This document shows, one piece after another, positions 1-64,000 of a stretch of DNA of 64,000 bases; positions within the stretch are counted from its first letter, which is position 1, and every line of letters begins with the position of its first letter. Below the pieces are notes generated by a model. That model saw only the letters and a program-made list of their open reading frames with translations. It had not been told where the DNA came from and searched no databases. A program made the position numbers and the translations under genes. Origin of the DNA: Methanosarcina barkeri MS (lineage in GTDB: Archaea > Halobacteriota > Methanosarcinia > Methanosarcinales > Methanosarcinaceae); assembly GCF_000970025.1 (NCBI RefSeq), contig NZ_CP009528.1, forward strand, positions 3,645,168 through 3,709,167, in the 5' to 3' direction.

Positions 1-242
1 GGCTATGAAAGTAATTTCACATCAGGATGCCACGTTCTCACGGTTCCATATCTCAAAATGTCACTCACTCAAAATATGACTTCCCGGAAAACCTTATATT
101 AGAATTTCCGGAGAGAAAGAAAACCGGGTCAATTTAAAAAATTATTTAATTAGTTTAATAAGTTGTTTGATCAATTTGAAAGTTTGTTTGGTCAATTTAA
201 GAGTTTAAGAATTATGTCAGATTGCTATAATACGGTGAAGGT

Positions 243-1685
243 ATGGCAGAAAGCGAAAAAGAAGCAGCACTCCCCCCAAAAGAGGAATTCAGCGAATGGT
301 ATAACGAACTCCTTTGGATGGCCGAAATAATGGATGTCCGCTATCCTGTAAAAGGATTATATGTCTGGTATCCTTTCGGCTTTGCAATCCGAAGAAACAC
401 CTATAAAATTATAAGAGAAATTCTTGACAACAGTGGACACCAGGAAGCTCTCTTCCCTCTCCTTATTCCCGAAAATGAGTTCATGAAAGAAGCCGAGCAT
501 ATTAAAGGCTTTGAAGATGAGGTATACTGGGTAACCCATGGTGGTAAAGATCCTCTTGACATCCCTCTGGCCCTTCGCCCAACAAGTGAGACTGCCATTT
601 ATCCTATGTACAAAATGTGGGTCAGGTCCCATGCGGATTTTCCTATCAAAATCTATCAGATAGTTAATACCTTCCGTTACGAGACAAAACATACCCGTCC
701 CTTGATAAGGCTTAGAGAGATTACTTCCTTTAAAGAGGCTCATACAGTCCATGCTACCTGGGAAGATGCGGAAGCTCAGGTTAAGGAAGCTATTGGACTA
801 TATACTGAAATATACCGCAGGCTTGGAGTTCCTGTGCTTCACTCAAGGAGACCTGATTGGGATAAATTCCCGGGCGCAGATTATACCGATGCTCTTGATG
901 CAATTATGCCTGACGGAAGGACCCTTCAGATTGGTACCGTCCATCATTTGGGAGATAACTTTGCAAAAACCTTTGACATTAAGTATGAAACCCCTGACGG
1001 TGAACAGCGTTATGCTTATCAGACCTGTTACGGGATTTCCGAAAGGTCAATCGCAGCTACGATTTCCATTCATGGAGACGATAAAGGGCTTGTTTTGCCC
1101 CCGGAAATAGCACCTGTACAGGTTGTAATTATCCCTATTATCTTCAAGAAAGGAGCCGAGGAGGTACTCGCAGCCTGCAAGGATGTCAAGGAACGCCTGA
1201 CTAAAGCCGGAATCAGAGTCGAAATCGATGCAAGTGACCTTCGTCCCGGAGCAAAGTACTACAAGTGGGAAATGAAAGGTGTACCCCTCAGACTTGAAAT
1301 CGGGCCCAGAGACCTTCAGAATAATGTCGCTGTAGCTGTCAGGAGAGATACCGGAGAAAAAGAACAGATTCCGCTCCCTGAGATCGAAACTGGCGTAAGC
1401 TCAAAGTTTGAGGCGATCCACGAACACCTGTATCAAAAAGCGAAAGTCGAACTTGAAAACCGCATATTTGAATGTACTGAACTTGAAGAAGTGAAGAAAA
1501 AAATTCAGGATGGAGTTGCAACAATTCCCTGGTGCGGAAAGAGAGAATGCGGACTTGCTATGGAAAACGTGATCGGTGCAGGAATTCTTGGAATTCCTCT
1601 GGAGCAAAAAAGAGGCAAAAAAGAAAAGTGCCCTATATGCGGGGAAGAAACCGAAACCCGTGTTTACGTGGCAAGAACATATTAA
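243..1685 (+). CDS. proS: Prolyl-tRNA synthetase (archaeal/eukaryotic type)
   Basis: Class II aminoacyl-tRNA synthetase that charges tRNA-Pro in the cytoplasm. The 480-residue length, the absence of a bacterial INS editing insertion and the C-terminal extension ending in Tyr fit the archaeal/eukaryotic ProRS type. Visible class II signatures include LALRPTSET near residue 115 (motif 2 region), [10 protein letters not shown] near 145-155 and the [11 protein letters not shown] stretch near 280 before the anticodon-binding domain. The C-terminal domain holds a CGKREC and CPICGEE cysteine set that suggests zinc binding. The ATG follows a GTGAAGGT ribosome-binding stretch. The gene stands alone, followed by 600 bases of repeat-rich spacer. 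Confidence 0.97.
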
Positions 1686-2289
1686 AACAAAAAACTGCTA
1701 TGGCACAAGCGGAAAGCCGATCTAGCAAAAATTGGAAAGCAAATTATTAAGTGCCTGCTCCGGCTTTCATCTTTCTCTTTTTATTTTATGCATGTTATTA
1801 TTTGAGTCTTTACAGCCTGAACCTGAAAACAAACTATCAGGAATTAGTTATATATAAAAACGTACTCAATTGATCTTGAATAAATGATCAGTAGAGATCA
1901 AGTGACTGAGCCTGAAAAGAAAGAGAAATAAAGTAAACTTAACTTGAGTAATATTAAATTATATTTGTGTATGGATAAATATTAAATAGTAAGTTGAAGA
2001 ATTCTCTTTGGATTTCAGAAAGAATTAACACTTTGGATTTCAGAAAGAATTAACACTTTGGATTTCAGAAAGAATTAACACTTTGGATTTCAGAAAGAAT
2101 TAACACTTTGGATTTCAGAAAGAATTAACACTTTTCAAAAATGCTTGCCTGCAAGCCTTTTAAAAAAAGGTTAAGCGAAAACGTCATTATCAACGTAATA
2201 AACTGGCACAATGATTTCCTCAAGCCTTTTAAAAAAAGTGTTGAGTGAAAAAGCGTGGTCAAGCAACGCTTGCATGAAGGAGATATGAT
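1686..2289. other. AT-rich spacer between proS and the UPF0284 gene
   Basis: No coding region is apparent. It contains the 25-bp tandem array listed separately, then an imperfect direct repeat around AAGCCTTTTAAAAAAAG at about 2154 and 2223. The last 20 bases carry the AAGGAGAT ribosome-binding site of the next gene. Confidence 0.6.
2010..2134. repeat. Five perfect tandem copies of a 25-bp unit
   Basis: The unit GGATTTCAGAAAGAATTAAC plus ACTTT-type end repeats exactly at 2010, 2035, 2060, 2085 and 2110. There are no spacers, so this is a minisatellite and not a CRISPR array. The 25-bp period is not a multiple of three. Confidence 0.95.
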
Positions 2290-3339
2290 ATGGCCTGGAT
2301 AGAACCGGAAGTGACCAGAAAACCCAGAAAACCGATGTTTTTATGTGTGCTTTCCAATACCAAAACCGCACATATTCCCAAGCTTTCAGCTGCAGGAAAA
2401 ACGGCTGAACTTACGGACTATACGCCTGCAGGAGATGCGGAACTTATGGACACGGGAAATATTATCAGTGTACCCGTTCTTCCCATGACTCCTCCCTATG
2501 ACACTCCTACTCCTGCAATTATGACCCGTTCGGCGTTGAAACTTACGGATGCTCCCTATAATTTCATAAATTCTGGTCTTATTGTAACTCCGGAGGTCCC
2601 ATGCATTGACCTCAAAGCAAAGCCTGGAGAAGATATCAGGGAACCAGTTGCAGTCAATGATGTACAGGGAATCTATGAGCGGGCAAAGTTCCTGGGCAGG
2701 AGACTCAGAAACCAGGTGGATCACGTAGTCATTGGAGAAAGCATTCCAGGCGGCACAACAACCGCAATGGGAGTTTTAATGGCGCTAGGATACAACGGAA
2801 ATGTCAGCAGCAGTGCTAATGAAAATCCCCTTGAGCTGAAGAAACAGGTCATTGAAGAAGGTTTAAAAGCATCAGGCCTGACCTTTGGCTGCCTGAAAGA
2901 TGATCCCATGAAAGCTATTACCTGCATGGGAGATCCGATGATGCCAGCTGTTGTAGGTCTTGTTGCAGGTTTTCAGGACACTGATGTCAGTGTTGTGCTT
3001 GCTGGAGGGACTCAGATGGCAGCAGTGTATGCACTGATAAAACACCTGGGTTTCAATACGGAAAAGCTGGCAATTGCTACTACCCGGTATGTTGTGGAAG
3101 ATAAATCCGCGAACTTTATTGAACTTACCAGAACACTTGAAGTACCCGCAGTCTACGTTGCAGACCCTGGTTTTGGGAAGTCCGAACTCAAAGGGCTTCA
3201 CAGGTATGAGACTGGCACGATCAAGGAGGGTGCAGGGGCTGGTGGGGCAATGTATCTTGCGGGCCTTTATGGGATCTCTCAGGATGAATTCAGGTCCGAA
3301 GTAGAAAACGTTTGCAAACTGCTCAAAGCAGGACATTGA
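2290..3339 (+). CDS. UPF0284 family protein (CobT-related fold)
   Basis: A 349-residue conserved archaeal protein of the UPF0284 family, related to nicotinate-nucleotide-dimethylbenzimidazole phosphoribosyltransferase (CobT). CobT-like features include the [15 protein letters not shown] segment near residue 150, which resembles the GEMGIGNTT-type loop, and Gly-rich stretches near 235 ([11 protein letters not shown]) and 310 ([14 protein letters not shown]). Substrate and role are not established; a link to corrinoid metabolism is inferred from the fold only. The ATG at 2290 follows AAGGAGATATGAT; an ATG at 2285 is out of frame. Confidence 0.88.
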
Positions 3340-3689
3340 AAAAACAAAAACAGCTTTTGGACTGGGTTTACCAAAATGAATCTCCTTAAACAATCTTCTT
3401 AACTCAACTTTTTTCATTATTTTTATGGTTATTCTTAGGAAGTACTGAAGAAATATATATGAAATTTACAGTCAAAGAAGAGTGATAATTACTTCAAAAA
3501 ACAAGATAGAGCACAAAATGTATAACGCTGTTCAAAAAACAATAATTAGTATAAAAAGAAATAAGGAGTTGTTACATCTCACAAAAATTAGTAATAATAA
3601 CTAAAAATTAGAAAAGAGAATTTGAGAGATATTGAAGCTCTTAAAAAGCTAATTTTTCCAGCTTTTAAAATTAAACTCCTTTTTTCAGT
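3340..3689. other. Spacer downstream of the UPF0284 gene
   Basis: AT-rich DNA with no supported ORF, no clear promoter and no obvious repeat. Confidence 0.5.
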
Positions 3690-4085
3690 TTAGGTTTTTA
3701 TTACATGTTCAGACGTCTTCATGAGGTTTGAAGGCGAAGATGTCATATCTATAGATGTCGGTTTCTGAATGTGGAAGATATTTACTCCCCCTGATAAGTA
3801 TGCTTCCGAAATCATACTTCCACAGTTTCGGCAATAATAGAAGACATTAGAACCCATGACTTGACGTTTTAGTGTTGTTTGGCATACGCTGCAAAACATA
3901 GAAATACTTTCATTTTTCATGCAGGGTCCTCATCCGTAAATCATGATAGAATCGAGCCTTGCGGTACCTACTTTTGTCCAATACTTACAAACACTGCAAT
4001 ACTCTATCTTTCCATCAGAACTCATTTTCAGTTTAGCATGACATTTTGGGCATATTTTTAGCCGTTTCGTAACTAATCCCCCTTG
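3690..4085 (-). pseudogene. Interrupted double zinc-ribbon gene
   Basis: On the minus strand one frame encodes two zinc ribbons separated by a single stop. The upstream half reads ICPKCHAKL...YCSVCKYW. The downstream half starts at an ATG at 3920 and reads MFCSVCQTTL...YYCRNCGSM, giving 76 residues. The separating stop is TGA at 3930-3932, with no frame change, and no good start codon precedes the first ribbon. The best reading is a decayed gene with two CxxC-CxxC modules; the 76-residue downstream ORF alone could still be expressed. Function unknown; nucleic-acid binding is only a guess from the fold. Confidence 0.5.
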
Positions 4086-4964
4086 GATTCCATTTTTTAA
4101 ACTGCAAGATCAGGCGGCCAAAAGATCGAAAAGATATCCTAACAGTCGCAACGGACCTGAAAGAATCTCCATCAGTACTGGAAAACTACTGCCCCTAACC
4201 TTGAAGTTACATTTAAAAGCCGTTTTTGACCTTTAACTGACAACACATAATCCCCCGGACAGGCTCCAGATAAAGGCATTTTAAGCTAAACAATTGGACC
4301 GCTTAAAAATCATACCTGTCCGACCTCGCTGCAAAATACTACAACAAGCTATCAAATATATTATTCCTGATAGGATATAAGTTTTAGCTCAAAATGAATT
4401 ATTTTTTATATGATCAAGGGGAAAAAGGCTACCTTTTAGTAAGATTATACTTCCTCAAATGTGTACTGTAAAATGAAGATGGAAGTAAATACGAAAGCGA
4501 CGGCATGCCTTATTGATAGGCACTCACGGCAGATGTTAGACAGCTATTAGATAGGTATTTCAGTTTAACTCTATTAGTCAGCGTATACCGGATGTCAATT
4601 AATGAACATCAGTTTAATAAGCATCAGCTAAGTTACAGTAATTATATCAATATCGATGTAATGGGTAAAGTATGCTTGCGTTAATATAGCAGGTGTTAGA
4701 GAATATTTATTGAGTAGTATTAGTTGAATATTATATAAAACAGGAAATTAAATAAATATATTAATTAACGGTTGCAAAGAACAAGAAGTAGATAATTAAA
4801 AAAATGATAATGTGGTATATATTATTAAATATTAATGCATTGAATATGATCCAAATGAACGGATTGGAAGACAATATTTCTAACCAGATGGTACTATTCT
4901 GAATTAACAAATACTTGCTTCGTCAGATTTCTCAGCGTATAAATGGTTGTTGAAACCTCTCAAA
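4086..4964. other. Non-coding stretch before the tRNA cluster
   Basis: About 880 bases without a convincing coding region in any frame. The start, 4090-4340, is less AT-rich than the rest and could be old coding debris, but I could not read a recognisable protein from it. The remainder is strongly AT-rich. Confidence 0.45.
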
Positions 4965-4980
4965 GCGAAATATATAAATA
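4965..4980 (+). promoter_or_regulatory. BRE/TATA promoter of the first tRNA-Asn
   Basis: GCGAAATATATAAATA is a textbook archaeal BRE plus TATA box. Transcription would start about 25 bases downstream, near 5003, giving a leader of about 40 nt before tRNA-Asn at 5043. Confidence 0.65.
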
Positions 4981-5042
4981 ATATTATCGCTTTAGGAGTG
5001 TTCGCGATGAGGTAGGTAAAACGACCACATCCGATTGTATGA

Positions 5043-5115
5043 GCCGCTTTAACTCAGTTGGTAGAGTGTCTGGCTGTTAACCAGAATGTCGTAGGTTCGA
5101 GCCCTGCAAGCGGCG
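5043..5115 (+). tRNA. tRNA-Asn (GTT), copy 1
   Basis: A 73-nt cloverleaf. The acceptor GCCGCTT pairs with AAGCGGC, with discriminator G. The anticodon arm CTGG-CTGTTAA-CCAG gives anticodon GTT, and the T-loop GTTCGAGCC is present. CCA is not encoded. The sequence is identical to the copy at 5379-5451. Confidence 0.96.
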
Positions 5116-5232
5116 TAAATTTTTGCATTTCTTATTTCTTATACTATTCTTTTCAGAATAGATACGACATATGCAAAAACTTAATTATTTAAGATATACT
5201 ATAAACTACTAACAACATTATAGAATCAATAA

Positions 5233-5307
5233 GGGCCTGTAGCTCAGTCAGGTTAGAGCGCTCGGCTCATAACCGAGCGGTCACCGGTTCAAATCCGGTC
5301 AGGCCCA
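5233..5307 (+). tRNA. tRNA with CAT anticodon (elongator Met or Ile2)
   Basis: A 75-nt cloverleaf. The acceptor GGGCCTG pairs with CAGGCCC, with discriminator A. The anticodon arm CTCGG-CTCATAA-CCGAG gives CAT. The sequence cannot by itself separate elongator tRNA-Met from tRNA-Ile2, in which TiaS converts C34 to agmatidine. The GGGCC acceptor end resembles archaeal isoleucine tRNAs, so Ile2 is a real possibility. It lies between two identical tRNA-Asn genes. Confidence 0.93.
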
Positions 5308-5378
5308 TAAACTATATATCTAAAGAATATCTTGTATAAGAAGATTTAAGAGTAAAATAATAACTTTTCTATCGAAAA

Positions 5379-5451
5379 GCCGCTTTAACTCAGTTGGTAG
5401 AGTGTCTGGCTGTTAACCAGAATGTCGTAGGTTCGAGCCCTGCAAGCGGCG
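5379..5451 (+). tRNA. tRNA-Asn (GTT), copy 2
   Basis: Base-for-base identical to 5043-5115. The 3' flank is nearly the same (TAAATTTTTGCATTT versus TAAAATTTTTGCATTT), so the gene and some flanking DNA were duplicated around the CAT tRNA. Confidence 0.96.
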
Positions 5452-6017
5452 TAAAATTTTTGCATTTTTAATCTTCAATATAATCTTCAATAATTACTGT
5501 TTTCTGGTTATTTTTACGTTTTGCCCTTTGAATATGGGATTTTGGAACTTATTCTACTCGCTCCTGCTTTTGGTTTTTACTTTGCCCACATCCTTCTGCC
5601 TATGTTGTCTGAACTCGCTCAGCTTTTTTCATCTAAATTCGCCTAATTTGTATTCTCTAAACTCGTCTTAGAATTCATCTTATCTTAGCCTGCTAGTAGA
5701 TAAATTTTTAAATTTTCTGGGTACACAGTTTATTGTCAAATGGTACACAGTCTATTGTCAAATGGTACACAGTCTATTGTCAAATGGTACACAGTCTATT
5801 GTCAAATTCATTTTTACAAATCCCCTGGTGAGTCAGAAGTTTCAGCAGAATGTCAATAAATGTGATTCTGGAATGATCTGTCAACACTCAGTGGAAAAAA
5901 TTATAAATTTCCAGAAATGGATAAGGTAGTAAGAAGAATTATAGATAATACATAAATACACTTTAACAGTATTATTACCATCCAACTAATTACGATTCAA
6001 AAACTGAGGTTTATACA
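5452..6017. other. Spacer between tRNA-Asn and the aldolase gene
   Basis: No ORF is supported. It holds T-rich DNA just after the tRNA, probably the termination zone, then the 22-bp array at 5720-5807, and ends with GAGGT, the ribosome-binding site of the aldolase gene. Confidence 0.55.
5720..5807. repeat. Four tandem copies of a 22-bp unit
   Basis: The unit GGTACACAGTCTATTGTCAA plus AT repeats at 5720, 5742, 5764 and 5786; the first copy differs by one base (TTTATT). There are no spacers. Confidence 0.93.
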
Positions 6018-6941
6018 ATGGTTTCGATTAAAAAAGAGGATGTAATCATACCTCTGGATGTCCCAAAAGCAATGCGTGAAACATACGTGAATAATTATAT
6101 GGAAATGACCCGAGGAACTGGCAAACTGATGCTTTTTGCAGGCGATCAGAAGGTAGAACATCTGAACGATGATTTTTACGGCGAAGGAGTCCCTGAGGAC
6201 GATGCTGATCCCGAACACCTTTTCAGAATAGCATCCCAGTCAAAAATCGGAGTTTTTGCAACCCAGCTTGGGCTTATTTCCCGCTACGGCATGGACTATA
6301 GAGACATACCATATCTTGTAAAGGTAAACTCCAAAACCAATCTTGTTGGAACAGCGCAGACTGATCCTTTTAGCAACTTATGGTATGATGTTGACCAGGT
6401 AGTTGAGTTTAAGGAAAACAGCGGGCTTAATATTCTTGGCGTAGGATATACAATCTATCTCGGCAGCGAATTCGAAGCTGAAATGCTTGTTCAGGCGGCT
6501 CAAGTAATTTACGATGCTCATCAGCATGGAATGTTATCCGTGCTCTGGATTTACCCACGCGGCGAAGCTGTAAAAGATGAAAAGGACCCACACCTTATTG
6601 CAGGAGCAACAGGAGTCGGAGCCTGCCTTGGTACGGACTTTGTAAAAGTCAATTACCCGAAAAAAGAAGGAGCAAAGTCTGCCGAGGTTTTTAAGGAAGC
6701 TATCAAAGCCGCAGGGCGTACTAAGGTCGTTTGCGCAGGCGGTTCCAGTGACGAAGCTGAAGCTTTCCTGAAAAAGCTTCACGATCAGATTCATGTTTCT
6801 GGAGCACAGGGGAATGCAACCGGAAGAAACATTCACCAGAAGTCTCTTGATGAAGCTGTCCGAATGTGTAATGCTGTCTATGCAATAACGGTTGAAGACG
6901 CAAGCGTCGCAGATGCCCTTAAGATCTATAAGGGTAAATAA
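6018..6941 (+). CDS. Class I aldolase, archaeal fructose-bisphosphate aldolase/DhnA type
   Basis: A 307-residue TIM-barrel aldolase of the archaeal class I (DeoC/DhnA/LacD) group, which cleaves or forms fructose 1,6-bisphosphate through a Schiff base. FAGDQKVEHLN near residue 40 matches the conserved Asp of the family, and TDFVKVNYPKKEG near 210 holds the likely Schiff-base Lys in a D-x-V-K context. The phosphate-binding glycine pairs appear in VCAGGSSDE (near 240) and SGAQGNATGRN (near 265). It lies 88 bases upstream of pyruvate kinase on the same strand, which points to a glycolytic/gluconeogenic role. GAGGT precedes the ATG. Exact substrate preference is inferred. Confidence 0.88.
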   Translation: MVSIKKEDVIIPLDVPKAMRETYVNNYMEMTRGTGKLMLFAGDQKVEHLNDDFYGEGVPEDDADPEHLFRIASQSKIGVFATQLGLISRYGMDYRDIPYLVKVNSKTNLVGTAQTDPFSNLWYDVDQVVEFKENSGLNILGVGYTIYLGSEFEAEMLVQAAQVIYDAHQHGMLSVLWIYPRGEAVKDEKDPHLIAGATGVGACLGTDFVKVNYPKKEGAKSAEVFKEAIKAAGRTKVVCAGGSSDEAEAFLKKLHDQIHVSGAQGNATGRNIHQKSLDEAVRMCNAVYAITVEDASVADALKIYKGK

Positions 6942-7029
6942 TAAAGCCTGCAGAAAAGCCTGCAGAAGATCAATACAAATTTTCAAAGACGGTATTGATA
7001 ATAGGTTTGGCATTAAAGGTCGTGAAAAT

Positions 7030-8463
7030 ATGCAAATTCCGGATCATAAAACAAAGATCGTCTGCACCATAGGTCCTGCTTCTTCTTCCGAGGAAATGAT
7101 CAGGAAACTTGTGCTTGCTGGCATGAACGTGGCAAGGATCAATTTTTCCCACGGAAATTTCGAAAGCCATGGTGAAGTAATCCGGAGAGTCCGCAAGGTT
7201 GCAGAGAAGCTTGACAGGACAGTTGCGATTCTCGCCGACCTGCCAGGCCCTAAGATCCGTATAGGCGAACTGGAAAAAGAACCGATTATGCTCCATAAAG
7301 GAAACTCTGTGACCCTTACGAGTGCCGAAACTACTGGAAATGAAACACGCATTCCTGTAAGCTACAAGCAACTTCCGGAAAGCGTGATTCCAGGGAGCCT
7401 TATTTACTTAAGTGACGGGTTTATCCAGCTTCGCTGCCTGGAAATTTCGGGAACAGATGTGCGTTGTGAGGTTCTTGTCGGAGGGCAGCTCTATTCTCAT
7501 AAAGGGCTAAATCTACCAGGAGCAAAGATCTTGGTTGATCCCATAACGGGAAAGGATCTTAATATTCTTGAGTTTGCCCTTAGTGAAGGGATCGACACTT
7601 TCAGTATTTCTTTCATAGAAAGTGCGGAAGATATTCATAATGTCCGGAATTTTGCTGCAGCTAGAGGAAAGTCTGTATATATTGTTTCTAAAATTGAACG
7701 CAGGCAAGCTGTAGAAAATATTCAGGAAATTTTAAAAGAAACCGATGCGCTTATGATTGCCAGAGGGGACCTTGGGGTTGAAATTCCGATTCAGGAAGTT
7801 CCTTCAGTCCAGAAGGAACTTATCCATAGTGCAAAACTTCTTGGAATTCCGGTAATTACAGCCACTCAAATGCTGGCTTCAATGACTGATAATGTAAGGC
7901 CTACCCGCGCAGAGGCAACCGATGTTGCCAACGCAATCCTTGACGGCACTGATGCGGTTATGCTTTCGGAAGAGACGGCAGTTGGTAATTATCCTGTGGA
8001 AGCTGTTGAAATGATGGCAAAAATTGCAAAAACCACAGAAGACTGGCGTTCCAGGACAAAATGGGGACTTGATACTATTATCAAGGGCATAACGGCAAGA
8101 GAGATGCCAGTGGATGAGGTAATAACCCTCCAGGTGCATGAAGCCCTGCAAAAACTGCCGGTTGCAGCCGTACTGACCCCCACAAGAAGCGGAGCAACAC
8201 CCCGCAGGATCTCACGCTTCAAGCCCGATACCTGGATCCTTGCTTTCAGCCGCGTCCCGAGAACCTGCGGCTTTCTCTCTTTATCCTATGGTGTTTATCC
8301 TGTTGCTGTAAATGAAAATATTGAAAGCTGGGAAAAAGAGACTACTGAGAAAGCCAAAGAACTTGGATTTGTAAAAAGTGGAGACATTGTTGTTTTCACC
8401 CAGGGCCCGTCTTCAGGAAAACCTGGAGGCACAAATATGCTTAAAATTCTCACCCTTGAGTGA
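7030..8463 (+). CDS. pyk: Pyruvate kinase
   Basis: Converts phosphoenolpyruvate and ADP to pyruvate and ATP. The 477-residue protein starts MQIPDHKTKIVCTIGPAS, the usual pyruvate kinase N-terminus. It has the NFSHG motif, ADLPGPKIRIG, the catalytic-Lys strand VSKIERRQA, MIARGDLGVEIP and the TATQMLASM/PTRAEATDVANAILDGTDAVMLSEETA block, followed by the allosteric C-terminal domain. The frame is open upstream to 6892, inside the aldolase gene, but that part is not conserved; the ATG at 7030 matches the family start and follows AAAGGTCGTG. Probably cotranscribed with the aldolase. Confidence 0.96.
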   Translation: MQIPDHKTKIVCTIGPASSSEEMIRKLVLAGMNVARINFSHGNFESHGEVIRRVRKVAEKLDRTVAILADLPGPKIRIGELEKEPIMLHKGNSVTLTSAETTGNETRIPVSYKQLPESVIPGSLIYLSDGFIQLRCLEISGTDVRCEVLVGGQLYSHKGLNLPGAKILVDPITGKDLNILEFALSEGIDTFSISFIESAEDIHNVRNFAAARGKSVYIVSKIERRQAVENIQEILKETDALMIARGDLGVEIPIQEVPSVQKELIHSAKLLGIPVITATQMLASMTDNVRPTRAEATDVANAILDGTDAVMLSEETAVGNYPVEAVEMMAKIAKTTEDWRSRTKWGLDTIIKGITAREMPVDEVITLQVHEALQKLPVAAVLTPTRSGATPRRISRFKPDTWILAFSRVPRTCGFLSLSYGVYPVAVNENIESWEKETTEKAKELGFVKSGDIVVFTQGPSSGKPGGTNMLKILTLE

Positions 8464-8776
8464 AAAAGACGACATGTCCATTTGTGATAGACGACTCTAG
8501 TTTAAACCCGATTTCCTATATGAGATTCAGTATACTTGGTTTTATGAGATAAGTATCAGGAAAAGTTCTTATCTCAACAAATTTCAAATCAGTATGTTGA
8601 AGCCGATATGTTTAGATATCAAGTACGTGATTTTTACGATCAGAATGTTGAAGCCGATATGTTTAGATATGAAGTGCATGATTTCTACTGTAGAATGTTT
8701 AAGTCGACATGTTTAGATATCAGGTGCATGATCTCTACTGTCAGAAAAATTAACTTTATGTGATGAGGTTTCATTA
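8464..8776. other. Spacer with diverged 51-bp repeats
   Basis: Non-coding. Most of it is made of the threefold repeat at 8590-8741; GATGAGGTTTC precedes the next start codon. Confidence 0.6.
8590..8741. repeat. Three diverged tandem copies of a 51-bp unit
   Basis: Units at 8590-8640, 8641-8691 and 8692-8741 share CAG.ATGTTGAAGCCGATATG-like and TTTAGATATC.AGTGCATGAT cores, each ending in TACTGT or TACGAT. The array directly precedes the gene for the secreted protein at 8777. Confidence 0.85.
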
Positions 8777-9682
8777 ATGAAACAAAAGGACCCAGCAACA
8801 AAAAACCAGAGATATCTGGCTGTTTTTTTGGCATTAACAATGCTTTTGTCAGCCGGTGCGATCTTCTTTTCAGGTAACTTAAATAAAGATAAGAGTGATA
8901 ATGCTTCTTCTTCCGGAAATATAGAGGAAAATAATACGATCGCTTTTTCTCAAATTCCTGGCAGGCAGGTCCACCATGAATTCAACTCCATTGCCGACGG
9001 GTTAAACATGTCCCCTGAAGGGGTAGTAAGTGCCTCATATATAGACCTGCAGAAAACGACAGGAACTCCATTTGAACAAGTCTTTGGGAATAAAACAATG
9101 ATGTACTCTCTATATGGGACAGACGTAACCAAACGTTATGGGGCACGTTATGCTGATGGTGAAGGGTTCGAACTCCACCAGATTCCGGAGCGGAAAATGT
9201 TAATGCCCTGGGGAGCAGTTCAGTATGATAACTACAGTCTCCTTGCAAGGACAAACAATACTTATGATATTTGGAATGTAGCCGGAAGCCCTGTGATCCT
9301 TGGTTCTCGCCAGAGCGTGCAAGATGTGATTGACGTGCTGGAAGAAAATACAACTGCTTCAACCGAATACAATAGCCTCCTGACCCAGGCGAATCCTGAA
9401 GGAAGCCTCTACCAGGAATTGGCCACAAAGACGAATAATTCCACTATGCCGGCCGATCAGATATACATGGATCTCAGGAAACTGGATAACGGCAGTTACA
9501 GTCAGACATCCCTTTACCTTAATCCCGAATCCAACTTCACTGAAAAGATTAAGGCTCTTCAGGCAAACTCTACCGAACGCGGAGTAACCTACAATGTAAC
9601 TACCTCAGGAAACATTACCAAAATGATGATTACTTCCAACTTTAGAAGCTTACTTAATGAAACAGAAATGCTTTCACAGTAA
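8777..9682 (+). CDS. Membrane-anchored or secreted protein, function unknown
   Basis: A 301-residue protein with a short basic N-terminus and one hydrophobic segment (about residues 14-32, AVFLALTMLLSAGAIFF), followed by a polar, Ser/Asn-rich linker and a roughly 240-residue outer domain. Many N-x-S/T sequons (for example NKT, NYS, NGS, NFT, NVT, NIT, NET) suggest a glycosylated cell-surface domain. There is no C-terminal sorting signal or second membrane span, and no lipobox Cys is obvious. I do not recognise the domain. GATGAGGTTTC lies upstream of the ATG. A tandem 51-bp repeat precedes it. Confidence 0.8.
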   Translation: MKQKDPATKNQRYLAVFLALTMLLSAGAIFFSGNLNKDKSDNASSSGNIEENNTIAFSQIPGRQVHHEFNSIADGLNMSPEGVVSASYIDLQKTTGTPFEQVFGNKTMMYSLYGTDVTKRYGARYADGEGFELHQIPERKMLMPWGAVQYDNYSLLARTNNTYDIWNVAGSPVILGSRQSVQDVIDVLEENTTASTEYNSLLTQANPEGSLYQELATKTNNSTMPADQIYMDLRKLDNGSYSQTSLYLNPESNFTEKIKALQANSTERGVTYNVTTSGNITKMMITSNFRSLLNETEMLSQ

Positions 9683-9942
9683 GCTCCTAAATTTTTTCTT
9701 TTTTAATGTCTTAATTTTAAATGTTCATTCTCAATATTATTTCCGATGCTTGACTCTGTTTATGTTTAGATTTTGCATCCCTAATGTTTCGATTTGACAT
9801 CCTTCTTTTATTTCATTTCATATTATATTTATTCAGATTTTTATTTCATTCTCCTTTTGCTACTCCAGCTAAAAGAATAATCATCTATTTCTACCTGTCA
9901 GACAATCTTCTAAATAAGCAGTAATACTAGGGAGTGATACTA

Positions 9943-10302
9943 TTGAGATTTCTAGACAGATTATTCAAAAAGAAAATTGAGGGCAAGACCGCAGAGGAAT
10001 GGTATAGGCTCGCGACCAACGAAACTGATCCTGAAAAAAAGATTGAGTATTTCGATAAGGTCCTAAAGCTGAAACCTGATTTTGCAGGAGTCTGGAATCT
10101 CAGAGGACTTGAATATATAATTCTCAGACGGTACGAAGAAGCTATTGCCTCGTTTGACAAAGCCCTTGAGATCCGACCTACCTACCCGGAAGCAAGGTAC
10201 AATAAAGAAGATGCAGAAACCGAATTAAGAAAGATAAAGGTATCCGAAGCAAAAGCCGAACAGAGAGGAGGAAAAGCAATCACAGAAGAGACAGAAACGT
10301 AA
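9943..10302 (+). CDS. Small TPR-repeat protein
   Basis: About 119 residues with two to three tetratricopeptide repeats: helix pairs around EEWYRLATNETDPEKKIEYFDKVLKL, then AGVWNLRGLEYIILRRYEEAIASFDKALEI, then TYPEARYNKEDAE. Such proteins act as protein-interaction scaffolds; the partner is unknown. The start is a choice between GTG at 9934 and TTG at 9943. GGAGTGAT at 9931-9938 is a strong ribosome-binding match and sits correctly only for the TTG, so I place the start at 9943. The tail is highly charged (Lys/Glu/Arg). It converges with the flavoprotein gene downstream. Confidence 0.78.
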   Translation: MRFLDRLFKKKIEGKTAEEWYRLATNETDPEKKIEYFDKVLKLKPDFAGVWNLRGLEYIILRRYEEAIASFDKALEIRPTYPEARYNKEDAETELRKIKVSEAKAEQRGGKAITEETET

Positions 10303-10534
10303 AGGAGGAAACTTAAATTTTGAGTATTCCTCTTCCTCACTTGCCATTTACTAAATAAATCTGATTATTACGTTTTTTCCTCATAAAGATTAATTTTTAC
10401 TTTTTTTCCTCATAAAGATTGATTTTTACTTTTTTTCCTTCAAAATACATTTATTTCTACTTATTTCATGTACCTATTCTTCGTATATCTGGTTTTTCAT
10501 ACAGCTTATTCTTTCCTCCGCATCTCCATTCCAA

Positions 10535-11725
10535 TTATTTCTTTCCACGGTTTAGCGCCTGGAGTCCAAGTTTTACAGGGCCTGGGAGTTTCCCGCATTG
10601 CATGACCTTCATCTGCTCAGGGGAAATAAGTTTGAAAGCTGCATTCATGAGCATATCGGATTTCATAATCCCATCCATAAGCTTCCTTGCCTGTACCGAT
10701 GTTTCCAGTGCGGATCCGAACTGAGCTCGCCAGCGATGGTCATATTCTTCAAGCCTGCAATTCCCGGCTGCAAATTCGGCGGCTGTTTCTCCTGCTATTT
10801 TTCCCGCAATCATTGCAGGAGGAATTCCACCTCCGTTTGTTGCAAAAATATGACCTGCTGCGTCTCCTACAATCAGCGTGTTTTCAGTTGCGGTTCTTTC
10901 AGGAGCGCCATTTACAGGGATAATGCCCGCAATAATATTCATGATTATGCAGTTTTTTATTTTTGGTCCTGCAAGCGGATGGTTACGCATAAAACGGTGC
11001 AGGTATTCTTTTGCAGAGACCCGATTTTCAGCCATACCACTTCGGATTCCGATTCCAATATTTGCCCGGTCCTGACCTTCGGGAAAAATCCAGGCATAGC
11101 CGCCGGGCACAAAATCTTTTCCGAAATACATTTCCAGGGAAGAGGGATCAATATCCACATTCCTTATCTGGTATTCGAGAGCAACCGAGGTTTCTCTTGA
11201 TCCAGACTTAAGAGCAAGCCCTTTTGATTTTGCTACCAGGGAATTAGGACCGTCAGCTCCGATAATCGCTTTCGCTTTAATTCTGTATTTCCCAAAGACT
11301 CCTGAAGTTTCAACAGTTGTTCCTTCAATTTTCGTTACACGAGTTTTAATCATCAGTTCAGCTCCTGCTCTTGCTGCCTGCTCGGCAAGAAACTGGTCAT
11401 ACCTGCACCGGTCAAGGACTGCACCCCTGACAGCGAATTCTTTTATGTTGCAATTTGGAGTGAAAATACGCTGATTATCAATACGCTGCAGTACACAGGA
11501 ATCAGGGTAATTTTTCAGCGTATCCGGAAGCATTGCCTCACGGAGCAAGGCCTGGACTTCCGAAGCATCGGGAAGGAAACCAGCGCACTGAATAGGGCTC
11601 CCTATTTCTCTTTTTTTATCAAGAAGAAGTACCGAGGCGCCGTTCTTTGCAGCATACATGGCGGCTGTAGAACCTGCAGGGCCTGCACCCACAACGACTA
11701 CATCATAAGAAGCTTCAGGGATCAT
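10535..11725 (-). CDS. Geranylgeranyl reductase family FAD-dependent oxidoreductase
   Basis: A 396-residue flavoprotein of the geranylgeranyl reductase family. Archaeal members saturate the isoprenoid chains of membrane lipids (digeranylgeranylglycerophospholipid reductase). Seen: the N-terminal FAD-binding VVVGAGPAGSTAA near residue 10, the SPIQCAGF segment near 44, the GADGPNS strand near 155, the family motif GGYAWIFPEG near 210 and the C-terminal FAD motif GDAAGHIFATNGGGI near 285. Methanosarcina has several paralogues, so this may be the lipid reductase or a relative acting on another isoprenoid. It is divergent from nifH, with about 195 bases between the two starts. Confidence 0.85.
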   Translation of the reverse strand: MIPEASYDVVVVGAGPAGSTAAMYAAKNGASVLLLDKKREIGSPIQCAGFLPDASEVQALLREAMLPDTLKNYPDSCVLQRIDNQRIFTPNCNIKEFAVRGAVLDRCRYDQFLAEQAARAGAELMIKTRVTKIEGTTVETSGVFGKYRIKAKAIIGADGPNSLVAKSKGLALKSGSRETSVALEYQIRNVDIDPSSLEMYFGKDFVPGGYAWIFPEGQDRANIGIGIRSGMAENRVSAKEYLHRFMRNHPLAGPKIKNCIIMNIIAGIIPVNGAPERTATENTLIVGDAAGHIFATNGGGIPPAMIAGKIAGETAAEFAAGNCRLEEYDHRWRAQFGSALETSVQARKLMDGIMKSDMLMNAAFKLISPEQMKVMQCGKLPGPVKLGLQALNRGKK

Positions 11726-11840
11726 AAAAGGGTCTTCCTGTCATTTATTTTAGCTTTGCAATTTATGGGGAATTGTTTATTAATCCTTTCCCGAAGCTCG
11801 CGAACAATGTCAATTAATTATGCCATATACCGGAATAATG

Positions 11841-12741
<901 letters not shown>

Positions 12742-12797
12742 TGATTGGATTTAAAACTATATAACTATAATTTGAGAGTTGAGAGGAGTTAAAAACT

Positions 12798-13115
12798 ATG
12801 CAGATGATACGTGCAATCATCAGGCCAGGCATGGAAACTAAAGTTATCGAGTGCCTTGAAAAAGAGGGATGCATTTCCCTTACAAAAATGGAAGTCTTTG
12901 GTAGAGGGAAGCAGAAAGGTATCCATATAGCAGACATCAGCTATGATGAACTGCAGAAGACCATGCTTCTAATGGTGGTAGAAGACGAACATAAAGACAG
13001 GGCTATAAAGACTATAATGGAGTCCGCCAGGACCGGAAAATACGGAGATGGTAGGATCTTCGTAACCCCTGTGGAAGAAGCCTATACCATAAGAACTGGA
13101 AAACCAGGACTTTAA
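12798..13115 (+). CDS. nifI1: PII-like nitrogenase switch protein NifI1
   Basis: A GlnB/PII family protein of 105 residues that, with NifI2, turns off nitrogenase post-translationally when ammonium is plentiful and is released by 2-oxoglutarate. Seen: the PII start MIRAIIRPG, the short T-loop region VFGRGKQKG and the C-terminal [11 protein letters not shown] nucleotide-binding loop with YTIRTG. Its location between nifH and nifD is diagnostic for the NifI type in methanogens. GAGAGGAG lies upstream of the ATG. No T-loop Tyr for uridylylation is evident. Confidence 0.95.
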
Positions 13116-13140
13116 AGCCGGATTTTCGGAGGAAAATCCT

Positions 13141-13518
13141 ATGAAAGAGATTACTGCGATAATTAGGATGAACAAAGCCCAGAGAACTAAAGATGTCCTG
13201 CTTGAATGCGGCTTTCCTTCATTTACCGTAAGAAGGGTTATGGGCCGCGGGAAACAAAGAGGGCTTTGCCATGAATTTAATCCCCCTCTGCCAGATCCGG
13301 AAAAAGAAGCTGAGACCTGTATTCGCTTCATCCCAAAACGAATGTTCACAATCGTTGTGGATGACGAAAATGTAAGTGAAGTGGTCCAGAAAATCATAGA
13401 AGTTAACCAGACCGGAAATGCAGGAGATGGAAAGATTTTCGTTTCAGACGTTACTGAAGCAATCCGTATCCGGACTGGAGAAAGCGGAGAGGCGACAGTA
13501 AATAAGGAGCTGGTATAA
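13141..13518 (+). CDS. nifI2: PII-like nitrogenase switch protein NifI2
   Basis: Second NifI subunit, 125 residues, which forms a hetero-oligomer with NifI1 and contacts the NifDK protein. It starts [18 protein letters not shown], carries VMGRGKQRG before a long T-loop with [16 protein letters not shown], and ends with [14 protein letters not shown] and IRIRTGESG. The extended T-loop compared with NifI1 is typical of NifI2. GGAGG precedes the ATG. The last base of its TAA stop is the A of the nifD ATG, so the genes overlap by one base and are probably translationally coupled. Confidence 0.95.
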
Positions 13519-15116
13519 TGGGAGCAGAAATAGATTCAAGAATTGAAGACGAACAAAAGCTTGTCGATGATATGTTAAAAGTGCTCCCGGAAAAAGCTGC
13601 GAGAAACAGAAGAAAACACATAGTTGTCAGGAATTGTTCCACTGAACAACACATCGAAGCCGACGACAAGGTAATTCCTGGCATCCTTACAAACCGCGGA
13701 TGCGCTTTTGCAGGTACCAAGGGTGTGGTTTTCGGGCCGATTAAGGATATGGTACACCTCGTTCACGGTCCTATAGGCTGTGCATTCTATACCTGGGGCA
13801 CCAGACGAAACTTTGCAAAGGCAGAAGAGGGTGGAGATAACTTCATGAATTACTGCGTATGCACTGACATGAAGGAAACCGATATTGTCTTTGGAGGAGA
13901 AAAAAAGCTCAAAAAAGCTATTGACGAAGTTGTGAAAATTTTCCACCCTGAAGCTATCACTATCTGCGCAACCTGTCCTGTAGGGCTTATCGGAGATGAC
14001 ATTGAATCCGTTGCCAGAGAAGCTGAAAAGGAGCATGGGATCAAGGTAATTCCCGCCCGTTGCGAAGGATATAGAGGAGTTAGCCAGTCGGCAGGCCACC
14101 ACATCGCAAGCAACGCCCTGATGGAGCACCTCATTGGGACTGAAGAAATTAAAAGTCCAACACCTTTTGATATAAACGTCTTTGGAGAGTACAATATTGG
14201 AGGAGATCTCTGGGAAGTCAAACCAATTTTTGAAAAAATTGGGTACAGGATTGTCTCAAGTTTAACCGGAGACGGTTCATTCCACAGGATCTCACAGGCT
14301 CATCAGGCAAAACTAAGTATTCTGCTTTGCCACCGTTCCATTAACTATACTAACCGGATGATGGAAGAAAAATACGGTGTTCCCTGGCTGAAAGTAAATT
14401 ACATTGGTACGAAAGGAACTGAAAAATCCCTGCGGAAAATGGCAGAGTTCTTTGACGACCCGGAACTTACCCGGAAGACAGAAGAAGTCATTGCTGAAGA
14501 AAAAGCAAAATATGCAGAAGATATCGAAAAATACAGGAAAAAACTCAAGGGAAAAACTGCCTTCATCTATGCCGGAGGTTCTAGATCGCATCACTATATA
14601 AATCTCTTTGAGGAACTTGGCATGAAAGTGATTGCTGCAGGCTATCAATTTGCTCACAGAGACGACTATGAAGGCAGGCAAATAATTCCTCAGATCAAAG
14701 AAAAGGCTCTTGGATCAATTCTTGAAGATGTGCACTACGAAAGGGATGAAAACGTCAAACCCACAGTCAGTCCTGAAAGGATTGAAGAACTGAAAACGAA
14801 AATTGGACTCATGGACTATAAAGGCCTTTTCCCGGATGCGGAAGACGGAACCATTGTTATTGATGATCTTAATCACCATGAGACTGAAGTCCTTGTAAAG
14901 ACCCTTAAGCCGGATATTTTCTGCTCTGGAATCAAGGATAAATACTGGGCTCAGAAACTTGGAGTCCCGTCAAGACAGATCCATTCGTACGATTACAGTG
15001 GAAGGTATACAGGCTTTTCCGGAGTTTTGAACTTTGCAAGGGACATTGATATGGCTCTGCACAGCCCAACCTGGAAGTTCATACGCCCACCCTGGAAAGC
15101 AGAAGATGTAGAATAA
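13518..15116 (+). CDS. nifD: Nitrogenase molybdenum-iron protein alpha chain NifD
   Basis: Alpha subunit of dinitrogenase, 532 residues, carrying the FeMo-cofactor. P-cluster cysteines are visible in NRGCAFAG, GPIGCAFYTW and ICATCPVGLIGDD. The FeMo-cofactor ligands match Cys in LLCHRSINYTNRMMEEKYG (A. vinelandii C275 position) and His in QIHSYDYSGRYTGF (H442 position). These residues point to a functional Mo-type enzyme. The region around residues 380-430 contains an archaeal-type insertion rich in charged residues. The start overlaps nifI2 by one base. Confidence 0.97.
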   Translation: MGAEIDSRIEDEQKLVDDMLKVLPEKAARNRRKHIVVRNCSTEQHIEADDKVIPGILTNRGCAFAGTKGVVFGPIKDMVHLVHGPIGCAFYTWGTRRNFAKAEEGGDNFMNYCVCTDMKETDIVFGGEKKLKKAIDEVVKIFHPEAITICATCPVGLIGDDIESVAREAEKEHGIKVIPARCEGYRGVSQSAGHHIASNALMEHLIGTEEIKSPTPFDINVFGEYNIGGDLWEVKPIFEKIGYRIVSSLTGDGSFHRISQAHQAKLSILLCHRSINYTNRMMEEKYGVPWLKVNYIGTKGTEKSLRKMAEFFDDPELTRKTEEVIAEEKAKYAEDIEKYRKKLKGKTAFIYAGGSRSHHYINLFEELGMKVIAAGYQFAHRDDYEGRQIIPQIKEKALGSILEDVHYERDENVKPTVSPERIEELKTKIGLMDYKGLFPDAEDGTIVIDDLNHHETEVLVKTLKPDIFCSGIKDKYWAQKLGVPSRQIHSYDYSGRYTGFSGVLNFARDIDMALHSPTWKFIRPPWKAEDVE

Positions 15117-15127
15117 GAGGGAGAAAA

Positions 15128-16498
15128 ATGTTAGACTATACCCCATGTGAAGAAGTAACCAGAGAAGCAGTAACCATTAACCCTGCAAAAACCTGCCAAC
15201 CAATAGGCGCAGTCTATGCAGCTCTTGGTGTACACAACTGCATGCCGCACAGTCACGGATCCCAGGGATGCCTCTCCTATCTGCGTATGTGCTTAAGCAG
15301 GCACTACCGAGAAGCTGCCCTGGCAACTACCAGCAGTTTTTCGGAAGGAACTGCCGTATTCGGAGGCGCTGCAAACCTTAAGGAAGCCCTCGTAAACCTG
15401 ACTACAATATACAAACCTGAAGTAATCGCCATCCATACTACTTGCGTCGCAGAAACAATAGGTGACGACGTAGGGGTCATCTTAGAAGATGTAGAGGCCG
15501 AAGAACTCATAGATCCTTCTATTAAGATCTGTGCAGCTTCTACTCCTAGTTACGTGGGCACCCATATTACCGGCTATGACAATATGGTAAAGTCCTTTGT
15601 AACCACCTTTACTAAAAAGAGCAAACCAAACGGGAAACTAAACATAATCCCCGGTTTTGTAGAACCTGGGGACATACGGGAAATAAAACGCATACTCTCA
15701 ATAATGGGAATTTCCAGCATTGTGTTTCCCGATACGACTGATGTCTTTGATGCTCCTCTGACCGGCGAACCTGGAATGTATCCAAAAGGTGGGACTCCTA
15801 TAGGAGATATAGAGGATTCTGCAAACTCAGTTGGAACTATTGCTCTCTGCAGGATGGCAGGAGGCTCAGCTGCAAAGATCCTTGAAGGCCGCTACAAAGT
15901 CCCGGCAAAAATAGGGCCTACTCCCATAGGAATCAGGAATACCGACCGTTTCGTAATGAACGCGGCAAAACTTGCTAATGTAGCAATTCCTCCCGAGCTT
16001 GAAGATGAAAGAGGAAGGCTTGTGGATATGATGACCGATGCACATCCACACTATCACGGAAAAAAGGTAGCTATTTACGGAGATCCTGATATCCTTACAG
16101 GCTTGACCAGTCTTGTGATGGAAATGGGCATGGAGCCTGTTGTAGTACTTACAGGAACCAAGAGTTCGGAGTTTGAAAAAGAAGTAGAAGGACTCATAGG
16201 TCCGGAGCACCCCGAAGCTGATGTAATTTCCGGAGGTGACATGTTTACCCTTCACCAGATAATCAAGAGAAAACCTGTTGATCTTCTTATAGGCAACACC
16301 TATGGGAAATTCATATCAAGGGCAGAGGATGTACCCCTGGTCAGGGTAGGGTTCCCGATTATGGACAGGGCAAACCTGCATTACTTCCCAATCATGGGAT
16401 ACGCAGGAGCTGCAAGACTTGTAGAGCGTATAGGAAATACCCTTCTTGACAGGAAAGACAGGGATGCTCCAGACTGGTTGCTTGAAACCATCCAGTAA
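15128..16498 (+). CDS. nifK: Nitrogenase molybdenum-iron protein beta chain NifK
   Basis: Beta subunit of dinitrogenase, 456 residues. P-cluster cysteines appear in AKTCQPIGA, SQGCLSYLR and HTTCVAETIGDDV, with a following TPSYVGTHITGYDNM segment. The protein is shorter than proteobacterial NifK (about 520 residues) because the long N-terminal extension is missing, as in other archaeal and clostridial forms. It starts 11 bases after nifD, behind GAGGGAG. It forms the alpha2-beta2 enzyme with NifD. Confidence 0.97.
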   Translation: MLDYTPCEEVTREAVTINPAKTCQPIGAVYAALGVHNCMPHSHGSQGCLSYLRMCLSRHYREAALATTSSFSEGTAVFGGAANLKEALVNLTTIYKPEVIAIHTTCVAETIGDDVGVILEDVEAEELIDPSIKICAASTPSYVGTHITGYDNMVKSFVTTFTKKSKPNGKLNIIPGFVEPGDIREIKRILSIMGISSIVFPDTTDVFDAPLTGEPGMYPKGGTPIGDIEDSANSVGTIALCRMAGGSAAKILEGRYKVPAKIGPTPIGIRNTDRFVMNAAKLANVAIPPELEDERGRLVDMMTDAHPHYHGKKVAIYGDPDILTGLTSLVMEMGMEPVVVLTGTKSSEFEKEVEGLIGPEHPEADVISGGDMFTLHQIIKRKPVDLLIGNTYGKFISRAEDVPLVRVGFPIMDRANLHYFPIMGYAGAARLVERIGNTLLDRKDRDAPDWLLETIQ

Positions 16499-16580
16499 AT
16501 CATATTTTCAAAAAATTAACAGAATAACTGGTAAACTGCCGCTGCAAACCTGAAAACCAAAGCAGAGGGGAGTGAAGGAA

Positions 16581-18137
16581 ATGAAGGAGAAAATTGGAAT
16601 AGTGGATACTCTCGAAGAAAGGAAGCCATATATTACCAGAAAACAAGAAAAAGGGCAGGAAATTCCTCTTGCCTGTGATAATAACTCTCTTGCAGGAGCT
16701 ATCAGCCAGCGAGCCTGTGTTTATTCGGGAGCCAGGGTTGTCTTAAACCCTGTAACCGATGCTGTTCACCTGGTCCACGGCCCAATCGGCTGTGCAGGCT
16801 ATACCTGGGACATAAGAGGTGCAAAGTCCAGCGGGATTGAAACAAACCGCACCAGCTTTAGCACGGATATGAAAGAGATCGATGTAGTCTTCGGAGGAGA
16901 GAAAAAGCTTTCAAATGCTATTGATGAACTGGTGGAGCTCTACCACCCTCCTGTTATTTTCGTTTATTCCACGTGCATAGTTGGAATCATTGGAGATGAT
17001 CTGGAGTCCGTGTGCAAGACTGCAAGCCAGAAACACAACATCCATGTAATTCCTGTAAAATCCGAAGGCTTCAAAGGCAATAAGTCCGACGGATACAAAG
17101 CTGCCTGTGACGCCTTAAAAAGGTTGATCAAAAGACCTTCCGAAGATGAAATTAAGAAGAAAGGCCCCAGAGTTCCTGAAACCATAAAGCCGAAGATTAA
17201 CATTTTAGGGGACTTTAACGTAGCCGGAGATGTCTGGCTCGTAAAGCCTCTCTTTGAGCAGATGGGAATTGAGGTTATAGTCTCAATGACAGGAGACTCA
17301 ACTGCAAAAGCCATATCAAGAGCAGCTGAAGCTGACCTTAACCTTGTCCAGTGCAGTGGGTCCATGACCTATCTTGCAAAGTGGATGCAAGCGGAATATG
17401 GAATTCCCTACTTAAACGCAAGTTTCTTCGGAATTGAAGATATCTCCTTAGCCTTGCGAAGAACTGCGGATTACTTTGGTTCCGAGGAGATAAAAAAGCG
17501 GGCAGAACAAATCCTGGAAACTGAAATAAACCGTATAATGCCTGAAATTTCCAGGGTCAGGGAAAAGGTCAAAGGAAAGAAGGCCGCCATTTACATGGGT
17601 GGACCTGCAAAAGCTCTCACGCTTATCAAAGGTTTTGACGAACTTGGTATGGAAGTCGTTATTATCGGAACCCAGACCGGGAAAAAAGAGGATTACGAGC
17701 AGATCAGTTATTCGGTCAGGGATGGGACGGTTATTGTTGACGATGCAAACCCCCTTGAACTTGCCGAACTGCTCATTAGACAGAAAGCTGACCTGATGGT
17801 TGCAGGCGTAAAGGAGAGATTTATTGCATACAAACTTGGAATTGCTTTCTGTGACTTCAACCACGACAGGGTGGTGGAGTTCGAAGGTTTTGATGGCTTT
17901 GTAAACTTTGCACGAGAAGTGGACGCTTCCATCAGCAGCCCTGTCTGGAAAGCTGTCAGACAGCGGATCCTGATACCCGAAATAGTGGGATCAGAACAGA
18001 AATTAGGTAAAATAGAGAAAGCAGCAGTAAAAGACATGACTTCTGGAGAAAATTACGCAAAAGAGTGTAAAGGCATACTCCTGAAACCTGAACTTTTGCA
18101 CCAGAAATCCGAGGCTGCAGTTGAGAGTCAGGTATGA
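16581..18137 (+). CDS. nifE: FeMo-cofactor scaffold protein NifE
   Basis: NifE with NifN forms the scaffold on which NifB-cofactor is matured into FeMo-cofactor. About 518 residues, NifD-like: RACVYSGARVVLNP, GPIGCAGYTWD and YSTCIVGIIGDDLESV correspond to the cluster-binding cysteines. The FeMo-co His ligand of NifD is replaced: the equivalent segment reads CDFNHDRVVEFEGF. The start is a choice between GTG at 16572 and ATG at 16581; GGAGTGA at 16569-16575 sits correctly only for the ATG. 82 bases separate it from nifK. Confidence 0.95.
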   Translation: MKEKIGIVDTLEERKPYITRKQEKGQEIPLACDNNSLAGAISQRACVYSGARVVLNPVTDAVHLVHGPIGCAGYTWDIRGAKSSGIETNRTSFSTDMKEIDVVFGGEKKLSNAIDELVELYHPPVIFVYSTCIVGIIGDDLESVCKTASQKHNIHVIPVKSEGFKGNKSDGYKAACDALKRLIKRPSEDEIKKKGPRVPETIKPKINILGDFNVAGDVWLVKPLFEQMGIEVIVSMTGDSTAKAISRAAEADLNLVQCSGSMTYLAKWMQAEYGIPYLNASFFGIEDISLALRRTADYFGSEEIKKRAEQILETEINRIMPEISRVREKVKGKKAAIYMGGPAKALTLIKGFDELGMEVVIIGTQTGKKEDYEQISYSVRDGTVIVDDANPLELAELLIRQKADLMVAGVKERFIAYKLGIAFCDFNHDRVVEFEGFDGFVNFAREVDASISSPVWKAVRQRILIPEIVGSEQKLGKIEKAAVKDMTSGENYAKECKGILLKPELLHQKSEAAVESQV

Positions 18138-18149
18138 GGAGGCATTGAG

Positions 18150-19583
18150 ATGACGAAAAGAAACTATGCAACTGTGAACCCCTGTGTTATGTGCCAGCCT
18201 ATGGGAAGTGCCCTTGCTTTCAAGGGAATTGAGAATACTATGGTTCTTTACCACGGTTCTCAGGGCTGCAGCACCTATATGCGTCTGCTTCTTGCCCACC
18301 ACTTCAGGGAACCTGTGGATATCGCATCAAGCTCGCTAAGTGAAAAAGGAGCAGTATACGGAGGCAGGGAAAACCTGAAAAAAGGATTGAGAAACGTGAT
18401 TAACAGGTACAATCCGAAAGTAATCGGAGTTGCTACGACCTGCCTTGCCGAAACAATTGGGGACGATGTACCTGCAATTATCCGTGAGTTTAAAGAAGAA
18501 CAAGAGATCGGAGACGACCCTGAAAAAGATATTATAATTATTCCGGTTTCAACTCCTAGCTATGGGGAAAGCCACGTAAGCGGATATATAAAAGCTTTAG
18601 ACGCAGTTGTCAGGAAATTTACGGAAAAAACTGAAGAAGAAAAAACCGTAAAAATTCCAAATGGAAAGCTTAACGTCATCCCTGTTGAAAGTCTATCCCC
18701 TGCTGATGTACGTGAACTCAAAGAGATCTTTGATGTTATGGCTGGAGATTATATTTTCCTGCCTGATATTTCCGAAACTTTTGACGCTCCGCTGAGAGAA
18801 GATCTCCCAAAAATTGCACCGGGTGGTACCCCACTTTCCGAAATTGCTGACATGCCAAACAGTCGAGCAAGCCTGGGCCTGGGTACGGTTAGTAAGAACT
18901 TAGCAGTTAAATATCTGGAAGAATCATATGGCGTGCACGGATACGATGTTCCAATCCCAATAGGGCTTTCAAATACTGACATTTTCTTCACTGAGCTGGT
19001 AAAGATTATTGGATGTCCCATACCTGAAAAATATCAGAAAGAAAGAGGTAGGCTCCTCGATGCTATGGTTGACGTGCACAAGTACCTGTACGGGGTAAAA
19101 GCCGCTGTTTATGGAGATCCTGATTTTGTATTTAGCCTCACAACCTTCATGCTGGAACTCGGGATAAACCCGGTTCTGATAGCTACAGGAAGTAAAAGCA
19201 GGGACTTTGAAACAAAAATCCGGCAAATAGTTGAAAAAACAAACCCGGAACTCGAACCTGTGGTTCTGAATGGAATTGACTTTGACACTTTTAACGATGC
19301 AGTCAGCCAATGTAATCCAGAAATCCTTATAGGAAATTCCAACGGGAGATACATTGCAAAATCCCGGAACATCCCTCTTGTAAGGGTCGGCCTACCAATA
19401 CATGACAGAGTCGGTGCACAGCGCATCCTTAATATAGGTTATAGAGGGGCTATGGAATTGCTGGACAGAATCACCAATACGATCCTGGAAGCTACCGATA
19501 CTTTCACTGCTCCAAGACAGGCAGAACCGGCAGCATATACCGAAAAGAGAAGCGAAGAAGAGTGTGTTGAAGGACTGCGATGA
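18150..19583 (+). CDS. nifN: FeMo-cofactor scaffold protein NifN
   Basis: Partner of NifE, 477 residues and NifK-like: NPCVMCQPMGSALAFKG, GSQGCSTYMRLLL and TTCLAETIGDDVPAI match NifK positions, while the C-terminal half keeps the FGDPDF-type nucleotide-fold strand (VYGDPDFVFSL). GAGGAGG stands just before ATG 18150, 12 bases after nifE. It is the last gene of the operon; no nifX-like gene follows in the next kilobase, and nifB lies 34 kb away. Confidence 0.95.
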   Translation: MTKRNYATVNPCVMCQPMGSALAFKGIENTMVLYHGSQGCSTYMRLLLAHHFREPVDIASSSLSEKGAVYGGRENLKKGLRNVINRYNPKVIGVATTCLAETIGDDVPAIIREFKEEQEIGDDPEKDIIIIPVSTPSYGESHVSGYIKALDAVVRKFTEKTEEEKTVKIPNGKLNVIPVESLSPADVRELKEIFDVMAGDYIFLPDISETFDAPLREDLPKIAPGGTPLSEIADMPNSRASLGLGTVSKNLAVKYLEESYGVHGYDVPIPIGLSNTDIFFTELVKIIGCPIPEKYQKERGRLLDAMVDVHKYLYGVKAAVYGDPDFVFSLTTFMLELGINPVLIATGSKSRDFETKIRQIVEKTNPELEPVVLNGIDFDTFNDAVSQCNPEILIGNSNGRYIAKSRNIPLVRVGLPIHDRVGAQRILNIGYRGAMELLDRITNTILEATDTFTAPRQAEPAAYTEKRSEEECVEGLR

Positions 19584-20548
19584 GTGGAAAAAACGGCGAT
19601 TCTATAGTCAAGAACTAAAATTTCTTCGCAACTTAAACTTTTTCATAATTTAAGTTTATTCACCAATCTTAAGTGAAAGATTAATCACAGAAAGCGTGGA
19701 AAACACAGAATAAAGAAAATAGGGGTATAATTCTTCCGTGCTTTCCGTGCCTTTCGTAGTTATAAAGTAAAATGCAAATACTTAAGTTAAGGACTATAAT
19801 TATTGCAGCGGTTCTCTGCTTTGGTTTCTTTTCTCGCAGTTTTTTCTGAAGCGTGAACGACTACTACGCTAAACACTTAATGGCTTTTCATCTTTTTTCT
19901 AGGTTAAATCAATAACCTGCGGATAAGACCAGATTTTCAAATTTGTTACAATCCTTTGAAAACGTTTTCATTACTGAGGTCTTAAGATATCAAATGAGCC
20001 TATCCAAAAACATTATCTAATCCACTATGGACAGCAACACTAAAACTGCCATTTTGACATTATGACGGTTTTTGGATAGACTCAATATTAAATTTAATTG
20101 CAGAAAATTTTTCATCTGCAAGTTCGGTATTTTTGGAAAAAAGAAGAGCTAAATCTCCTTCATTTTAATGGCGAGATACAGCCCGTAAACTTCAACAAAA
20201 CGACAAATTTAAATTTTTTAGATTTTAGATGTTAAAACAATTTGACTCAGTGCATGCACAATACAGTAAGTTCCCGTCTTTCGAACTCTCTAATTGATTA
20301 CACCAGTATAGGCAGATTTGGATAATTTATAGATAAATAAGTCCATATTTATTAGTTATTAACTTAAATAAGACTTTTATACATTAATATTGAGTAATGT
20401 TTTCTTTTATACTTATTTTTGAATATGGGTTAAGACATGTACTCAAATAAATAATTTATGGCCAAATCATTAAACAGTAAAAATATTGGAAAATAATCCA
20501 GACTCAAAATCCGCTTGAAAATTGCATTGTTAGAGAGAGTGGACATAA
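19584..20548. other. Long spacer downstream of the nif operon
   Basis: Nearly 1 kb with no supported gene. It contains an imperfect inverted repeat at about 19680-19760 (CAGAAAGCGTGGAAAACAC against GTGCTTTCCGTGCC), the 90-bp inverted-repeat element at 19995-20084, and at 20150-20245 a stretch (AACTTCAACAAAACGACAAA followed by TTTAAATTTTTT and GTTAAAACAATTT) that recurs in diverged form at about 23635-23720. Confidence 0.55.
19995..20084. mobile_element. MITE-like 90-bp inverted-repeat element
   Basis: TGAGCCTATCCAAAAAC at 19995-20011 is matched in inverted orientation by GTTTTTGGATAGACTCA at 20068-20084 (16 of 17 bases). The interior has no coding potential. The short size and terminal inverted repeats suggest a miniature transposable element or the collapsed ends of an insertion sequence. 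A related end (TTTTGGGATAGGCTCAAT) occurs near 52943. Confidence 0.45.
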
Positions 20549-20710
20549 AACTTATAAGGAGTTAAGAAAGAGAAGTTTATGGAGTTTGAAAGTACTTGCC
20601 AGGGAACTCAAACCCCACAAAACATGCCCTATGAGGCAGTTATCATGTTTAGCTGTGCGAATATTTAAGCTTGCCTGATTCTGCCTCCTAGGGTAATAAG
20701 GAGGATAAAT
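20549..20710 (+). promoter_or_regulatory. Promoter and conserved, structured-looking 5' leader of the C39-like peptidase
   Basis: ACTTATAAGG at 20550-20559 looks like a TATA box, putting transcription start near 20577. The leader then offers three helices: P1, 20576-20588 with 20609-20621 (TTTATGGAGTTTG/CAAACCCCACAAA, two mismatches); P2, GAGGCAG 20633-20639 with CTGCCTC 20681-20687; and P3, CCTCCT 20684-20689 with AGGAGG 20699-20704, which is the ribosome-binding site. P2 and P3 compete for the same bases. The whole leader is conserved upstream of the decayed paralogue at 62141-62306, where P3 is kept through a G-U pair. Structure and switching are inferred. Confidence 0.5.
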
Positions 20711-21946
20711 ATGAAACGTAATAGAATTGGAATAAGTATACTTGTTTTGGTAATGCTGATTGGTATGGCGTTGATACCGGCCGCAGGTGCACAGAAAGAG
20801 GATAATTATTCTGTAACTGCTGAGGAAGCTTTTAAACATGCTAATGCAAACATGATAAGTTTTATAGCAGCTAATACACCAGGCTTTGAAAATTGGACAG
20901 GGGCGTCTATTAATCCCAAACCAATTGAGCTTTATGACATAAACGGTAAAAAATTATTTTATCAATTCTCAGTATATAAAGAAAATAAATTAACAGGTAC
21001 AATCGACGTTTGTGCCGATAAAACGTTGGGACCTTCTATCTACGATATTAAATTTGATCCTAAACCTTATAAATCGGCGGAAGTCATGAAAAAATCAATA
21101 GAAATAGCCAAAAGTGAGTATTCAGATGGAAAAATTAAATCAACCAATTTGGTTGTATACAGCTATCCGAGTATAGGTGCAATGACCATAGTAAAAGACA
21201 AGACTACTGGAGTTGAACATCGGATATTTGTAGATGCATACACCCTTGAAGAGGTCGAAGATAAACCAGCAACTGAAACCGAACCTGGAGTTTGGTCAAT
21301 GTATGACCAGATTTTGAAGTCTGGAAAGGAAAACAATTTAAAAGAATGGCAAAAAAGTGATGAACTTGCCAAATCTACAGAACAAGCAGCAACTAATAAA
21401 GGAGTTAATATTAATGCTGCAGTTACTGAAGAAAATATTAAAAAACTCAGTAGTGATGCAATAGTTCTAGGTTCATTTACAGGTAAAATACTTGATATTA
21501 ACGGTATTGGGCAAGAACGAGATGTTTTTTGTGGTCCAGCATGTATTCGAATGGTTTGTAAGTACTATAATAAACCGACCCCCATTCCTACGCAAGATCA
21601 AATTTATAGGGGTGATGGACTGTGGAGTTGGAATCCTGCTTCCATATACACGTCTGGGCTCTCAGCTGGTGATATTGTAAAATGGGCTACATATCGATGG
21701 GGGAAGACGGGAACTATAGCTACTAGCTTTTCTAATAGTGTCGCTATATCAGAAATTGAAAACAATAGACCATTCTTCAGTATGATTCCAGGTCATTTTC
21801 GACTTTGTAGAGGATATATAGCTCAAAATGGGTATACATATTTGCGTCTTAATGATCCACTGCCTGTTGGTTCGACATATGGTAATGCCGGATTACTTGA
21901 ACGCACATACGGCAGTTCAGAATCTACACGCATATATGTAAGGTAA
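20711..21946 (+). CDS. Secreted C39-like (papain-fold) cysteine peptidase
   Basis: A 411-residue exported protein. Residues 1-27 form a signal peptide (basic start, ISILVLVMLIGMALIPA, then AAGAQ). Residues 30-180 look like a prodomain (FSVYKENKLTGTIDV and similar strands), as in secreted cysteine peptidases with inhibitory propeptides. Residues 245-411 form a peptidase C39-like domain with the catalytic Cys in DVFCGPACIRMVC, His in MIPGHFRLCRGY and Asp/Asn in YLRLNDPLP. There is no ABC-transporter partner, so it is not a bacteriocin exporter. Substrate unknown. Broken relatives lie at 60075 and 61579. AAGGAGG precedes the ATG, but the leader can sequester it. Confidence 0.8.
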   Translation: MKRNRIGISILVLVMLIGMALIPAAGAQKEDNYSVTAEEAFKHANANMISFIAANTPGFENWTGASINPKPIELYDINGKKLFYQFSVYKENKLTGTIDVCADKTLGPSIYDIKFDPKPYKSAEVMKKSIEIAKSEYSDGKIKSTNLVVYSYPSIGAMTIVKDKTTGVEHRIFVDAYTLEEVEDKPATETEPGVWSMYDQILKSGKENNLKEWQKSDELAKSTEQAATNKGVNINAAVTEENIKKLSSDAIVLGSFTGKILDINGIGQERDVFCGPACIRMVCKYYNKPTPIPTQDQIYRGDGLWSWNPASIYTSGLSAGDIVKWATYRWGKTGTIATSFSNSVAISEIENNRPFFSMIPGHFRLCRGYIAQNGYTYLRLNDPLPVGSTYGNAGLLERTYGSSESTRIYVR

Positions 21947-21957
21947 TAATTCCTCAG

Positions 21958-22044
21958 AGGAGTTCGATAAACTTCTGGTTTTCAACGGTTGCTTATGAAC
22001 CTATATAACAACCAGCCAAAGACTGGGGTTTATCGAAACCTCCT
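21958..22044 (+). promoter_or_regulatory. Conserved inverted repeat downstream of the C39-like gene
   Basis: AGGAGTTCGATAAAC at 21958-21972 faces GTTTATCGAAACCTCCT at 22028-22044, and an inner GGTTG/CAACC pair can extend the fold. A diverged copy (TTCGATAAA...TTTATCGAA) lies at 59991-60066, also just after a C39-like coding end. It could be a 3' UTR stability or termination element, or the edge of the duplicated unit. Confidence 0.45.
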
Positions 22045-22131
22045 TATTTATAGGGTATAGGTATAAACAAAATCCAGGAGAGAGTCGCTGATGTTGTTGC
22101 TTTTTAATGAGTCCATAAGTTGGGATTTAAA

Positions 22132-23568
22132 ATGGAAGAAATAACATATGATAAAATATATCGAGAGCATACTCTCCTAAAAATTTTTGGAATAGCTTCA
22201 CTTACGATTTTAATATTGGCTGGTGTAGCATGTACGGCTCCATTTGCATATGTGACAAATATGGGGGATTATAATCTGAGAGGTTATTATTACGATACGA
22301 ATTATAATGGTACTCTCCCGACTCCTAATGTCGCTGTAATTGACACAGCAACTAACAATGTTACAGCCAGAGTGCCTCTCGGCGATGGGTGGCCTGTAGG
22401 AGTTGCAGTCAGCCCTGCAGGAACAAAGGTATATGTGGTGGACTCACCTATGGACGTCTCCAATGTTTATGTAATTGACACGGCCACAAATATGGTTAGT
22501 GCCAAAGTGAATATCGGAAGTAGCTATCCTTCGGAAATTACAGTTAACCCTGCAGGAACAAGAATTTATGTGACGAAACAGCATGATTACACCGATATCT
22601 CTGTAATTAACACAGCGACAAACACCTTAATGGCACCGATTATTGTGGGGCCGAGTACTTACAATGTTGCATTTACACCGGATGGAAAAAAAATCTATGC
22701 TGTAAACAGTCGAAACAACACTATTTATGTAATTGATGCGGCTACAAACAAAGTTACAGCCAATGTATCTGTAGGAGACAGTCCTTATGAAGTTCTAGTC
22801 ACACCGGACGGAAAAAAGGTATACGTATCTAACTATAACAGCAGCACTGTGTCTGTAATTGACACAGCCACGGATAATGTTACAGCGACAGTGCCTGTAG
22901 GAGACTCGCCTCATCGTGTTGCAGCTACTTCTGATGGAAATAAAGTATATGTAGCTAACAACAATACTGTCTCTGTAATTGATACAGCCACGGATACTGT
23001 AATAGCCACCGTGCCTGTAGGAACTTTTTCTCGTGAAATTGTAATCAGTCCAGATGGAAGTAAGGTATATTTAGGAAACTTTTACAATAAAAGTGTCACT
23101 GTAATTAATACAAAAACAAACACCGTTACAGCCAGAGTGCCTGTAGGAGAATGGCCCATGGGAATTGCAGTCACACCGGACGGAAAAAAGGTATATGTGG
23201 CAAACGCTGACAGCGACAATGTCTCTGTAATTGACACAACCACAAATAACGTTACGGCTACTGTGAATGCAGGAATCTATCCTACCGGAGTTGTAATTGT
23301 TCCTTTTATGGATTCTAATATGACTGCACAAAGCACAGGGGCAACCTCCAATACAACTGAAGGTATAGGAGTTGAAGAACCTAACTTATCATCACCTGAA
23401 GAAAAAAAAGCCGTAAAATTCAGTGGTTCAAACAATAATAGTTTTGAGTCTGATAACGGTAATAGCCCAAGTGAAAATGACTCGAGCAAAGATAACTCTA
23501 CTCCAGGCTTTAGTTTATTGGGAGGCTTGATCTGTCTTTATGGAATGTGGAAGTTCAGGAAGAAGTAA
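22132..23568 (+). CDS. YVTN beta-propeller surface protein with PGF-CTERM sorting signal
   Basis: About 478 residues. A hydrophobic export segment near residues 20-37 is followed by about eight YVTN-family blades of roughly 42 residues, each with VSVIDTATDNVTATVPVG and a TPDGKKVYVAN-type strand. A Ser/Asn-rich linker (NNNSFESDNGNSPSENDSS) leads to TPGFSLLGGLICLYGMWKF and a basic end. That tripartite tail (PGF, hydrophobic helix, Lys/Arg) is the PGF-CTERM signal recognised by archaeosortase A, so the protein is probably processed and lipid-anchored at the cell surface. ATG 22132 is preferred over an in-frame TTG at 22120; no strong ribosome-binding site is seen. Confidence 0.85.
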   Translation: MEEITYDKIYREHTLLKIFGIASLTILILAGVACTAPFAYVTNMGDYNLRGYYYDTNYNGTLPTPNVAVIDTATNNVTARVPLGDGWPVGVAVSPAGTKVYVVDSPMDVSNVYVIDTATNMVSAKVNIGSSYPSEITVNPAGTRIYVTKQHDYTDISVINTATNTLMAPIIVGPSTYNVAFTPDGKKIYAVNSRNNTIYVIDAATNKVTANVSVGDSPYEVLVTPDGKKVYVSNYNSSTVSVIDTATDNVTATVPVGDSPHRVAATSDGNKVYVANNNTVSVIDTATDTVIATVPVGTFSREIVISPDGSKVYLGNFYNKSVTVINTKTNTVTARVPVGEWPMGIAVTPDGKKVYVANADSDNVSVIDTTTNNVTATVNAGIYPTGVVIVPFMDSNMTAQSTGATSNTTEGIGVEEPNLSSPEEKKAVKFSGSNNNSFESDNGNSPSENDSSKDNSTPGFSLLGGLICLYGMWKFRKK

Positions 23569-23762
23569 TACAGGGCTTGGAGTACCAGACCACTGAATGG
23601 CATAATGTTTTTTTGCTTCTACCTTGCTTCGCCTCTTTAGGAAAAAAGAAGGGCTAATCCCTGTCAACTTTAACAAAACAGCAAATTTAAAATTTTATAT
23701 TTCAGAGGTTAAAACAATTTTTCAACATCCTTCTTTAACCCTGAACCCCCATATTCTACCTT

Positions 23763-23915
23763 TTAATTTTTTACATAATTTACCTTGGTCAGCCAGTTGT
23801 AGTAACCTATTTTTGTAAGTATTGGGTTGCACCCTACTTTCTCGGCAACCTCGGTTGCAGTGCAGGTAGCTTCAGCCATACATTCATCTACAGCTTTTAA
23901 AAATTCATCATTCTC
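23763..23915 (-). pseudogene. Helix-turn-helix gene remnant
   Basis: The minus strand reads FENDEFLKAVDECMAEATC followed by TATEVAEKVGCNP and about 18 further residues to a TAA at 23763. The ATEVAEKVGCN segment looks like a winged-helix/HTH recognition region. There is no start codon and a stop lies just upstream, so this is a C-terminal fragment. It abuts the transposase remnant. Confidence 0.35.
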
Positions 23916-24419
23916 AAACTATTTTGCAAACCAAGAGTCGTCCTATGTTCTTGGTTTTGTTTTCTTCCACTATCTTTTTCCAGAAACTCACATACGTTTT
24001 GTTCGTCCATTTCTATCTTGGGTACATTCAGGTCTTTCATCATACTATCATTTACTTTATCGCATTGCTCAGCTACACGAGCTAACCATCGCTTTACACT
24101 AGCAGATTCTACCTCTAAAACATCGGCAATGGCTTCAATGCTCATTCCTTTCATAGACATTTTCAGAGATAAATCAATAGTTTGCTCATCTTTACGGTTT
24201 GCTCATCTTTACGAAGATCGTGATAAAAGGTACCTGTTAATCATTGAATACTTTGCCACATTGATGGCAAACATATCTTCTTGTTTTCTTTCCACGACTT
24301 ATGTAAGTTCCATTTCCAGTAATATTGCCTTGGTTAGTAAAACCATAGAGCTTGCAGTTTTTGTTCGGACAAGCAACGTCAAAGAATTGTGGTTTTGGAC
24401 CTCGTTTTCCCATAAACAT
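23897..24419 (-). pseudogene. Broken IS1-family transposase
   Basis: Reading from 24419 leftwards: a zinc-ribbon segment (VACPNKNCKLYGFTNQGN, then RYVCHQCGKVF), a frame break near 24237, then TGTFYHDLRKDEQT, a 17-bp tandem duplication (24180-24196 and 24197-24213) that shifts frame again, then an HTH segment (MSMKGMSIEAIADVLEVESA, VKRWLARVAEQ) and KIEMDE, where the catalytic domain should begin but is lost. This order matches the N-terminal part of archaeal IS1-type transposases. No terminal inverted repeats could be placed. Confidence 0.7.
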
Positions 24420-24635
24420 ATGATGTTAAAATATATAATACCAATCGGATACAAATTGACCATCTATAAATCCAGAACCAGATAAATTCCCCTGACAAAC
24501 GGAGGCCCAGCGTATTATGATACAAGAAGGTTCTCACTAGCTATTTGGATGAGTTCTCCTCTTGCATCATTTTCTTTTGTTCCTTTTATGCCTTCAATAG
24601 ATTCATTGATTAGCTAGTGTTCTGGCAACTTAATT

Positions 24636-24724
24636 ACGATACACAACGTAGACAATTTCTCATCAGCATAAAGTGATTTTATGATACACAACGTAACAGT
24701 TTCTCATCAGCATAAAATGATTTT
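24636..24724. repeat. Direct repeat of about 44 bp, two copies
   Basis: ACGATACACAACGTAGACAA with TTTCTCATCAGCATAAAGTG at 24636-24680 and a nearly identical copy at 24681-24724. It lies in a 390-bp stretch (24420-24813) without a supported gene. Confidence 0.8.
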
Positions 24725-24813
24725 GAGTTTAGTCAGGGGATTCATAATAAAATGGTTGAGATACTAGATGGCAGAATGACTCAGGAAGCAAACGTGCTTT
24801 AGCCACTGGTAGC

Positions 24814-25476
24814 TCACAGTGCTATAATGGCTCTTACAGAAAGTAGTCCAAACACCAGGAAACCTATGATATAAAACACGGTTGTTTCTATAGTCGGTTT
24901 TTCAGCATTCTCTATTTTTATTTCCTCATCCTTAGAGACGGTTTTGTTCAACTTGTTTTTTAACCAATTTAAAGTAAAAATAACTACTACCGCCATTCCT
25001 ATTATCTCAGGAATAAAAGTGCGTTCAAGACTAAAACCTTGTGACAAGTTAAGTGTAAAAGATTCTTTGAATAGCATTAATAAGAATGCGATTCCATTAG
25101 AAATGTCGTCTTTCGGAAAACTCCATCCAAGTAGAGGCCAGAATAAGGTTTTTGGAGTATTCCACATCTGATCTTCCATAAGATGGAAAAAAGAACCTGA
25201 CGCAAGGGTAATAATTACTATATCGTTTCTTTTATTATAGAAATATAAACCTATTAGGAAGAGAGTAATAGAAAATAATAATGTATGGCTTATCATGCGT
25301 CCATTTGAAATTGTTGATGCAAAGACAATCAGTCCTAATGGTTTATCTATCAAATCAGGCAGAAGAGCTCCAATAACGAGATACCTTTTGTCTATGATAG
25401 TTTTTAACTGTGGTGCAATATATGAGAATACAAAAAATATTCCAAGTGTAATACCAATATGTCCAAAGAGCAGCAT
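24814..25476 (-). CDS. YdjM/metal-dependent hydrolase-like membrane protein
   Basis: A 220-residue integral membrane protein with about five to six hydrophobic segments. The conserved polar points match the PF04307 (YdjM, LexA-binding inner-membrane hydrolase-like) family: FGHIGITLG near residue 4, GALLPDLIDKPLG near 36-48, RMISHTLLF near 60 and GSFFHLMEDQMWN near 93-105, followed by FWPLLGW. These His/Asp residues are thought to bind metal. The function in archaea is not known. The C-terminus has a charged loop (KDEEIKIENAEK) before a last membrane helix. It stands alone beside IS debris. Confidence 0.7.
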   Translation of the reverse strand: MLLFGHIGITLGIFFVFSYIAPQLKTIIDKRYLVIGALLPDLIDKPLGLIVFASTISNGRMISHTLLFSITLFLIGLYFYNKRNDIVIITLASGSFFHLMEDQMWNTPKTLFWPLLGWSFPKDDISNGIAFLLMLFKESFTLNLSQGFSLERTFIPEIIGMAVVVIFTLNWLKNKLNKTVSKDEEIKIENAEKPTIETTVFYIIGFLVFGLLSVRAIIAL

Positions 25477-25925
25477 GGTAACACAAAGAAATCCTTACTA
25501 AATATATAAAAATGTTCGCATTGAATAAAATAATCAGTTAATTATAGTCACGAGGCTAAATAATGCAACTGCTCAAATGAGATACAATGAGATTTTTGCT
25601 GCAACAATTACAGGCGTGACTATAAATGATAAAAAAATAACAGATAATACTGAGATTATTCTGAATTAATATTGTAACTATTTATCCTATCTAAAACAAC
25701 ATCATTAGCCATCTTTATTAAGAGTCAATAGACAAATTCCTGTAAATTGCTTTTTTAGGAATGGTAGCGATTGACTGTGTTTTTTCATTGGTCATAAACT
25801 ATTTCTCTGATACCTTATATTCGTTAGAATCAATATCAATAGACATATTTAGATAGGTTAAATAGTTACATAATACTTGTTATTGTGACTAAACTTACTC
25901 TATAGGATTTATTTTTTATACAGAT
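25477..25925. other. AT-rich spacer
   Basis: Between two minus-strand genes; I see no ORF, no repeat array and no clear hairpin. Confidence 0.5.
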
Positions 25926-26807
25926 TTAGTCTCTTTTTACAGCTTTCATAATCGCTGCCCCTTCCTGGCTCTCAACCTCTACTGCGAAGCCAACGTTTTC
26001 GAAAAGCTCTTGCCATCCGGCTTCCGAGAGTTGAGGCCCGTGGTGGTGGTGTTCTGCAAGCGGTTCAACTGCTATCAACAGGCCGCCATTTTTAAGCACT
26101 CTCTTGATCTCGAACAGAGCAAATTTAATGTCTTCCAGGTGGTGAAGCATTAAAAAGCAGGTAGCCACATCCATTGAACCAGCTTCAAAAGGAAGGGCAT
26201 AGGCGCTTCCGGTTTTGAATATCACATTCGACACGCCAAGGACATCAGCATTCATCTGCGACTGGCCTGTAAGAGAATCATGAAGATCAATTCCATAAAC
26301 CTTCGAATCAGGATTGTTTCTTGCAAGCTCTATGGTAAGGCTTCCAAAGCCGCTTCCGATATCGAGAATCGTTTCTCCTTTTATGTCAGGAAGCACAGAA
26401 GGAAGCACTTTTGATCGAACGCGTACCATGTGGTCTTCAGGAAACGTTGCTCTCTTTGCTTTTTCTGCATCTATTTTCATAAAAGGCAGGATAGCATAGA
26501 CTTTTGATCCGTTGATTGCCATAAGTCCTCTTACGTAAATTCTGTCAGTTTCGGTTACGATACGTTCAACAATCGAAACTCCGACATCCCTGCAAAAACG
26601 CATATTCCATTCTTCCCTGTTCTCAGGGAACTGAATATTCAGGGGAGTATGGACTATGATATAATGAGAATACTCCGGCTTGAAATAATCTGACATGGAT
26701 TCAGGTTCATTCAGGCAAATTTCACTGATACTGTCTCTGAAAAGGGAAAGAATTTGCAGAGAAGTCTCATCAGCCTCGCTTTTTACACTTCCAATTTCTC
26801 CGAACAT
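25926..26807 (-). CDS. Class I SAM-dependent methyltransferase
   Basis: A 293-residue protein with an N-terminal helical domain of about 145 residues and a C-terminal Rossmann methyltransferase domain. Motif I is ILDIGSGFGSLTIEL, motif II YGIDLHDSL, motif IV ATCFLMLHHLED, followed by EIKRVLKNGGLLIAVEP. A HHHHGPQL stretch after motif post-II is unusual and might bind metal. The substrate cannot be predicted. It is divergent from glnK, with 269 bases between starts. Confidence 0.85.
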   Translation of the reverse strand: MFGEIGSVKSEADETSLQILSLFRDSISEICLNEPESMSDYFKPEYSHYIIVHTPLNIQFPENREEWNMRFCRDVGVSIVERIVTETDRIYVRGLMAINGSKVYAILPFMKIDAEKAKRATFPEDHMVRVRSKVLPSVLPDIKGETILDIGSGFGSLTIELARNNPDSKVYGIDLHDSLTGQSQMNADVLGVSNVIFKTGSAYALPFEAGSMDVATCFLMLHHLEDIKFALFEIKRVLKNGGLLIAVEPLAEHHHHGPQLSEAGWQELFENVGFAVEVESQEGAAIMKAVKRD

Positions 26808-27030
26808 ATCTCTAAATTTGCTTTTACTAAATAAAAGCTCTCTGACAGGAATATTTGAAAACAGGAAAAGGAACTCACACCAGATAACCAGAATTCCTAT
26901 TTTTAAAATACAGTAACAAGATAGGGAATCGAAAAACTGAAAATAGATTCCTTAATTGGAGAAAGACCCAATTTACTTTAGCGTTTTTTTGGATGAGACT
27001 GCTTTAATATTCAATGGCAATATAGGCAGA

Positions 27031-27076
27031 TTTAAATATCAAGAAACCGGATACAAGATACCTATTGGTGGTCGTG
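27031..27076 (+). promoter_or_regulatory. glnK-amtB promoter
   Basis: GATTTAAATATC at 27029-27040 is a TATA-like box 37 bases before the ATG; the predicted start near 27060 leaves a short leader containing AACCGGATACAAGATACC. GGTGGT at 27067-27072 is the ribosome-binding site. No clear inverted repeat could be assigned to NrpR. Confidence 0.4.
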
Positions 27077-27421
27077 ATGAAATACATAATTGCAATGATA
27101 AGGCCGGAAAGGCTCGATGCAGTCAAACGAGAACTTCAAAAACTTGAAGTAAATAGACTGACTGTATCATCGGTTGCCGGCTATGGTGCGCAAAAGGGGC
27201 ATTTAGAAATTTACAGGGCAACTGAACACGAAGCAAATCTTCTTGAAAAAGTTAAGATTGAAATTGCAGTGGAAGATCAGTTTCTGCAATCGGTTATTGA
27301 AGCCATAAAAACCGGAGCAAAAGGCAAGGACGGTTACATCGGAAGCGGCAAGATATTTGTGCTTCCTTTAGAGAATGTAATGCGGATTCGGACAAACGAA
27401 ACCGGACCAGATGCTCTATGA
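27077..27421 (+). CDS. glnK: PII signalling protein GlnK
   Basis: A PII trimer subunit of about 114 residues that senses ATP/ADP and 2-oxoglutarate and blocks its cognate ammonium channel. Seen: MKYIIAMIRPERLDAV, GYGAQKGHLEIYR leading into the T-loop, and RIRTNETGPDAL at the end. Two departures from the textbook protein: position 51, the uridylylated Tyr of enteric GlnK, is His (RATEH), and the nucleotide-binding B-loop reads GKDGYIGSGKIFV, about two residues longer than TGKIGDGKIFV. The ATG at 27077 is preferred over GTG 27074 and TTG 27065. The gene ends 10 bases before the amtB start, a classic glnK-amtB pair. Confidence 0.95.
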   Translation: MKYIIAMIRPERLDAVKRELQKLEVNRLTVSSVAGYGAQKGHLEIYRATEHEANLLEKVKIEIAVEDQFLQSVIEAIKTGAKGKDGYIGSGKIFVLPLENVMRIRTNETGPDAL

Positions 27422-27431
27422 GGGAATGAGT

Positions 27432-28625
27432 ATGGCTATTGAAGCAGCAGACACTGTATGGGTACTAATCTCGTCTGCACTTGTATTGTTAATGCTTCCC
27501 GGACTTGCACTGTTCTATGGTGGGCTTGTCCAGCGTAAAAACGTTCTGAGCAGCATGATGCATTCATTTGTTGCGATGGGCGTCATGGCTCTGGAATGGG
27601 TATTGATAGGTTACTCGCTTGCATTTGCAGATGGCAACTGGTTTGTAGGCGGCCTTGGACATGTATTCCTGAAAGGGATAGATGTATATTCAGTGACTGG
27701 CACAATTCCGACTTATGCATATGTTGCGTTTCAGGGAATGTTTGCAATAATTACACCTGCTCTGATTTCAGGTGCAATTGTAGGACGTGTGAAGTTTAAA
27801 TCTTATATTGCATTCATTGCACTATGGGGACTTATCGTATATGCACCTGTCTGCCACTGGGTCTGGGGCGGTGGGTTCCTAACTGGGGAAGCTCTTGATT
27901 TTGCAGGCGGTACAGTTGTGCACATAACTTCAGGTATCTCCTCACTTGCAATTTTGACATACCTTGGCAAAAGACGCGGTTTTGGAGTAGATCCACTAAA
28001 ACCACATAATGTTACTTTGACGCTTCTTGGAACCGGCCTTCTCTGGTTCGGATGGTTCGGGTTTAACGCAGGTTCTTCACTTGCTGCAAACGAGATTGCA
28101 TCCCTTGCATTCATTACAACGCTTGTAGCTCCAGCAGCTGCAGGATTTGTCTGGATGGCCCTTGAATGGCATCACTTAGGGTATCCAACTGCTCTGGGAT
28201 TTGCAACAGGGATTCTAGCCGGACTTGTCGCAATAACTCCAAGTGCAGGCTTTGTCACACCAATGGCAGCAATTCCTATAGGTGCGATCACAAGTTTCGT
28301 ATGCTACAACGCTGTAGGACTCAAAGAAAGACTTGGATATGATGACTCGCTGGATGCCTTTGGAGTACATGGTGTAGGTGGAATAGTAGGTGCACTTCTA
28401 GTAGGCGTATTTGCAAGTGTAGGAGGAACTGGCCTCTTGCTTGGAAATTCCAGCCAAATGTTAATCCAGCTTCAAGGCGTTGTCGTCACAATTGTTTATG
28501 CAGCTGCCGGGACTCTCCTTATTGGATTCATACTTAACAAGACTATAGGGCTTAAAGTCAGCGAAAGTGAAGAAAACATAGGACTTGACAAAACACAGCA
28601 TGGCGAAGTTGCATATAACATTTGA
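27432..28625 (+). CDS. amtB: Ammonium transporter AmtB (paired with glnK)
   Basis: About 397 residues and eleven membrane helices of the Amt/Mep/Rh family. Family marks: GLALFYGGLVQRKN near residue 20, the twin-His pore residues in GGTVVHITSG and DAFGVHGVGGIVG, and the LLWFGWFGFNAGS block. It imports ammonium and is gated by GlnK. Several starts are possible (27411, 27426, 27432); GAGGG at 27420-27424 suits 27432 best. A start at 27411 would overlap glnK by 11 bases. Confidence 0.95.
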   Translation: MAIEAADTVWVLISSALVLLMLPGLALFYGGLVQRKNVLSSMMHSFVAMGVMALEWVLIGYSLAFADGNWFVGGLGHVFLKGIDVYSVTGTIPTYAYVAFQGMFAIITPALISGAIVGRVKFKSYIAFIALWGLIVYAPVCHWVWGGGFLTGEALDFAGGTVVHITSGISSLAILTYLGKRRGFGVDPLKPHNVTLTLLGTGLLWFGWFGFNAGSSLAANEIASLAFITTLVAPAAAGFVWMALEWHHLGYPTALGFATGILAGLVAITPSAGFVTPMAAIPIGAITSFVCYNAVGLKERLGYDDSLDAFGVHGVGGIVGALLVGVFASVGGTGLLLGNSSQMLIQLQGVVVTIVYAAAGTLLIGFILNKTIGLKVSESEENIGLDKTQHGEVAYNI

Positions 28626-29018
28626 GTACAGACTGTGAGTACAGGCAAAAATTTACTGTACTTTTTTAATTTTTCCGTGATCTTGAACATTAGGAAAAAA
28701 TCTATACAAGCATACAATCAAGAGTAAGACCCTAAAGATGAAAGTAAAGGAATGCAAAAACAAGACATGAATTCAAAAACATGATTTTTGAAGAAAACTC
28801 AGTTTCATGGATGGAGTAGTGTTTACATGAAACTGCCGTTTTCTTTTGTTATCATCCCAGATAGTTTGTCATCATCCCATACATTTTTGTTTTGAATTAC
28901 TTGTTTTCTTGCTTTTCCGCAATGATAAATCCCATCTTTAATCGTGATGATAAATCCCGTATTTAATCATGATTTCTCGCAGAATTACATGAAAATTCAA
29001 TTTTGTGTAATCTGAAAT
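28626..29018. other. Spacer between the two ammonium transporter genes
   Basis: Non-coding. It contains the hairpin at 28800-28835, a 20-bp direct repeat around TTTGTCATCATCCCA at 28852-28890 and a second pair around GATAAATCCC at 28923-28975. No glnK remnant is visible in front of the second transporter. Confidence 0.55.
28800..28835 (+). terminator. Perfect 10-bp hairpin after glnK-amtB
   Basis: CAGTTTCATG at 28800-28809 and CATGAAACTG at 28826-28835, with a 16-nt loop, followed by TTTTCTTTTG. It may mark the 3' end of the glnK-amtB transcript. Confidence 0.4.
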
Positions 29019-29076
29019 GGAAATTTATATGTACAAGAAACTAGGAAAAAGGTAAGATCTTTGAGATTTCCTAGTT
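29018..29076 (+). promoter_or_regulatory. Second amt promoter with a 10-bp inverted repeat
   Basis: GGAAATTTATATG at 29019-29031 forms a BRE/TATA, and the predicted start is near 29050. AACTAGGAAA at 29039-29048 and TTTCCTAGTT at 29067-29076 are perfect inverted repeats separated by 18 bases, lying on and just after the predicted start. This is where an archaeal repressor such as NrpR would act, and the GGAA/TTCC half-sites recall NrpR operators, but the spacing is much longer than the known six bases. Confidence 0.5.
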
Positions 29077-29104
29077 ATTGTATAAATATAGATGGGATGA
29101 TATT

Positions 29105-30322
29105 ATGTTAAATACCGGCTCTACAGGCTTTATGCTGCTTGCGACAAGTCTTGTAATGCTAATGACTCCTGGTCTGGCATTCTTCTACGGAGGACTTTCC
29201 TGTAAGCGGAATATTTTAGGAATTATGATGCAAAGCTTTGTTTCGATGGGAGTAACAACTGTTTTATGGTTTTTTATCGGATATTCTCTATGCTTCAGTG
29301 GAGGAGAAGGCGCAATCATAGGAAACCTGGACAAAATGTTTTTACACGGAATTACCCCGACTACAATAATCAAAGGTATGGGGTTCCCGGAAATTGTATT
29401 CGTGGCTTACCAGATGATGTTTGCAATTATAACCCCGGCTCTGATTACGGGAGCATTTGCAAACCGGGTTACTTTTAAAGCTTATCTTATTTTCCTTGTT
29501 CTCTGGCAGCTTTTTGTTTACTATCCTTTTGTCCATATGGTCTGGGGAGGCGGTCTGCTTGCACAGATGGGAGTTCTTGATTTCGCAGGCGGAATCGTTG
29601 TCCATGCTACAGCCGGCTTTGCAGCTCTTGCTTCGGTCTTTTACGTAGGCTCAAGAAAGTATAATAAAATAACAAAACCAAACAATGTTCCGTTAATGGC
29701 TATCGGAACTGCTCTTCTGTGGTTTGGATGGTACGGCTTTAACGCCGGAAGCGAACTCAATGTAGATGGGATTACTTCACTTGCGTTCTTGAACAGTGAC
29801 ATTGCAGCCTCTTTTGCAGCAATAACCTGGATGACAATGGAATGGTATAAGGAAGGAAAACCAAAGTTCGTAGGGCTTATGACAGGAGCAGTTGCAGGCC
29901 TTGCAACAATTACTCCGGCAGCAGGTCTTGTTTCTTTACCCGTGGCTGCACTAATGGGAATCCTCGGATCAGTTGTCTGCTACTTTGCCGTACATCTTAA
30001 AAACAAAATGGAATGGGACGATGCTCTTGATGTATGGGGTGTCCATGGAATTGGGGGCGTTACCGGCACAATTCTACTTGGAGTCTTTGCCTCGACGGCT
30101 ATAAACCCGGTAGGAGCTGACGGACTGCTTTACGGCGGCACAGCATTTTTTATTAAAGAAGTTGTGGTTGTTGCAGCTACTTCAGTCTATGCATTTGTGT
30201 TTACCTACATTATGTTGATGCTAATAAACACAGTAACTCCGGTCAAAGTTACGGACGAAGAACAGCTTATAGGCCTGGATATTTCTATGCACGGAGAATG
30301 TGCCTACGACACTATTCACTGA
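29105..30322 (+). CDS. Second ammonium transporter (Amt family)
   Basis: About 405 residues, eleven predicted helices. Marks: GLAFFYGGLSCKRN near residue 27, GGIVVHATAGFAAL and DVWGVHGIGGVTG with the twin-His pore, and LLWFGWYGFNAGSEL. It differs from the upstream AmtB at roughly half of positions, so it is not a recent copy. ATG 29105 follows GGGATGAT; an in-frame TTG at 29078 lies inside the inverted repeat and is less likely. It has no glnK of its own here. Confidence 0.94.
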   Translation: MLNTGSTGFMLLATSLVMLMTPGLAFFYGGLSCKRNILGIMMQSFVSMGVTTVLWFFIGYSLCFSGGEGAIIGNLDKMFLHGITPTTIIKGMGFPEIVFVAYQMMFAIITPALITGAFANRVTFKAYLIFLVLWQLFVYYPFVHMVWGGGLLAQMGVLDFAGGIVVHATAGFAALASVFYVGSRKYNKITKPNNVPLMAIGTALLWFGWYGFNAGSELNVDGITSLAFLNSDIAASFAAITWMTMEWYKEGKPKFVGLMTGAVAGLATITPAAGLVSLPVAALMGILGSVVCYFAVHLKNKMEWDDALDVWGVHGIGGVTGTILLGVFASTAINPVGADGLLYGGTAFFIKEVVVVAATSVYAFVFTYIMLMLINTVTPVKVTDEEQLIGLDISMHGECAYDTIH

Positions 30323-30352
30323 GAAAAACAGGTTATTCAATTAACGAAAAAG

Positions 30353-30398
30353 TTAGGGGCCCTCCCAATTATTTTTTCTTTTTTTTCAGCCCCTTATT
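30353..30398 (+). terminator. T-rich terminator after the second amt
   Basis: AGGGGC and GCCCCT flank a pyrimidine tract TTTTTTCTTTTTTTTC at about 30371-30386. Archaeal polymerase terminates in T-runs, and the flanking complementarity may assist. Confidence 0.45.
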
Positions 30399-30449
30399 AT
30401 TACTTTGAATAGTTGTTATTCAGAATAGTTTTTTCAGAATATTTCTTTT

Positions 30450-30548
30450 CTTAGAACAATTTTTTCTTAGAACAGTTGTTTCCTTAGAACAATTTTTTCT
30501 TAGAATAGTTGTTTCCTTAGAACAATTTTTTCTTAGAACAGTTGTTTC
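30450..30548. repeat. Three tandem copies of a 33-bp unit overlapping the corA 3' end
   Basis: The unit CTTAGAACAATTTTTTCTTA plus GAACAGTTGTTTC starts at 30450, 30483 and 30516; the middle copy has one substitution. The last copy runs into the corA stop codon and final codons (30533 onward). Confidence 0.92.
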
Positions 30549-31468
30549 CTTAGCATTGTTATAGCTAGAATCAGCGAGAAAAACAATGTCATTATGAAAA
30601 TGATCACAAACGCATGGGGGTTATTCTCGAAAGGGACGTCAACATTCATTCCAAAAAAGCTTGCAACCATTGTTGGGACTGACAGAACGATTGTTACTGA
30701 AGTCAGGAATTTCATGACAATGTTTAAATTGTTGGAAATAACCGAGGCATACGCATCCATTGTTCCGGTCAGGATATTGCTATAAATATTTGCCATTTCA
30801 ATCGCCTGCTTATTTTCTACAATAACATCTTCGAGAAGGTCCGTATCGTCAGGATACATCTTAACAGGAGTGGACCTCAGGATTTTCTCAAGGACTATTT
30901 CATTGCTTTTTAAAGATGTAGAGAAATATACAAGGCTTTTTTCCAGCTCAAGAAGCTGGATTAATTCCTTATTTTTCAGGGATTTATGCAATTTGGATTC
31001 GATTTTATCACTTGCTTTATCGATATGCCTGAGATATTGAAGATATAACTTTGAGTTTCGATACAGGATCTGTAAAAGAAAACGTGTTTTTTTGAACGTA
31101 TAAAAGGATTTTATTCTCTGGTCGATAAAACTTTTAATAACGTAATTCTCCTGAAGAGAGACCGTTACGATGTTTTTGCCAGTAATTATAATCCCAAGGG
31201 GAATTGTATAAAAAATTCCTCCGTCCTGCAAGTTAGCACTCGGTACAGGTATATCTATTAATACAACAGTACAGCCTTCATCAACCTCAATTCTGGAACG
31301 TTCCTCTTCATCAAGTGCAGCTTTAAGATGTTCAGCAGGAATATTCAGGTCTTTTGAAATGAAAAGAATTTCCTGCTCGTTTGGATTTACAAGATTAATC
31401 CATGCGCCGTCTTCAACCTGGTCAAGAGTTGTCAGTCCGGAATCTGTCGATTTAAATATCTGAAGCAT
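30533..31468 (-). CDS. corA: CorA-type divalent cation transporter
   Basis: A magnesium/cobalt transporter of the CorA/2-TM-GxN family, about 311 residues. A large cytoplasmic alpha/beta domain and a long coiled helix (residues about 120-240) lead to two C-terminal membrane helices; the first ends in the signature FFGMNVDVPF. The C-terminus is RKQLF, basic as in CorA. Two starts are possible: ATG 31504 and ATG 31468. GGGAGAGG lies 7-14 bases upstream of 31468, so I prefer that one. The final codons are made from a 33-bp tandem repeat, so the C-terminal residues may vary between strains. Confidence 0.92.
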   Translation of the reverse strand: MLQIFKSTDSGLTTLDQVEDGAWINLVNPNEQEILFISKDLNIPAEHLKAALDEEERSRIEVDEGCTVVLIDIPVPSANLQDGGIFYTIPLGIIITGKNIVTVSLQENYVIKSFIDQRIKSFYTFKKTRFLLQILYRNSKLYLQYLRHIDKASDKIESKLHKSLKNKELIQLLELEKSLVYFSTSLKSNEIVLEKILRSTPVKMYPDDTDLLEDVIVENKQAIEMANIYSNILTGTMDAYASVISNNLNIVMKFLTSVTIVLSVPTMVASFFGMNVDVPFENNPHAFVIIFIMTLFFSLILAITMLRKQLF

Positions 31469-31704
31469 GGATGTTCCTCTCCCTGTTGGCAGTATAGAAT
31501 ACATTCACTCAAAATGAGAATAGAATTTACAGGGCTTCAAGCAGAACGCTTATCTATAAATATATTTTCATAATAAATATTTTTTGTGTGTTTGTTAATG
31601 TACTAAACTTTCTCTTCTCTTTGTTTTCCTGTTTATCCTAATTTCTTATTCGAAAATGCCTGCAAGGATAATTAAATTTGAAAACTAATCAGGCAGGGTT
31701 TAAT

Positions 31705-31758
31705 TCAAATTGTTTTGAAATAGGAAATTTTATATAGGTTGCTTCAAACATGTTTGAA
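31705..31758 (+). promoter_or_regulatory. Two-site palindromic operator around the TATA box
   Basis: TTCAAA-N4-TTTGAA occurs twice: TTCAAATTGTTTTGAA at 31705-31720 and the perfect palindrome TTCAAACATGTTTGAA at 31743-31758. The TATA box TTTTATATA lies between them at 31729-31737. Palindrome centres are 38 bp apart. A dimeric winged-helix repressor of the ArsR/SmtB type is a plausible binder; no such regulator gene is in the window. Confidence 0.65.
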
Positions 31759-31782
31759 ATAAGGAATATTGAGGTGAATACG

Positions 31783-32016
31783 ATGAAAATCGAAATACTT
31801 GGTACAGGATGTTCAAAATGCAATAAAACAAAAGAAATGGTAGAGAAAGCTGTAAAGGAAACAGGTATAGATGCTGAAATTGTCAAGGTAGAGGATTTCG
31901 ATAAAATTCTGGGATACGGAGTCATGGTCACTCCTGCTCTTGTAATTGACGGAGATGTTAAAGTCGCGGGTAAAGTTCCAAGCGTCGATAATATCAAAAA
32001 ATGGATCAAAAAATAA
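31783..32016 (+). CDS. Thioredoxin-like small redox protein
   Basis: A 77-residue single-domain thioredoxin fold of the archaeal small-disulfide type (MTH895-like): MKIEILGTGCSKCNKTKEM, with the C-x-x-C pair at residues 10-13, and VTPALVIDGDVKVAGKVPS, with the cis-Pro. GAGGTGA precedes ATG 31783; an in-frame ATG at 31750 lies inside the operator and is not used. It is the first gene downstream of the double operator and 180 bases before the DGC protein gene, a context seen with metalloid or organo-metal resistance permeases. Confidence 0.88.
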   Translation: MKIEILGTGCSKCNKTKEMVEKAVKETGIDAEIVKVEDFDKILGYGVMVTPALVIDGDVKVAGKVPSVDNIKKWIKK

Positions 32017-32193
32017 ACCTGTCGAAATGGACTAATGAATCAAAAATAAACCTGTCTAAATGGACTGAAGCATTAGCCCGGAACTAAAAACTAAAATAAT
32101 AGTTTCTTTAGGAGAAATCCAGGATTACAGTTACATTGAGAGAAATCCAGGATACAGTTACTTTAAGATAAATCCAAGGTCAGTGTGAAAAAC

Positions 32194-32577
32194 ATGCCAG
32201 AAGAAACAAAATGTGCATGCGGCTCGGCAAATGTGGCAATTTTCCCATGTGTAGGAGCAGCAAATGTTGGCCAGCTCTCAAACAGAATCGCAATAGAGCT
32301 CGAAAAGCAGGGCATAGGAAATCTTATGTGCACTGTCGGGATCGGTGCAAGAGCTCCGGGACTTATGAAGTCTGCCGAAGCTTCTGATCGTATTATCGCA
32401 ATTGACGGTTGTCCTGTAAACTGTGCCAGCAAGACCCTTGAACTTGCAGGGTTTAAAGTTGATAGACAGATTGTAATCTCCAAACTTGGGATCAAGAAAA
32501 GCAAGGAAAAAGATCTCAAAGACCAGGAAGTAGCAGATACTCTTGGAAAAGTCATGGAAATCCTTCAATCCGAGTGA
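32194..32577 (+). CDS. DGC-domain putative zinc-binding protein
   Basis: About 127 residues of the DGC family (PF08859, named for a conserved Asp-Gly-Cys). The N-terminal cysteines CACGSANVAIFPCVGAAN, the central CTVGIGA and the signature AIDGCPVNCASKTLELAG are present; these Cys probably bind zinc or another soft metal. The start is uncertain: ATG 32194 or GTG 32185, with AAGGTCA at 32175-32181. Imperfect 30-bp direct repeats (AGAAATCCAGGATACAGTTA) fill 32108-32170 just upstream. A paralogue lies at 48613. Confidence 0.8.
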   Translation: MPEETKCACGSANVAIFPCVGAANVGQLSNRIAIELEKQGIGNLMCTVGIGARAPGLMKSAEASDRIIAIDGCPVNCASKTLELAGFKVDRQIVISKLGIKKSKEKDLKDQEVADTLGKVMEILQSE

Positions 32578-32865
32578 TCTCACATTTTAATCTTTTATAT
32601 TTTAATTTGAAGTCCTTCCCTTTAAATCTACAAAAATCGCTCTTTAAAAAAAATTGATGAGAGAAATTTCAGCTTGTTTACAGGGTTTTTTAACCATTTT
32701 ATAGAGAGTTTTTGTCACTAAAACTTGTTGGTATTAATTTAGTCATTTTAACCGGTTTTAATGGCCGATTTATCTTTTTATTCAAGGAAAAGAGCCAGCA
32801 AGGCTTTGAAGGGAATTATAGAGTGAAAAAAGTAAAAGTAAATTGCAATATATCTGAAAATAGAC

Positions 32866-33024
32866 TCACTTGCAGCAGTCGCATCTGCTACACGAAGGAA
32901 GAAGATTCTTGTTGCTGCTTTCTACTTCCCAGCATCCAAAACAGAGCTTTATTGTGCCAAGTTTCCTGTGATTTGCTCTAAGAAGTGAGGTTTCATCCTT
33001 TCCGCAAATAGAACATTTAACCAT
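32866..33024 (-). CDS. Cys-rich 52-residue zinc-ribbon-like protein
   Basis: A small gene on the opposite strand between the DGC and permease genes. The product has nine cysteines: MVKCSICGK at the start, LCFGCWEVE in the middle, and PSCSRCDCCK at the C-terminus. Two CxxC pairs could form a zinc ribbon; the CxxCxCC tail could bind a further metal. GAGGGT stands about nine bases before the ATG. Codon usage and the spacing of cysteines make chance unlikely. Function unknown; its position suggests metal handling or regulation in this module. Confidence 0.68.
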   Translation of the reverse strand: MVKCSICGKDETSLLRANHRKLGTIKLCFGCWEVESSNKNLLPSCSRCDCCK

Positions 33025-33319
33025 ACTTGAAACCCTCAGTTAGTGCATTTACAACTCAGTTTTTAACGTTTGAGCTTTAAATTTAACGTTTGAGCTTTAA
33101 ATTATTGTTTTCGTACCAGTATTGAACGTCGGTGTGACAATATCTCTCGGTGTGACAATGTCTCAATCTAATTTCACTCTAATTCAGGTATTATTATAAA
33201 TATTTACTTAGAGCGACAAATTTATATTTTGTAATAATCATATAAATATATATTGATATAATATAGCATAATATGAGAATCACAAAAAAAGTGTGAATAA
33301 CTGGAAGAAGGAACTCAAA

Positions 33320-34291
33320 ATGGTCGATATATTTTACCCTCTTCAATGGATTGCAGACAAATTGACATACGAGGTTTTCGGGATTGCACCCGATACGCAC
33401 CTTGCAGCAAGTGTTAACTTCATTATTTACGATGTGATGAAAATTTTCTTGCTGCTTGCAATGATGATTTTTTTCATTTCTTACCTCAGGACCTATATTA
33501 CTCCGGAAAGAACCCGTAGAGTACTTGGAAATAAAAAAGGGATTAAATATCACATTCTTGCATCTCTTCTCGGGACAGTAACTCCTTTTTGCTCGTGTTC
33601 ATCCGTTCCGATTTTCATTGGGTTTGTAGAGGCAGGCATACCTCTTGGAATTACTTTTTCATTCTTGATAACCTCACCTCTTGTAAATGAAGCTGCAGTT
33701 GCTGCTCTCTGGGCAACGCTCGGCCTTAAAGCAACATTAATCTATATAGTATCAGGAATTATACTGGGAGTTCTTGGAGGTATTCTAATTGGCTTCCTTA
33801 AGCTGGAGAGATACGTAGAGGATTTTGTTTATAAGATAAAAGTGGGACAGCAGACTGCAAACCCCGAAGAGTTAACAGTAAAAGAACGAGTAAATACTGC
33901 CTTTGAAAACGTAAAAGACATCGTGGGAAGAGTATGGATCTATGTAATTATAGGCGTTAGCATAGGAGGTATTTTCCACGGATATGCACCTGAGGGAATT
34001 TTAGAGAAATATGCAGGCAAGGATAACCTGCTTGCAGTGCCGATTGCCGTTCTGATTGGAGTTCCGCTGTACTCAAATGTTATGGCAATGATTCCTATCG
34101 TAGAAAGCCTGATTGGGAAAGGTCTTCCCATAGGAACTTCTCTTGCGTTTCTCATGTCCGTTACAGCTGTTTCACTGCCTGAAATGGTTATTCTTAAAAA
34201 GGTGCTGAAAAAAGAGCTAATAGCAATCTTTGTCTCAATCGTGGCAGTTTCGATAATTCTCACAGGATATCTATTCAATATACTGCTATAA
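33320..34291 (+). CDS. ArsP-like permease (PF03773, former DUF318)
   Basis: About 323 residues with eight to nine membrane helices. The family signature TPFCSCSSVPIFIGFVEAG near residues 88-107 includes the C-x-C-x-S metal-passage motif, and LITSPLVNEAAV follows. A second half near 240 repeats the pattern with VPLYSNVMAMIPIV. Relatives export trivalent organoarsenicals or related toxic species. ATG 33320 follows GAAGGAAC; a GTG at 33293 is a weaker alternative. With the thioredoxin-like and DGC proteins it forms a likely metalloid- or thiol-reactive-compound export module. Confidence 0.85.
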   Translation: MVDIFYPLQWIADKLTYEVFGIAPDTHLAASVNFIIYDVMKIFLLLAMMIFFISYLRTYITPERTRRVLGNKKGIKYHILASLLGTVTPFCSCSSVPIFIGFVEAGIPLGITFSFLITSPLVNEAAVAALWATLGLKATLIYIVSGIILGVLGGILIGFLKLERYVEDFVYKIKVGQQTANPEELTVKERVNTAFENVKDIVGRVWIYVIIGVSIGGIFHGYAPEGILEKYAGKDNLLAVPIAVLIGVPLYSNVMAMIPIVESLIGKGLPIGTSLAFLMSVTAVSLPEMVILKKVLKKELIAIFVSIVAVSIILTGYLFNILL

Positions 34292-34404
34292 CCAATATAA
34301 GCTCCTTTCTTCCTATCTTTTTACTTTATTTTTTAATTAAGAAGCATTTCTGAAATAAGCTATCAAGTTCTTCTCTATATTCGTAGTATAATTGTACCTA
34401 TACT

Positions 34405-34490
34405 ACAGTACAATTATCCCTTATATTACAGTGCAATTATCCCTTATATTACAGTGCAATTATCCCTTTTATTACAGTGCAATAATCTCT
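34405..34490. repeat. 23-bp tandem repeat, three copies plus a partial
   Basis: ACAGTGCAATTATCCCTTAT plus ATT repeats at 34405, 34428 and 34451, with a partial copy from 34474. It lies in the 960-bp spacer between the permease and the ech operon. Confidence 0.88.
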
Positions 34491-34595
34491 TTCCGTATAT
34501 AATGCAATTCATTTAAAAAACATATTCCAACTATTATAAGAATTATAAGAAAATTAATATATTAGAGATATCAAGATTAATATAAATATAAAGAT

Positions 34596-34960
34596 AAAAT
34601 CACTTTCTTTAAATATCACCTTGTTATATAAATTATTGTAATAATTTGATATTATTATTTGTCGTTTATTTTGATGTTTTAATTTAAAACTGTGATTTTC
34701 ACAGGTTACTCAATAAATGAGTCTCAGGAGCAATACAAAAGTAAATTAAAATCAGTATGTTTAAATATAGCTTTGTTCATGCTAATTTATACTACTTAAG
34801 TAGTACTGGGATTATTTGGTAGTATCTATTGACACTCAGTAATATTTATAACGAGGATGTAAACAAGAAAAAAACAATATTTGGGGGCTATTTTGTCCAT
34901 TATTCTCGTTAGTAATATAAAAGTAAAAAGAAAATCACTATCTTTAAATATGCCTTTGTA
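34596..34960 (+). repeat. Three dispersed 30-bp direct repeats upstream of ech
   Basis: AAAATCACTTTCTTTAAATA at 34596-34625, 34748-34777 and 34931-34960 (each continuing to CTTTGT), spaced 152 and 183 bp. Each contains TTTAAATAT, which could act as a TATA box. The spacer 34292-35254 holds no gene that I can support. Confidence 0.6.
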
Positions 34961-35143
34961 ATAATAAGAATTGGCAACATGTCGAATTTATATCGATGTT
35001 ATTCGCATATTATTATTTCTTGTAATTTTGATATAAGAATACTATAATATTTGTGGAATATTAGTCCATATTCTTATATACTCAGGAATTGCGCAGTTGG
35101 ACTGGGAAATCAATATATTAAGTTATTCGAGTATATAGAAAAT

Positions 35144-35160
35144 AGGTTATAAAAACGTCC
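35144..35160 (+). promoter_or_regulatory. Candidate ech promoter TATA box
   Basis: AGGTTATAAAAACG at about 35145-35158 is the nearest good TATA match, giving a predicted start near 35180 and a leader of about 75 nt before echA. CGGAGGAT at 35240-35247 is the ribosome-binding site. Confidence 0.4.
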
Positions 35161-35254
35161 AAAATATTGGATTCTATTTTTCAGCTGCATAAGTTCCAGC
35201 ATTATAAGTTGAGAATAACAGATCGGAGGATTAATAGATCGGAGGATACGCTGT

Positions 35255-37171
35255 ATGATAGAAAACACCGTTATGCTATTAATTATAGTACCCCTACTGT
35301 TTTCGTTATTATTTATAGCCCTTCCCAAATCGCTATACAAGTATCTGGCTTGGGCTTTTTTCATAATTGGAATAGCTTTATCCGTTAGTTTAGTATTAGG
35401 TGGTACTGGAGTAGTCCCGGTTGAGGGACCAAATTTTGCAATGTATGAAAACATTGTCCTTGTACTCGAAGTACTGGTAATACTATATATTCTTGCTGTG
35501 TCAGCAAAATATAAAAACTGGCCTACACTTGGACTTGGAATAATTTCAGCAGCCTTATTTGCTTACACTTATGCCAATGTTCCAGGTGCTGAAAGTGCTT
35601 CTTTTAATATTGATCAACTGTCTCAGCTCATGATATTGATTGTGAATATAGTCGGTACTGCGATTATTTTATTCGCAACTGGATACATGGATCAGTATGA
35701 AGAGCACAGGCATCTTAATAGACAAAGGACATTTTACTTTACAATGAGCTTCTTCCTGGCAGCCATGAATGGTCTGGTAATGTCTGACACACTAGGATGG
35801 CTGTATCTTTTCTGGGAACTAACAACTCTGTGTTCATTCGTGTTGATCTCATATAACATGGATGAAGAAGGAATAAACAACGGTTTCAGGGCTCTGTCCT
35901 TAAACCTTGTCGGCGGAGTTGCTATGTCCATAGGCATAATTCTGCTTGCAACTAAATATGATATAAATTCCCTTACTGGGATTGCAACTTACGCTGGAAC
36001 TGATGCAGTAGCGCTGGCCGCTTTAGCCCTTCCTGTTGCTTTACTCTGTATTGGAGGCTTTGCGAAATCTGCTCAGATGCCCTTCCATAGCTGGCTCTTG
36101 GGTGCAATGGTAGCTCCAACTCCTGTTTCTGCTTTACTGCACTCAAGCACGATGGTAAATGCTGGTGTGTTTTTAATTGTCAAGCTTGTACCAGCTTTTG
36201 CTAATACATCCCTCGGAACAGCTATTGCAGTTTACGGTAGCTTCACCTTCGTTATCTGCTCAGCTTTAGCCTTATCTCAAAGAAACGCCAAAAGAGTGCT
36301 TGCTTATTCAACTATTGCAAATCTAGGATTAATTATCGCAAGCGCCGGGATAGGCACACCTCTGGCTGTAGCTGCTTCGATGATGCTTATTCTGTTCCAC
36401 GCTATATCAAAAGGTCTCTTATTCCTGTGCACAGGTGAAATTGAGCACACCATAGGAAGCAGAGATATAGAGGACATGTCAGGATTAATAAAGAAGGCTC
36501 CTCTTCTCACCTCCATTGCAGCTCTGGGAATGATATCCATGCTATTACCTCCTTTCGGAGTATTGCTTACAAAATGGGTATCAATGGAAGCTGCTTCAAA
36601 CAACCCTGTTGTGATAATATTCATAGTACTTGGAAGTGCACTCACCACAGTTTATTACTCTAAATGGCTTGGAACAATCTTATCATCCAGCATGGATAAA
36701 AACGCAGTTCCCCATAAAAAACTGGAAACATATTTCCCACTATCGGTTCTTGCGTTATCCATTATAGGTACAAGTATCTTTATATTTTCAATATACAACT
36801 ACTTCGTCGGACCTCAGGTCGAAATTCTACTAGGAAATGTTCCTAATATTACAGGACCAGTTGGACAATTTACCTCTGAAATAGGAGCATTTGATTATGC
36901 AGCAGTATTCGTAGTGCTCGCTCTGGCTATTCTGATCTACCTCGCTACCAAGAACACCACAACTCGTAAAGTTAACTTCTATATGTGCGGGGAAAACAAC
37001 CTTGAAAAAGACGGGTTAATGTTCAGAAATGGAGTTTGCGATTACGAAAAATGCAGTGTCTCCAACATCTATCTTCAGAATATTTTTGGAGAAAGTAAAC
37101 TTACAACATTTGGATATGCAATTTCCATAATTCTGATTGTAATTGCATTAGCAGGAGGAGTAGGATTATGA
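35255..37171 (+). CDS. echA: Ech hydrogenase subunit A (proton-pumping membrane subunit)
   Basis: A 638-residue polytopic protein of the NuoL/MrpA-like antiporter family, with about sixteen helices. The conserved channel residues occur in the DTLGWLYLFWELTTLCSFVLI-type helix near residues 180-195 and in PFHSWLLGAMVAPTPVSALLH near 275-295, the typical Lys/His/Pro signature of these subunits. In Ech, electron transfer from ferredoxin to protons drives ion export through EchA and EchB; in methanogens it also runs backwards to make reduced ferredoxin. It overlaps echB by four bases (ATGA). Confidence 0.95.
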   Translation: MIENTVMLLIIVPLLFSLLFIALPKSLYKYLAWAFFIIGIALSVSLVLGGTGVVPVEGPNFAMYENIVLVLEVLVILYILAVSAKYKNWPTLGLGIISAALFAYTYANVPGAESASFNIDQLSQLMILIVNIVGTAIILFATGYMDQYEEHRHLNRQRTFYFTMSFFLAAMNGLVMSDTLGWLYLFWELTTLCSFVLISYNMDEEGINNGFRALSLNLVGGVAMSIGIILLATKYDINSLTGIATYAGTDAVALAALALPVALLCIGGFAKSAQMPFHSWLLGAMVAPTPVSALLHSSTMVNAGVFLIVKLVPAFANTSLGTAIAVYGSFTFVICSALALSQRNAKRVLAYSTIANLGLIIASAGIGTPLAVAASMMLILFHAISKGLLFLCTGEIEHTIGSRDIEDMSGLIKKAPLLTSIAALGMISMLLPPFGVLLTKWVSMEAASNNPVVIIFIVLGSALTTVYYSKWLGTILSSSMDKNAVPHKKLETYFPLSVLALSIIGTSIFIFSIYNYFVGPQVEILLGNVPNITGPVGQFTSEIGAFDYAAVFVVLALAILIYLATKNTTTRKVNFYMCGENNLEKDGLMFRNGVCDYEKCSVSNIYLQNIFGESKLTTFGYAISIILIVIALAGGVGL

Positions 37172-38031
37172 ATGATATTCTAACAATTATTCTTGTCTTA
37201 ATTGGTGCTCCTATCCTCGGCTGTTTAGCCTCAGGAATAGACAGGAAACTCACTGCAAGATTGCAGGGTAGAGTAGGTCCTCCTCTTTTGCAGCCATACT
37301 ATGATGTTAGGAAGCTCCTTAGCAAAGACAACATAGTTGTAAATCCATCTCAAAACTTTTACGTAATTGTGTACCTCGCCTTTATCATTTTGAGCCTTTT
37401 GATGTTAGTTTTCAAACAAGACTTCTTGATGATAATATTCGTCTACACAGTAGCTTCGGTAGCTCTAGTTGTAGGAGGAATGAGCACCGGTTCTCCGTAT
37501 GCTAGAATAGGAAGTTCAAGGGAAATAATGGCTATACTGTCCTATGAACCAGTTTTAATTTTATATGCTCTTGCAATCTACTTGCTTACCGGCACTTTCA
37601 AGTTATCAGCTCTGTTAGATGCATCATCCCCTCTGCTAATGTATACGCCTCTTATATTCATAGCAATGATAGTTGTTTTGAATATAAAATTGAAAAAATC
37701 ACCCTTTGACTACTCAACCTCTCACCATGGTCATCAGGAACTGATTAAAGGTATGACGACTGAATATGGAGGGCCAGGATTTGCCACCATTGAGATCGCA
37801 CACTTTTATGAATACGTGTTCTTAACTGGACTCATATTCTTATTCTGGGCATCAGCCCCAGTAATAGGTGTGCTTATAGGTATCATTGCTTACTTGCTTG
37901 TAATTGTTATAGATAACATTACTGCAAGAGTGTACTGGCAGTGGATGCTCAAACTGAGTTGGACAATCCTGCTAGTAATTTCGCTTGTGAACATAGCATT
38001 CCTGTACGTTAGTGGAGTCAAATTAATTTAA
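37168..38031 (+). CDS. echB: Ech hydrogenase subunit B (NuoH-like membrane anchor)
   Basis: A 287-residue protein with about eight helices, homologous to NuoH/HyfC. The loop motif RLQGRVGPPLLQPYYDVRKLL near residues 30-50 and SPFDYSTSHHGHQELIKGMTTEYGG-type region near 175-200 mark the site where the hydrogenase module docks. It connects the soluble EchC-F arm to the proton pump. Translation is probably coupled to echA through the four-base overlap. Confidence 0.95.
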   Translation: MNDILTIILVLIGAPILGCLASGIDRKLTARLQGRVGPPLLQPYYDVRKLLSKDNIVVNPSQNFYVIVYLAFIILSLLMLVFKQDFLMIIFVYTVASVALVVGGMSTGSPYARIGSSREIMAILSYEPVLILYALAIYLLTGTFKLSALLDASSPLLMYTPLIFIAMIVVLNIKLKKSPFDYSTSHHGHQELIKGMTTEYGGPGFATIEIAHFYEYVFLTGLIFLFWASAPVIGVLIGIIAYLLVIVIDNITARVYWQWMLKLSWTILLVISLVNIAFLYVSGVKLI

Positions 38032-38045
38032 AAAGAGGGACACTT

Positions 38046-38516
38046 ATGAGTTTGGCAAAATCCCCATGGATTATACATGTTAACTGTAACAGTTGCAACG
38101 GTTGTGATATTGAAGTAGTGGCCTGTCTTACTCCCCTATATGATGCTGAAAGATTTGGCGTTATAAACATTGGTACTCCCAAGCAAGCTGATATAATGGT
38201 GGTTACAGGCTCAGTGAATTATAAGAATGTAAATGTGCTTAAAAACCTTTATAACCAGATTCCTGATCCAAAAGTAGTTTTAGCTGTAGGTGCCTGTGCA
38301 TCTACAGGTGGGATATTCCATGATTGCTACAATGTGGTAGGTGGCGTGGATCAGGTCATACCAGTAGATGCATATGTTCCTGGATGTTGCCCAAGACCTG
38401 AAGCCATACTTGACGGAGTAGTAGCAGCACTTTCAATACTTGAAAATAAGAAGAAAGGGAACATCAAAGGAAAAGAAGTAAAATTGAAAGGAAACGAGGT
38501 GCCATCAAATGCTTGA
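38046..38516 (+). CDS. echC: Ech hydrogenase small subunit C
   Basis: A 156-residue [NiFe]-hydrogenase small subunit, NuoB-like, carrying the proximal [4Fe-4S] cluster. Ligand motifs: NSCNGCDIEVVACL at residues 14-27, the GACASTGG loop near 80 and PGCCPRPEAIL near 118. The C-terminal tail is Lys-rich. It overlaps echD by eight bases. Confidence 0.96.
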   Translation: MSLAKSPWIIHVNCNSCNGCDIEVVACLTPLYDAERFGVINIGTPKQADIMVVTGSVNYKNVNVLKNLYNQIPDPKVVLAVGACASTGGIFHDCYNVVGGVDQVIPVDAYVPGCCPRPEAILDGVVAALSILENKKKGNIKGKEVKLKGNEVPSNA

Positions 38517-38862
38517 TAATGTGATTCAAAATATAACAGAAATAAAAAGCAGTGACGAACTGCTAAAAACTGTTGAAGGTTTAAAAAGCGATGGCTATCG
38601 ATATTCTACGATGATATGCCTGAAAGCTGACGAAGGCCATGAATTGATATATATCTTTGAGAAAGATAACAAATTAAAGAATCTAAGGTACTTTGTAAAA
38701 CCAGGTGAGAAACCCAAGAGCATGTCAGGCATTTATTTATGTGCTCTTTTGATCGAGAACGAGTACCAGGATCTTTTCGGATTGACTTTCGAAGGTTTAG
38801 CAATAGATTATAAGGGTCACCTTTACCTGACACCAAACAGTCCAAAAGCTCCCTTAGCCTAA
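38509..38862 (+). CDS. echD: Ech hydrogenase subunit D (NuoC-like)
   Basis: A 117-residue soluble subunit related to the 30-kDa NuoC/HycE N-terminal part. YLCALLIENEYQDLFGLTFEGL in the C-terminal half matches the NuoC signature (E-R-E-x-x-D-x-F-G-type). It has no cofactor and helps to hold EchC and EchE together. It is short compared with NuoC (about 180), which is normal for Ech. Confidence 0.93.
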   Translation: MLDNVIQNITEIKSSDELLKTVEGLKSDGYRYSTMICLKADEGHELIYIFEKDNKLKNLRYFVKPGEKPKSMSGIYLCALLIENEYQDLFGLTFEGLAIDYKGHLYLTPNSPKAPLA

Positions 38863-38884
38863 AGCAATTTGAGAGGAGAATCAC

Positions 38885-39961
38885 ATGACAACCATAATAC
38901 CATTTGGTCCTCAGCATCCCGTTTTACCTGAACCAGTGTCATTAAAACTTGAAATTGACAACGATGTTGTTGTTGGAGTACTTCCATCATTGGGCTACGT
39001 TCACAGAGGGCTTGAAACATTTATAAACACAAAGGACTTTAACCAAACCACTTATGTTTGTGAGAGGATATGCGGAATATGCAGTGCTCTCCATGGTATA
39101 ACTTATACACGGGCAGTCGAAAAATTATTTGACACTGAAATCCCTGAAAGAGCACAGTATATAAGAGTAATAGTTGGTGAACTGAATAGACTTCACAGTC
39201 ACCTCCTCTGGCTTGGCCTGTTTGCCGATGGTTTTGGGTTTGAAAGCCTCTTTTACGAATGCTGGAAGTACAGAGAAGAAGTACTGGATGTAGCGGAAAG
39301 AATCTGCGGAAACAGAGTCATACATTCAATATCCAAAGTCGGAGGAGTTACCAAAGATCTGACTAAAGAACATATTGATATGCTTTTGAAAATGTGTGAT
39401 TCGCTGGAACCTGAAATCAAAAATGTTGAAAAAGTTTTCGTAAACAATTACACAGTTAAGCAAAGACTTGTGGGATTAGCCACAATGTCAAAGCAAGTCG
39501 CATACGAAGCTGGAACAGCTGGCCCTACACTTAGAGGAAGTGGGAACGCTATCGACGTGCGGGAGACAGCAGACTGGGATATTTATAAGGATCTCGGTTT
39601 TAAAACGGCTGTTGAAAAGGATGGAGATTGTTACGCCAGAACTAAAGTAAGAATCACTGAGCTATTAAATTCTCTGACTATTATAAGAAATGCAATCTCC
39701 AAGATGCCTGATGGTGAGATTGAAACACGTATTAAAGGCTTCCCTACTGGAGAAGCGATTATGAGAACAGAGCAGCCCAGAGGTGAAGTTGTATACTATG
39801 TGAAAGGTAATGGTACCAAAAAACTGGAAAGACTTAAAGTAAGGACACCTACCTTTGCAAACATACCTTCACTGTTACTTATGTTACCGGGCGTCAAACT
39901 CGCTGATGTGCCTATAGTTGTACTTACTATAGATCCCTGCGTTAGCTGCACTGAAAGATGA
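38885..39961 (+). CDS. echE: Ech hydrogenase large subunit E
   Basis: A 358-residue catalytic subunit with the Ni-Fe site, NuoD-like. The N-terminal Ni ligands are in CERICGICSALHG near residue 60 and the C-terminal pair in IDPCVSCTER at the very end. The protein stops right after the C-terminal motif with no long cleavable tail, so maturation by an endopeptidase is apparently not needed, as reported for other Ech enzymes. GGTVTKD-like and GNRVIHS segments match the family. GAGAGGAG precedes the ATG. Confidence 0.96.
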   Translation: MTTIIPFGPQHPVLPEPVSLKLEIDNDVVVGVLPSLGYVHRGLETFINTKDFNQTTYVCERICGICSALHGITYTRAVEKLFDTEIPERAQYIRVIVGELNRLHSHLLWLGLFADGFGFESLFYECWKYREEVLDVAERICGNRVIHSISKVGGVTKDLTKEHIDMLLKMCDSLEPEIKNVEKVFVNNYTVKQRLVGLATMSKQVAYEAGTAGPTLRGSGNAIDVRETADWDIYKDLGFKTAVEKDGDCYARTKVRITELLNSLTIIRNAISKMPDGEIETRIKGFPTGEAIMRTEQPRGEVVYYVKGNGTKKLERLKVRTPTFANIPSLLLMLPGVKLADVPIVVLTIDPCVSCTER

Positions 39962-39974
39962 AGAAGAGGGTGAT

Positions 39975-40346
39975 ATGATGGGTATGTTAAACCTTGTACT
40001 AACAAATATTTCTCGTAAACCTGCTACCAGACTTTACCCCTTCGAGATAAGGGAACCTTTTAAGGAGTTCAAAGGAAGAATTGTTTTTAACCCTGAAAAC
40101 TGTATTCTCTGCGGGCTATGTCAAAAGAAATGTCCACCTGACGCAATAACAGTTACTAAGGCCAATAAAACATGGGAACTCAATGTATTTAGATGCATTA
40201 TGTGCACTGAATGCGTTAAGGGCTGCCCAAAAGGTTGCCTATCAGTCTCCAACGAAAGAGCAAAGACTGGTGCTAAGGAATTTATTAAGATAGCAGTTCC
40301 AATAGTAGACAAGCCAAAAGCTCCAAAAGCAGCACCTTCAAAATAA
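39975..40346 (+). CDS. echF: Ech hydrogenase subunit F (2[4Fe-4S] ferredoxin type)
   Basis: A 123-residue NuoI-like polyferredoxin with two four-Cys motifs: CILCGLCQKKCPPDA near residue 38 and CIMCTECVKGCPKGC near 70. It passes electrons between soluble ferredoxin and EchC. The tail is rich in Lys/Pro/Ala. Several ATG codons lie close together (39975, 39978, 39984), and GAGGGTGAT overlaps the first two, so the exact start is uncertain by up to three residues. It is the last gene of echABCDEF. Confidence 0.95.
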   Translation: MMGMLNLVLTNISRKPATRLYPFEIREPFKEFKGRIVFNPENCILCGLCQKKCPPDAITVTKANKTWELNVFRCIMCTECVKGCPKGCLSVSNERAKTGAKEFIKIAVPIVDKPKAPKAAPSK

Positions 40347-40798
40347 GAATTAATTTTTAAATTAATTCCTTTTTGATACTGCTTTTTAATTTTTTAAATT
40401 TTTACTTGAAAAACAATACTGAATGTTCTCCGGTCGAAATTTGGCAGTTAAGGAAATCCCTTAGTGGATTTCCCAAAAGCCATTCAGGCAGAAAAGCATT
40501 TTTCTCTTGACTTCTGTATTCTCTTGACTTCTGTATTCTCTTGACTTCTGTATTCTCTTGACTTCTATTTTAAATGAGGAAAAATAACTAACGGATGAGA
40601 CAAACTACGGTAAGTGTGAATACATTCGGTCAAATGAGAATTTAAAAAAATATGCTCCGTGTTTTACTTCTTAAGAAAAATCCAGAAAATATATTATAAA
40701 GCCAGAGAATTTAGTTAAGCATTCCAGAGAATTTAGTTAAACTTTTATTCTTTCCTCTTACATGTTAATAATGAAAAAAAGGCAAAAATGAACCGGAG
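40347..40798. other. Spacer after the ech operon
   Basis: Starts with a T-rich run (40350-40410) suitable for termination. It contains the 17-bp array at 40504-40571 and no supported gene. Confidence 0.5.
40504..40571. repeat. 17-bp tandem repeat, four copies
   Basis: CTCTTGACTTCTGTATT at 40504, 40521 and 40538, and a fourth copy with changes at 40555. Confidence 0.92.
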
Positions 40799-41242
40799 AT
40801 GAGCTGGCTGACGAGTAAAATTCCTTTTTCCAATACAGGGCCGGAAACTAATTTTGATAAACAATGGGCTTTTGAGATTGCTTACTTTACTCAGCATATA
40901 GGGACTGATCTCAGGAACCTTGGGGATCTTCTGAATTCAAGGGATTATGTTGAGTCACGTTTCCTGGTCTCAGAAATGAAGCAGAGAGCAGAGTATGAAA
41001 AAACTGTTCAGCCCGATTTCAGGACTTCGGAAGGCCTTCTAAAAGCCCGCAAGTTGTTCAACAGCTTTCTGGACGAGTGTGTTAATTTTGCCGAGCTTCT
41101 GAGGATCACAACAATACAAGAAGAAACCGGGTGTGAAGAAGTACTGGATAAGCCCGAACAGATCAGGAACTCGATCGAGCGGATGAGCCTTCTTAAAGAA
41201 ATGTTAACTGATGAGCTTTGTTTTCACGGCTGGTATTACTGA
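40799..41242 (+). CDS. Conserved-looking helical protein, function unknown
   Basis: A 147-residue soluble, acidic, mostly helical protein without membrane spans or metal motifs. No family recognised. The composition and codon use look genuine (balanced, few rare codons). The start at ATG 40799 lacks a well-spaced ribosome-binding site: CCGGAG touches the ATG. It stands alone between the ech operon and the deaD helicase gene. Confidence 0.65.
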   Translation: MSWLTSKIPFSNTGPETNFDKQWAFEIAYFTQHIGTDLRNLGDLLNSRDYVESRFLVSEMKQRAEYEKTVQPDFRTSEGLLKARKLFNSFLDECVNFAELLRITTIQEETGCEEVLDKPEQIRNSIERMSLLKEMLTDELCFHGWYY

Positions 41243-41281
41243 ACAAGCGGTATCTGAACATTTTCCCAGTCTTGTAATCAA

Positions 41282-41433
41282 TACATAAGCTGTATTAATC
41301 ACTGCTATACCAATCACTGCTTAGATCTGTGTATTAATCACTACTTTCACCAATCACTGCTTAGATCTGTGTATTAATCACTACTTCCACCAATAACTGC
41401 TTATACCTGTGTATTAATCACTAATTAGACCTG
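41282..41433. repeat. Diverged tandem repeat of about 41-45 bp
   Basis: Three to four copies of CACCAATCACTGCTTAGATC followed by TGTGTATTAATCACTACTT, diverging toward both ends. Confidence 0.75.
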
Positions 41434-41546
41434 TATGTAATTGTCTACCTATAAACGGTTTTCCCAAAAATCGATAGCATCTGGCTCAGGGGGCTTTTCG
41501 GGAGGATAGAAAGCTTTATTATTAAAAACCTCATTAGGAGGGTTGC

Positions 41547-41938
41547 AAAGGGTTATATACAGGAATGGGTAACAGGGTAGCTATTCAAGTTAAAGGTTAT
41601 CTAACCTAATATTATTCAATTAATAATTCCGTCTGCCTGTATCACAGGGAATAACTCAAAAAAGCGTCCGGAACTTATCCAAGAAAATCGAATTTTTGCT
41701 GTATAAGTTTTATGTATCTCGGTTGTGAATTTCCCTGGTCCTTAGGCATCTTCTCGCATTCCCGGGGAATATTAACCATTTATACAGCGTGTTTACCTGT
41801 TTTTAGCTGGTATCATGTACTGGTTTCAATAAATGGCCTCTTCCGCAAAGGATACTGACGGGTATGCGGCAGAGTATGTAAGCAGCAGACCTGCAAATTG
41901 AGCGATCTGTAAAAAAATGTTAATATTAGAGTGAGTAC
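41547..41938 (+). promoter_or_regulatory. Promoter and long leader of the DEAD-box helicase gene
   Basis: GGGTTATATACAGG at about 41548-41561 is a TATA box; the predicted start near 41580 gives a 5' leader of about 360 nt. No ORF in it is convincing. It contains a hairpin candidate, ATTTCCCTGG near 41729 against CCGGGGAATA near 41763. Long leaders are known for cold-inducible archaeal deaD genes, so a regulatory role is likely but unproven. Confidence 0.5.
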
Positions 41939-43678
41939 ATGGAAAAATTAGCAAAATTTAAGGCATTGGGGCTTTCAGACAGTATGTTAAAAGCCCTTAA
42001 AAAGAAAGGGTTTGAAGAACCAACCCCAATTCAGGAAAAAGTCATCCCGCTTTTTATGAAAGGAGAATGTGATATTATAGGGCAGGCTCAGACCGGAACC
42101 GGGAAAACAACGGCTTTCGGAGCCCCCATTATAGAAAAAATTCCGGAGAAATCAGGAAAGGTACAGGCGATAGTCCTGACCCCGACTCGAGAATTAGCAA
42201 TCCAGGTCTCAGAAGAACTTAACTCTCTGAAAGGAGACAAAAAGCTACATATTGTCCCGATTTATGGGGGACAGTCCATGACCCAGCAACTCAGAATGCT
42301 GAAAAGCGGAGTTGATATTGTCGTGGGAACTCCAGGAAGAGTCATCGATCACCTTGAGCGAAAGAGTTTGAACCTTAAGGACATCGCGTATTTCGTACTG
42401 GACGAAGCTGATGAAATGCTCAATATGGGCTTTATTGATGATATTAAGGAAATATTAAAGGCAACCGGGCCTGATAAGAGAATGCTTTTCTTTTCAGCTA
42501 CAATGCCAAAGCCTATCCTTGGCATCATCAAGAAACACATGAAGAACTATGAACATGTTGCAATTAAGAAAGAAGATCTTGATGTAAACCTAACTGAGCA
42601 GATTTATTTTGAAGTCAAGGAAAGCGACAAATTTGAAGCCCTGTGCAGGATTATCGATATTGAAGACGAATTCTACGGGCTTGTGTTCTGCAGAACAAAA
42701 ACCGATACCGCGCAACTTGCCCAGAAGCTTGGAGACAGGGGATATGCAGCCGATGCACTGCACGGCGATCTTTCCCAGCGTGAAAGGGAAAAGATACTGA
42801 ACAGGTTCAGAAAACAAAAGATAAATATCCTCGTAGCAACCGACGTTGCAGCTCGAGGTATCGATATCATGGACCTGACCCATGTAATTAACTATTCCCT
42901 TCCGCAAGACCCTGAGTCCTACGTACACAGGATCGGAAGAACCGGCCGGGCAGGAAAGCAGGGAACTGCAATTACTTTCGTTACATCCACGGAATACAGG
43001 CGGCTCACTTACATAAAAAAGACCTCAAAGTCCGAAATGAAAAGAGGCAGAATTCCCGAGATAAAAGATGTAATAAAAGCCAAAAGGGCAAGAGTAAAAA
43101 CCGAACTTGAAGAGACTATAAAAACTGAAGACTACGGCGACTGCCTTGAGATGAGTGAAAAACTCCTTGAAGAATACCCGGCCGAGAAAATCCTGGCTGC
43201 CCTCCTGAAGTATTCTTTCAAAGAGATGTTCGACGAAAGCATGTACACAGAGATCTCTGGAAGTTCATATGTCGACCGGAAAGGCAAAACCAGGCTTTTC
43301 ATCGCAATGGGAAAAGCTGACGGCATGACCCCTGAGAAGCTGTGCGAGTTTATACAGGAAGAAACCGGAGAACACGACCTGAAAGTCAGAGATGCAGAAA
43401 TTTTCCCGCACTTCTCCTTCGTAACCGTACCTTTTGCTCAGGCTTCAGCCCTGCTTGAAATTTTCAAAGACAAAAAGAGAGGGCGAAAGCCCTTTATAGA
43501 GCTTGCCCAGAAATCAAAGAAAAGAAGCTCAAAGAGTTCGGATGACTATCGCGGTGGCACTCGCAATGGATCTCGGAATTATTCGCGAAATGATTCCTGG
43601 AATGGCTCTCGCAATACGAACAGCAAAAGTTATACAAGAGATACACGAACTGCGAAGAAAAAATATTCTTCGTACTAA
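41939..43678 (+). CDS. deaD: DEAD-box RNA helicase
   Basis: A 579-residue ATP-dependent RNA helicase. Q-motif FEEPTPIQEKVIP, motif I AQTGTGKTTAFG, motif Ia PTRELAIQ, motif II VLDEADEML, motif III FSATMP, and motif VI YVHRIGRTGRAGK occur in order. After residue 430 a DbpA-type RNA-binding domain (residues about 440-515, FIAMGKADGMTPEKL) follows, then a basic tail with repeated Ser-Arg-Asn/Gly units (NGSRNYSRNDSWNGSRN) that resembles RGG-like RNA-binding tails. It probably unwinds structured RNA at low temperature. The long leader suggests post-transcriptional control. Confidence 0.95.
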   Translation: MEKLAKFKALGLSDSMLKALKKKGFEEPTPIQEKVIPLFMKGECDIIGQAQTGTGKTTAFGAPIIEKIPEKSGKVQAIVLTPTRELAIQVSEELNSLKGDKKLHIVPIYGGQSMTQQLRMLKSGVDIVVGTPGRVIDHLERKSLNLKDIAYFVLDEADEMLNMGFIDDIKEILKATGPDKRMLFFSATMPKPILGIIKKHMKNYEHVAIKKEDLDVNLTEQIYFEVKESDKFEALCRIIDIEDEFYGLVFCRTKTDTAQLAQKLGDRGYAADALHGDLSQREREKILNRFRKQKINILVATDVAARGIDIMDLTHVINYSLPQDPESYVHRIGRTGRAGKQGTAITFVTSTEYRRLTYIKKTSKSEMKRGRIPEIKDVIKAKRARVKTELEETIKTEDYGDCLEMSEKLLEEYPAEKILAALLKYSFKEMFDESMYTEISGSSYVDRKGKTRLFIAMGKADGMTPEKLCEFIQEETGEHDLKVRDAEIFPHFSFVTVPFAQASALLEIFKDKKRGRKPFIELAQKSKKRSSKSSDDYRGGTRNGSRNYSRNDSWNGSRNTNSKSYTRDTRTAKKKYSSY

Positions 43679-43899
43679 TTCCATTTCTTTTTAAGGAATT
43701 CAGGGGCTACAAAGCTTCAGTAATTTAGATAAATTCTGAAAGATTCTGAAAGCATTAATTTTACCCCCCTAATCCTTTATTCAAACCTCGGGTTTTTTAC
43801 TCAGACCTTTAGTTTATTTTTCGGATTTACGTTGAAATCAAAATCAATAGACTAAATATTGATAGACTGAATAACTACTGATATTCTTAGGTAGAATTC

Positions 43900-44262
43900 T
43901 TATTTTCCCAAAAAGGTCTTTATTCCTATTAGAATAACAAATATACCAAAAGCCTTTCTTAGCACATCCATTGGGAGCGTATTTGCGAATTGTGCTCCGA
44001 ATTTAGCACCAATAACCATAGCAATACAAATGATTATACCCGCATATAAATCGGTGTTTCCCCTTTTATAGTATTCAAGAAAAGCAAGTATGCCAACAGG
44101 TGGAAGCAGTGCGACTAGAGAAGTTCCCTGGGCTTTTATTTGAGAAAATCCCTGTAAAACAACTAGTGCAGGAATAATTATAACCCCACCACCAATCCCA
44201 AAGAGTCCACTTAAAATACCTGCTACAGCACCAATCAGTAAATAAATTATTAAATCTTCCAT
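43900..44262 (-). CDS. TauE/SafE family half-size permease
   Basis: A 120-residue protein with four membrane helices. LSGLFGIGGGVIIIPALV near residue 17 is the TauE/SafE signature, and GAKFGAQFANTLP near 88 matches the second half of one repeat. Full TauE/SafE proteins have two such repeats; this has one and may work as a dimer, as other half-size archaeal members are presumed to. It may export sulfite, sulfonates or other organic anions; the substrate is unknown. Confidence 0.8.
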   Translation of the reverse strand: MEDLIIYLLIGAVAGILSGLFGIGGGVIIIPALVVLQGFSQIKAQGTSLVALLPPVGILAFLEYYKRGNTDLYAGIIICIAMVIGAKFGAQFANTLPMDVLRKAFGIFVILIGIKTFLGK

Positions 44263-44476
44263 AAACAGTTACCATCCAAAGATATTTATAAAGACCGTTT
44301 TTTAGATTCCTTTTTCGTCACAAAAACAGATGTAGAATCAGTATTAATATCATTTCATTAATAAAAAAATTTTCTTGTTGTCAGAAAGATAGAGTTCATA
44401 AGCTAATTGGTGTAATTTTAATCCTGTAGTAGAAAAATAAGAAAGAATAAGGATAGAATAAAAACTCGAAAAACGA

Positions 44477-45187
44477 TTATTTGATGCAATAAAAACCAGC
44501 CTGCATATAAGAGTACCAGAATAATTCCACGGTTCTGAAGCCTGCTTCCCTTAAGAGTTCAAGGTGTTCTTCAACAGTTATTGGAAAATATTCTGTATCA
44601 AAACGCTTCAGATGCTCCTTTATTTCTTCATCAGTTCTGCCATGGGCTAACTGAAAATTGCGCCAGTACCTTTTCCCTGCAAGAATTCCTTCTTCTGTTA
44701 GCGGTCTGATATTTTCAAATGTAATATAAACTCCGCCTTCTTTTAGAAGATTATAACACATACCAGTGGCCTTGACCCTTTCTTCACGGCTAAGATAGTG
44801 ATGGCACTGTATCGCAGTTATAATGTCCGGTTTTTCCTCCAAATCCTGAGAGAATTCCTGAGTAGAAGAAGCTTTCAGGAGTTCCAGCCGGTCAGCAGGG
44901 CAGGATGATAGTTTTTTCCTTGCCTGATTCAGCATACCTTCTGAGGGATCAAGTAAAAGAAACTTTGTAGTCGGAAATTCCTCAATTGCTTTATTAACCA
45001 GAGATCCTGTTCCGCATCCGGTATCTAGCCAAATTTTTGGGATTGATGGCATGGACTTGATGAAATTGATAGTTTCCTGATGAAAGCAGGAGTAGTAAGG
45101 GAGTACTCCCGAAATTCGAGAATCAAAGTCCTCAGGAAGATGAGGAGTGGCATTTTGGGCAGGTTTTGCAGAAGTCATAGGAGTCAT
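44477..45187 (-). CDS. Class I SAM-dependent methyltransferase
   Basis: A 236-residue Rossmann methyltransferase: motif I IWLDTGCGTGSLVNKA near residue 53, motif II LLLDPSEGMLNQAR near 75, motif IV IITAIQCHHYLSREE near 115, then LKEGGVYITFENIRP. The Cys in LDTGCGTG is typical of many small-molecule methyltransferases. ATG 45187 and ATG 45178 are both possible starts. Substrate unknown. It is not related closely to the methyltransferase at 25926. Confidence 0.85.
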   Translation of the reverse strand: MTPMTSAKPAQNATPHLPEDFDSRISGVLPYYSCFHQETINFIKSMPSIPKIWLDTGCGTGSLVNKAIEEFPTTKFLLLDPSEGMLNQARKKLSSCPADRLELLKASSTQEFSQDLEEKPDIITAIQCHHYLSREERVKATGMCYNLLKEGGVYITFENIRPLTEEGILAGKRYWRNFQLAHGRTDEEIKEHLKRFDTEYFPITVEEHLELLREAGFRTVELFWYSYMQAGFYCIK

Positions 45188-45310
45188 GTTACTGGGGTCC
45201 TATTTAATTGTTATCGAGCTGAAAAGTTATTACCTTTTCTTGGAAATGAGGGTAATTAATTGTTTTCATAAAAAATCACTAATTTTTCATCCAAACCTCA
45301 TTAAAGAATA

Positions 45311-45575
45311 AAAAGTAGAAATAAAGCCTAAAAAATAGAAATAAAGCCTAAAAAATAGAAATAAGCCTAAAAAGTAGAAATAAAGCCTAAAAAATAGAAA
45401 TAAGCCTAAAAAGTAGAAATAAAGCCTAAAAAATAGAAATAAGCCTAAAAAGTAGAAATAAAGCCTAAAAAATAGAAATAAAGCCTAAAAAATAGAAATA
45501 AGCCTAAAAAGTAGAAATAAAGCCTAAAAAATAGAAATAAGCCTAAAAAGTAGAAATAAAGCCTAAAAAGTAGAA
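45311..45575. repeat. A-rich tandem array, about 14 copies of a 17-20-bp unit
   Basis: AAAAAGTAGAAATAAAGCCT and AAAAAATAGAAATAAGCCT variants alternate, so the array seems to have grown as higher-order pairs. It lies in the 650-bp spacer (45188-45840) upstream of the HyuA-like gene; the rest of that spacer is AT-rich and non-coding. Confidence 0.93.
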
Positions 45576-45840
45576 GATATCTCAAAGCAAATATTAAGCA
45601 ACTTCTAACAAGATATACTGGAGCTTCTTTTTTATATTTTCAAGAGAGTTTATAATTTTAATCATTTCAAATTATTATGAAATAAGTAGATATTTATAAT
45701 TTTAGATATTATTACTTTAAGACTATATTGTTTTATTAAATCAGTTATAATTTCTAATTGTTTTTCCTGAAAGTAAATAAGGGAAAGAAAGATTTGTCAA
45801 AAGACATTTCAAGAAAAAGAAAAAAGGAGTCATTCTCAAT

Positions 45841-47775
45841 ATGCATTACAGTCTTGGGATTGATGCTGGAGGTACTTATACCGATGCAGCGCTGGTAAGG
45901 GATTCGGATGGAGAGATTCTAGATTCAAATAAAGCGCTTACTACCTATCCCGACCCCTTTGAAGGCATTAAAAACGTAATTGATGGGCTCAATCCTGAAT
46001 ATTTAGAAAACGTAAAGCTGGTTTCGGTCTCAACGACCCTTTCCACCAATACCATCCTTGAAGGCACAGGTTTTCCTGTAGCCCTTATCCTTATAGGTGA
46101 CCATCCGGTTGATAAAGAGTTACCGGCCGAACATGTGCTTTTTGCTGCCGGTGGGCATAACCATAATGGAGAAGAGGTTGCGGCCCTTGATCTTAAGGCT
46201 ATAGAAGAATTTGCTTTGCAGGTCAAAGATAAGGTTTCAGCTTTTGCGATCTCTTCTTACTTCAGCACAAGAAATCCTGAACACGAAATAAGGGCCAGAG
46301 ACCGTGTTCTTGAACTTACGGGTCTGCCTGCGGTTTGCGGACATGAACTTTCCCAGGAACTGGGAGCTTACGAAAGGGCTGTGACGGCTTTTCTCAATGC
46401 TCAGCTCATCCCTATCACAAGACAGTTCGTGAAGTCCGTTATTTCAGAGATCACGAAACGCGGGATTAACGCACGGCTCCTTATGCTTAAATGCGATGGC
46501 TCGGTAGTGGGGATAAGAGATGCCCTGAAAAAACCCATTGAAACTATCTTTTCAGGCCCTGCAGCAAGCCTTGTAGGAGCATCACATCTTTCAGGGCTCA
46601 AGACCTGTGAGGTTGTGGACGTAGGAGGCACGAGCACGGACATCTCCTCAATCTGTATGGGTGTTCCCGACCTTAGCGATGAAGGAGCCATAGTAGGAGG
46701 CTGGAAGACCCGCGTCCGGGCAATCAGGATGGAGACAACAGCTACAGGAGGAGATAGCCATATCTGGACTGTTAACAAGGAACTCTTCCTTGGGCCCAGG
46801 CGAGTCATCCCACTTGCAGTAGCTGCAGTAAAATACCCGAGCTTTTTGAATAACCTCAAAAGAACGCCCGTGCCTTTCAGAGAAGATCTGGGAGAGAACA
46901 TCCAGCCCACAAAATTTTTTGTAAGATCCGGTTATCAGGCAGGAGAATTAAGCAGGACTGAAGCTGAGGTAATGAAGGTCATCGGGGAAGAACCAGTTTC
47001 GGTACCTGAAATCAATGTCCTTCTCCGAAAAGACGTCTATCCTCAGACGTTAGATTCCCTTATCAGAAAACGCCTCGTACAGGCAATCGGTTTCACTCCT
47101 ACTGACGCTCTGCATGTACTTGGGGAATACACTGAATGGGATGTCGAAGCTTCACAAATAGGTGCAGAAAAGCTTGCGAGACTCATGCATATGACCCCAG
47201 GAGAGTTCTGTACTGCCGTAAAAAAGCGGGTTGCAAGGAGCATGGCACTTCATCTGCTTTCTTATATCTTGTCAGACGTTCCATATGAATCCATAGAGAA
47301 GATCCTGGACGGAAACTATCCTGCTAAATTCAAGCTGGACGTTCCGGTTGTACTGCTTGGGGGACCTGTCCGGGCATATAGGGAAGAGCTAAAGGAACTC
47401 ATTGATGCAGAAATCATCGTTCCTCAACACGCTGAGGTAGGAAACGCAGTCGGAGCTCTTGTGGGAAAAGGCATCAAAAGAGTTGAAATTCTGATACGGC
47501 CAGCAAGCCTCATGTCCCCAGATAAGAATTTCCTGGTCTTTGCCCCGGGAAGCAGGATGAAATTTGATACTTATTCGGAAGCCCTTGATACTGCAACCAA
47601 ACTTGGGAAAAAGCTTGCTATGGATTACATGCGAGACTGCGGCCTTAGCGAAAACCAGGTTGAAATTTCAGTTGAGAAAAAGACAATCTCACCTGATGGC
47701 TGGACCCATCCACCTATGGAAACTAATTTACTGGTAATGGGACTAGGAATACGTGGGTTACATATTAAGGAATAA
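45841..47775 (+). CDS. Hydantoinase/oxoprolinase family protein (HyuA-like)
   Basis: A 644-residue ASKHA-fold ATPase of the hydantoinase A/N-methylhydantoinase/oxoprolinase family. The N-terminal phosphate-binding motif LGIDAGGTYTDAALV at residues 4-18, STTLSTNTILEG near 75 and the central VVDVGGTSTDIS near 260 are all present. No hyuB partner gene lies next to it. Methanogen genomes carry such stand-alone proteins whose substrate is not known. AAGGAG lies 12 bases before the ATG, a rather long spacing. The phosphoesterase gene follows 95 bases later. Confidence 0.88.
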   Translation: MHYSLGIDAGGTYTDAALVRDSDGEILDSNKALTTYPDPFEGIKNVIDGLNPEYLENVKLVSVSTTLSTNTILEGTGFPVALILIGDHPVDKELPAEHVLFAAGGHNHNGEEVAALDLKAIEEFALQVKDKVSAFAISSYFSTRNPEHEIRARDRVLELTGLPAVCGHELSQELGAYERAVTAFLNAQLIPITRQFVKSVISEITKRGINARLLMLKCDGSVVGIRDALKKPIETIFSGPAASLVGASHLSGLKTCEVVDVGGTSTDISSICMGVPDLSDEGAIVGGWKTRVRAIRMETTATGGDSHIWTVNKELFLGPRRVIPLAVAAVKYPSFLNNLKRTPVPFREDLGENIQPTKFFVRSGYQAGELSRTEAEVMKVIGEEPVSVPEINVLLRKDVYPQTLDSLIRKRLVQAIGFTPTDALHVLGEYTEWDVEASQIGAEKLARLMHMTPGEFCTAVKKRVARSMALHLLSYILSDVPYESIEKILDGNYPAKFKLDVPVVLLGGPVRAYREELKELIDAEIIVPQHAEVGNAVGALVGKGIKRVEILIRPASLMSPDKNFLVFAPGSRMKFDTYSEALDTATKLGKKLAMDYMRDCGLSENQVEISVEKKTISPDGWTHPPMETNLLVMGLGIRGLHIKE

Positions 47776-47870
47776 AACGGAGGAATCTAAAGGGGAAAAC
47801 AAAGAACAAAATTATAAGAATAAAGAGAAAAAAGCCAAAAATAGAGTGAATGAAGCGAGAAGGGGAAAAT

Positions 47871-48572
47871 ATGAGAATTCTGCTGATTGCCGACATCCAT
47901 GCAAATTATGAAGCTTTAGAGACTGTTCTGGAAATTCCTTATGACAGAGCCATCTGTCTAGGAGATATTGTTGACTATGGACCGGATCCGGACAAATGTA
48001 TTGATCTTCTGCGCATGAAAGGAATTCCCGTAATAAGAGGAAACCATGATAATGCGGTTGCTTTTAAGGTAGACTGCCAGTGTGGGTACAAATATAAGCA
48101 CCTCTCAATCGCGACCAGGGAATACACCTGGAAAATCCTTGATCAATCCGGAATAGAATACCTTCAGAAACTCCCCCTCCTGATTAGAGAAAAACTCGAC
48201 GGAAGAAGACTTTATCTGACCCATGCAAGCCCTCGCTCTATGTTCGAATACATAAAACCAGAAACCACGGACGAAGAGATCCAGAATATGATTAACGAAG
48301 CAATGGAGCCCATGGAAGCAGAATTTCTTATTATCGGGCACTCTCATATCCCCATGAACAGGAAACTCGGAAACCTGACAATAATAAACCCGGGTTCAGT
48401 CGGACAGCCAAGGGACGGAGATCCTCGGGCAAGCTGCGCCGTTTTTGACACCGAAAACGGAATAGTAGAGCACATGCGCCTCGATTACGATATCGATTTG
48501 GTCTGCTCAAAAATTAGGGAACGAATGCCTCATACAGAGGAATTGATAGCTATTCTCAGGCGTGGATACTGA
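47871..48572 (+). CDS. Calcineurin-like metallophosphoesterase
   Basis: A 233-residue dimetal phosphoesterase of the YfcE/MJ0936-related group. Metal ligand motifs in order: LIADIHANYEAL (D-x-H), CLGDIVDYGPDP (G-D-x-x-D), RGNHDNAV (G-N-H-D), LTHASP and GHSHIPM (G-H-x-H). An extra IDLLRMKG helix and CQCGYK cysteine pair near residue 70 are not part of the core. AAGGGGA precedes ATG 47871; an in-frame ATG at 47850 lacks a ribosome-binding site. The natural substrate is unknown. Confidence 0.9.
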   Translation: MRILLIADIHANYEALETVLEIPYDRAICLGDIVDYGPDPDKCIDLLRMKGIPVIRGNHDNAVAFKVDCQCGYKYKHLSIATREYTWKILDQSGIEYLQKLPLLIREKLDGRRLYLTHASPRSMFEYIKPETTDEEIQNMINEAMEPMEAEFLIIGHSHIPMNRKLGNLTIINPGSVGQPRDGDPRASCAVFDTENGIVEHMRLDYDIDLVCSKIRERMPHTEELIAILRRGY

Positions 48573-48612
48573 TATTGAACAAGGAATTTAAAGTAATGCT
48601 GGGAAGTTGAAC

Positions 48613-49026
48613 TCAGGCTTCTTTTATAGCTCTGACAATTTTTTCCACATATTCGGACTTCACATCCGAAGGTCTTGTTTTCTCGACCCCGAGTTCCGTA
48701 ACCATCAGATAGACATCAGCTTTCATTCCGGCTTCATCGAGTTTTTTTGTGGCACAGCGGTCTGAGCAGCCGTCCAGGGCAAGAATCTTAAAGCCATCTG
48801 ATACTGCGTCTTCAACCGCATCAACTCCTTTGTGAGCAGCTGCAGCCCTGTAAAGGTCAGGCCTTCTGAAAGCAAGAGCTGACGCTGCCTGCATTGTAAG
48901 TTTTCCGGTGTTAGAAAGACCAGAGCAGGCAAAAATGAGGATACTTTTCCTTTTTCCGGAAGTCTTTTTTGTTTCATCTGCCTTGCCGGATAAAGAGTTT
49001 ATAGATTCCGTTCCTGCTGATTCCAT
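48613..49026 (-). CDS. DGC-domain putative zinc-binding protein, second copy
   Basis: A 137-residue relative of the protein at 32194. The signature ALDGCSDRCATKKLDEAG matches AIDGCPVNCASKTLELAG of the first, and the N-terminal metal-binding half reads FACSGLSNTGKLTMQAA. It has an extra polar N-terminal tail of about 28 residues (Ser/Lys/Glu-rich) and lacks the CACG start of the first copy. There is no permease or thioredoxin next to it. Upstream (minus-strand) leader DNA at 49027-49150 has three copies of ACAACCTTTAATGAGAAA. Confidence 0.78.
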   Translation of the reverse strand: MESAGTESINSLSGKADETKKTSGKRKSILIFACSGLSNTGKLTMQAASALAFRRPDLYRAAAAHKGVDAVEDAVSDGFKILALDGCSDRCATKKLDEAGMKADVYLMVTELGVEKTRPSDVKSEYVEKIVRAIKEA

Positions 49027-49311
49027 GGATATTACAACCTTTAATGAGAAAGCTAAACATTAGTGAGAAATAAAATTGTTATGAATAATACAACCTTTAA
49101 TGGGAAATGTTTCATAACCTTTAATGAGAAATTGTTTCAAAAATGATTGAAATAGTAACGGTGAGAAAGGTAATATAACTTCCGATATTACTGCCAGTTA
49201 ATCAGGCTCGGTTTGCCTGCCCAAAAAACGTCAAAAAACCAAAAAAACCAAAAAAAACCAAAAAAATACCAATAAAACATAGCACGCTAAAAAAATAAGG
49301 TAATAGTAAAA

Positions 49312-49812
49312 TTAGTCCAGCTCAAGCTGGACTATCTCAACGTTAAGGTTTGCGATTTCAAGAATGGCAACTGTTGGCTTTCCTGAAAGCACGCCCGAGA
49401 CTTCCCCTGGATTTATCACAGGAACCCCTTCAATGATTTTGACACCCGGATCATGAGTATGGCCCCGAACTACCACATCAAATTCCCCTGATCTGGCAAG
49501 CGCTTTGACTAGGACTTCATTTGCCCCGTGCAGAAGGGCAATATGCAGTCCGTCAATTGTCAGATCTCCAAAGTTCCCACAGGGAATAGCTCCGATTTCT
49601 TCAAACCGCTTCGTAAGTGTCACTTTATCTCCATCATTGTTTCCAAATACAAAGTAAAGTTTTGGCTCCAAATCCTTAAAGGCTCTCGCGGTAAACGGAG
49701 AAATGAGATCTCCAGCATGCAGCACGGCTTTTACCTTTTTTTCATTAAAAAACTCTACTGATTTCCGGATAGCATTCATGTTATCGTGTGAGTCCGAAAT
49801 AATTCCAATCAA
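49312..49812 (-). CDS. YfcE/MJ0936-type phosphodiesterase
   Basis: A 166-residue metallophosphoesterase: IGIISDSHDNMNAI at residues 2-15, AVLHAGDLISPF near 35, VFGNNDGDK near 57, LLHGANE near 93 and VVRGHTHDPG near 115. It matches small archaeal phosphodiesterases active on cyclic or aryl phosphodiesters in vitro; the cellular substrate is unknown. The start is TTG at 49812 with a well-placed GAGGTGGG upstream; no ATG fits the conserved N-terminus. Confidence 0.9.
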   Translation of the reverse strand: MIGIISDSHDNMNAIRKSVEFFNEKKVKAVLHAGDLISPFTARAFKDLEPKLYFVFGNNDGDKVTLTKRFEEIGAIPCGNFGDLTIDGLHIALLHGANEVLVKALARSGEFDVVVRGHTHDPGVKIIEGVPVINPGEVSGVLSGKPTVAILEIANLNVEIVQLELD

Positions 49813-50289
49813 GCATTCCCACCTCTTCGACTAGCTTTCCCTATTCAATATATAGTGCTGTTTGCTAAAAAGAATTTGGTAAAACAGATTTTTTAGAGCC
49901 TTCTTCAAGAATTGAAATTTTAAAATTAAAGTTTATAATCAGACTTTTGTAATCGAAGTTTAGAGCGGAACTTAATAAGTTAAAACCTTGACAGGAACTG
50001 CTTTTACCCTGAAATCTGAATGCTTTCTCGCTTGAACCTGTAATGAATCTGGAGCAATCAAATCCACATGTTGCGACTTAACTTCTATCAAGAAGACAGC
50101 TACTTTTAAATAGGAGTTACTGGTATTATTGGGATAATCCCTGAAGAGTATTCAGAGAATACTGAAAGAATAAGCCTGGGTAATCCTGAGTCAACAAACC
50201 TGGATAATCTTGTAATCACAAATTCAAAAAATTCTCTATTGAGCTTAAATGATAAGTTTAGTTTCCTATTGAATTTAAAATACTCAGTT
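49813..50289. other. Spacer upstream of the queC array
   Basis: No gene supported. AT-rich; it contains a possible promoter for queC but no box that I would single out. Confidence 0.45.
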
Positions 50290-50559
50290 AAATTTTAGGT
50301 TAAGTTTTAATAATCAGTTAAATTGTCGGTTAAGTTTCAATAATCAATTAAATTGCCGGTTAAGTTTTAATAATCAGTTAAATTTTTGAATAAATTATAA
50401 TAATCGATTAAATTTCAGGTTAAGTTTTAATAATCAATAAAATTACCGTTTAAGTTTCAATAACCAGTCAAATTACCAGTTAAGTTTCAATAATCGGTTA
50501 AATTGACAGTTAAGTTTCAATAATTGATAAAATTGCTGGTTAAGTTTAAAAAGTGAGTT
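50290..50559. repeat. Nine tandem copies of a 30-bp unit upstream of queC
   Basis: Units of AAATTGTCGGTTAAGTTTCA plus ATAATCAATT begin every 30 bases from 50290 to 50530. The copies differ at several positions but keep exact length. There are no spacers, so it is not a CRISPR array. It ends 52 bases before the queC start. Confidence 0.95.
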
Positions 50560-50611
50560 TAATAAGAGAGTTAAAATCTTGAGTGAAAATAAAGTTAATT
50601 AGTGAGTGAAA

Positions 50612-51307
50612 ATGAAAGCTATAACCCTCCTGAGCAGCGGGCTTGATTCAGTTGCGGCACTCGCAATCGCAGCGGAAGATTTAGACATTGAAATGGCTAT
50701 TACCTTTGATTATGGGCAGAGAGCCAGAGAGAGAGAAATTGAGTACTCACGAAAGGTATGCGAATATTTCGGAATTGAGCACAGGGTTATAAAACTGGAC
50801 TGGCTTTCGGAAATAACATCCACCTCTCTCGTTAACAGGGATGTTGAAGTCCCATCTTTATCGTTTGAAGACATTGACGAAGCGGCCCCTGCAGAAATCA
50901 CAGACGCTTCAGCAAAAGCTGTCTGGGTACCTAATAGAAATGGGGTAATGCTCAATATCGCAGGAAGCTTTGCCGAAAGCAGGGAATGTGATTACCTTGT
51001 AGTGGGCTTTAACGGAGAAGAGGCGGGCACTTTCCCTGACAATTCCCTTGCTTATGTTAAGGCAATGGACAGAGCTTTTTCCTACTCCACTCAAAACGGA
51101 GTAAAGTTACTGGCTCCTCTAATTGAACTTGGGAAAACGGAAATAGTCAGAAGGGCTCTGGAAGTAAAAGCTCCTCTTGAGTACAGCTGGAGCTGCTATC
51201 ACGGAGAAGAAATTCCCTGCGGAGAATGCGAGAGCTGTATGCGCAGGGCACGTGCGTTTAAAAATGCAGGTGTAAAAGATCCTCTTCTGGAAAGGTTTGG
51301 AATTTGA
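50612..51307 (+). CDS. queC: 7-cyano-7-deazaguanine synthase QueC
   Basis: Converts 7-carboxy-7-deazaguanine to preQ0 with ATP and ammonia, the precursor of archaeosine in tRNA. The 231-residue protein has the PP-loop ATP-binding motif [13 protein letters not shown] at residues 6-18, the [11 protein letters not shown] block near 34 and the C-terminal zinc site C-x8-C-x2-C-x2-C ([15 protein letters not shown]). ATG 50612 is chosen over GTG 50606. It heads queC-DUF366-queE-queD. Confidence 0.95.
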
Positions 51308-51434
51308 GCCGAAAGCAACCGCCTGGAATCCAGATGACAGAATCGGACAGGATACCGCCAGCAAAGTGTATTAAAGAAAGAGTTAAGAAGGAGCTTGCAG
51401 AAAAACTTGCAGAAAAACTTACAGAGAGACTTCT

Positions 51435-51995
51435 ATGAAATGCATTGTTTTACCTGAGAAATATGATTATGACGGGAGCCAGATTTCCTCTCTCTGGGCC
51501 TACAACAGTTTTGGAGTTCAGGAAGATTCGGTTGTAGTTTTCAGAGGGGCCTGTGACGTAAAAATCGAGCATATGATCGACCTGGAAGACCGGCGGGCAA
51601 ATGAATCTATCTGGTCCGAGGATATGGTAAGTTTCATTATCGAACATTTTGATTCTACGGACCTGAAACTTATCTATACACGGCAGCGTTTTTTCACAGC
51701 CCTTGTAAGAGAATACCTTGCAGATCTCGGGGTGCGGACAACAAGGGAAGGAGACGACCTTTTCCTTAATGGAAAGAAACTGACAGTTTCGATTGCCAGT
51801 ACCTCGGCAGTGTCCCAGAAAATTCACTTCGGTATCAACGTCTCTCACGATGTATACGGAAATTTAAAAGAAGCAGGGATAGGAGAAGACAAACAGGTTG
51901 CAAGCTTCATGAAAGCAGTAGGAGAAGCCTATGTCCGCGAATTTGAAGATATCGAAAAGGACCTGAGAAAGTCCAGGCCTCTGGGGGCTATATAA
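51435..51995 (+). CDS. DUF366 family protein
   Basis: A 186-residue archaeal protein of the DUF366 family (PF04017). The N-terminal half contains YNSFGVQEDSVVVFRGACDV and RRANESIWSEDM, and the C-terminal half SIASTSAVSQKIHFGINVS. No catalytic role is established. It lies between queC and queE and its last stop base is the first base of queE, so it is translated with the preQ0 genes; a role in archaeosine precursor synthesis or use is inferred. The preceding 30 bases repeat CTTGCAGAAAAA three times. Confidence 0.85.
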   Translation: MKCIVLPEKYDYDGSQISSLWAYNSFGVQEDSVVVFRGACDVKIEHMIDLEDRRANESIWSEDMVSFIIEHFDSTDLKLIYTRQRFFTALVREYLADLGVRTTREGDDLFLNGKKLTVSIASTSAVSQKIHFGINVSHDVYGNLKEAGIGEDKQVASFMKAVGEAYVREFEDIEKDLRKSRPLGAI

Positions 51996-52771
51996 TGGCA
52001 GCTTTGGATTTTACTTCTGCTCCTATAAGGGAGGTCTTCTGTTCTGTGCAGGGAGAAGGTCCGTACGTTGGAACAAGGCAGGCTTTTGTTCGCTTTTCTG
52101 GCTGCAATCTCAATTGCAATTACTGTGATACGGATTTTTCAAACCCCGGAACCTGTAACTATGAGCAGGTGGAAGGGAGCGGAAGTTTTGAGAAAATTAA
52201 AAATCCTGTAAGTATCGGCCAGCTGGAATCTATGCTGCAGCCTTTCAAAAAGCTTCATTCAATCTCCCTTACAGGAGGAGAACCTCTCCTACATGCGGAT
52301 TTTATAGAAAAGTTGAATCTTGGCTCGCCGCTTTACCTTGAGTCCAATATGACCTTGCCTGAGCAGGCCAGAAAGCTGACTGAAAAAGTTGCCTATGTGT
52401 CCGGAGATTTTAAACTTCCCGAATCACTCCGGGGTATTGGGTCTGAAGCCCGGGAAACCCATATGGAAAATACAGTAGAGTGCTTCAGGCTTCTGAGAAA
52501 AAACCAATCAAGAGATTGCTTTTGCAAGATTGTTGTAGATAGCAACACGGAATTAGAAACCGTAACTCCGGCTGTAGAAGCTATAGCTCCTTACGTATCC
52601 TGCGTGATACTCCAGCCTGAAACCCCTATTGGACGTGACGTGACAAATCCGCGACCGTCGCAATCTATACAGGCATCCGTCCAGAATATTATGGAACTGC
52701 AGAAAAGCCTGCTTGAAATTATAGATACACGGGTTATCCCCCAGACTCACAGGATGTGGGGTTGTTTATAA
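51995..52771 (+). CDS. queE: 7-carboxy-7-deazaguanine synthase QueE (radical SAM)
   Basis: A radical SAM enzyme of 258 residues that turns 6-carboxytetrahydropterin into 7-carboxy-7-deazaguanine. Seen: VFCSVQGEGPYVGTRQAFVR near residue 10, the cluster motif FSGCNLNCNYCD near 32 (CxxxCxxC) and LTGGEPLLHADF near 90. HRMWGC close to the C-terminus is typical of the family (here ending in WGCL). It overlaps the DUF366 gene by one base. Confidence 0.95.
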   Translation: MAALDFTSAPIREVFCSVQGEGPYVGTRQAFVRFSGCNLNCNYCDTDFSNPGTCNYEQVEGSGSFEKIKNPVSIGQLESMLQPFKKLHSISLTGGEPLLHADFIEKLNLGSPLYLESNMTLPEQARKLTEKVAYVSGDFKLPESLRGIGSEARETHMENTVECFRLLRKNQSRDCFCKIVVDSNTELETVTPAVEAIAPYVSCVILQPETPIGRDVTNPRPSQSIQASVQNIMELQKSLLEIIDTRVIPQTHRMWGCL

Positions 52772-53151
52772 CCAGAATTAAAAAGAACAAAGAACGCACT
52801 GAGATGTGAATAAACTCCAGATGTGAATGAGCTGATCCCAAAACTCAAAATTGCTTCTCTGAATCATGTATTTCGAATAATCAATCAAGTTTCTGATCAT
52901 GAAAACAATCCTGAAAATTCTTGATGATTAAGGACTAAATGGCTTTTGGGATAGGCTCAATGAATTCTTGAAAAACGTTTATTGAAAAAACATTTATTGA
53001 AAAAACATTTGTTGAAAAAACATTTATTGAAAAAACATTTATTGAAAAAACATTTATTGAAAAAACATTTGTTGAAAAAACATTTATTGAAAAAACATTT
53101 ATTGAAAAAACATTTATTGAAAAAACATTTATTGAAAACGGAGTGTACCAG
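52772..53151. other. Spacer between queE and queD
   Basis: Non-coding apart from the 15-bp array at 52970-53133. TTTTGGGATAGGCTCAAT near 52943 resembles one end of the inverted-repeat element at 19995-20084. Confidence 0.5.
52970..53133. repeat. 15-bp tandem array directly upstream of queD
   Basis: Ten copies of GAAAAAACATTTATT (some with GTT) from 52984, preceded by one 14-bp variant. The array ends seven bases before the GGAGTG ribosome-binding site of queD. The 15-bp period keeps frames open (a FNKCF-like reading on the minus strand), but that ORF overlaps queD and is spurious. Confidence 0.95.
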
Positions 53152-53505
53152 ATGACAAAAATGAGATTGGGAGTTATTGACTATATTGATAGTGCCCATT
53201 ACCTTCCTGGGCATGGAAAATGCGGAAGAGTACACGGTCACACTTATAAAATTGAAGTCCTGGTAGAAGGTGAAGTCAGGGAAAATGGAATGGTTATCGA
53301 CTTTTACGACCTGAAAAAGGGAATTAAGGAAACCCTTAAAGAATATGACCATACCCTGTTAAATGAAATCATCGAATTTCCAAGTTCCGAGCACCTCTGC
53401 CAGCACATTCACTCCCGACTCCTGAAGAGATTTGGCTTTCCCCTTCAGGTAAAGGTATGGGAAGGAGAAGGCAAATGGTGCGAAATGGATAATTTCTCGG
53501 AATGA
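53152..53505 (+). CDS. queD: 6-carboxy-5,6,7,8-tetrahydropterin synthase QueD
   Basis: A PTPS-family enzyme, 117 residues, that converts dihydroneopterin triphosphate to 6-carboxytetrahydropterin for preQ0. Zinc-binding His appear in DSAHYLPGHGKCGRVHGHTYK-type region (residues about 13-32), which also has the catalytic Cys before GRVHGH. The catalytic Asp/His pair is in EYDHTLLNE and the Glu in KVWEGEGKW. ATG 53152 follows GGAGTGTACCAG. A tandem repeat separates it from queE, so it may have its own promoter. Confidence 0.93.
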   Translation: MTKMRLGVIDYIDSAHYLPGHGKCGRVHGHTYKIEVLVEGEVRENGMVIDFYDLKKGIKETLKEYDHTLLNEIIEFPSSEHLCQHIHSRLLKRFGFPLQVKVWEGEGKWCEMDNFSE

Positions 53506-53587
53506 TCAGATCGGACGATGTTTATCCTGATAACATTTAATTAATAGTTCCATTTTACCCGGGATTTTTGAGAAAAAAATCTACAGA

Positions 53588-53642
53588 AGGTATATAAATT
53601 CGCTTAAAGCCCACCATACCATACTGAGCTTTTATATAATTA
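53588..53642 (+). promoter_or_regulatory. Candidate nifB promoters
   Basis: AAGGTATATAAATTCGC at about 53587-53603 is the best TATA box; a second, TTTTATATAAT, lies at 53630-53640. Either leaves a long leader of 170-210 nt before nifB. No clear nif operator palindrome was found. Confidence 0.4.
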
Positions 53643-53831
53643 AAGGGATTTTATATCTAATTAAAATTTAAAACTGTAGGAACTCGGAGGAAACATCTAA
53701 AAATTCTCCAGATTCCAGATAAATTCACAATGTATATCAATGGGTTCATCATAAACTGGGTTAGATATTCTGAAATCCCCCTGCACTGAGGTCCTGCTGT
53801 ACTTCTAAACTCTGAACGGAGGAGAACACAT

Positions 53832-54797
53832 TTGCCAGAAGACAATCCTATAGATAACACAAACCGCCCTGAATTTGACGAAGGGCTCCTGAGAAAAATT
53901 GCCGAACATCCCTGCTACGACAAGAAAGCCCAGCATAAGTACGGGAGAATTCACCTGGCTGTGGCTCCTTCATGCAATATCCAGTGTAATTTCTGCGTCA
54001 GGGAATTTGACTGCGTAAACGAGAGCCGACCAGGGGTTACGAGTAAGGTTCTTACTCCACAGGAAGCCCTTGAGAAGACAAGGCAGATCATAGCAGATTA
54101 TCCCTTTATCAAGGTTGTTGGGATTGCAGGCCCGGGTGACCCTCTGGCTAATAAAGAGACCTTTGAAACCTTTGAACTAATCAAAAAAGAGTTTCCTGAA
54201 CTCACACTCTGCATGAGTACAAATGGACTCATGCTTCCCGAAAAGCTGGAGGATATTCTGCGCGTAGGAGTTTCTACATTAACGGTAACAATAAACGCGA
54301 TCGACCCTGAAATTCAGGCAAAAATCGTGGACCATGTAGTTTATCATGGAAAGGTATATAAGGGAATCGAAGGCGCAAAAATCCAGATAAAGAACCAGCT
54401 TGAAGGCGTTAAAGCTGCTGTTGATGCGGGTATTGTTGTCAAGGTAAACACCGTACTTGTCCCGGGCATTAATGATAAACATGTGGTTGAGATTGCCAGA
54501 AAACTCAACGAACTCGGGGTCTACATTATGAATATCATGCCCCTTATTAGCCAGGGAGCTTTTGCAAACATTGAACCGCCTACCCCAGAAGAAAGAAAAG
54601 CTGCCCAACAGGCGTGTGAACCTTATGTATTGCAGATGCGCCACTGCAGGCAGTGTAGAGCTGATGCGTATGGACTTCTTTCTCAAGACATGTCGCAGAT
54701 GAGCGAAGAACGCAGAAAGCTCATAAAAATCCAGACAAAAGAAGATATCGAAAAAGCAAGAGAAGTCTTTAAGGAAAACGATGAACGGAAAGCTTGA
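53832..54797 (+). CDS. nifB: NifB-cofactor synthase NifB (radical SAM)
   Basis: A radical SAM enzyme that builds the [8Fe-9S-C] core of FeMo-cofactor. The 321-residue protein is the short archaeal form without a NifX-like domain. Signatures: EHPCYDKKAQHKYGRIHLAVAP at residues 26-47, the SAM cluster motif CNIQCNFC, REFDCVNESRPGV and GIAGPGDPLAN, and near the C-terminus RHCRQCRADAYGLL, whose Cys bind auxiliary clusters. The start is TTG at 53832 with GGAGGAG upstream. It lies 34 kb from nifHDKEN, so it is separately transcribed. Confidence 0.95.
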   Translation: MPEDNPIDNTNRPEFDEGLLRKIAEHPCYDKKAQHKYGRIHLAVAPSCNIQCNFCVREFDCVNESRPGVTSKVLTPQEALEKTRQIIADYPFIKVVGIAGPGDPLANKETFETFELIKKEFPELTLCMSTNGLMLPEKLEDILRVGVSTLTVTINAIDPEIQAKIVDHVVYHGKVYKGIEGAKIQIKNQLEGVKAAVDAGIVVKVNTVLVPGINDKHVVEIARKLNELGVYIMNIMPLISQGAFANIEPPTPEERKAAQQACEPYVLQMRHCRQCRADAYGLLSQDMSQMSEERRKLIKIQTKEDIEKAREVFKENDERKA

Positions 54798-55025
54798 AAA
54801 AAGCAGGAATTCCAAGTTTAAGGATTACCTCTCCAGTAGCATGAGTAATTATTAGCTTGGGATTAAAAGAAGTTTTTAAGTAAGAATTCAAGTAAGAGTT
54901 CAAATAAGAGTTCTGGCTTAAAAACCTGAAAAAAGAATTCTGGATCAATACCTGAAAAGTCGGAGTTAAGATTACTCCGCTTCTCAGATTTATTTTAAAA
55001 ACGTACCTAATTGCGTTTATAAACA
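54798..55025. other. Convergent spacer between nifB and ferredoxin
   Basis: Non-coding; at 54881-54916 a 12-bp unit (AAGTAAGAATTC/AAGTAAGAGTTC/AAATAAGAGTTC) is repeated three times. Confidence 0.5.
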
Positions 55026-55202
55026 TTACTCGATCGTGATTGCATTGTTCGGGCAGGCATCTTCGCATGCACCGCAGTCAAGGCATTCACTTTCATCCAC
55101 AACTGCAATATCATCGTCGTTGAGAGAAATTGCACCTGCTGGACATTCGTCTACACAAGTTCCACAGCCTGTACAGATATCGGCATTAACTTTTGCTACC
55201 AT
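55026..55202 (-). CDS. 2[4Fe-4S] ferredoxin
   Basis: A 58-residue clostridial-type ferredoxin with two full cluster motifs, [17 protein letters not shown] and [17 protein letters not shown], each CxxCxxCxxxCP. It is a low-potential electron carrier; in methanogens such proteins link CO dehydrogenase, Ech and, possibly, nitrogenase. Its convergent position next to nifB makes a nitrogenase role attractive but unproven. ATG 55202 with AGGAGTG seven bases upstream is preferred over an in-frame GTG at 55211. Confidence 0.95.
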
Positions 55203-55650
55203 TTTTTTCACTCCTTTTTAAACAGTAGAGGATTTTTATATATCTAAACATATATTAAGTTGCCTTAATAAGATTAAATTACTTGATAAAAAGCTGTCGC
55301 TTCTTCTCTACGAAACAAAGAACAAAAAAGATAAAGGATAAAAGAATAGGTACCCGCGAAAATATCTCAGGATTCTTTCATAAGAGAAGTTTCGTAATAT
55401 CTAAGCTCATCGATAGCGTACTAAATAATTGTACTAATATAGTAATGTATTACCGACATGTTCTCATATTTGTACTATTGATTACTCGTATTTACACTGC
55501 TTAAATACTCGTGTTTATACTATAGATTATTCGTATTTATACTACTGAAATACTCATTTATACACTGATTATTCGCAATTGTACTGTTAATATTTGTATC
55601 TATACTACTGAAATACTCGTATAAATTCAAAAACAAAAGGAAGCCTGACA
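55203..55650. other. Divergent spacer with degenerate repeats
   Basis: Between the ferredoxin and marker-2 genes. ATACTCGTATTTATACTACTGA-like units repeat loosely at 55485-55625. Both divergent promoters should lie here; TTTTATATATCTAAAC near 55230 could serve the ferredoxin gene. Confidence 0.5.
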
Positions 55651-56631
55651 TTGAACCTGGAAGAGCTCGCAGAAGGGATAAAGAACTTCGAAGGGGTTAC
55701 CCGAAAAAAACAGATTGAGGACATCGTTTCAGTTTTCGAAGCCGTTCGTCCTGAGTATCAGAACGCGATCGTTGATTTTGGAGACGATGCGGCAGTTATC
55801 GACATCGGAGGAGATGACGTTATCCTCTTTGCAGCAGATGGAATCTGGGGAAGGCTGCTGGATGCCAGTCCCTGGTGGGCAGGCTATGGAGCTGTAGTCG
55901 TCAATGTAAACGATATCGCAGCAATGGGAGGAAAGCCTCTTGCTATGGTAGATATTGCTTCTTCAAGTTCTGAAACAGCCTGTAAGGAACTCATGGAAGG
56001 CCTGGCTGAAGGGGTCCGAAAATTCGGGGTCCCGCTTGTAGGTGGTCATGTCCATCCTGATACTGATTATAACTCCATTTCCGTTGCTATTATTGGGATA
56101 GTGAAGAAAGATTGTGTAATCCGGAGCGACACTGCCCGTCCCGGAAACCTGGTTATTGCAGCTTACGATATGGACGGAAAAATAGGACCAAATTCCCCTT
56201 ATAGCTGGGATACAACGTCTTTTAAAGAGCCAGCATTGCTCAGGAAGAGCTATCTTGTAACCCAGGAAATTGCAAAACGAAAACTTGCTACAGCAGGAAA
56301 AGACATAAGCAACCCCGGGATTATAGGAACACTTGGTATGCTCTGTGAAACAAGCAGAGTCGGTGCAGCCATAGACCTTGAAAAAGTCCCAAGGCCCGAA
56401 AACGTGGATTTTGAGCAGTGGCTAAAAGTGCACCCTGGAACAGGCTATGTGTTTACTGCAGATCCTGAAAAGGCCGAAGAATGCAGAAAAGTCTTTGAAG
56501 AGGCTGGGCTTACAGCCGCTATTATCGGAAAAATCGAGGCAGGATTAAAACTCGATATTTATGATAAAACAGGTAGAGTTACTGTATTTGATTTTTCAAG
56601 GGAAAGCATTACAGGTATTTGTTCCGAATAA
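55651..56631 (+). CDS. Methanogenesis marker protein 2 (PurM/AIR synthase-like)
   Basis: A 326-residue protein of the PurM/HypE/SelD fold found in almost all methanogens (methanogenesis marker 2). FGDDAAVIDIGGDDVILFAADG near residues 42-65 and VNVNDIAAMGGKPLAMVDI near 85-105 are the ATP-binding and dimer motifs; VPLVGGHVHPDTDYNSISVA follows at about 130-150. It probably activates a substrate with ATP; the pathway is unknown. The start is TTG 55651 with AAGGAAG upstream. Confidence 0.88.
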   Translation: MNLEELAEGIKNFEGVTRKKQIEDIVSVFEAVRPEYQNAIVDFGDDAAVIDIGGDDVILFAADGIWGRLLDASPWWAGYGAVVVNVNDIAAMGGKPLAMVDIASSSSETACKELMEGLAEGVRKFGVPLVGGHVHPDTDYNSISVAIIGIVKKDCVIRSDTARPGNLVIAAYDMDGKIGPNSPYSWDTTSFKEPALLRKSYLVTQEIAKRKLATAGKDISNPGIIGTLGMLCETSRVGAAIDLEKVPRPENVDFEQWLKVHPGTGYVFTADPEKAEECRKVFEEAGLTAAIIGKIEAGLKLDIYDKTGRVTVFDFSRESITGICSE

Positions 56632-56901
56632 TAGGAACTTTCCTGGCCTTATATTTTAACATTTTATATATTTTAAAGTTTAATATTTTGAAGGTTAATA
56701 TTTTGAAGGTTACATCTCCACATTTTCGTCAAAAAAGATTAATTTTCATTGTTTATTTCAATCCGGGATTTTATGTTCCCCAGGCCATTTGCCCGAAGAA
56801 ATTTAACCGGATTGAAAATACTTATTGAATTATTTGTAAAACCTAGTCGGATTGAAAAAACGTATTTATAAAATCTAGCCGAATTGAGAGAGTTTAAATG
56901 G

Positions 56902-57210
56902 TCACTGGTTTTCTACCCAGGATTTCATTTCGTCATAGAGGAATTTTTCAGCAGCCTGCACCTTTTCCAGAGAGCCACGGAGAACCAGGAGTTCTCTTTC
57001 TTCACTGTTTGCTATACCTACAAACATCTTTCTGGTAACAGGTTCAAGCCCAAACTCTTCAACAATATCGTAAATAATAGACACAACCGTGCCCGGAGGG
57101 ATTATTAGGTCATACAGTTCTTCAAGATTCAGATCCCCGCATTCTTTTTCTTTTTCCTTTTCAAGTTGCTTTGAGGCAATTAACTCTTCCAGATTAAGTG
57201 TCTTGTGCAT
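56902..57210 (-). CDS. Small conserved-looking protein, family not recognised
   Basis: A 102-residue soluble protein. An N-terminal charged helix (KQLEKEKEKE) is followed by an alpha/beta domain: PPGTVVSIIYDIVEEFGL, then VTRKMFVGIANSEERELLVLRG and a final helix. It may be a methanogen-specific small protein like its neighbour, but I cannot assign a family. The ATG follows AGAAGGTGACC. It converges with the marker-2 gene. Confidence 0.75.
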   Translation of the reverse strand: MHKTLNLEELIASKQLEKEKEKECGDLNLEELYDLIIPPGTVVSIIYDIVEEFGLEPVTRKMFVGIANSEERELLVLRGSLEKVQAAEKFLYDEMKSWVENQ

Positions 57211-57922
57211 CCTGGGGTCACCTTCTTATTTTTCCTTTTTATTTTCCTTCCATTTTTCTGTTTGCAGCTTCTATCAGTTTCGATCAGCTTCAATCAAAAG
57301 AAGCAGGCGTAGTCAAGCGGAAAGGATTTTTGTTCGTTCATTGATAAAGTAATGAACATTGTTAAAGTAATGAATAAAGTAAATCAAACTAAAAATTACG
57401 ATATTGAACGTTGAGATATCTCAGGTAGTTAATCAGATCTTTTTGTATCAACTTATGATAGGTATAATCATATTTATGATTGATTCTCATGGGCATTATC
57501 TGTTATGGCCTGAATATTTTAAATTCAAATTATATAACCATTAACTTATAAAATTGTATTATAATTCATGAAGCTAAGCCACGACTCTATATGATTAGTG
57601 AGAACTTGATGGTAGTGAGAACTTGAGGGCGAAAGTAGAGAAAACCGTATTCTTGACTTCCGTGCAAAGAATATCTGAGAAATAATTCAATCCCATATCA
57701 AATAATAACCAATGTTAAATACGAGCAGAGTTAAAGTATTAGAGGTACAACTTAAAAAAATAATAACATCTCCTTTACTTATTATGAACCGGAACGTAAG
57801 TAAGCATACTGCAATTTAAAGAAATATAGAAAAACGTAAGGGAATGTGAGGAAAAAGGTTCTAAGCAAACCGATTCTGAGCAAACTTTATCTGAGATGAA
57901 ACTCTCTTATAAGAGGATAGCA
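57211..57922. other. Spacer of about 700 bases
   Basis: AT-rich, no supported gene in either direction, no tandem array. A promoter for the minus-strand gene at 57210 must lie near 57240-57300. Confidence 0.5.
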
Positions 57923-58237
57923 ATGCAGCAGTATAAATTGAAGCGCGGTTTTAAGCCTGATATTGACAGGATTTATTCTGTAATGACGGAATGTTTTTCC
58001 GGGGAGATCTCCAGAAACGAAGGAGTCCTTGAAACTTCCTATGGAGCTCTGTCAGAGATTAAAGTCTGGATTGAGAATAAAAAACTCTCTGTGGACACCG
58101 TTTCCGATAACGCAGTAACCGATGATGAAACTGTCATCCAGACCAATAAGTCCTTCCGGGATTTCCTGTATAAGGCTACCGGCTACACAGCAAAAGAACG
58201 AATAAAAAATGCCAAGAAAGAAGTCAGTGGGGAGTAA
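57923..58237 (+). CDS. Small conserved-looking protein (possibly DUF5611-like)
   Basis: A 104-residue soluble protein starting MQQYKLKRGFKPDIDRIYS, with an alpha/beta core (LSEIKVWIENKKLSVDT) and a C-terminal helix ending in AKKEVSGE. It resembles the small DUF5611 proteins of methanogens, but I hold that loosely. AGAGGAT lies before ATG 57923; an in-frame ATG at 57896 is weaker. The next gene starts 70 bases downstream on the same strand, so the two may be one operon. Confidence 0.7.
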   Translation: MQQYKLKRGFKPDIDRIYSVMTECFSGEISRNEGVLETSYGALSEIKVWIENKKLSVDTVSDNAVTDDETVIQTNKSFRDFLYKATGYTAKERIKNAKKEVSGE

Positions 58238-58305
58238 AACTCCTGACGACTTAATCTTATTTTGAAATTTTTTCTACCTGACACCCCCTATCTGGAGGTA
58301 TCTTT

Positions 58306-58818
58306 CTGAGTGACGATTTTCTGGAAAAACTGAAGAGCTTTGAGATTCCCACCTGCCTGCGGGTCTGCTGCGGAACCGACGGCTCAGTGACCTTCCTGCT
58401 GGAAATAATGACCCGAAAAACGGTAAGTGTAATAACTGAGTCTCAGTATACCGTTAAGGCTGACAAAACAATTGCTGCCCTTCTATGCGTGGAAGAGGGC
58501 AGTGAGGTAAACGAGAGGGTAGTCAGGCTCTCTGCAGGGAACACAACTTTTGTCCATGCAAGGTCTCTTTCTCCTCTGGAACGCATGCCTGAAACCATGA
58601 AGGAACAGCTCATGCGTGCGGACATCCCGATCGGCCGGATCCTGCGCAGTCATAACCTTGAGACCAGGCGCGACATGACCGAACTTGAAATCCTGGAAAG
58701 ACAAAACACCTTCGACGGCATACCTGTTCTTTCCCGTTCCTACAAGATAGTCCACAATAACCACGTCCTTATGTGGATTAACGAGCGCTTCCCTATCGAT
58801 GAGCGCTGGAGCTTATAA
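58306..58818 (+). CDS. Chorismate pyruvate-lyase-like protein (DUF98), apparent CTG start
   Basis: A PF01947-type protein, about 170 residues. Chorismate lyases of this group release pyruvate from chorismate to give 4-hydroxybenzoate. The core has VEEGSEVNERVVRL, FVHARSLSPLERMP, DIPIGRILR near residue 125 and FDGIPVLSRSYKIVHN. The frame opens after a stop at 58279; the only ATG or TTG downstream lie well inside the domain, and GTG 58387 would remove the N-terminal FLEKLKSFEIPTCLRVCCG. GGAGGT at 58294-58299 is correctly spaced for CTG 58306. Either CTG is the start or an ATG has mutated. Confidence 0.75.
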   Translation: MSDDFLEKLKSFEIPTCLRVCCGTDGSVTFLLEIMTRKTVSVITESQYTVKADKTIAALLCVEEGSEVNERVVRLSAGNTTFVHARSLSPLERMPETMKEQLMRADIPIGRILRSHNLETRRDMTELEILERQNTFDGIPVLSRSYKIVHNNHVLMWINERFPIDERWSL

Positions 58819-59014
58819 AGAAAATATCAGGAAAAGACGAACCAAATAACAAAATTGGAATATAATAGCTTTTTCGAAGCAATTTTTCGATTTATTTTAT
58901 GGCAAACTTGCAAATTTTGTAGCAGTCCGGGAGAAAATCCCACCTATTTCTGCTTTCAGTCGAAACCTTTATATCTCTGCTGTGATATTTTGGAGATGCT
59001 CTTTTAGCATCAGT

Positions 59015-59086
59015 GCCTTGGTGGCTTAGGGGTATAGCGCGTCCTTGGTAAGGACGAGGTCGCGGGTTCAAATCCCGCCCGAGGCT
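59015..59086 (+). tRNA. tRNA-Thr (GGT)
   Basis: A 72-nt cloverleaf: acceptor GCCTTGG with CCGAGGC (one G-U pair), discriminator T, anticodon arm CGTCC-TTGGTAA-GGACG with anticodon GGT, and T-loop GGTTCAAATCC. CCA is not encoded. A TATA box TTTATATC lies at 58968-58975. Confidence 0.95.
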
Positions 59087-59176
59087 TAAGTCTATCAGTA
59101 TAATGCCCTACTTTTTTAGGGTTTATTGGCTTATAAGGATATCCTTATCAAAAGTCAATTTCCCTCATTTCGTATT

Positions 59177-59485
59177 TTATAATCGATTTTTTACTCTCGA
59201 AGGGAACATATATTCAACTAATTCGGGTATTGCTTCTTTTGAGATCCCAAAGGAATCCATTAAGGTCTTTTCAGGGTTTTCAGGCAACTTGCCTGCAGAT
59301 AACAGTATCCTTTTAATGTACTCTGCGAAGTCCTCTAATGTTAAGGTTTCTGTGACCTTTATGTTTTTGACAATATATGTGAGAATTTCTTGCCTTTCTC
59401 TAAAATGCTATTTCTCTAATACATTAACTTCTACATTCAGATACAGAACTTGTCCAGAGTCAGGACTAACGGTTTTAATATACAT
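59177..59485 (-). CDS. 102-codon ORF with one in-frame amber codon
   Basis: The minus strand from ATG 59485 to TAA 59177 is open except for a TAG at 59408-59410 (codon 26). AAGGAGGCGAG stands right before the ATG. The first part reads MYIKTVSPDSGQVLYLNVEV; after the TAG the frame continues HFRERQEILTYIVKN, TLTLEDFAEYIKRILLSAG and PELVEYMFPSRVKNRL. Methanosarcina decodes UAG as pyrrolysine, so a 102-residue Pyl-containing protein is possible. Alternatives: a pseudogene, or two short peptides. Family unknown. Confidence 0.5.
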
Positions 59486-59515
59486 TTTTCTCGCCTCCTT
59501 CCCCGGGGCAAGGTA

Positions 59516-59966
59516 TTAAGGATCAGAACACCAAATAGTATATTGCTTGTATCTATGTCGAATGTCCTGGGTTGCTTGTTCAGAGACCGGAAGAATGTAA
59601 TAATCTCCTTTTCTGATAACTTGAGCAGGAGAAGATATAGTCCAATCTTTTTTATCTTCTTTCATCTCGTTTACAAGTTCGCGTTTGATGCCGCTACAAT
59701 TATCTTTGTCTACCATTATGTAATATCTTTCACCCATAGTATTAGTGTCATATTCCATTCTATAGTTCCGAGTCATGTCATAGTCTTGAAGAATGGCTTT
59801 TACTTCTGACTCAGAAATTCCATCTTAAATTGAATATACAGACCACCTACTTGGGAATTGGAATACTGAGTTTGTGAATTAACTGGAGCTTTTATAAATT
59901 GTCCAGCAATCATCACGAGAATAAAAAAATAATAAAAAAAATAATTTCTTTATTGATTTTGCTCAT
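59516..59966 (-). pseudogene. Broken UPF0228-family gene
   Basis: Starts with CAGGTGTTGAT-ATG-AGC at 59966, encodes MSKINKEIIFFIIFLFS, then suffers a frameshift, continues GGLYIQFK in a second frame and, after another frameshift, [37 protein letters not shown] and [17 protein letters not shown]-like sequence in the last frame. It ends early at 59516 compared with the intact relative at 61016. At least two frameshifts and a C-terminal loss mark it as a pseudogene. Confidence 0.75.
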
Positions 59967-59990
59967 ATCAACACCTGAAAAGTGAAGATG

Positions 59991-60066
59991 ATTCGATAAA
60001 CCCATAGTTTGCTGTCTGTATAAGATATAAACAATCACTGAAACCAGAAATTTATCGAACTTCTCT
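59991..60066 (-). promoter_or_regulatory. Diverged copy of the 3' inverted repeat of C39-like genes
   Basis: On the minus strand, AGAAGTTCGATAAATTTCTG at 60065 leftward and GGGTTTATCGAATC near 59991 form an inverted repeat that matches the element at 21958-22044. It follows the C39-like fragment directly, as the other copy follows the intact gene. Confidence 0.45.
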
Positions 60067-60074
60067 TAGAAATT

Positions 60075-60330
60075 TTAAGGCTTCACATATATACGTTTTC
60101 TTTCTTGAGCACCATTGACTTCCACCTTTCGGGAACCAGATCCAACAAGCTATGGATCATTAATATAGATGTGATATGATCCAATAACAGTATCACCGTA
60201 TCCATAACAAACTCGAAAATGATTTGGACTTGTAATCATAGTGAAAAACGGTCTGTAATTGTCGATCTCAGTTTTAGCGGTCGTAAAACTCATAGTAGTA
60301 CTATTTTGTGTGCCCCGCTGCCCTAATCCA
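60075..60330 (-). pseudogene. C-terminal fragment of a C39-like peptidase gene
   Basis: The minus strand encodes MSFTTAKTEIDNYRPFFTMI, SPNHFRVCYGYGDTV and YHIYINDP, then TAG (60150-60152), then LVGSGSRKVEVNGAQERK and RIYVKP to a TAA at 60075. It aligns with the end of the intact protein (EIENNRPFFSMIPGHFRLCRGY ... LNDPLPVGS ... RIYVR), with the amber codon at the Leu/Pro position after NDP. The catalytic Cys part is gone. A pseudogene is the simplest reading. Confidence 0.7.
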
Positions 60331-60754
60331 CCCTGTTGCTGAATAAGCTGCTTATGTTTTTGCCTTCTTATGACTTATATCTCCTTTCTCTGGGCTTTTC
60401 ATGGGTTGGTTGAGGGATAAAGGCCTTCTTGGGAGAGAGTCAGGTTCTGTAAGAAAGGGAAACTGCCGGGAAGATCGTCAAAGAAGTTGATGAAAAAATA
60501 ATTTTCAAAAAAATCATCTATCACATGAGTACATATGTTATGTTAAAACATGTGTATTTTGGAAGATTTAAGAGAGAAATAAAGCGGAAAGAGAGAAAAA
60601 TAGATGAAATTGCACAGGTTTTGTTACAAAACCTGTGTATATTAGAAACATAAATATTTTTAGAGAATGAAAAAAAATGGGGAAACAGAAAAACGAAATA
60701 GGAAGAAAATATCTAAAGATGGCATTTAACACATCCCTGCACTAATTAGCAGTC

Positions 60755-60900
60755 ACCAAGAAGATGCTAAAGGTTCTCAATGACAAGATTATGAAAAAAT
60801 TCATGCTCTAATTCGAGAAGAAATAGGAGTAGAATCAATCGTATCTTTAAGAGTAAGGAAAAGAAAGAAAATGTTAGTGTATAAACAAAAAAGCTGTAAA
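60755..60900 (+). pseudogene. Possible DDE transposase scrap
   Basis: A plus-strand frame reads EKIHALIREEIGVESIVSLR followed by VRKRKKMLVYKQ, reminiscent of the region after the second catalytic Asp in IS4/IS5-type transposases (DxxYD..K.H.LIREELG.D.IIPLR). No start, and stops close by. The surrounding 60331-61015 holds no other gene. Confidence 0.3.
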
Positions 60901-61015
60901 AATAATTTTATAAAACTAAGGATTTCTACAGAGTCGAAAGCTTGGTGTTTTTAAGTACCTAAAATTTAGTTGATACTCTAAACAATAGGTTACCAATCTC
61001 CAGTGACTTGGAGTA

Positions 61016-61552
61016 TTACCCCACAATATCATCCAGACCTACAATCAAAACTTTCTCATTTGTTTCGAGTTCATTTTTTATCCTGATTGCATACCTCTCC
61101 AGAATATAATTCTCTCCAACAACCCAGGGCGCTGATCCATCTCCAAACTGGATATAACACATAACAGCCTTTTTCAACTGAAGGTTATTTTTTTCCACCA
61201 TTGCGAGAACATTTTCATCTGGACCAAATTCTTCAGATAACATAATTATGTTATAATTTCCTTTTTTGATTTCAACTACAGAAGTCCAGTTTTCATCTTT
61301 CCTTAATTCATATATTTTATCTTCATCAACTTCTATGTAGTACATTCCTCGCCCAATATTAGAATTATAGTCTATGGTATAATTCACGGGTATGTCGTAA
61401 TTTTCAAGAATGGCTTTAACTTCCGCCTCACTAGTTTCATTTTCAAATTGAATAAATAAACCAGGTGTTTTAACTTCTTGAGATTGCATCATCAGTGCTA
61501 AGAAGGTTAGAAGAGCAATAAAAACAACAATTACTTTGCTAATTTTATTCAC
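61016..61552 (-). CDS. UPF0228 family protein (membrane-anchored)
   Basis: About 178 residues. One N-terminal membrane segment (KVIVVFIALLTFLALMM, residues about 7-23) is followed by two alpha/beta repeats: GLFIQFENETSEAEVKAILENY, IGRGMYYIEVDEDKIYELR, and later VMCYIQFGDGSAPWV and RYAIRIKNELETNEKVLIVG. UPF0228 proteins are typical of Methanosarcina and occur as families; function unknown. GTG 61552 aligns with the ATG of the broken paralogue and has GGTGAT upstream, so I prefer it to GTG 61561. It starts 27 bases after the end of the C39-like pseudogene. Confidence 0.82.
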   Translation of the reverse strand: MNKISKVIVVFIALLTFLALMMQSQEVKTPGLFIQFENETSEAEVKAILENYDIPVNYTIDYNSNIGRGMYYIEVDEDKIYELRKDENWTSVVEIKKGNYNIIMLSEEFGPDENVLAMVEKNNLQLKKAVMCYIQFGDGSAPWVVGENYILERYAIRIKNELETNEKVLIVGLDDIVG

Positions 61553-61570
61553 ATCAATCACCGAAAAAAT

Positions 61571-61588
61571 GAGGAGTTTTAACTCCTC
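61571..61588 (-). terminator. Hairpin between the C39-like pseudogene and UPF0228
   Basis: GAGGAGTT-TT-AACTCCTC, an 8-bp perfect stem on either strand; on the minus strand it is followed by ATTTTTT, so it looks like a terminator. It overlaps the stop codon at 61579. Confidence 0.5.
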
Positions 61589-62140
61589 ACATATATACGT
61601 TCAATTTCAGAACCGAATGCCTCCCAATAAGGTACACAGAAATATATGGGATTAGGATTACCTATACGCAAATATTCATTCGAACCACTTATTTTGTATC
61701 CACGACACATTCGAACATGACCTGGAACTCCACTCGCGAATTTAGCGATTTCTCTTGATTTATTCATAGCTGTAGTGGCATCAAAAGGTTTTGGCTCAAA
61801 TAAAACAAGTTGGACTGTTTGCCCAAGCCTTTTATCTGCAGCAATGTCGATTATACCTATCAGGGTTTTATTTTTATATACAGAAAATTGATAATACAAC
61901 TTTTGACCAGTTGGATCGTAGAGCTCCAGTGGTTTGGAATCAATAGATGCTCCTGTCCAGTTTTCAAATCCTGATGTGTTAGTTGCGATAAAGTCTATCA
62001 TATTTGCATTAGCATGCTTAAAGGCTTCCTCAGCAGTTACAGAGTAATTATCCTCTGTCTGTGCACTTACCTGGTATCAATGCAATACCAACCAACATTG
62101 TCAAAAGAAGTATGCTTATCTTAATTTTGTTCTTAACCAT
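61579..62140 (-). pseudogene. Decayed C39-like peptidase gene
   Basis: From ATG 62140 the signal peptide MVKNKIKISILLLTMLVGIALIP is readable, then a small indel (CCAGGTAAGTGCACAG versus CCGGCCGCAGGTGCACAG in the intact gene) shifts the frame. The prodomain resumes from about 62040 (ANMIDFIATNTSGFENWTGA) to KSREIAKFAS, where an internal deletion of roughly 200 codons joins it to GVPGHVRMCRGYKI and the C-terminal RIYVRS. The catalytic Cys region is lost while the His motif remains. A shortened 140-residue ORF persists from 62001. Confidence 0.85.
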
Positions 62141-62306
62141 ATTTTTCCTCCTGTTTAGCACCCAAGAGGTAGAATCAGACAAGCTTAAATACACGCAAAG
62201 CTAACATGATCACTGCCTCTTAGAGCGTATTTTATGGAGTTTGGGTGATAGCTGGAAAATACTTTTAAACTCCATAAATTCCTCTTACTTACTTCTTTAT
62301 AAGTTT
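62141..62306 (-). promoter_or_regulatory. Conserved leader of the decayed C39-like gene
   Basis: Homologous to 20548-20710 over its whole length. Shared parts: ACTTATAAAG TATA box, TTTATGGAGTTT/AAACTCCATAAA hairpin (perfect here), GAGGCAGTGATCATG, GTATTTAAGCTTG.CTGATTCT, and the CCTCTT segment that can pair with the AGGAGG ribosome-binding site at 62147-62152. Confidence 0.55.
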
Positions 62307-63137
62307 TCTGTGTAAATTTTCAAACAATTCGATTTTCGAACTAATTTTGAATCTGAAACTAGTCCTTGACCATTGTCAGTTGGATGATTTGGCTAAAAAC
62401 TTTATATATGGGTACTCGATTGATGTCATATTTTGTATTATTATAAAATTTAAAAGTAACACAAAGTAAAATCCATTAAGTCAATACTTGTATTGATTTA
62501 TACCTTAACTCCAATGTTTTGTGGGGGATATATAGAGATCTTATCAAGAGGATGGTAATTTTCAACTACAAGTGCCTCAATGCCAAAAGTACTATAAATT
62601 GATTCCCAAATTCTTTACATAGCTTTCAAAAACTCAATGATTAAATTAGAACAGTAAAAGCTTTATGCAGGCCAAAACTGAAGGGAAATAATTGTTTACT
62701 TCCTTAAGTATCTTCTAGGCTTTAGTGTAATCTTCAAGTTTACGAAAACTGTATATTCAATAAGTTGAAAATTAATTTGTTTTCAAATGCGATAGACTTC
62801 ATTATAAAAAATACATATTTAATATATTCCCTGTTGAGTGGGAATATAATTTTCGCTCGTTTTCTCATCAAAATCGTAATCAAATGGACCGAAATTACTT
62901 AGAAAAAATTAGATATCTTAATATATTCCCTACAAAAAATCGATCTCTTAAAGTCATTTCAGTTGCCATTATTCCCGACTCCCTTAAATTTTATCAAGAC
63001 CTACCGGTACTGAAGCTATTTTTTAACATATTTCTGCCTCTCATGAAGGCCAAAAACAGCAATTGAAAAGAAAAACAGCTTAATGAAAACGTTTATAAAA
63101 ATAAACGTTACATTACTTAATGGCTAGTTAAGTAGTT
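62307..63137. other. AT-rich stretch without supported genes
   Basis: A 60-codon ORF at 62884-63066 lacks a ribosome-binding site and any recognisable motif. No tandem array or tRNA was seen. Confidence 0.5.
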
Positions 63138-63174
63138 CTGTTAAGCCGCTTTTCTCGGAATTGCCGCTTAACAG
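63138..63174 (-). terminator. Inverted repeat at the end of the small RHH-like gene
   Basis: CTGTTAAGC at 63138-63146 and GCTTAACAG at 63166-63174 are perfect inverted repeats that overlap the stop codon at 63168. It could be a terminator or, given the integrase nearby, part of a recombination site. Confidence 0.4.
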
Positions 63175-63326
63175 GCCACTTTCTTATTAATTTCTTCTTT
63201 TTCTTTTAGATCCTTTACAGCTTCATCGTATGCTTTCCAAATCTTCAAACCATGCTCTTGTGCATAATCTGCAATTTTGTCATGAGTACTTCTTTTAATT
63301 TCAGGTCTTAACATTCCTTCTCGCAT
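63168..63326 (-). CDS. 52-residue ribbon-helix-helix-like protein
   Basis: A short gene with a perfect AAGGAGGT ribosome-binding site eight bases before its ATG. The product begins MREGMLRPEIKRSTHDKIAD and continues YAQEHGLKIWKAYDEAVK with a Lys/Glu-rich end. The strand-like RPEIKRST segment followed by two helices resembles CopG/RHH DNA-binding proteins of plasmids, viruses and antitoxins. It lies next to an integrase, so it may regulate an integrated element. Not certain, but the start signals are strong. Confidence 0.65.
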   Translation of the reverse strand: MREGMLRPEIKRSTHDKIADYAQEHGLKIWKAYDEAVKDLKEKEEINKKVAC

Positions 63327-63403
63327 AAATTACCTCCTTAATTAAGTGTACATCTCTATGTTTAGTCTAATATATAAACCTTTGGTAAAATAAAGAATAT
63401 TAG

Positions 63404-63426
63404 AGCTTTATTTCAGAAATAAAGCT
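63404..63426 (-). terminator. Hairpin between integrase and small gene
   Basis: AGCTTTATTT-CAG-AAATAAAGCT is a perfect 10-bp stem with a 3-nt loop, 50 bases after the integrase stop on the minus strand. Confidence 0.5.
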
Positions 63427-63478
63427 TTAATAGAGATTTAAACTGAGGGTGCTATGCCGTATAAAGGGCATTGTACTC

Positions 63479-64000
63479 TCAGTCCAAAGCCTCACCTTTA
63501 TTCTTTTTTTCTGCGACCTTCTTCGCATACATTTTTTGCATAATTCCTACCGCCTCAGGGCTTCTCAAGAGTACTTCCATAAGCTCAGGTATCTTATTTT
63601 CCAGTTCCTCAAGTTCAAGAGCTACAGCTAAATCAAGAATACGTCCGCACCTTGAGCAAAATTTAGATGTAGGACTGTTGATCTTTTCACATATTGGGCA
63701 GGTCTTACTGGTAAGTTCCGGGATCATGTCTTCTTTTTTCGTCATGCCATAGATCCGGAGCATAGCATCATCTACCTGTTTCCCGGAAAGATGAACATAG
63801 ACACTGGGCATATCTGAACCATGAACCCATCCTAAATGAGCTTCCATTTGAGATTCAGTCAAATGTTGGGCAAGTTCTGTACTTCTGGAATGCCGGAAGA
63901 GATGATTATAGACTCTCTTTTTAATTCCAGCTTTTTCCGTAAGCATACCTATGAGCTTTCGAAAAGCAGAGTACTGCATAGGTTTGCCGTTACACTTTCC
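63479..64000 (-). CDS. Tyrosine recombinase/integrase, C-terminal part (cut by window end)
   Basis: The frame is open to the window edge, so the N-terminal part is missing. The catalytic domain shows YNHLFRHSRSTELA (H-x-x-R), HLGWVHGSDM and the nucleophile Tyr in MPSVYVHLSG. After it comes a zinc-ribbon tail CPICEKINSPTSKFCSRCG and a helical end rich in Lys/Glu. This layout is common in archaeal chromosomal integrases of the XerC/phage type. It may belong to an integrated element that extends beyond the window. A first in-frame Met inside the window is at 63979. Confidence 0.9.
   Translation of the reverse strand, partial: GKCNGKPMQYSAFRKLIGMLTEKAGIKKRVYNHLFRHSRSTELAQHLTESQMEAHLGWVHGSDMPSVYVHLSGKQVDDAMLRIYGMTKKEDMIPELTSKTCPICEKINSPTSKFCSRCGRILDLAVALELEELENKIPELMEVLLRSPEAVGIMQKMYAKKVAEKKNKGEALD

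Follow-up and report, generated by a model that had tools for sequence, protein, structure and literature searches.

The stretch of DNA considered here (64,000 nucleotides of Methanosarcina barkeri MS, which we call the window) carries a gene for a secreted protein that ends in a C39-like peptidase domain, and between the promoter and the start codon of this gene lies the leader that is our subject (Table 1). Upstream stand two nitrogenase-like genes (16572-19583, by eye); downstream comes the gene for a beta-propeller-like repeat protein (22120-23568). None of them shows any obvious connection to the peptidase. Several relatives elsewhere (at places like G000:C2:2726765-2727520) match the window protein over its first ~250 residues and then continue into long, differing C-terminal parts. 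A second leader of the same kind precedes a decayed paralogue, whose reading frame is broken past the signal peptide.

Table 1. Parts of the leader, its promoters and its gene, with the second copy in the window and the MM2442 leader of M. mazei for comparison
Feature	Position	Strand	Basis or remark
TATA box CTTATAAG of sense promoter	20551-20558	+	AAAACTTATAAGGAG kept upstream of P1 across the genus
Putative transcription start	20580-20582	+	25 nt downstream of TATA center
P1 5' arm TGGAGTTTGA	20580-20589	+	Covariation on tree
P1 3' arm TCAAACCCCA	20608-20617	+	One internal A-C mismatch; covariation on tree
Segment 1, outer 5' strand of P2, TGCCCTA	20625-20631	+	Covariation, fold; alternative partner segment 2
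Segment 2, inner 5' strand of P2, GAGGCAG	20633-20639	+	Covariation; RBS-like sequence
P2a 5' strand ATCA	20642-20645	+	Covariation on tree
P2b 5' strand AGCT	20651-20654	+	Covariation outside the genus
P2b terminal loop GTGCGAATATTTA, in conserved core	20655-20667	+	TA.TTA columns conserved family-wide
P2b 3' strand AGCT	20668-20671	+	Covariation outside the genus
P2a 3' strand TGAT	20676-20679	+	Covariation on tree
Segment 3, inner 3' strand of P2, CTGCCTC	20681-20687	+	Pairing with GAGGCAG, covariation
Anti-RBS segment CCTCCT	20684-20689	+	Resembles 16S rRNA 3' end
Outer 3' strand of P2, TAGGGTA	20689-20695	+	Covariation, fold; mostly doubles as P3 loop
Ribosome-binding site AGGAGG (segment 4)	20699-20704	+	6 nt before ATG 20711
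Secreted 411-aa protein, C-terminal C39-like peptidase domain	20711-21946	+	Peptidase_C39_2 E 4e-11; signal peptide by eye
Candidate antisense TATA box CTTAAATA	20662-20669	-	Reverse complement of core; YTTAWA frequency; sRNA162 start position
Candidate antisense transcription start	20636-20640	-	Homologous to mapped 5' end of sRNA162
Second leader, before decayed paralogue	62138-62279	-	145 bits with covariance model R1
MM2442 leader			P1 GCAGGATTCAG/CTGAATCCTGC, segment 2 AAAGGCA, segment 3 TTGCCTC, RBS AAGAGGTGG, TTG start

How would such a leader be built? Comparison among its copies shows a 5' hairpin (P1) followed by a long irregular hairpin (P2, P2a and P2b), and the 3' strand of P2 includes a segment that copies the 16S anti-Shine-Dalgarno sequence, right before the ribosome-binding site (RBS). 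An initial annotation of this DNA had proposed that this segment pairs either with GAGGCAG or, as helix P3, with the RBS. Its positions (GAGGCAG at 20633-20639, CTGCCTC at 20681-20687, CCTCCT at 20684-20689, AGGAGG at 20699-20704 and ATG at 20711) are all correct, as is its account of the paralogue, where CCTCTT faces AGGAGG (62147-62152) with one G-U pair and P1 is a perfect helix of 12 bp. The GAGGCAG pairing is real, and yet it was only the inner half of P2: TGCCCTA (20625-20631) pairs with TAGGGTA (20689-20695) and extends GAGGCAG/CTGCCTC to about twice the earlier length, giving 14 pairs around a 1x1 loop in the window leader. That leader folds at -41.2 kcal/mol and beats 200 of 200 dinucleotide shuffles (z -3.1); for the paralogue's leader the comparison gives z -2.2 and 4/200. 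A TATA-like element stands upstream of P1 in 86 of the 107 leaders of the genus, at -23 from P1 in 45 of these and at -22 in 31. The annotation had also supposed a transcript that begins upstream of 20640, and the one start mapped in the family (by RACE, MM2442 of M. mazei; PMC3510493) lies immediately 5' of P1, at the same distance from its TATA box as the start that we predict in the window.

Do these helices exist as RNA, or only on paper? An all-pairs G statistic with a tree null was clear only for P1 9-42 (E = 0), with P3 112-123 at E = 0.055, and was otherwise swamped by the difference between leaders of the genus and all others; we therefore counted, on a tree of 184 leaders less than 93% identical, the branches on which both partners of a pair change and the pair is kept, and we compared these counts with simulations on the same tree that preserve the rate and composition of each column. 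P1 has 34 such double changes where 5.6 are expected (0/500 simulations) and outer P2, which is usually present in family members, has 14 against 4.9 (0/500). The counts are 10 against 3.0 for P2a (2/500), 6 against 1.7 for the P2 core (5/500) and 5 against 1.8 for P2b (16/500), which outside the genus has 7 against 1.4 (0/400). In genera left out of model building, 87.9% of the paired cells are paired and the covariation score is 0.339, from an alignment that had been fitted to the structure; slid versions score at most 0.110, and 0 of 500 shuffles reach the score. Because the helices covary beyond the tree null, we regard the frame of P1, P2, P2a and P2b as established, on comparative sequence evidence, to be structured RNA. 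The annotation had asked for covariation in ten or more leaders; P1 and P2 show it in 184, and P3 we take up below.

Within this covarying frame, the loop and joining columns of the P2a/P2b core are strongly conserved and mostly do not covary. Segments 2 and 3 are nearly invariant (GAGGCA or AAGGCA, facing TGCCTC) and complementary to the RBS; P1, by contrast, drifts freely. Some leaders (L019, L024, L037 and L263) carry an insertion, AAGGCTTAGCTTGCC, that duplicates the 3' strand of P2b.

The leader is far from confined to this window. A DNA search turned up nine or more good copies in the M. barkeri MS genome and copies in 25 of the 31 genomes of the genus, which disposes of an ancestry shared by just the two window copies as an explanation. 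A covariance model (R1, built from 40 leaders) has 22 matches in the same genome with an E of 0.1 or less; it is positive in 27 of the 31 genomes of the genus, with as many as 28 matches in a single genome, and in 82 of 186 genomes (17 of 27 genera) of the order Methanosarcinales. Of 393 genomes sampled from the phylum, 36 are positive and every one belongs to the order, with no match outside it, and the viral contigs that we searched gave none. Named records with the core belong to Methanosarcina, Methanolobus, Methanohalophilus, Methanosarcinaceae archaeon HMMV ANME3, Candidatus Methanoperedens and a bin labelled Methanomicrobiaceae; among the records then tested with the model, every group was confirmed except the ANME-3 record, which it did not match. 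Pattern matches in Oscillospiraceae and Pseudoalteromonas did not match the model either and were rejected. Bins of candidate division WOR-3 and of Cloacimonadota do contain true leaders (L311 and L317; 77 bits in the Cloacimonadota bin, 55 in the WOR-3 bin), on contigs that are probably archaeal and misbinned.

What do all these leaders precede? We gathered 227 distinct leaders, of which 167 have an open frame of usable length at the expected distance, and 163 of these 167 intact genes begin with a signal-peptide-like N-terminus (a charged start plus a hydrophobic stretch, called by hydropathy only). Applied to the genes of the window, this crude rule gives 6 positives in 47; for flanking frames, a rule made slightly stricter gives 114 in 412. 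Among the four exceptions, one is still signal-peptide-like and one, within a known family, has probably lost its signal peptide by deletion. Many of the other 60 leaders stand before decayed or truncated genes that still show a signal peptide. The leader keeps a consistent place, after the promoter and ahead of the start codon of a coding gene. The downstream proteins form 39 BLAST clusters, mostly unrelated (not all, since C39-like domains occur in more than one), and include C39-like peptidases, matrixin and reprolysin-type metallopeptidases, a transglutaminase-like protein, DUF6345 and many proteins without any Pfam match. To call this the leader of a secreted cysteine peptidase, as the annotation had, is right for the window gene and too narrow for the family, which serves dozens of mostly unrelated secreted proteins.

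Two observations concern the history of these genes. Otherwise unrelated signal peptides share an end like ...LLVSMAFVPAVSA (17 of 39 clusters against 14 of 114 background frames; e.g., L138, L240 and L290), as if leader and signal peptide had travelled together like a cassette. A large share of copies (e.g., L197, L198, L203, L224 and L256) precede decayed genes, which suggests fast birth and death of these secreted proteins.

None of the 4227 families of Rfam 15 exceeds its gathering score on the leader strand, and a literature search for an earlier description of the leader family found only the work on sRNA162. The annotation's remark that no such RNA element had been described therefore stands for the family, with the reservation that the 5'UTR of one member, MM2442, has been studied as a target of sRNA162. 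As far as comparison among genomes can show it, the leader is a new, order-wide, covarying RNA tied to exported proteins.

We come now to the more interesting part of the original claim, that the RBS can be hidden. The competing use of the anti-RBS segment, in P2 or in P3, is possible in nearly all members, and the commonest P3 stems have 6 bp in the genus and 8 bp in other leaders. The full P2 consumes the whole anti-RBS segment, and competition with P3 is therefore more complete than first described; the mutual exclusion is nonetheless not absolute, since in RNAalifold a shortened P2 (GGCAG/CTGCC) could coexist with P3. P3 itself is harder to support. Its core cells are 93-95% paired, yet hardly variable, and among the 184 leaders we found no covariation beyond the tree null (10 double changes where 5.3 are expected, 31/500); a slid control does as well as P3 itself (20/500). 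The P3 flanks do match better within a leader than between leaders, and permuting left and right halves among leaders favors the matched flanks (4/5000 in the genus, 0/5000 outside it) in a test that ignores descent. The complementarity could also simply follow from the conservation of P2 plus the presence of an RBS.

What, then, would the RNA do by default? In partition functions (in silico, at 37 C, ignoring proteins and co-transcriptional folding), segment 3 sits in P2 with a median probability near 0.95, and the predicted ground state of the window leader has an open RBS, with no base of it paired at a probability above 0.05. The RBS is freer in real than in shuffled leaders (0.47 vs 0.71 and 0.35 vs 0.59 paired). 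About one-fifth of the copies are predicted to be closed by default. With most copies predicted open, hiding the RBS would need a trigger. When P1 through the GGC of segment 2 (20580-20638 in the window) is made unavailable, in a simulation that partly presupposes its result, the median probability that segment 3 hides the RBS rises from 0.03 to 0.80 in the genus and from 0.01 to 0.82 outside it, and in the window copy the pairing of the RBS with segment 3, at 0.00 before, reaches 0.94-0.95 for five RBS bases and 0.79 for the first of the six. Blocking P1 alone hardly alters the hiding of the RBS by segment 3.

A natural agent that covers just this side of the leader exists for one member. The minus strand of several leaders matches sRNA162 (RF02792) weakly, the window copy at 20.5 bits against a cut-off of 78, whereas loci of the MM2442 type reach 78-215 bits, likewise on the opposite strand; the cut-off is exceeded in 16 of the 31 genomes, and in each of these few copies get there. 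The genome with the two top matches, and a winged-helix regulator gene nearby, is evidently that of M. mazei, a species with 26 copies of the leader. MM2442 has a 5'UTR that belongs to the family as a divergent member (a modest 27 bits, E 0.0006): its P1, P2, anti-RBS segment and RBS, and the secreted protein too, can be recognized by eye, and the leader is predicted to fold closed by default, blocked or not, with segment 1 on segment 2 and segment 3 on the RBS. The RACE-mapped start of MM2442 puts the antisense overlap at 65 nt; gel shift and footprint show binding of the leader by the 5' 65 nt of sRNA162; and sRNA162/MM2442 and the duplicate sRNA171 have been mapped and shown to cross-bind in trans (PMC3510493). 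Compared with the segments of the leader, the first nucleotide of sRNA162 faces the GGC of segment 2, and its 5' end covers exactly P1 and the 5' strand of P2 (segments 1 and 2). The authors of that study saw no RBS before the annotated start and left the regulatory outcome open (PMC3510493). On our reading, they found none because the annotated start lies inside the signal peptide: in the M. mazei-like L341 (1425-649, minus strand), an upstream TTG gives a good RBS and a full signal peptide, and this TTG is probably the true start of MM2442.

Might other copies be read from both strands as well? A YTTAWA box is rightly placed on the antisense strand in 93 of the 107 genus leaders (3.4 expected from shuffling) and in 38 of 77 outside the genus, so antisense starts may be common among the leaders. 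In Methanolobus psychrophilus, nine conserved cold-induced sRNAs are reported to share an upstream "cold box" (PMC5378194).

Putting these pieces together, we think it somewhat probable that the leader is a two-state translational control element of the secretome of Methanosarcinales. In the open state, the predicted default of most copies, segments 1 and 2 would pair with segment 3 in the full P2, the RBS would be free, and the protein would be made. In the closed state, segment 3 would be released, or segments 1 and 2 would pair with each other, and segment 3 would then pair with the RBS (P3) and turn translation off. As to the trigger, at least for copies of the MM2442 type an sRNA162 made from opposite segment 2 through P1 could hold the closed state; for the other copies, a ligand or protein on the conserved P2a/P2b core would be equally possible. 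P1 would probably also shield the 5' end of the mRNA. A bolder version, to which we give little credence, would have RNA control dedicated to the order's secretome, with two-state RBS switches flipped by antisense RNAs from their own opposite strands, possibly cross-acting, and sRNA162 as the first case.

There are other ways to read the same data. The P2a/P2b core might bind a small molecule (e.g., a second messenger or an envelope or nutrient signal) that chooses between P2 and P3, as would fit the conserved, mostly non-covarying core columns in a covarying frame, the many copies per genome before genes of loosely related function and the alternative pairing with the RBS, so like an expression platform; but the leader strand has no Rfam match, the targets point to no single metabolite, and the core is also accounted for by P2b pairing plus an antisense TATA box, and we hold such a riboswitch to be possible, if on the unlikely side. 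Or every copy might have a divergent promoter and a short RNA that starts at segment 2, pairs with segments 1 and 2 and P1, and forces the RBS into P3. The mapped and cross-binding M. mazei RNAs, the frequency of YTTAWA in the genus and the RF02792 matches all speak for this; the few copies per genome that reach the Rfam cut-off, the rarer box outside the genus, the outcome on MM2442 that its discoverers left open and the chance that YTTAWA is a by-product of P2b all tell against it, and for all copies together we find it doubtful.

The plainest reading is that P1 and P2 are a constitutive 5' structure that stabilizes the mRNA and keeps the RBS open, with P3 incidental. An RBS more open than in shuffles and a P3 without covariation on the tree are what it would lead one to expect, but it leaves the near invariance of segments 2 and 3, complementary to the RBS while P1 drifts, and the better match of P3 flanks within leaders to be explained, and we judge it improbable to about the same degree as antisense control of every copy. 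Less probable again is a leader bound by a protein (e.g., a secretion- or ribosome-linked RNA-binding protein, or one of a cold or heat response) that represses or localizes the mRNAs of secreted proteins; what recommends it is that the common denominator of the targets is export and no shared pathway. Finally, a duplicated promoter and signal peptide cassette without RNA function would suit the many recent duplicates, often with decayed genes, and it is scarcely credible given pair-keeping double changes far above the tree null, across genera; for P1, P2 and P2a, covariation refutes it. Returning to the two-state leader, the claim that a helix hides the RBS survives as a pairing open to nearly all members, with a P3 that does not covary on the tree and a default predicted to be open.

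What would follow? To our knowledge, natural cis-regulatory RNA classes are few in archaea, and our literature search found no archaeal class that covers a function as broad as the secretome. The relatives of the leader number in the hundreds, stand almost only before genes for secreted proteins and span an order of methane-metabolizing archaea. If the switch is real, it would show how methanogens coordinate the production of exported enzymes, it would explain the effect of sRNA162 on MM2442, and, with copies sitting in genetically tractable Methanosarcina, it would come with a ready test system. Even without a switch, several hundred copies of a covarying RNA that Rfam lacks make a family that merits inclusion.

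How does the leader compare with systems already described? In clostridia, c-di-GMP riboswitch regulons likewise set a single type of leader, in many copies, ahead of genes for surface and secreted proteins; these belong to another domain of life, and Rfam scans gave no match to them in sequence or structure. RNA thermometers also hold an RBS in a hairpin that could open, but our leader is predicted to leave its RBS free at 37 C, and it has a long, conserved competing helix; in M. mazei only a designed thermometer has been reported (PMC11549558). The closest relative is the sRNA162/sRNA171 and MM2442 pair (RF02792, PMC3510493), in which MM2442 is itself a family member and the 5' end of sRNA162 is antisense to segments 2 and 1 and P1; the published work covers one antisense RNA and its targets, not a leader family, a link to the secretome or a switch, and RF02792 models the strand opposite to the leader. 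Translational riboswitches with an anti-Shine-Dalgarno platform resemble the proposed switch, in which one segment would pair either with a strand upstream of it or with the RBS; our leader differs in having no Rfam match and in targets united by export instead of a metabolite. In its four segments (1 with 2 and 3 with 4, or 1 and 2 together with 3), the proposed logic would be that of the classical attenuator, acting on translation.

Follow-up and report, generated by a model that had tools for sequence, protein, structure and literature searches.

The window analyzed here is a 64,000-nucleotide stretch of the Methanosarcina barkeri MS genome (G000:C2:3645168-3709167), which is available as a 4.57 Mb assembly of two contigs with a stated completeness of 99.88%. 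On its minus strand, the window contains an ORF of 102 codons, counting a single in-frame TAG at codon 26, that is located between a convergent tRNA-Thr gene and a UPF0228 pseudogene (Table 1). The frame opens with an ATG at 59485-59483, continues through 25 codons to the TAG and then through another 76 codons to a TAA at 59179-59177; no other stop is found within the 102 codons. The description in the first-pass annotation of a frame broken by TAG alone and ending in an ordinary TAA is thus borne out, but on the minus strand, which was omitted there; read in the frame given by its coordinates, the plus strand contains many stops over this interval. The start signals of the ORF, that is, the Shine-Dalgarno-like motif and the ATG, are good; such a motif was not seen ahead of the closest relative, in genome G006.

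Table 1. Coordinates, in window numbering, of the interrupted ORF and the features around it
Feature	Coordinates	Strand	Comment
Interrupted ORF	59177..59485	-	Lacks the CxxC motif; short form of an unnamed protein family from Methanosarcinaceae
In-frame TAG, codon 26	59408..59410	-	Lys codon in the G006 relative
Shine-Dalgarno-like AAGGAGGCGAG	59490..59500	-	4 bases ahead of the ATG
tRNA-Thr (GGT)	59015..59086	+	Convergent, on the 3' side of the ORF
UPF0228 (PF05727) pseudogene	59516..59966	-	Lies upstream; both truncated and frameshifted; matched by Pfam within 59516-59776
Integrase-like gene	63479..64000	-	Matches only profile positions 105-169 of PF00589, with a score under the curated cut-off; context

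An antisense frame that is open on the plus strand over 59103-59519 (138 aa) is taken as a probable shadow of the minus-strand gene, because it is the minus-strand frame that relatives from other genera match, and because differences from the G006 copy concentrate at the third codon positions of that frame. The plus-strand ORF listed at the equivalent place in G006 is just 62 aa long (L044:5640-5828). Reinitiation 3' of the TAG is unsupported because no in-frame ORF of at least 40 aa was found to begin there.

The surroundings of the ORF

As the first-pass annotation had held of the neighbors, the gene upstream of the ORF is a pseudogene. Its start was read by eye against a complete UPF0228 copy in G003 and, by the same comparison, the remnant carries at least two frame changes in addition to the truncation. 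When 12 candidates were scored per genome, the DNA similarity of other UPF0228 copies was found to stop, in the seven best among the matches listed, at window positions 59565-59563 (query ends 836-838). Another UPF0228 gene, at 61016-61561, matches the Pfam profile over its full length. The integrase-like gene encodes 208 aa when bases past the window are included and shows C-terminal zinc-ribbon matches; a relative, 78% identical, is encoded near a gene of the same family as the ORF in G026 (L048:6201-6650).

The tRNA-Thr locus was viewed in ten other genomes, nine of which were anchored by the tRNA together with the left-flank genes and one, G021, by the tRNA alone. Past the tRNA, there are intact long family genes in G005 and G009 and a C-terminal remnant in G021, and no family gene was detected within about 5 kb of the tRNA in G001, G003, G004, G006, G008, G013 and G029; family genes seem to come and go at this site. 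The intact genes in G005 and G009 were considered as orthologs of the ORF and rejected: given their low identity to it and the much closer copy in G006, only the position is common to them and the ORF. Family members convergent with a tRNA and located just past its 3' end are present at seven places (the window, L044, L046, L047, L071, L088 and L097), the tRNAs concerned being tRNA-Thr (G000, the genome under study, G005, G009 and the remnant in G021), tRNA-Gln (G006 and L071) and tRNA-Leu (G060). At most of the other family loci, a tRNA was not seen in the stretch examined. The tRNA-adjacent placement may mark integration sites; however, a genome search with the 26-base 3' end of the tRNA-Thr gene, allowing up to two mismatches, retrieved the tRNA gene itself only, and in the absence of a second copy an integrated element is not demonstrated.

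The protein family and its closest copies

Relatives of the ORF were sought in three sets with one genome per species, namely, 30 genomes of the genus (its own included), 111 of the Methanosarcinaceae and 185 of the order. Matches were obtained in 14 of the 30 genus genomes (23 places; E-value 0.01 or better), in 21 of the 111 Methanosarcinaceae (30 places) and in 16 of the 185 genomes of the order (21 places; E-value 0.001). The ORF is not a chance open frame, as indicated by matching relatives of both of its halves: L002 and L015 in G006, L003 in G021 for the second half, along with the wider family. Beyond the two closest copies, the matches show 25-37% identity. At 19 of the 29 other places in the Methanosarcinaceae, there are open frames of 116-171 aa, and typical members start with MFIKxxCPVCG and end near CPDRKRLYF. 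The ORF is shorter than these typical members and contains no cysteines; an intact 106-aa gene in G085 (L091), which matches the ORF weakly (E-value 0.0046), also lacks the CxxC motif. In its own genome, the ORF is the sole convincing member of the family found (the next match of an intact relative has an E-value of 0.22) and, accordingly, is not obviously redundant.

Database comparisons gave no name for the family. For the ORF read through the TAG, Pfam and NCBIfam returned only matches far below the curated cut-offs and the best PHROGs match had an E-value of 0.12; for one intact relative, the only Pfam match was to DNA_ligase_ZBD, below the cut-off (E-value 0.0076). An NCBIfam dehydrogenase model that is touched by two of 24 aligned members (best E-value 0.0035) is taken as a chance match. 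PADLOC reported nothing for the ORF, for one intact relative or for the 437-aa protein encoded upstream of the G006 copy. A sequence search of the PDB yielded weak, incoherent matches (best E-value 0.048), and a Foldseek search of PDB and BFVD with the predicted model gave no match at an E-value of 0.001. No relative of the ORF was retrieved from phages and plasmids by tblastn at an E-value of 0.01, or by pattern scans of genome contigs and of viral contigs, which are insensitive to distant relatives.

The copies closest to the ORF are broken. The G006 copy, at 76% DNA identity, has lost one base at about codon 56, which puts its two halves in different frames, and also carries a compensating pair of indels at codons 34-39, the polarity of which is not assignable. 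The G021 copy matches codons 50-97 only, and its first half was not found in the surrounding 11 kb. Thus, three copies of this close kind were found in Methanosarcina, each with a different disabling change. There is an overlap of about 10 bases between the G006 copy and the end of the 437-aa gene (L044:5949-7262, minus strand), for which Pfam has no match either, and this overlap suggests translational coupling. The G021 copy (L045, G021:C10:56000-67000) is flanked by a tyrosine-integrase gene (PF00589) and by a DUF927 gene, in surroundings that look like a mobile element.

Codon 26, constraint on the frame and decoding of UAG

Codon 26 is spanned at 26 of the 29 other family places in the 111 Methanosarcinaceae genomes and is TAG at none of these, so the lesion is private to the ORF, as in a pseudogene, and an in-frame TAG kept at one position among relatives was not observed. 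In 28 of the 29 places, the matched stretch is free of stops. The remaining one, in G055 (L086, G055:C9:24923-25084), has a TAG at about codon 52 in the numbering of the ORF; read against the G054 copy, its frame shifts directly past the TAG, which identifies it as a plain pseudogene and indicates that members of this family do decay by amber. In the G006 copy, codon 26 is AAG, a single base away from the TAG of the ORF. Across 31 relatives, picked by hand with fragments, duplicates and stop-bearing copies excluded (e.g., L005, L018, L021, L023, L079, L086, L089 and L098), column 26 of the alignment holds Leu in 11, Ile in five, Lys in four, Thr and Val in two each, Glu, Met and Phe in one each, and a gap in four, three of which are fragments that do not extend to that column. 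The region is highly variable, with 13 of the 14 codons from 19 to 32 differing between the ORF and the G006 copy. The first-pass annotation proposed that readthrough would be supported by homologs that are intact on both sides of codon 26 and have TAG, Lys or a different residue there. Ordinary residues are indeed present there, including Lys in the closest relative, but TAG is found in none of the 26, and close relatives that combine an ordinary residue with an intact gene were not encountered, both closest copies being broken. In an AlphaFold2 model of the ORF with Lys at codon 26, built with 23 relatives (mean pLDDT 87.5), residue 26 lies within a long strand (13-29), near the turn (30-31) of a predicted beta hairpin. 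Judging from this model and from the variability of the stretch, such a site would tolerate pyrrolysine and equally would not need it.

Selection on the frame was assessed by comparison with the G006 copy; the TAG, gapped codons and codons 34-39 were removed from 96 aligned codons, and 88 were kept. For the 25 codons preceding the TAG, the dN/dS ratio is 0.39, and for the 63 codons following it, 0.25. In 5000 runs of a neutral simulation with a matched number of changes, the observed synonymous count was reached in 28 runs for the part after the TAG and in 906 for the part before it; the latter part is short, with little power, and its constraint is not distinguishable from neutral evolution. 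The low ratio and the 28 neutral runs indicate constraint on the frame 3' of the TAG that lasted until recently or persists today. The post-TAG frame has therefore been under selection for much of the divergence between the ORF and the G006 copy, although the TAG is undatable from this signal and the constraint may predate it. With the distant G021 fragment as the outgroup, changes in codons 58-96 were assigned to branches (6 sites ambiguous, 34 assigned to the outgroup side), giving six nonsynonymous and two synonymous changes on the branch of the ORF and three and four, respectively, on that of G006, with codon 76 in both. Small as these numbers are, and distant as the outgroup is, the counts on the branch of the ORF lean towards relaxation.

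The first-pass annotation regarded it as suggestive that the single lesion is exactly UAG. Of the 55 single-base changes that turn a codon of the ORF into a stop, 30 yield TAA, 13 TAG and 12 TGA, and TAG as the sole lesion is accordingly an unremarkable nonsense outcome. To judge from these counts, plain decay would be expected to produce TAG about one time in four, which leaves a lean towards readthrough of fourfold at most and no proof. The bare pattern is no rarity: a scan of the window for a permissive Shine-Dalgarno motif with an ATG, followed by 20 or more codons, a single internal stop and then 60 or more additional codons, returned 11 ORFs, in which the internal stop is TGA (5), TAA (4) or TAG (2); at least one of these consists of two adjacent genes sharing one frame. 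Another minus-strand ORF interrupted by TAG (38351-38917) was translated and, on the translation alone, put aside as a likely shadow ORF. The 36 long, non-overlapping ORFs of the window (at least 150 aa) end in TAA (21) or TGA (15) and never in TAG. Hence TAG hardly serves as a terminator here, in keeping with its avoidance in a genome that decodes it as pyrrolysine.

The presence of the decoding machinery conforms to the first-pass statement that Methanosarcina reads UAG as pyrrolysine. The genome encodes a pyrrolysyl-tRNA synthetase (pylS) that scores above the family cut-off, a tRNA-Pyl with the anticodon CTA near pylS, and two mtmB genes, each with one internal TAG, which served as controls. 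Given these three elements, some readthrough is expected if the ORF is transcribed; partial readthrough is likely under that premise, and whether it matters is a separate question. Pyrrolysine insertion has been proposed, in one review, to rest on competition between release factors and tRNA-Pyl (PMC8211752); in another, a reporter with an introduced amber in M. acetivorans is described as mostly terminated, with 20-30% of the product full-length and pyrrolysine-bearing (PMC2933860). At the gathering score, no PYLIS was detected in 58800-60400, and both mtmB loci, as the positive control, score as PYLIS_1; the latter review describes the element as not essential in mtmB (PMC2933860). RNA folding after the TAG is at the level of shuffled sequences (z 0.09).

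Interpretation and comparison with known systems

Taken together, these observations are best explained, with a probability of roughly two in three, by a recently broken gene in a decaying segment adjacent to tRNA-Thr, the amber being its lesion. This interpretation draws on the absence of TAG at codon 26 from all relatives, the broken state of the closest copies and of the UPF0228 gene, the TAG beside a frameshift in the G055 copy, the ordinary odds of a TAG lesion, the lack of a detectable PYLIS and of RNA folding beyond the level of shuffles, and, small as the numbers are, the branch counts. A small Methanosarcinaceae family member would have been hit at codon 26 by a nonsense mutation, the mutant triplet by coincidence being TAG, a codon that this host can also decode as pyrrolysine. 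Provided that the gene is still transcribed, translation would in most cases end with a 25-residue product, and a minor share of ribosomes would incorporate pyrrolysine and reach the TAA. Nothing in the data described above points to a need for the full-length protein. That the gene no longer functions, and that ribosomes divide in this way between stopping and reading through, is what we infer from this scenario. Several points speak against the broken-gene interpretation, namely, the presence of only one stop, the constraint after the TAG, the good Shine-Dalgarno motif and start codon, the readthrough described for the reporter (PMC2933860), and the status of the ORF as the sole copy found. 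As for the first-pass suggestion of a candidate pyrrolysine protein, what holds is that the sequence is genuinely coding on both sides of the TAG and that the machinery is present; the private TAG, the broken neighbor and closest copies, and the ordinariness of the lesion weigh against it, and the competing view mentioned there, plain decay, fits better.

As the main rival explanation, it is possible, although doubtful, that the gene still works and that the TAG is tolerated by virtue of its decoding by tRNA-Pyl with a useful efficiency, in the manner of Thg1, the M. acetivorans protein in which an amber-encoded pyrrolysine is, according to the review, dispensable for activity (PMC2933860). 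The frame that is intact on both sides of the TAG, constrained after it to a degree rarely reached by neutral runs (28 of 5000), the Lys at codon 26 in four of the 31 chosen relatives including the closest one, the variable stretch near the predicted hairpin turn, the pyrrolysine genes with the two TAG-bearing mtmB, and the near absence of TAG as a terminator (none of the 36 long ORFs) are all compatible with this possibility. The occurrence of the TAG in one genome only, the damage to the closest copies and the upstream neighbor, the excess of nonsynonymous over synonymous changes on the branch of the ORF (six against two), and the inseparability of the pre-TAG part from neutrality (906 of 5000) count against it. 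The specific picture of a working small protein from an undescribed archaeal family, the sole copy found, that is unconnected with methylamine metabolism, has newly acquired pyrrolysine at a tolerant hairpin position and is caught at a neutral stage appears unlikely.

A functional requirement for pyrrolysine at codon 26, of the sort proposed for the methylamine methyltransferases, is hardly credible: it is favored solely by the coincidence of a TAG with a pyrrolysine-decoding genome, whereas the column holds anything from Leu, Ile, Val, Met and Phe to Lys, Thr, Glu or a gap within a variable stretch, and a PYLIS was not found where the mtmB controls do score. A sequencing error or strain polymorphism, such that the deposited TAG is absent from the population and the gene is intact, would need only the single base that separates the TAG from the Lys codon of G006. 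This is improbable for an assembly of two contigs at such completeness and next to a neighbor that has decayed independently, although a single-base error would still be compatible with both of these facts.

Amber-interrupted ORFs in pyrrolysine-decoding archaea are raw material for potential new pyrrolysine proteins and, at the same time, a cause of false calls, whether of pseudogenes or of readthrough. The lesson of this locus is that constraint across a TAG is insufficient and that the nearest relatives must be intact as well. The UPF0228 remnant next door, an ordinary decaying gene, shares the neighborhood, the strand and a disabled frame with the ORF but has accumulated several lesions, compared with the single one in the ORF. 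The mtmB methylamine methyltransferase genes (PF05369) of the same genome likewise have one in-frame TAG; theirs, however, is conserved across species, as the review states (PMC2933860), and is accompanied by PYLIS_1, and the ORF has neither property. UAG-interrupted ORFs of the same general kind, with homology on both sides, are dealt with in surveys (PMC3639795 and PMC1914089). The ORF falls outside the criterion given in PMC1914089, namely, that at least two species share the same stop at an identical position, and that method, by its own account, cannot detect species-specific readthrough. The most similar features are those of Thg1, the tRNA-His guanylyltransferase of M. acetivorans, with its species-specific amber, an ordinary residue in relatives and a pyrrolysine-decoding host (PMC2933860). 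The difference is that pyrrolysine has been physically observed in Thg1, as the same review reports, whereas the ORF is known from sequence alone and its nearest relatives are broken. A full-length protein, if found, would place the ORF beside Thg1 as a further case of pyrrolysine outside the methylamine methyltransferases.
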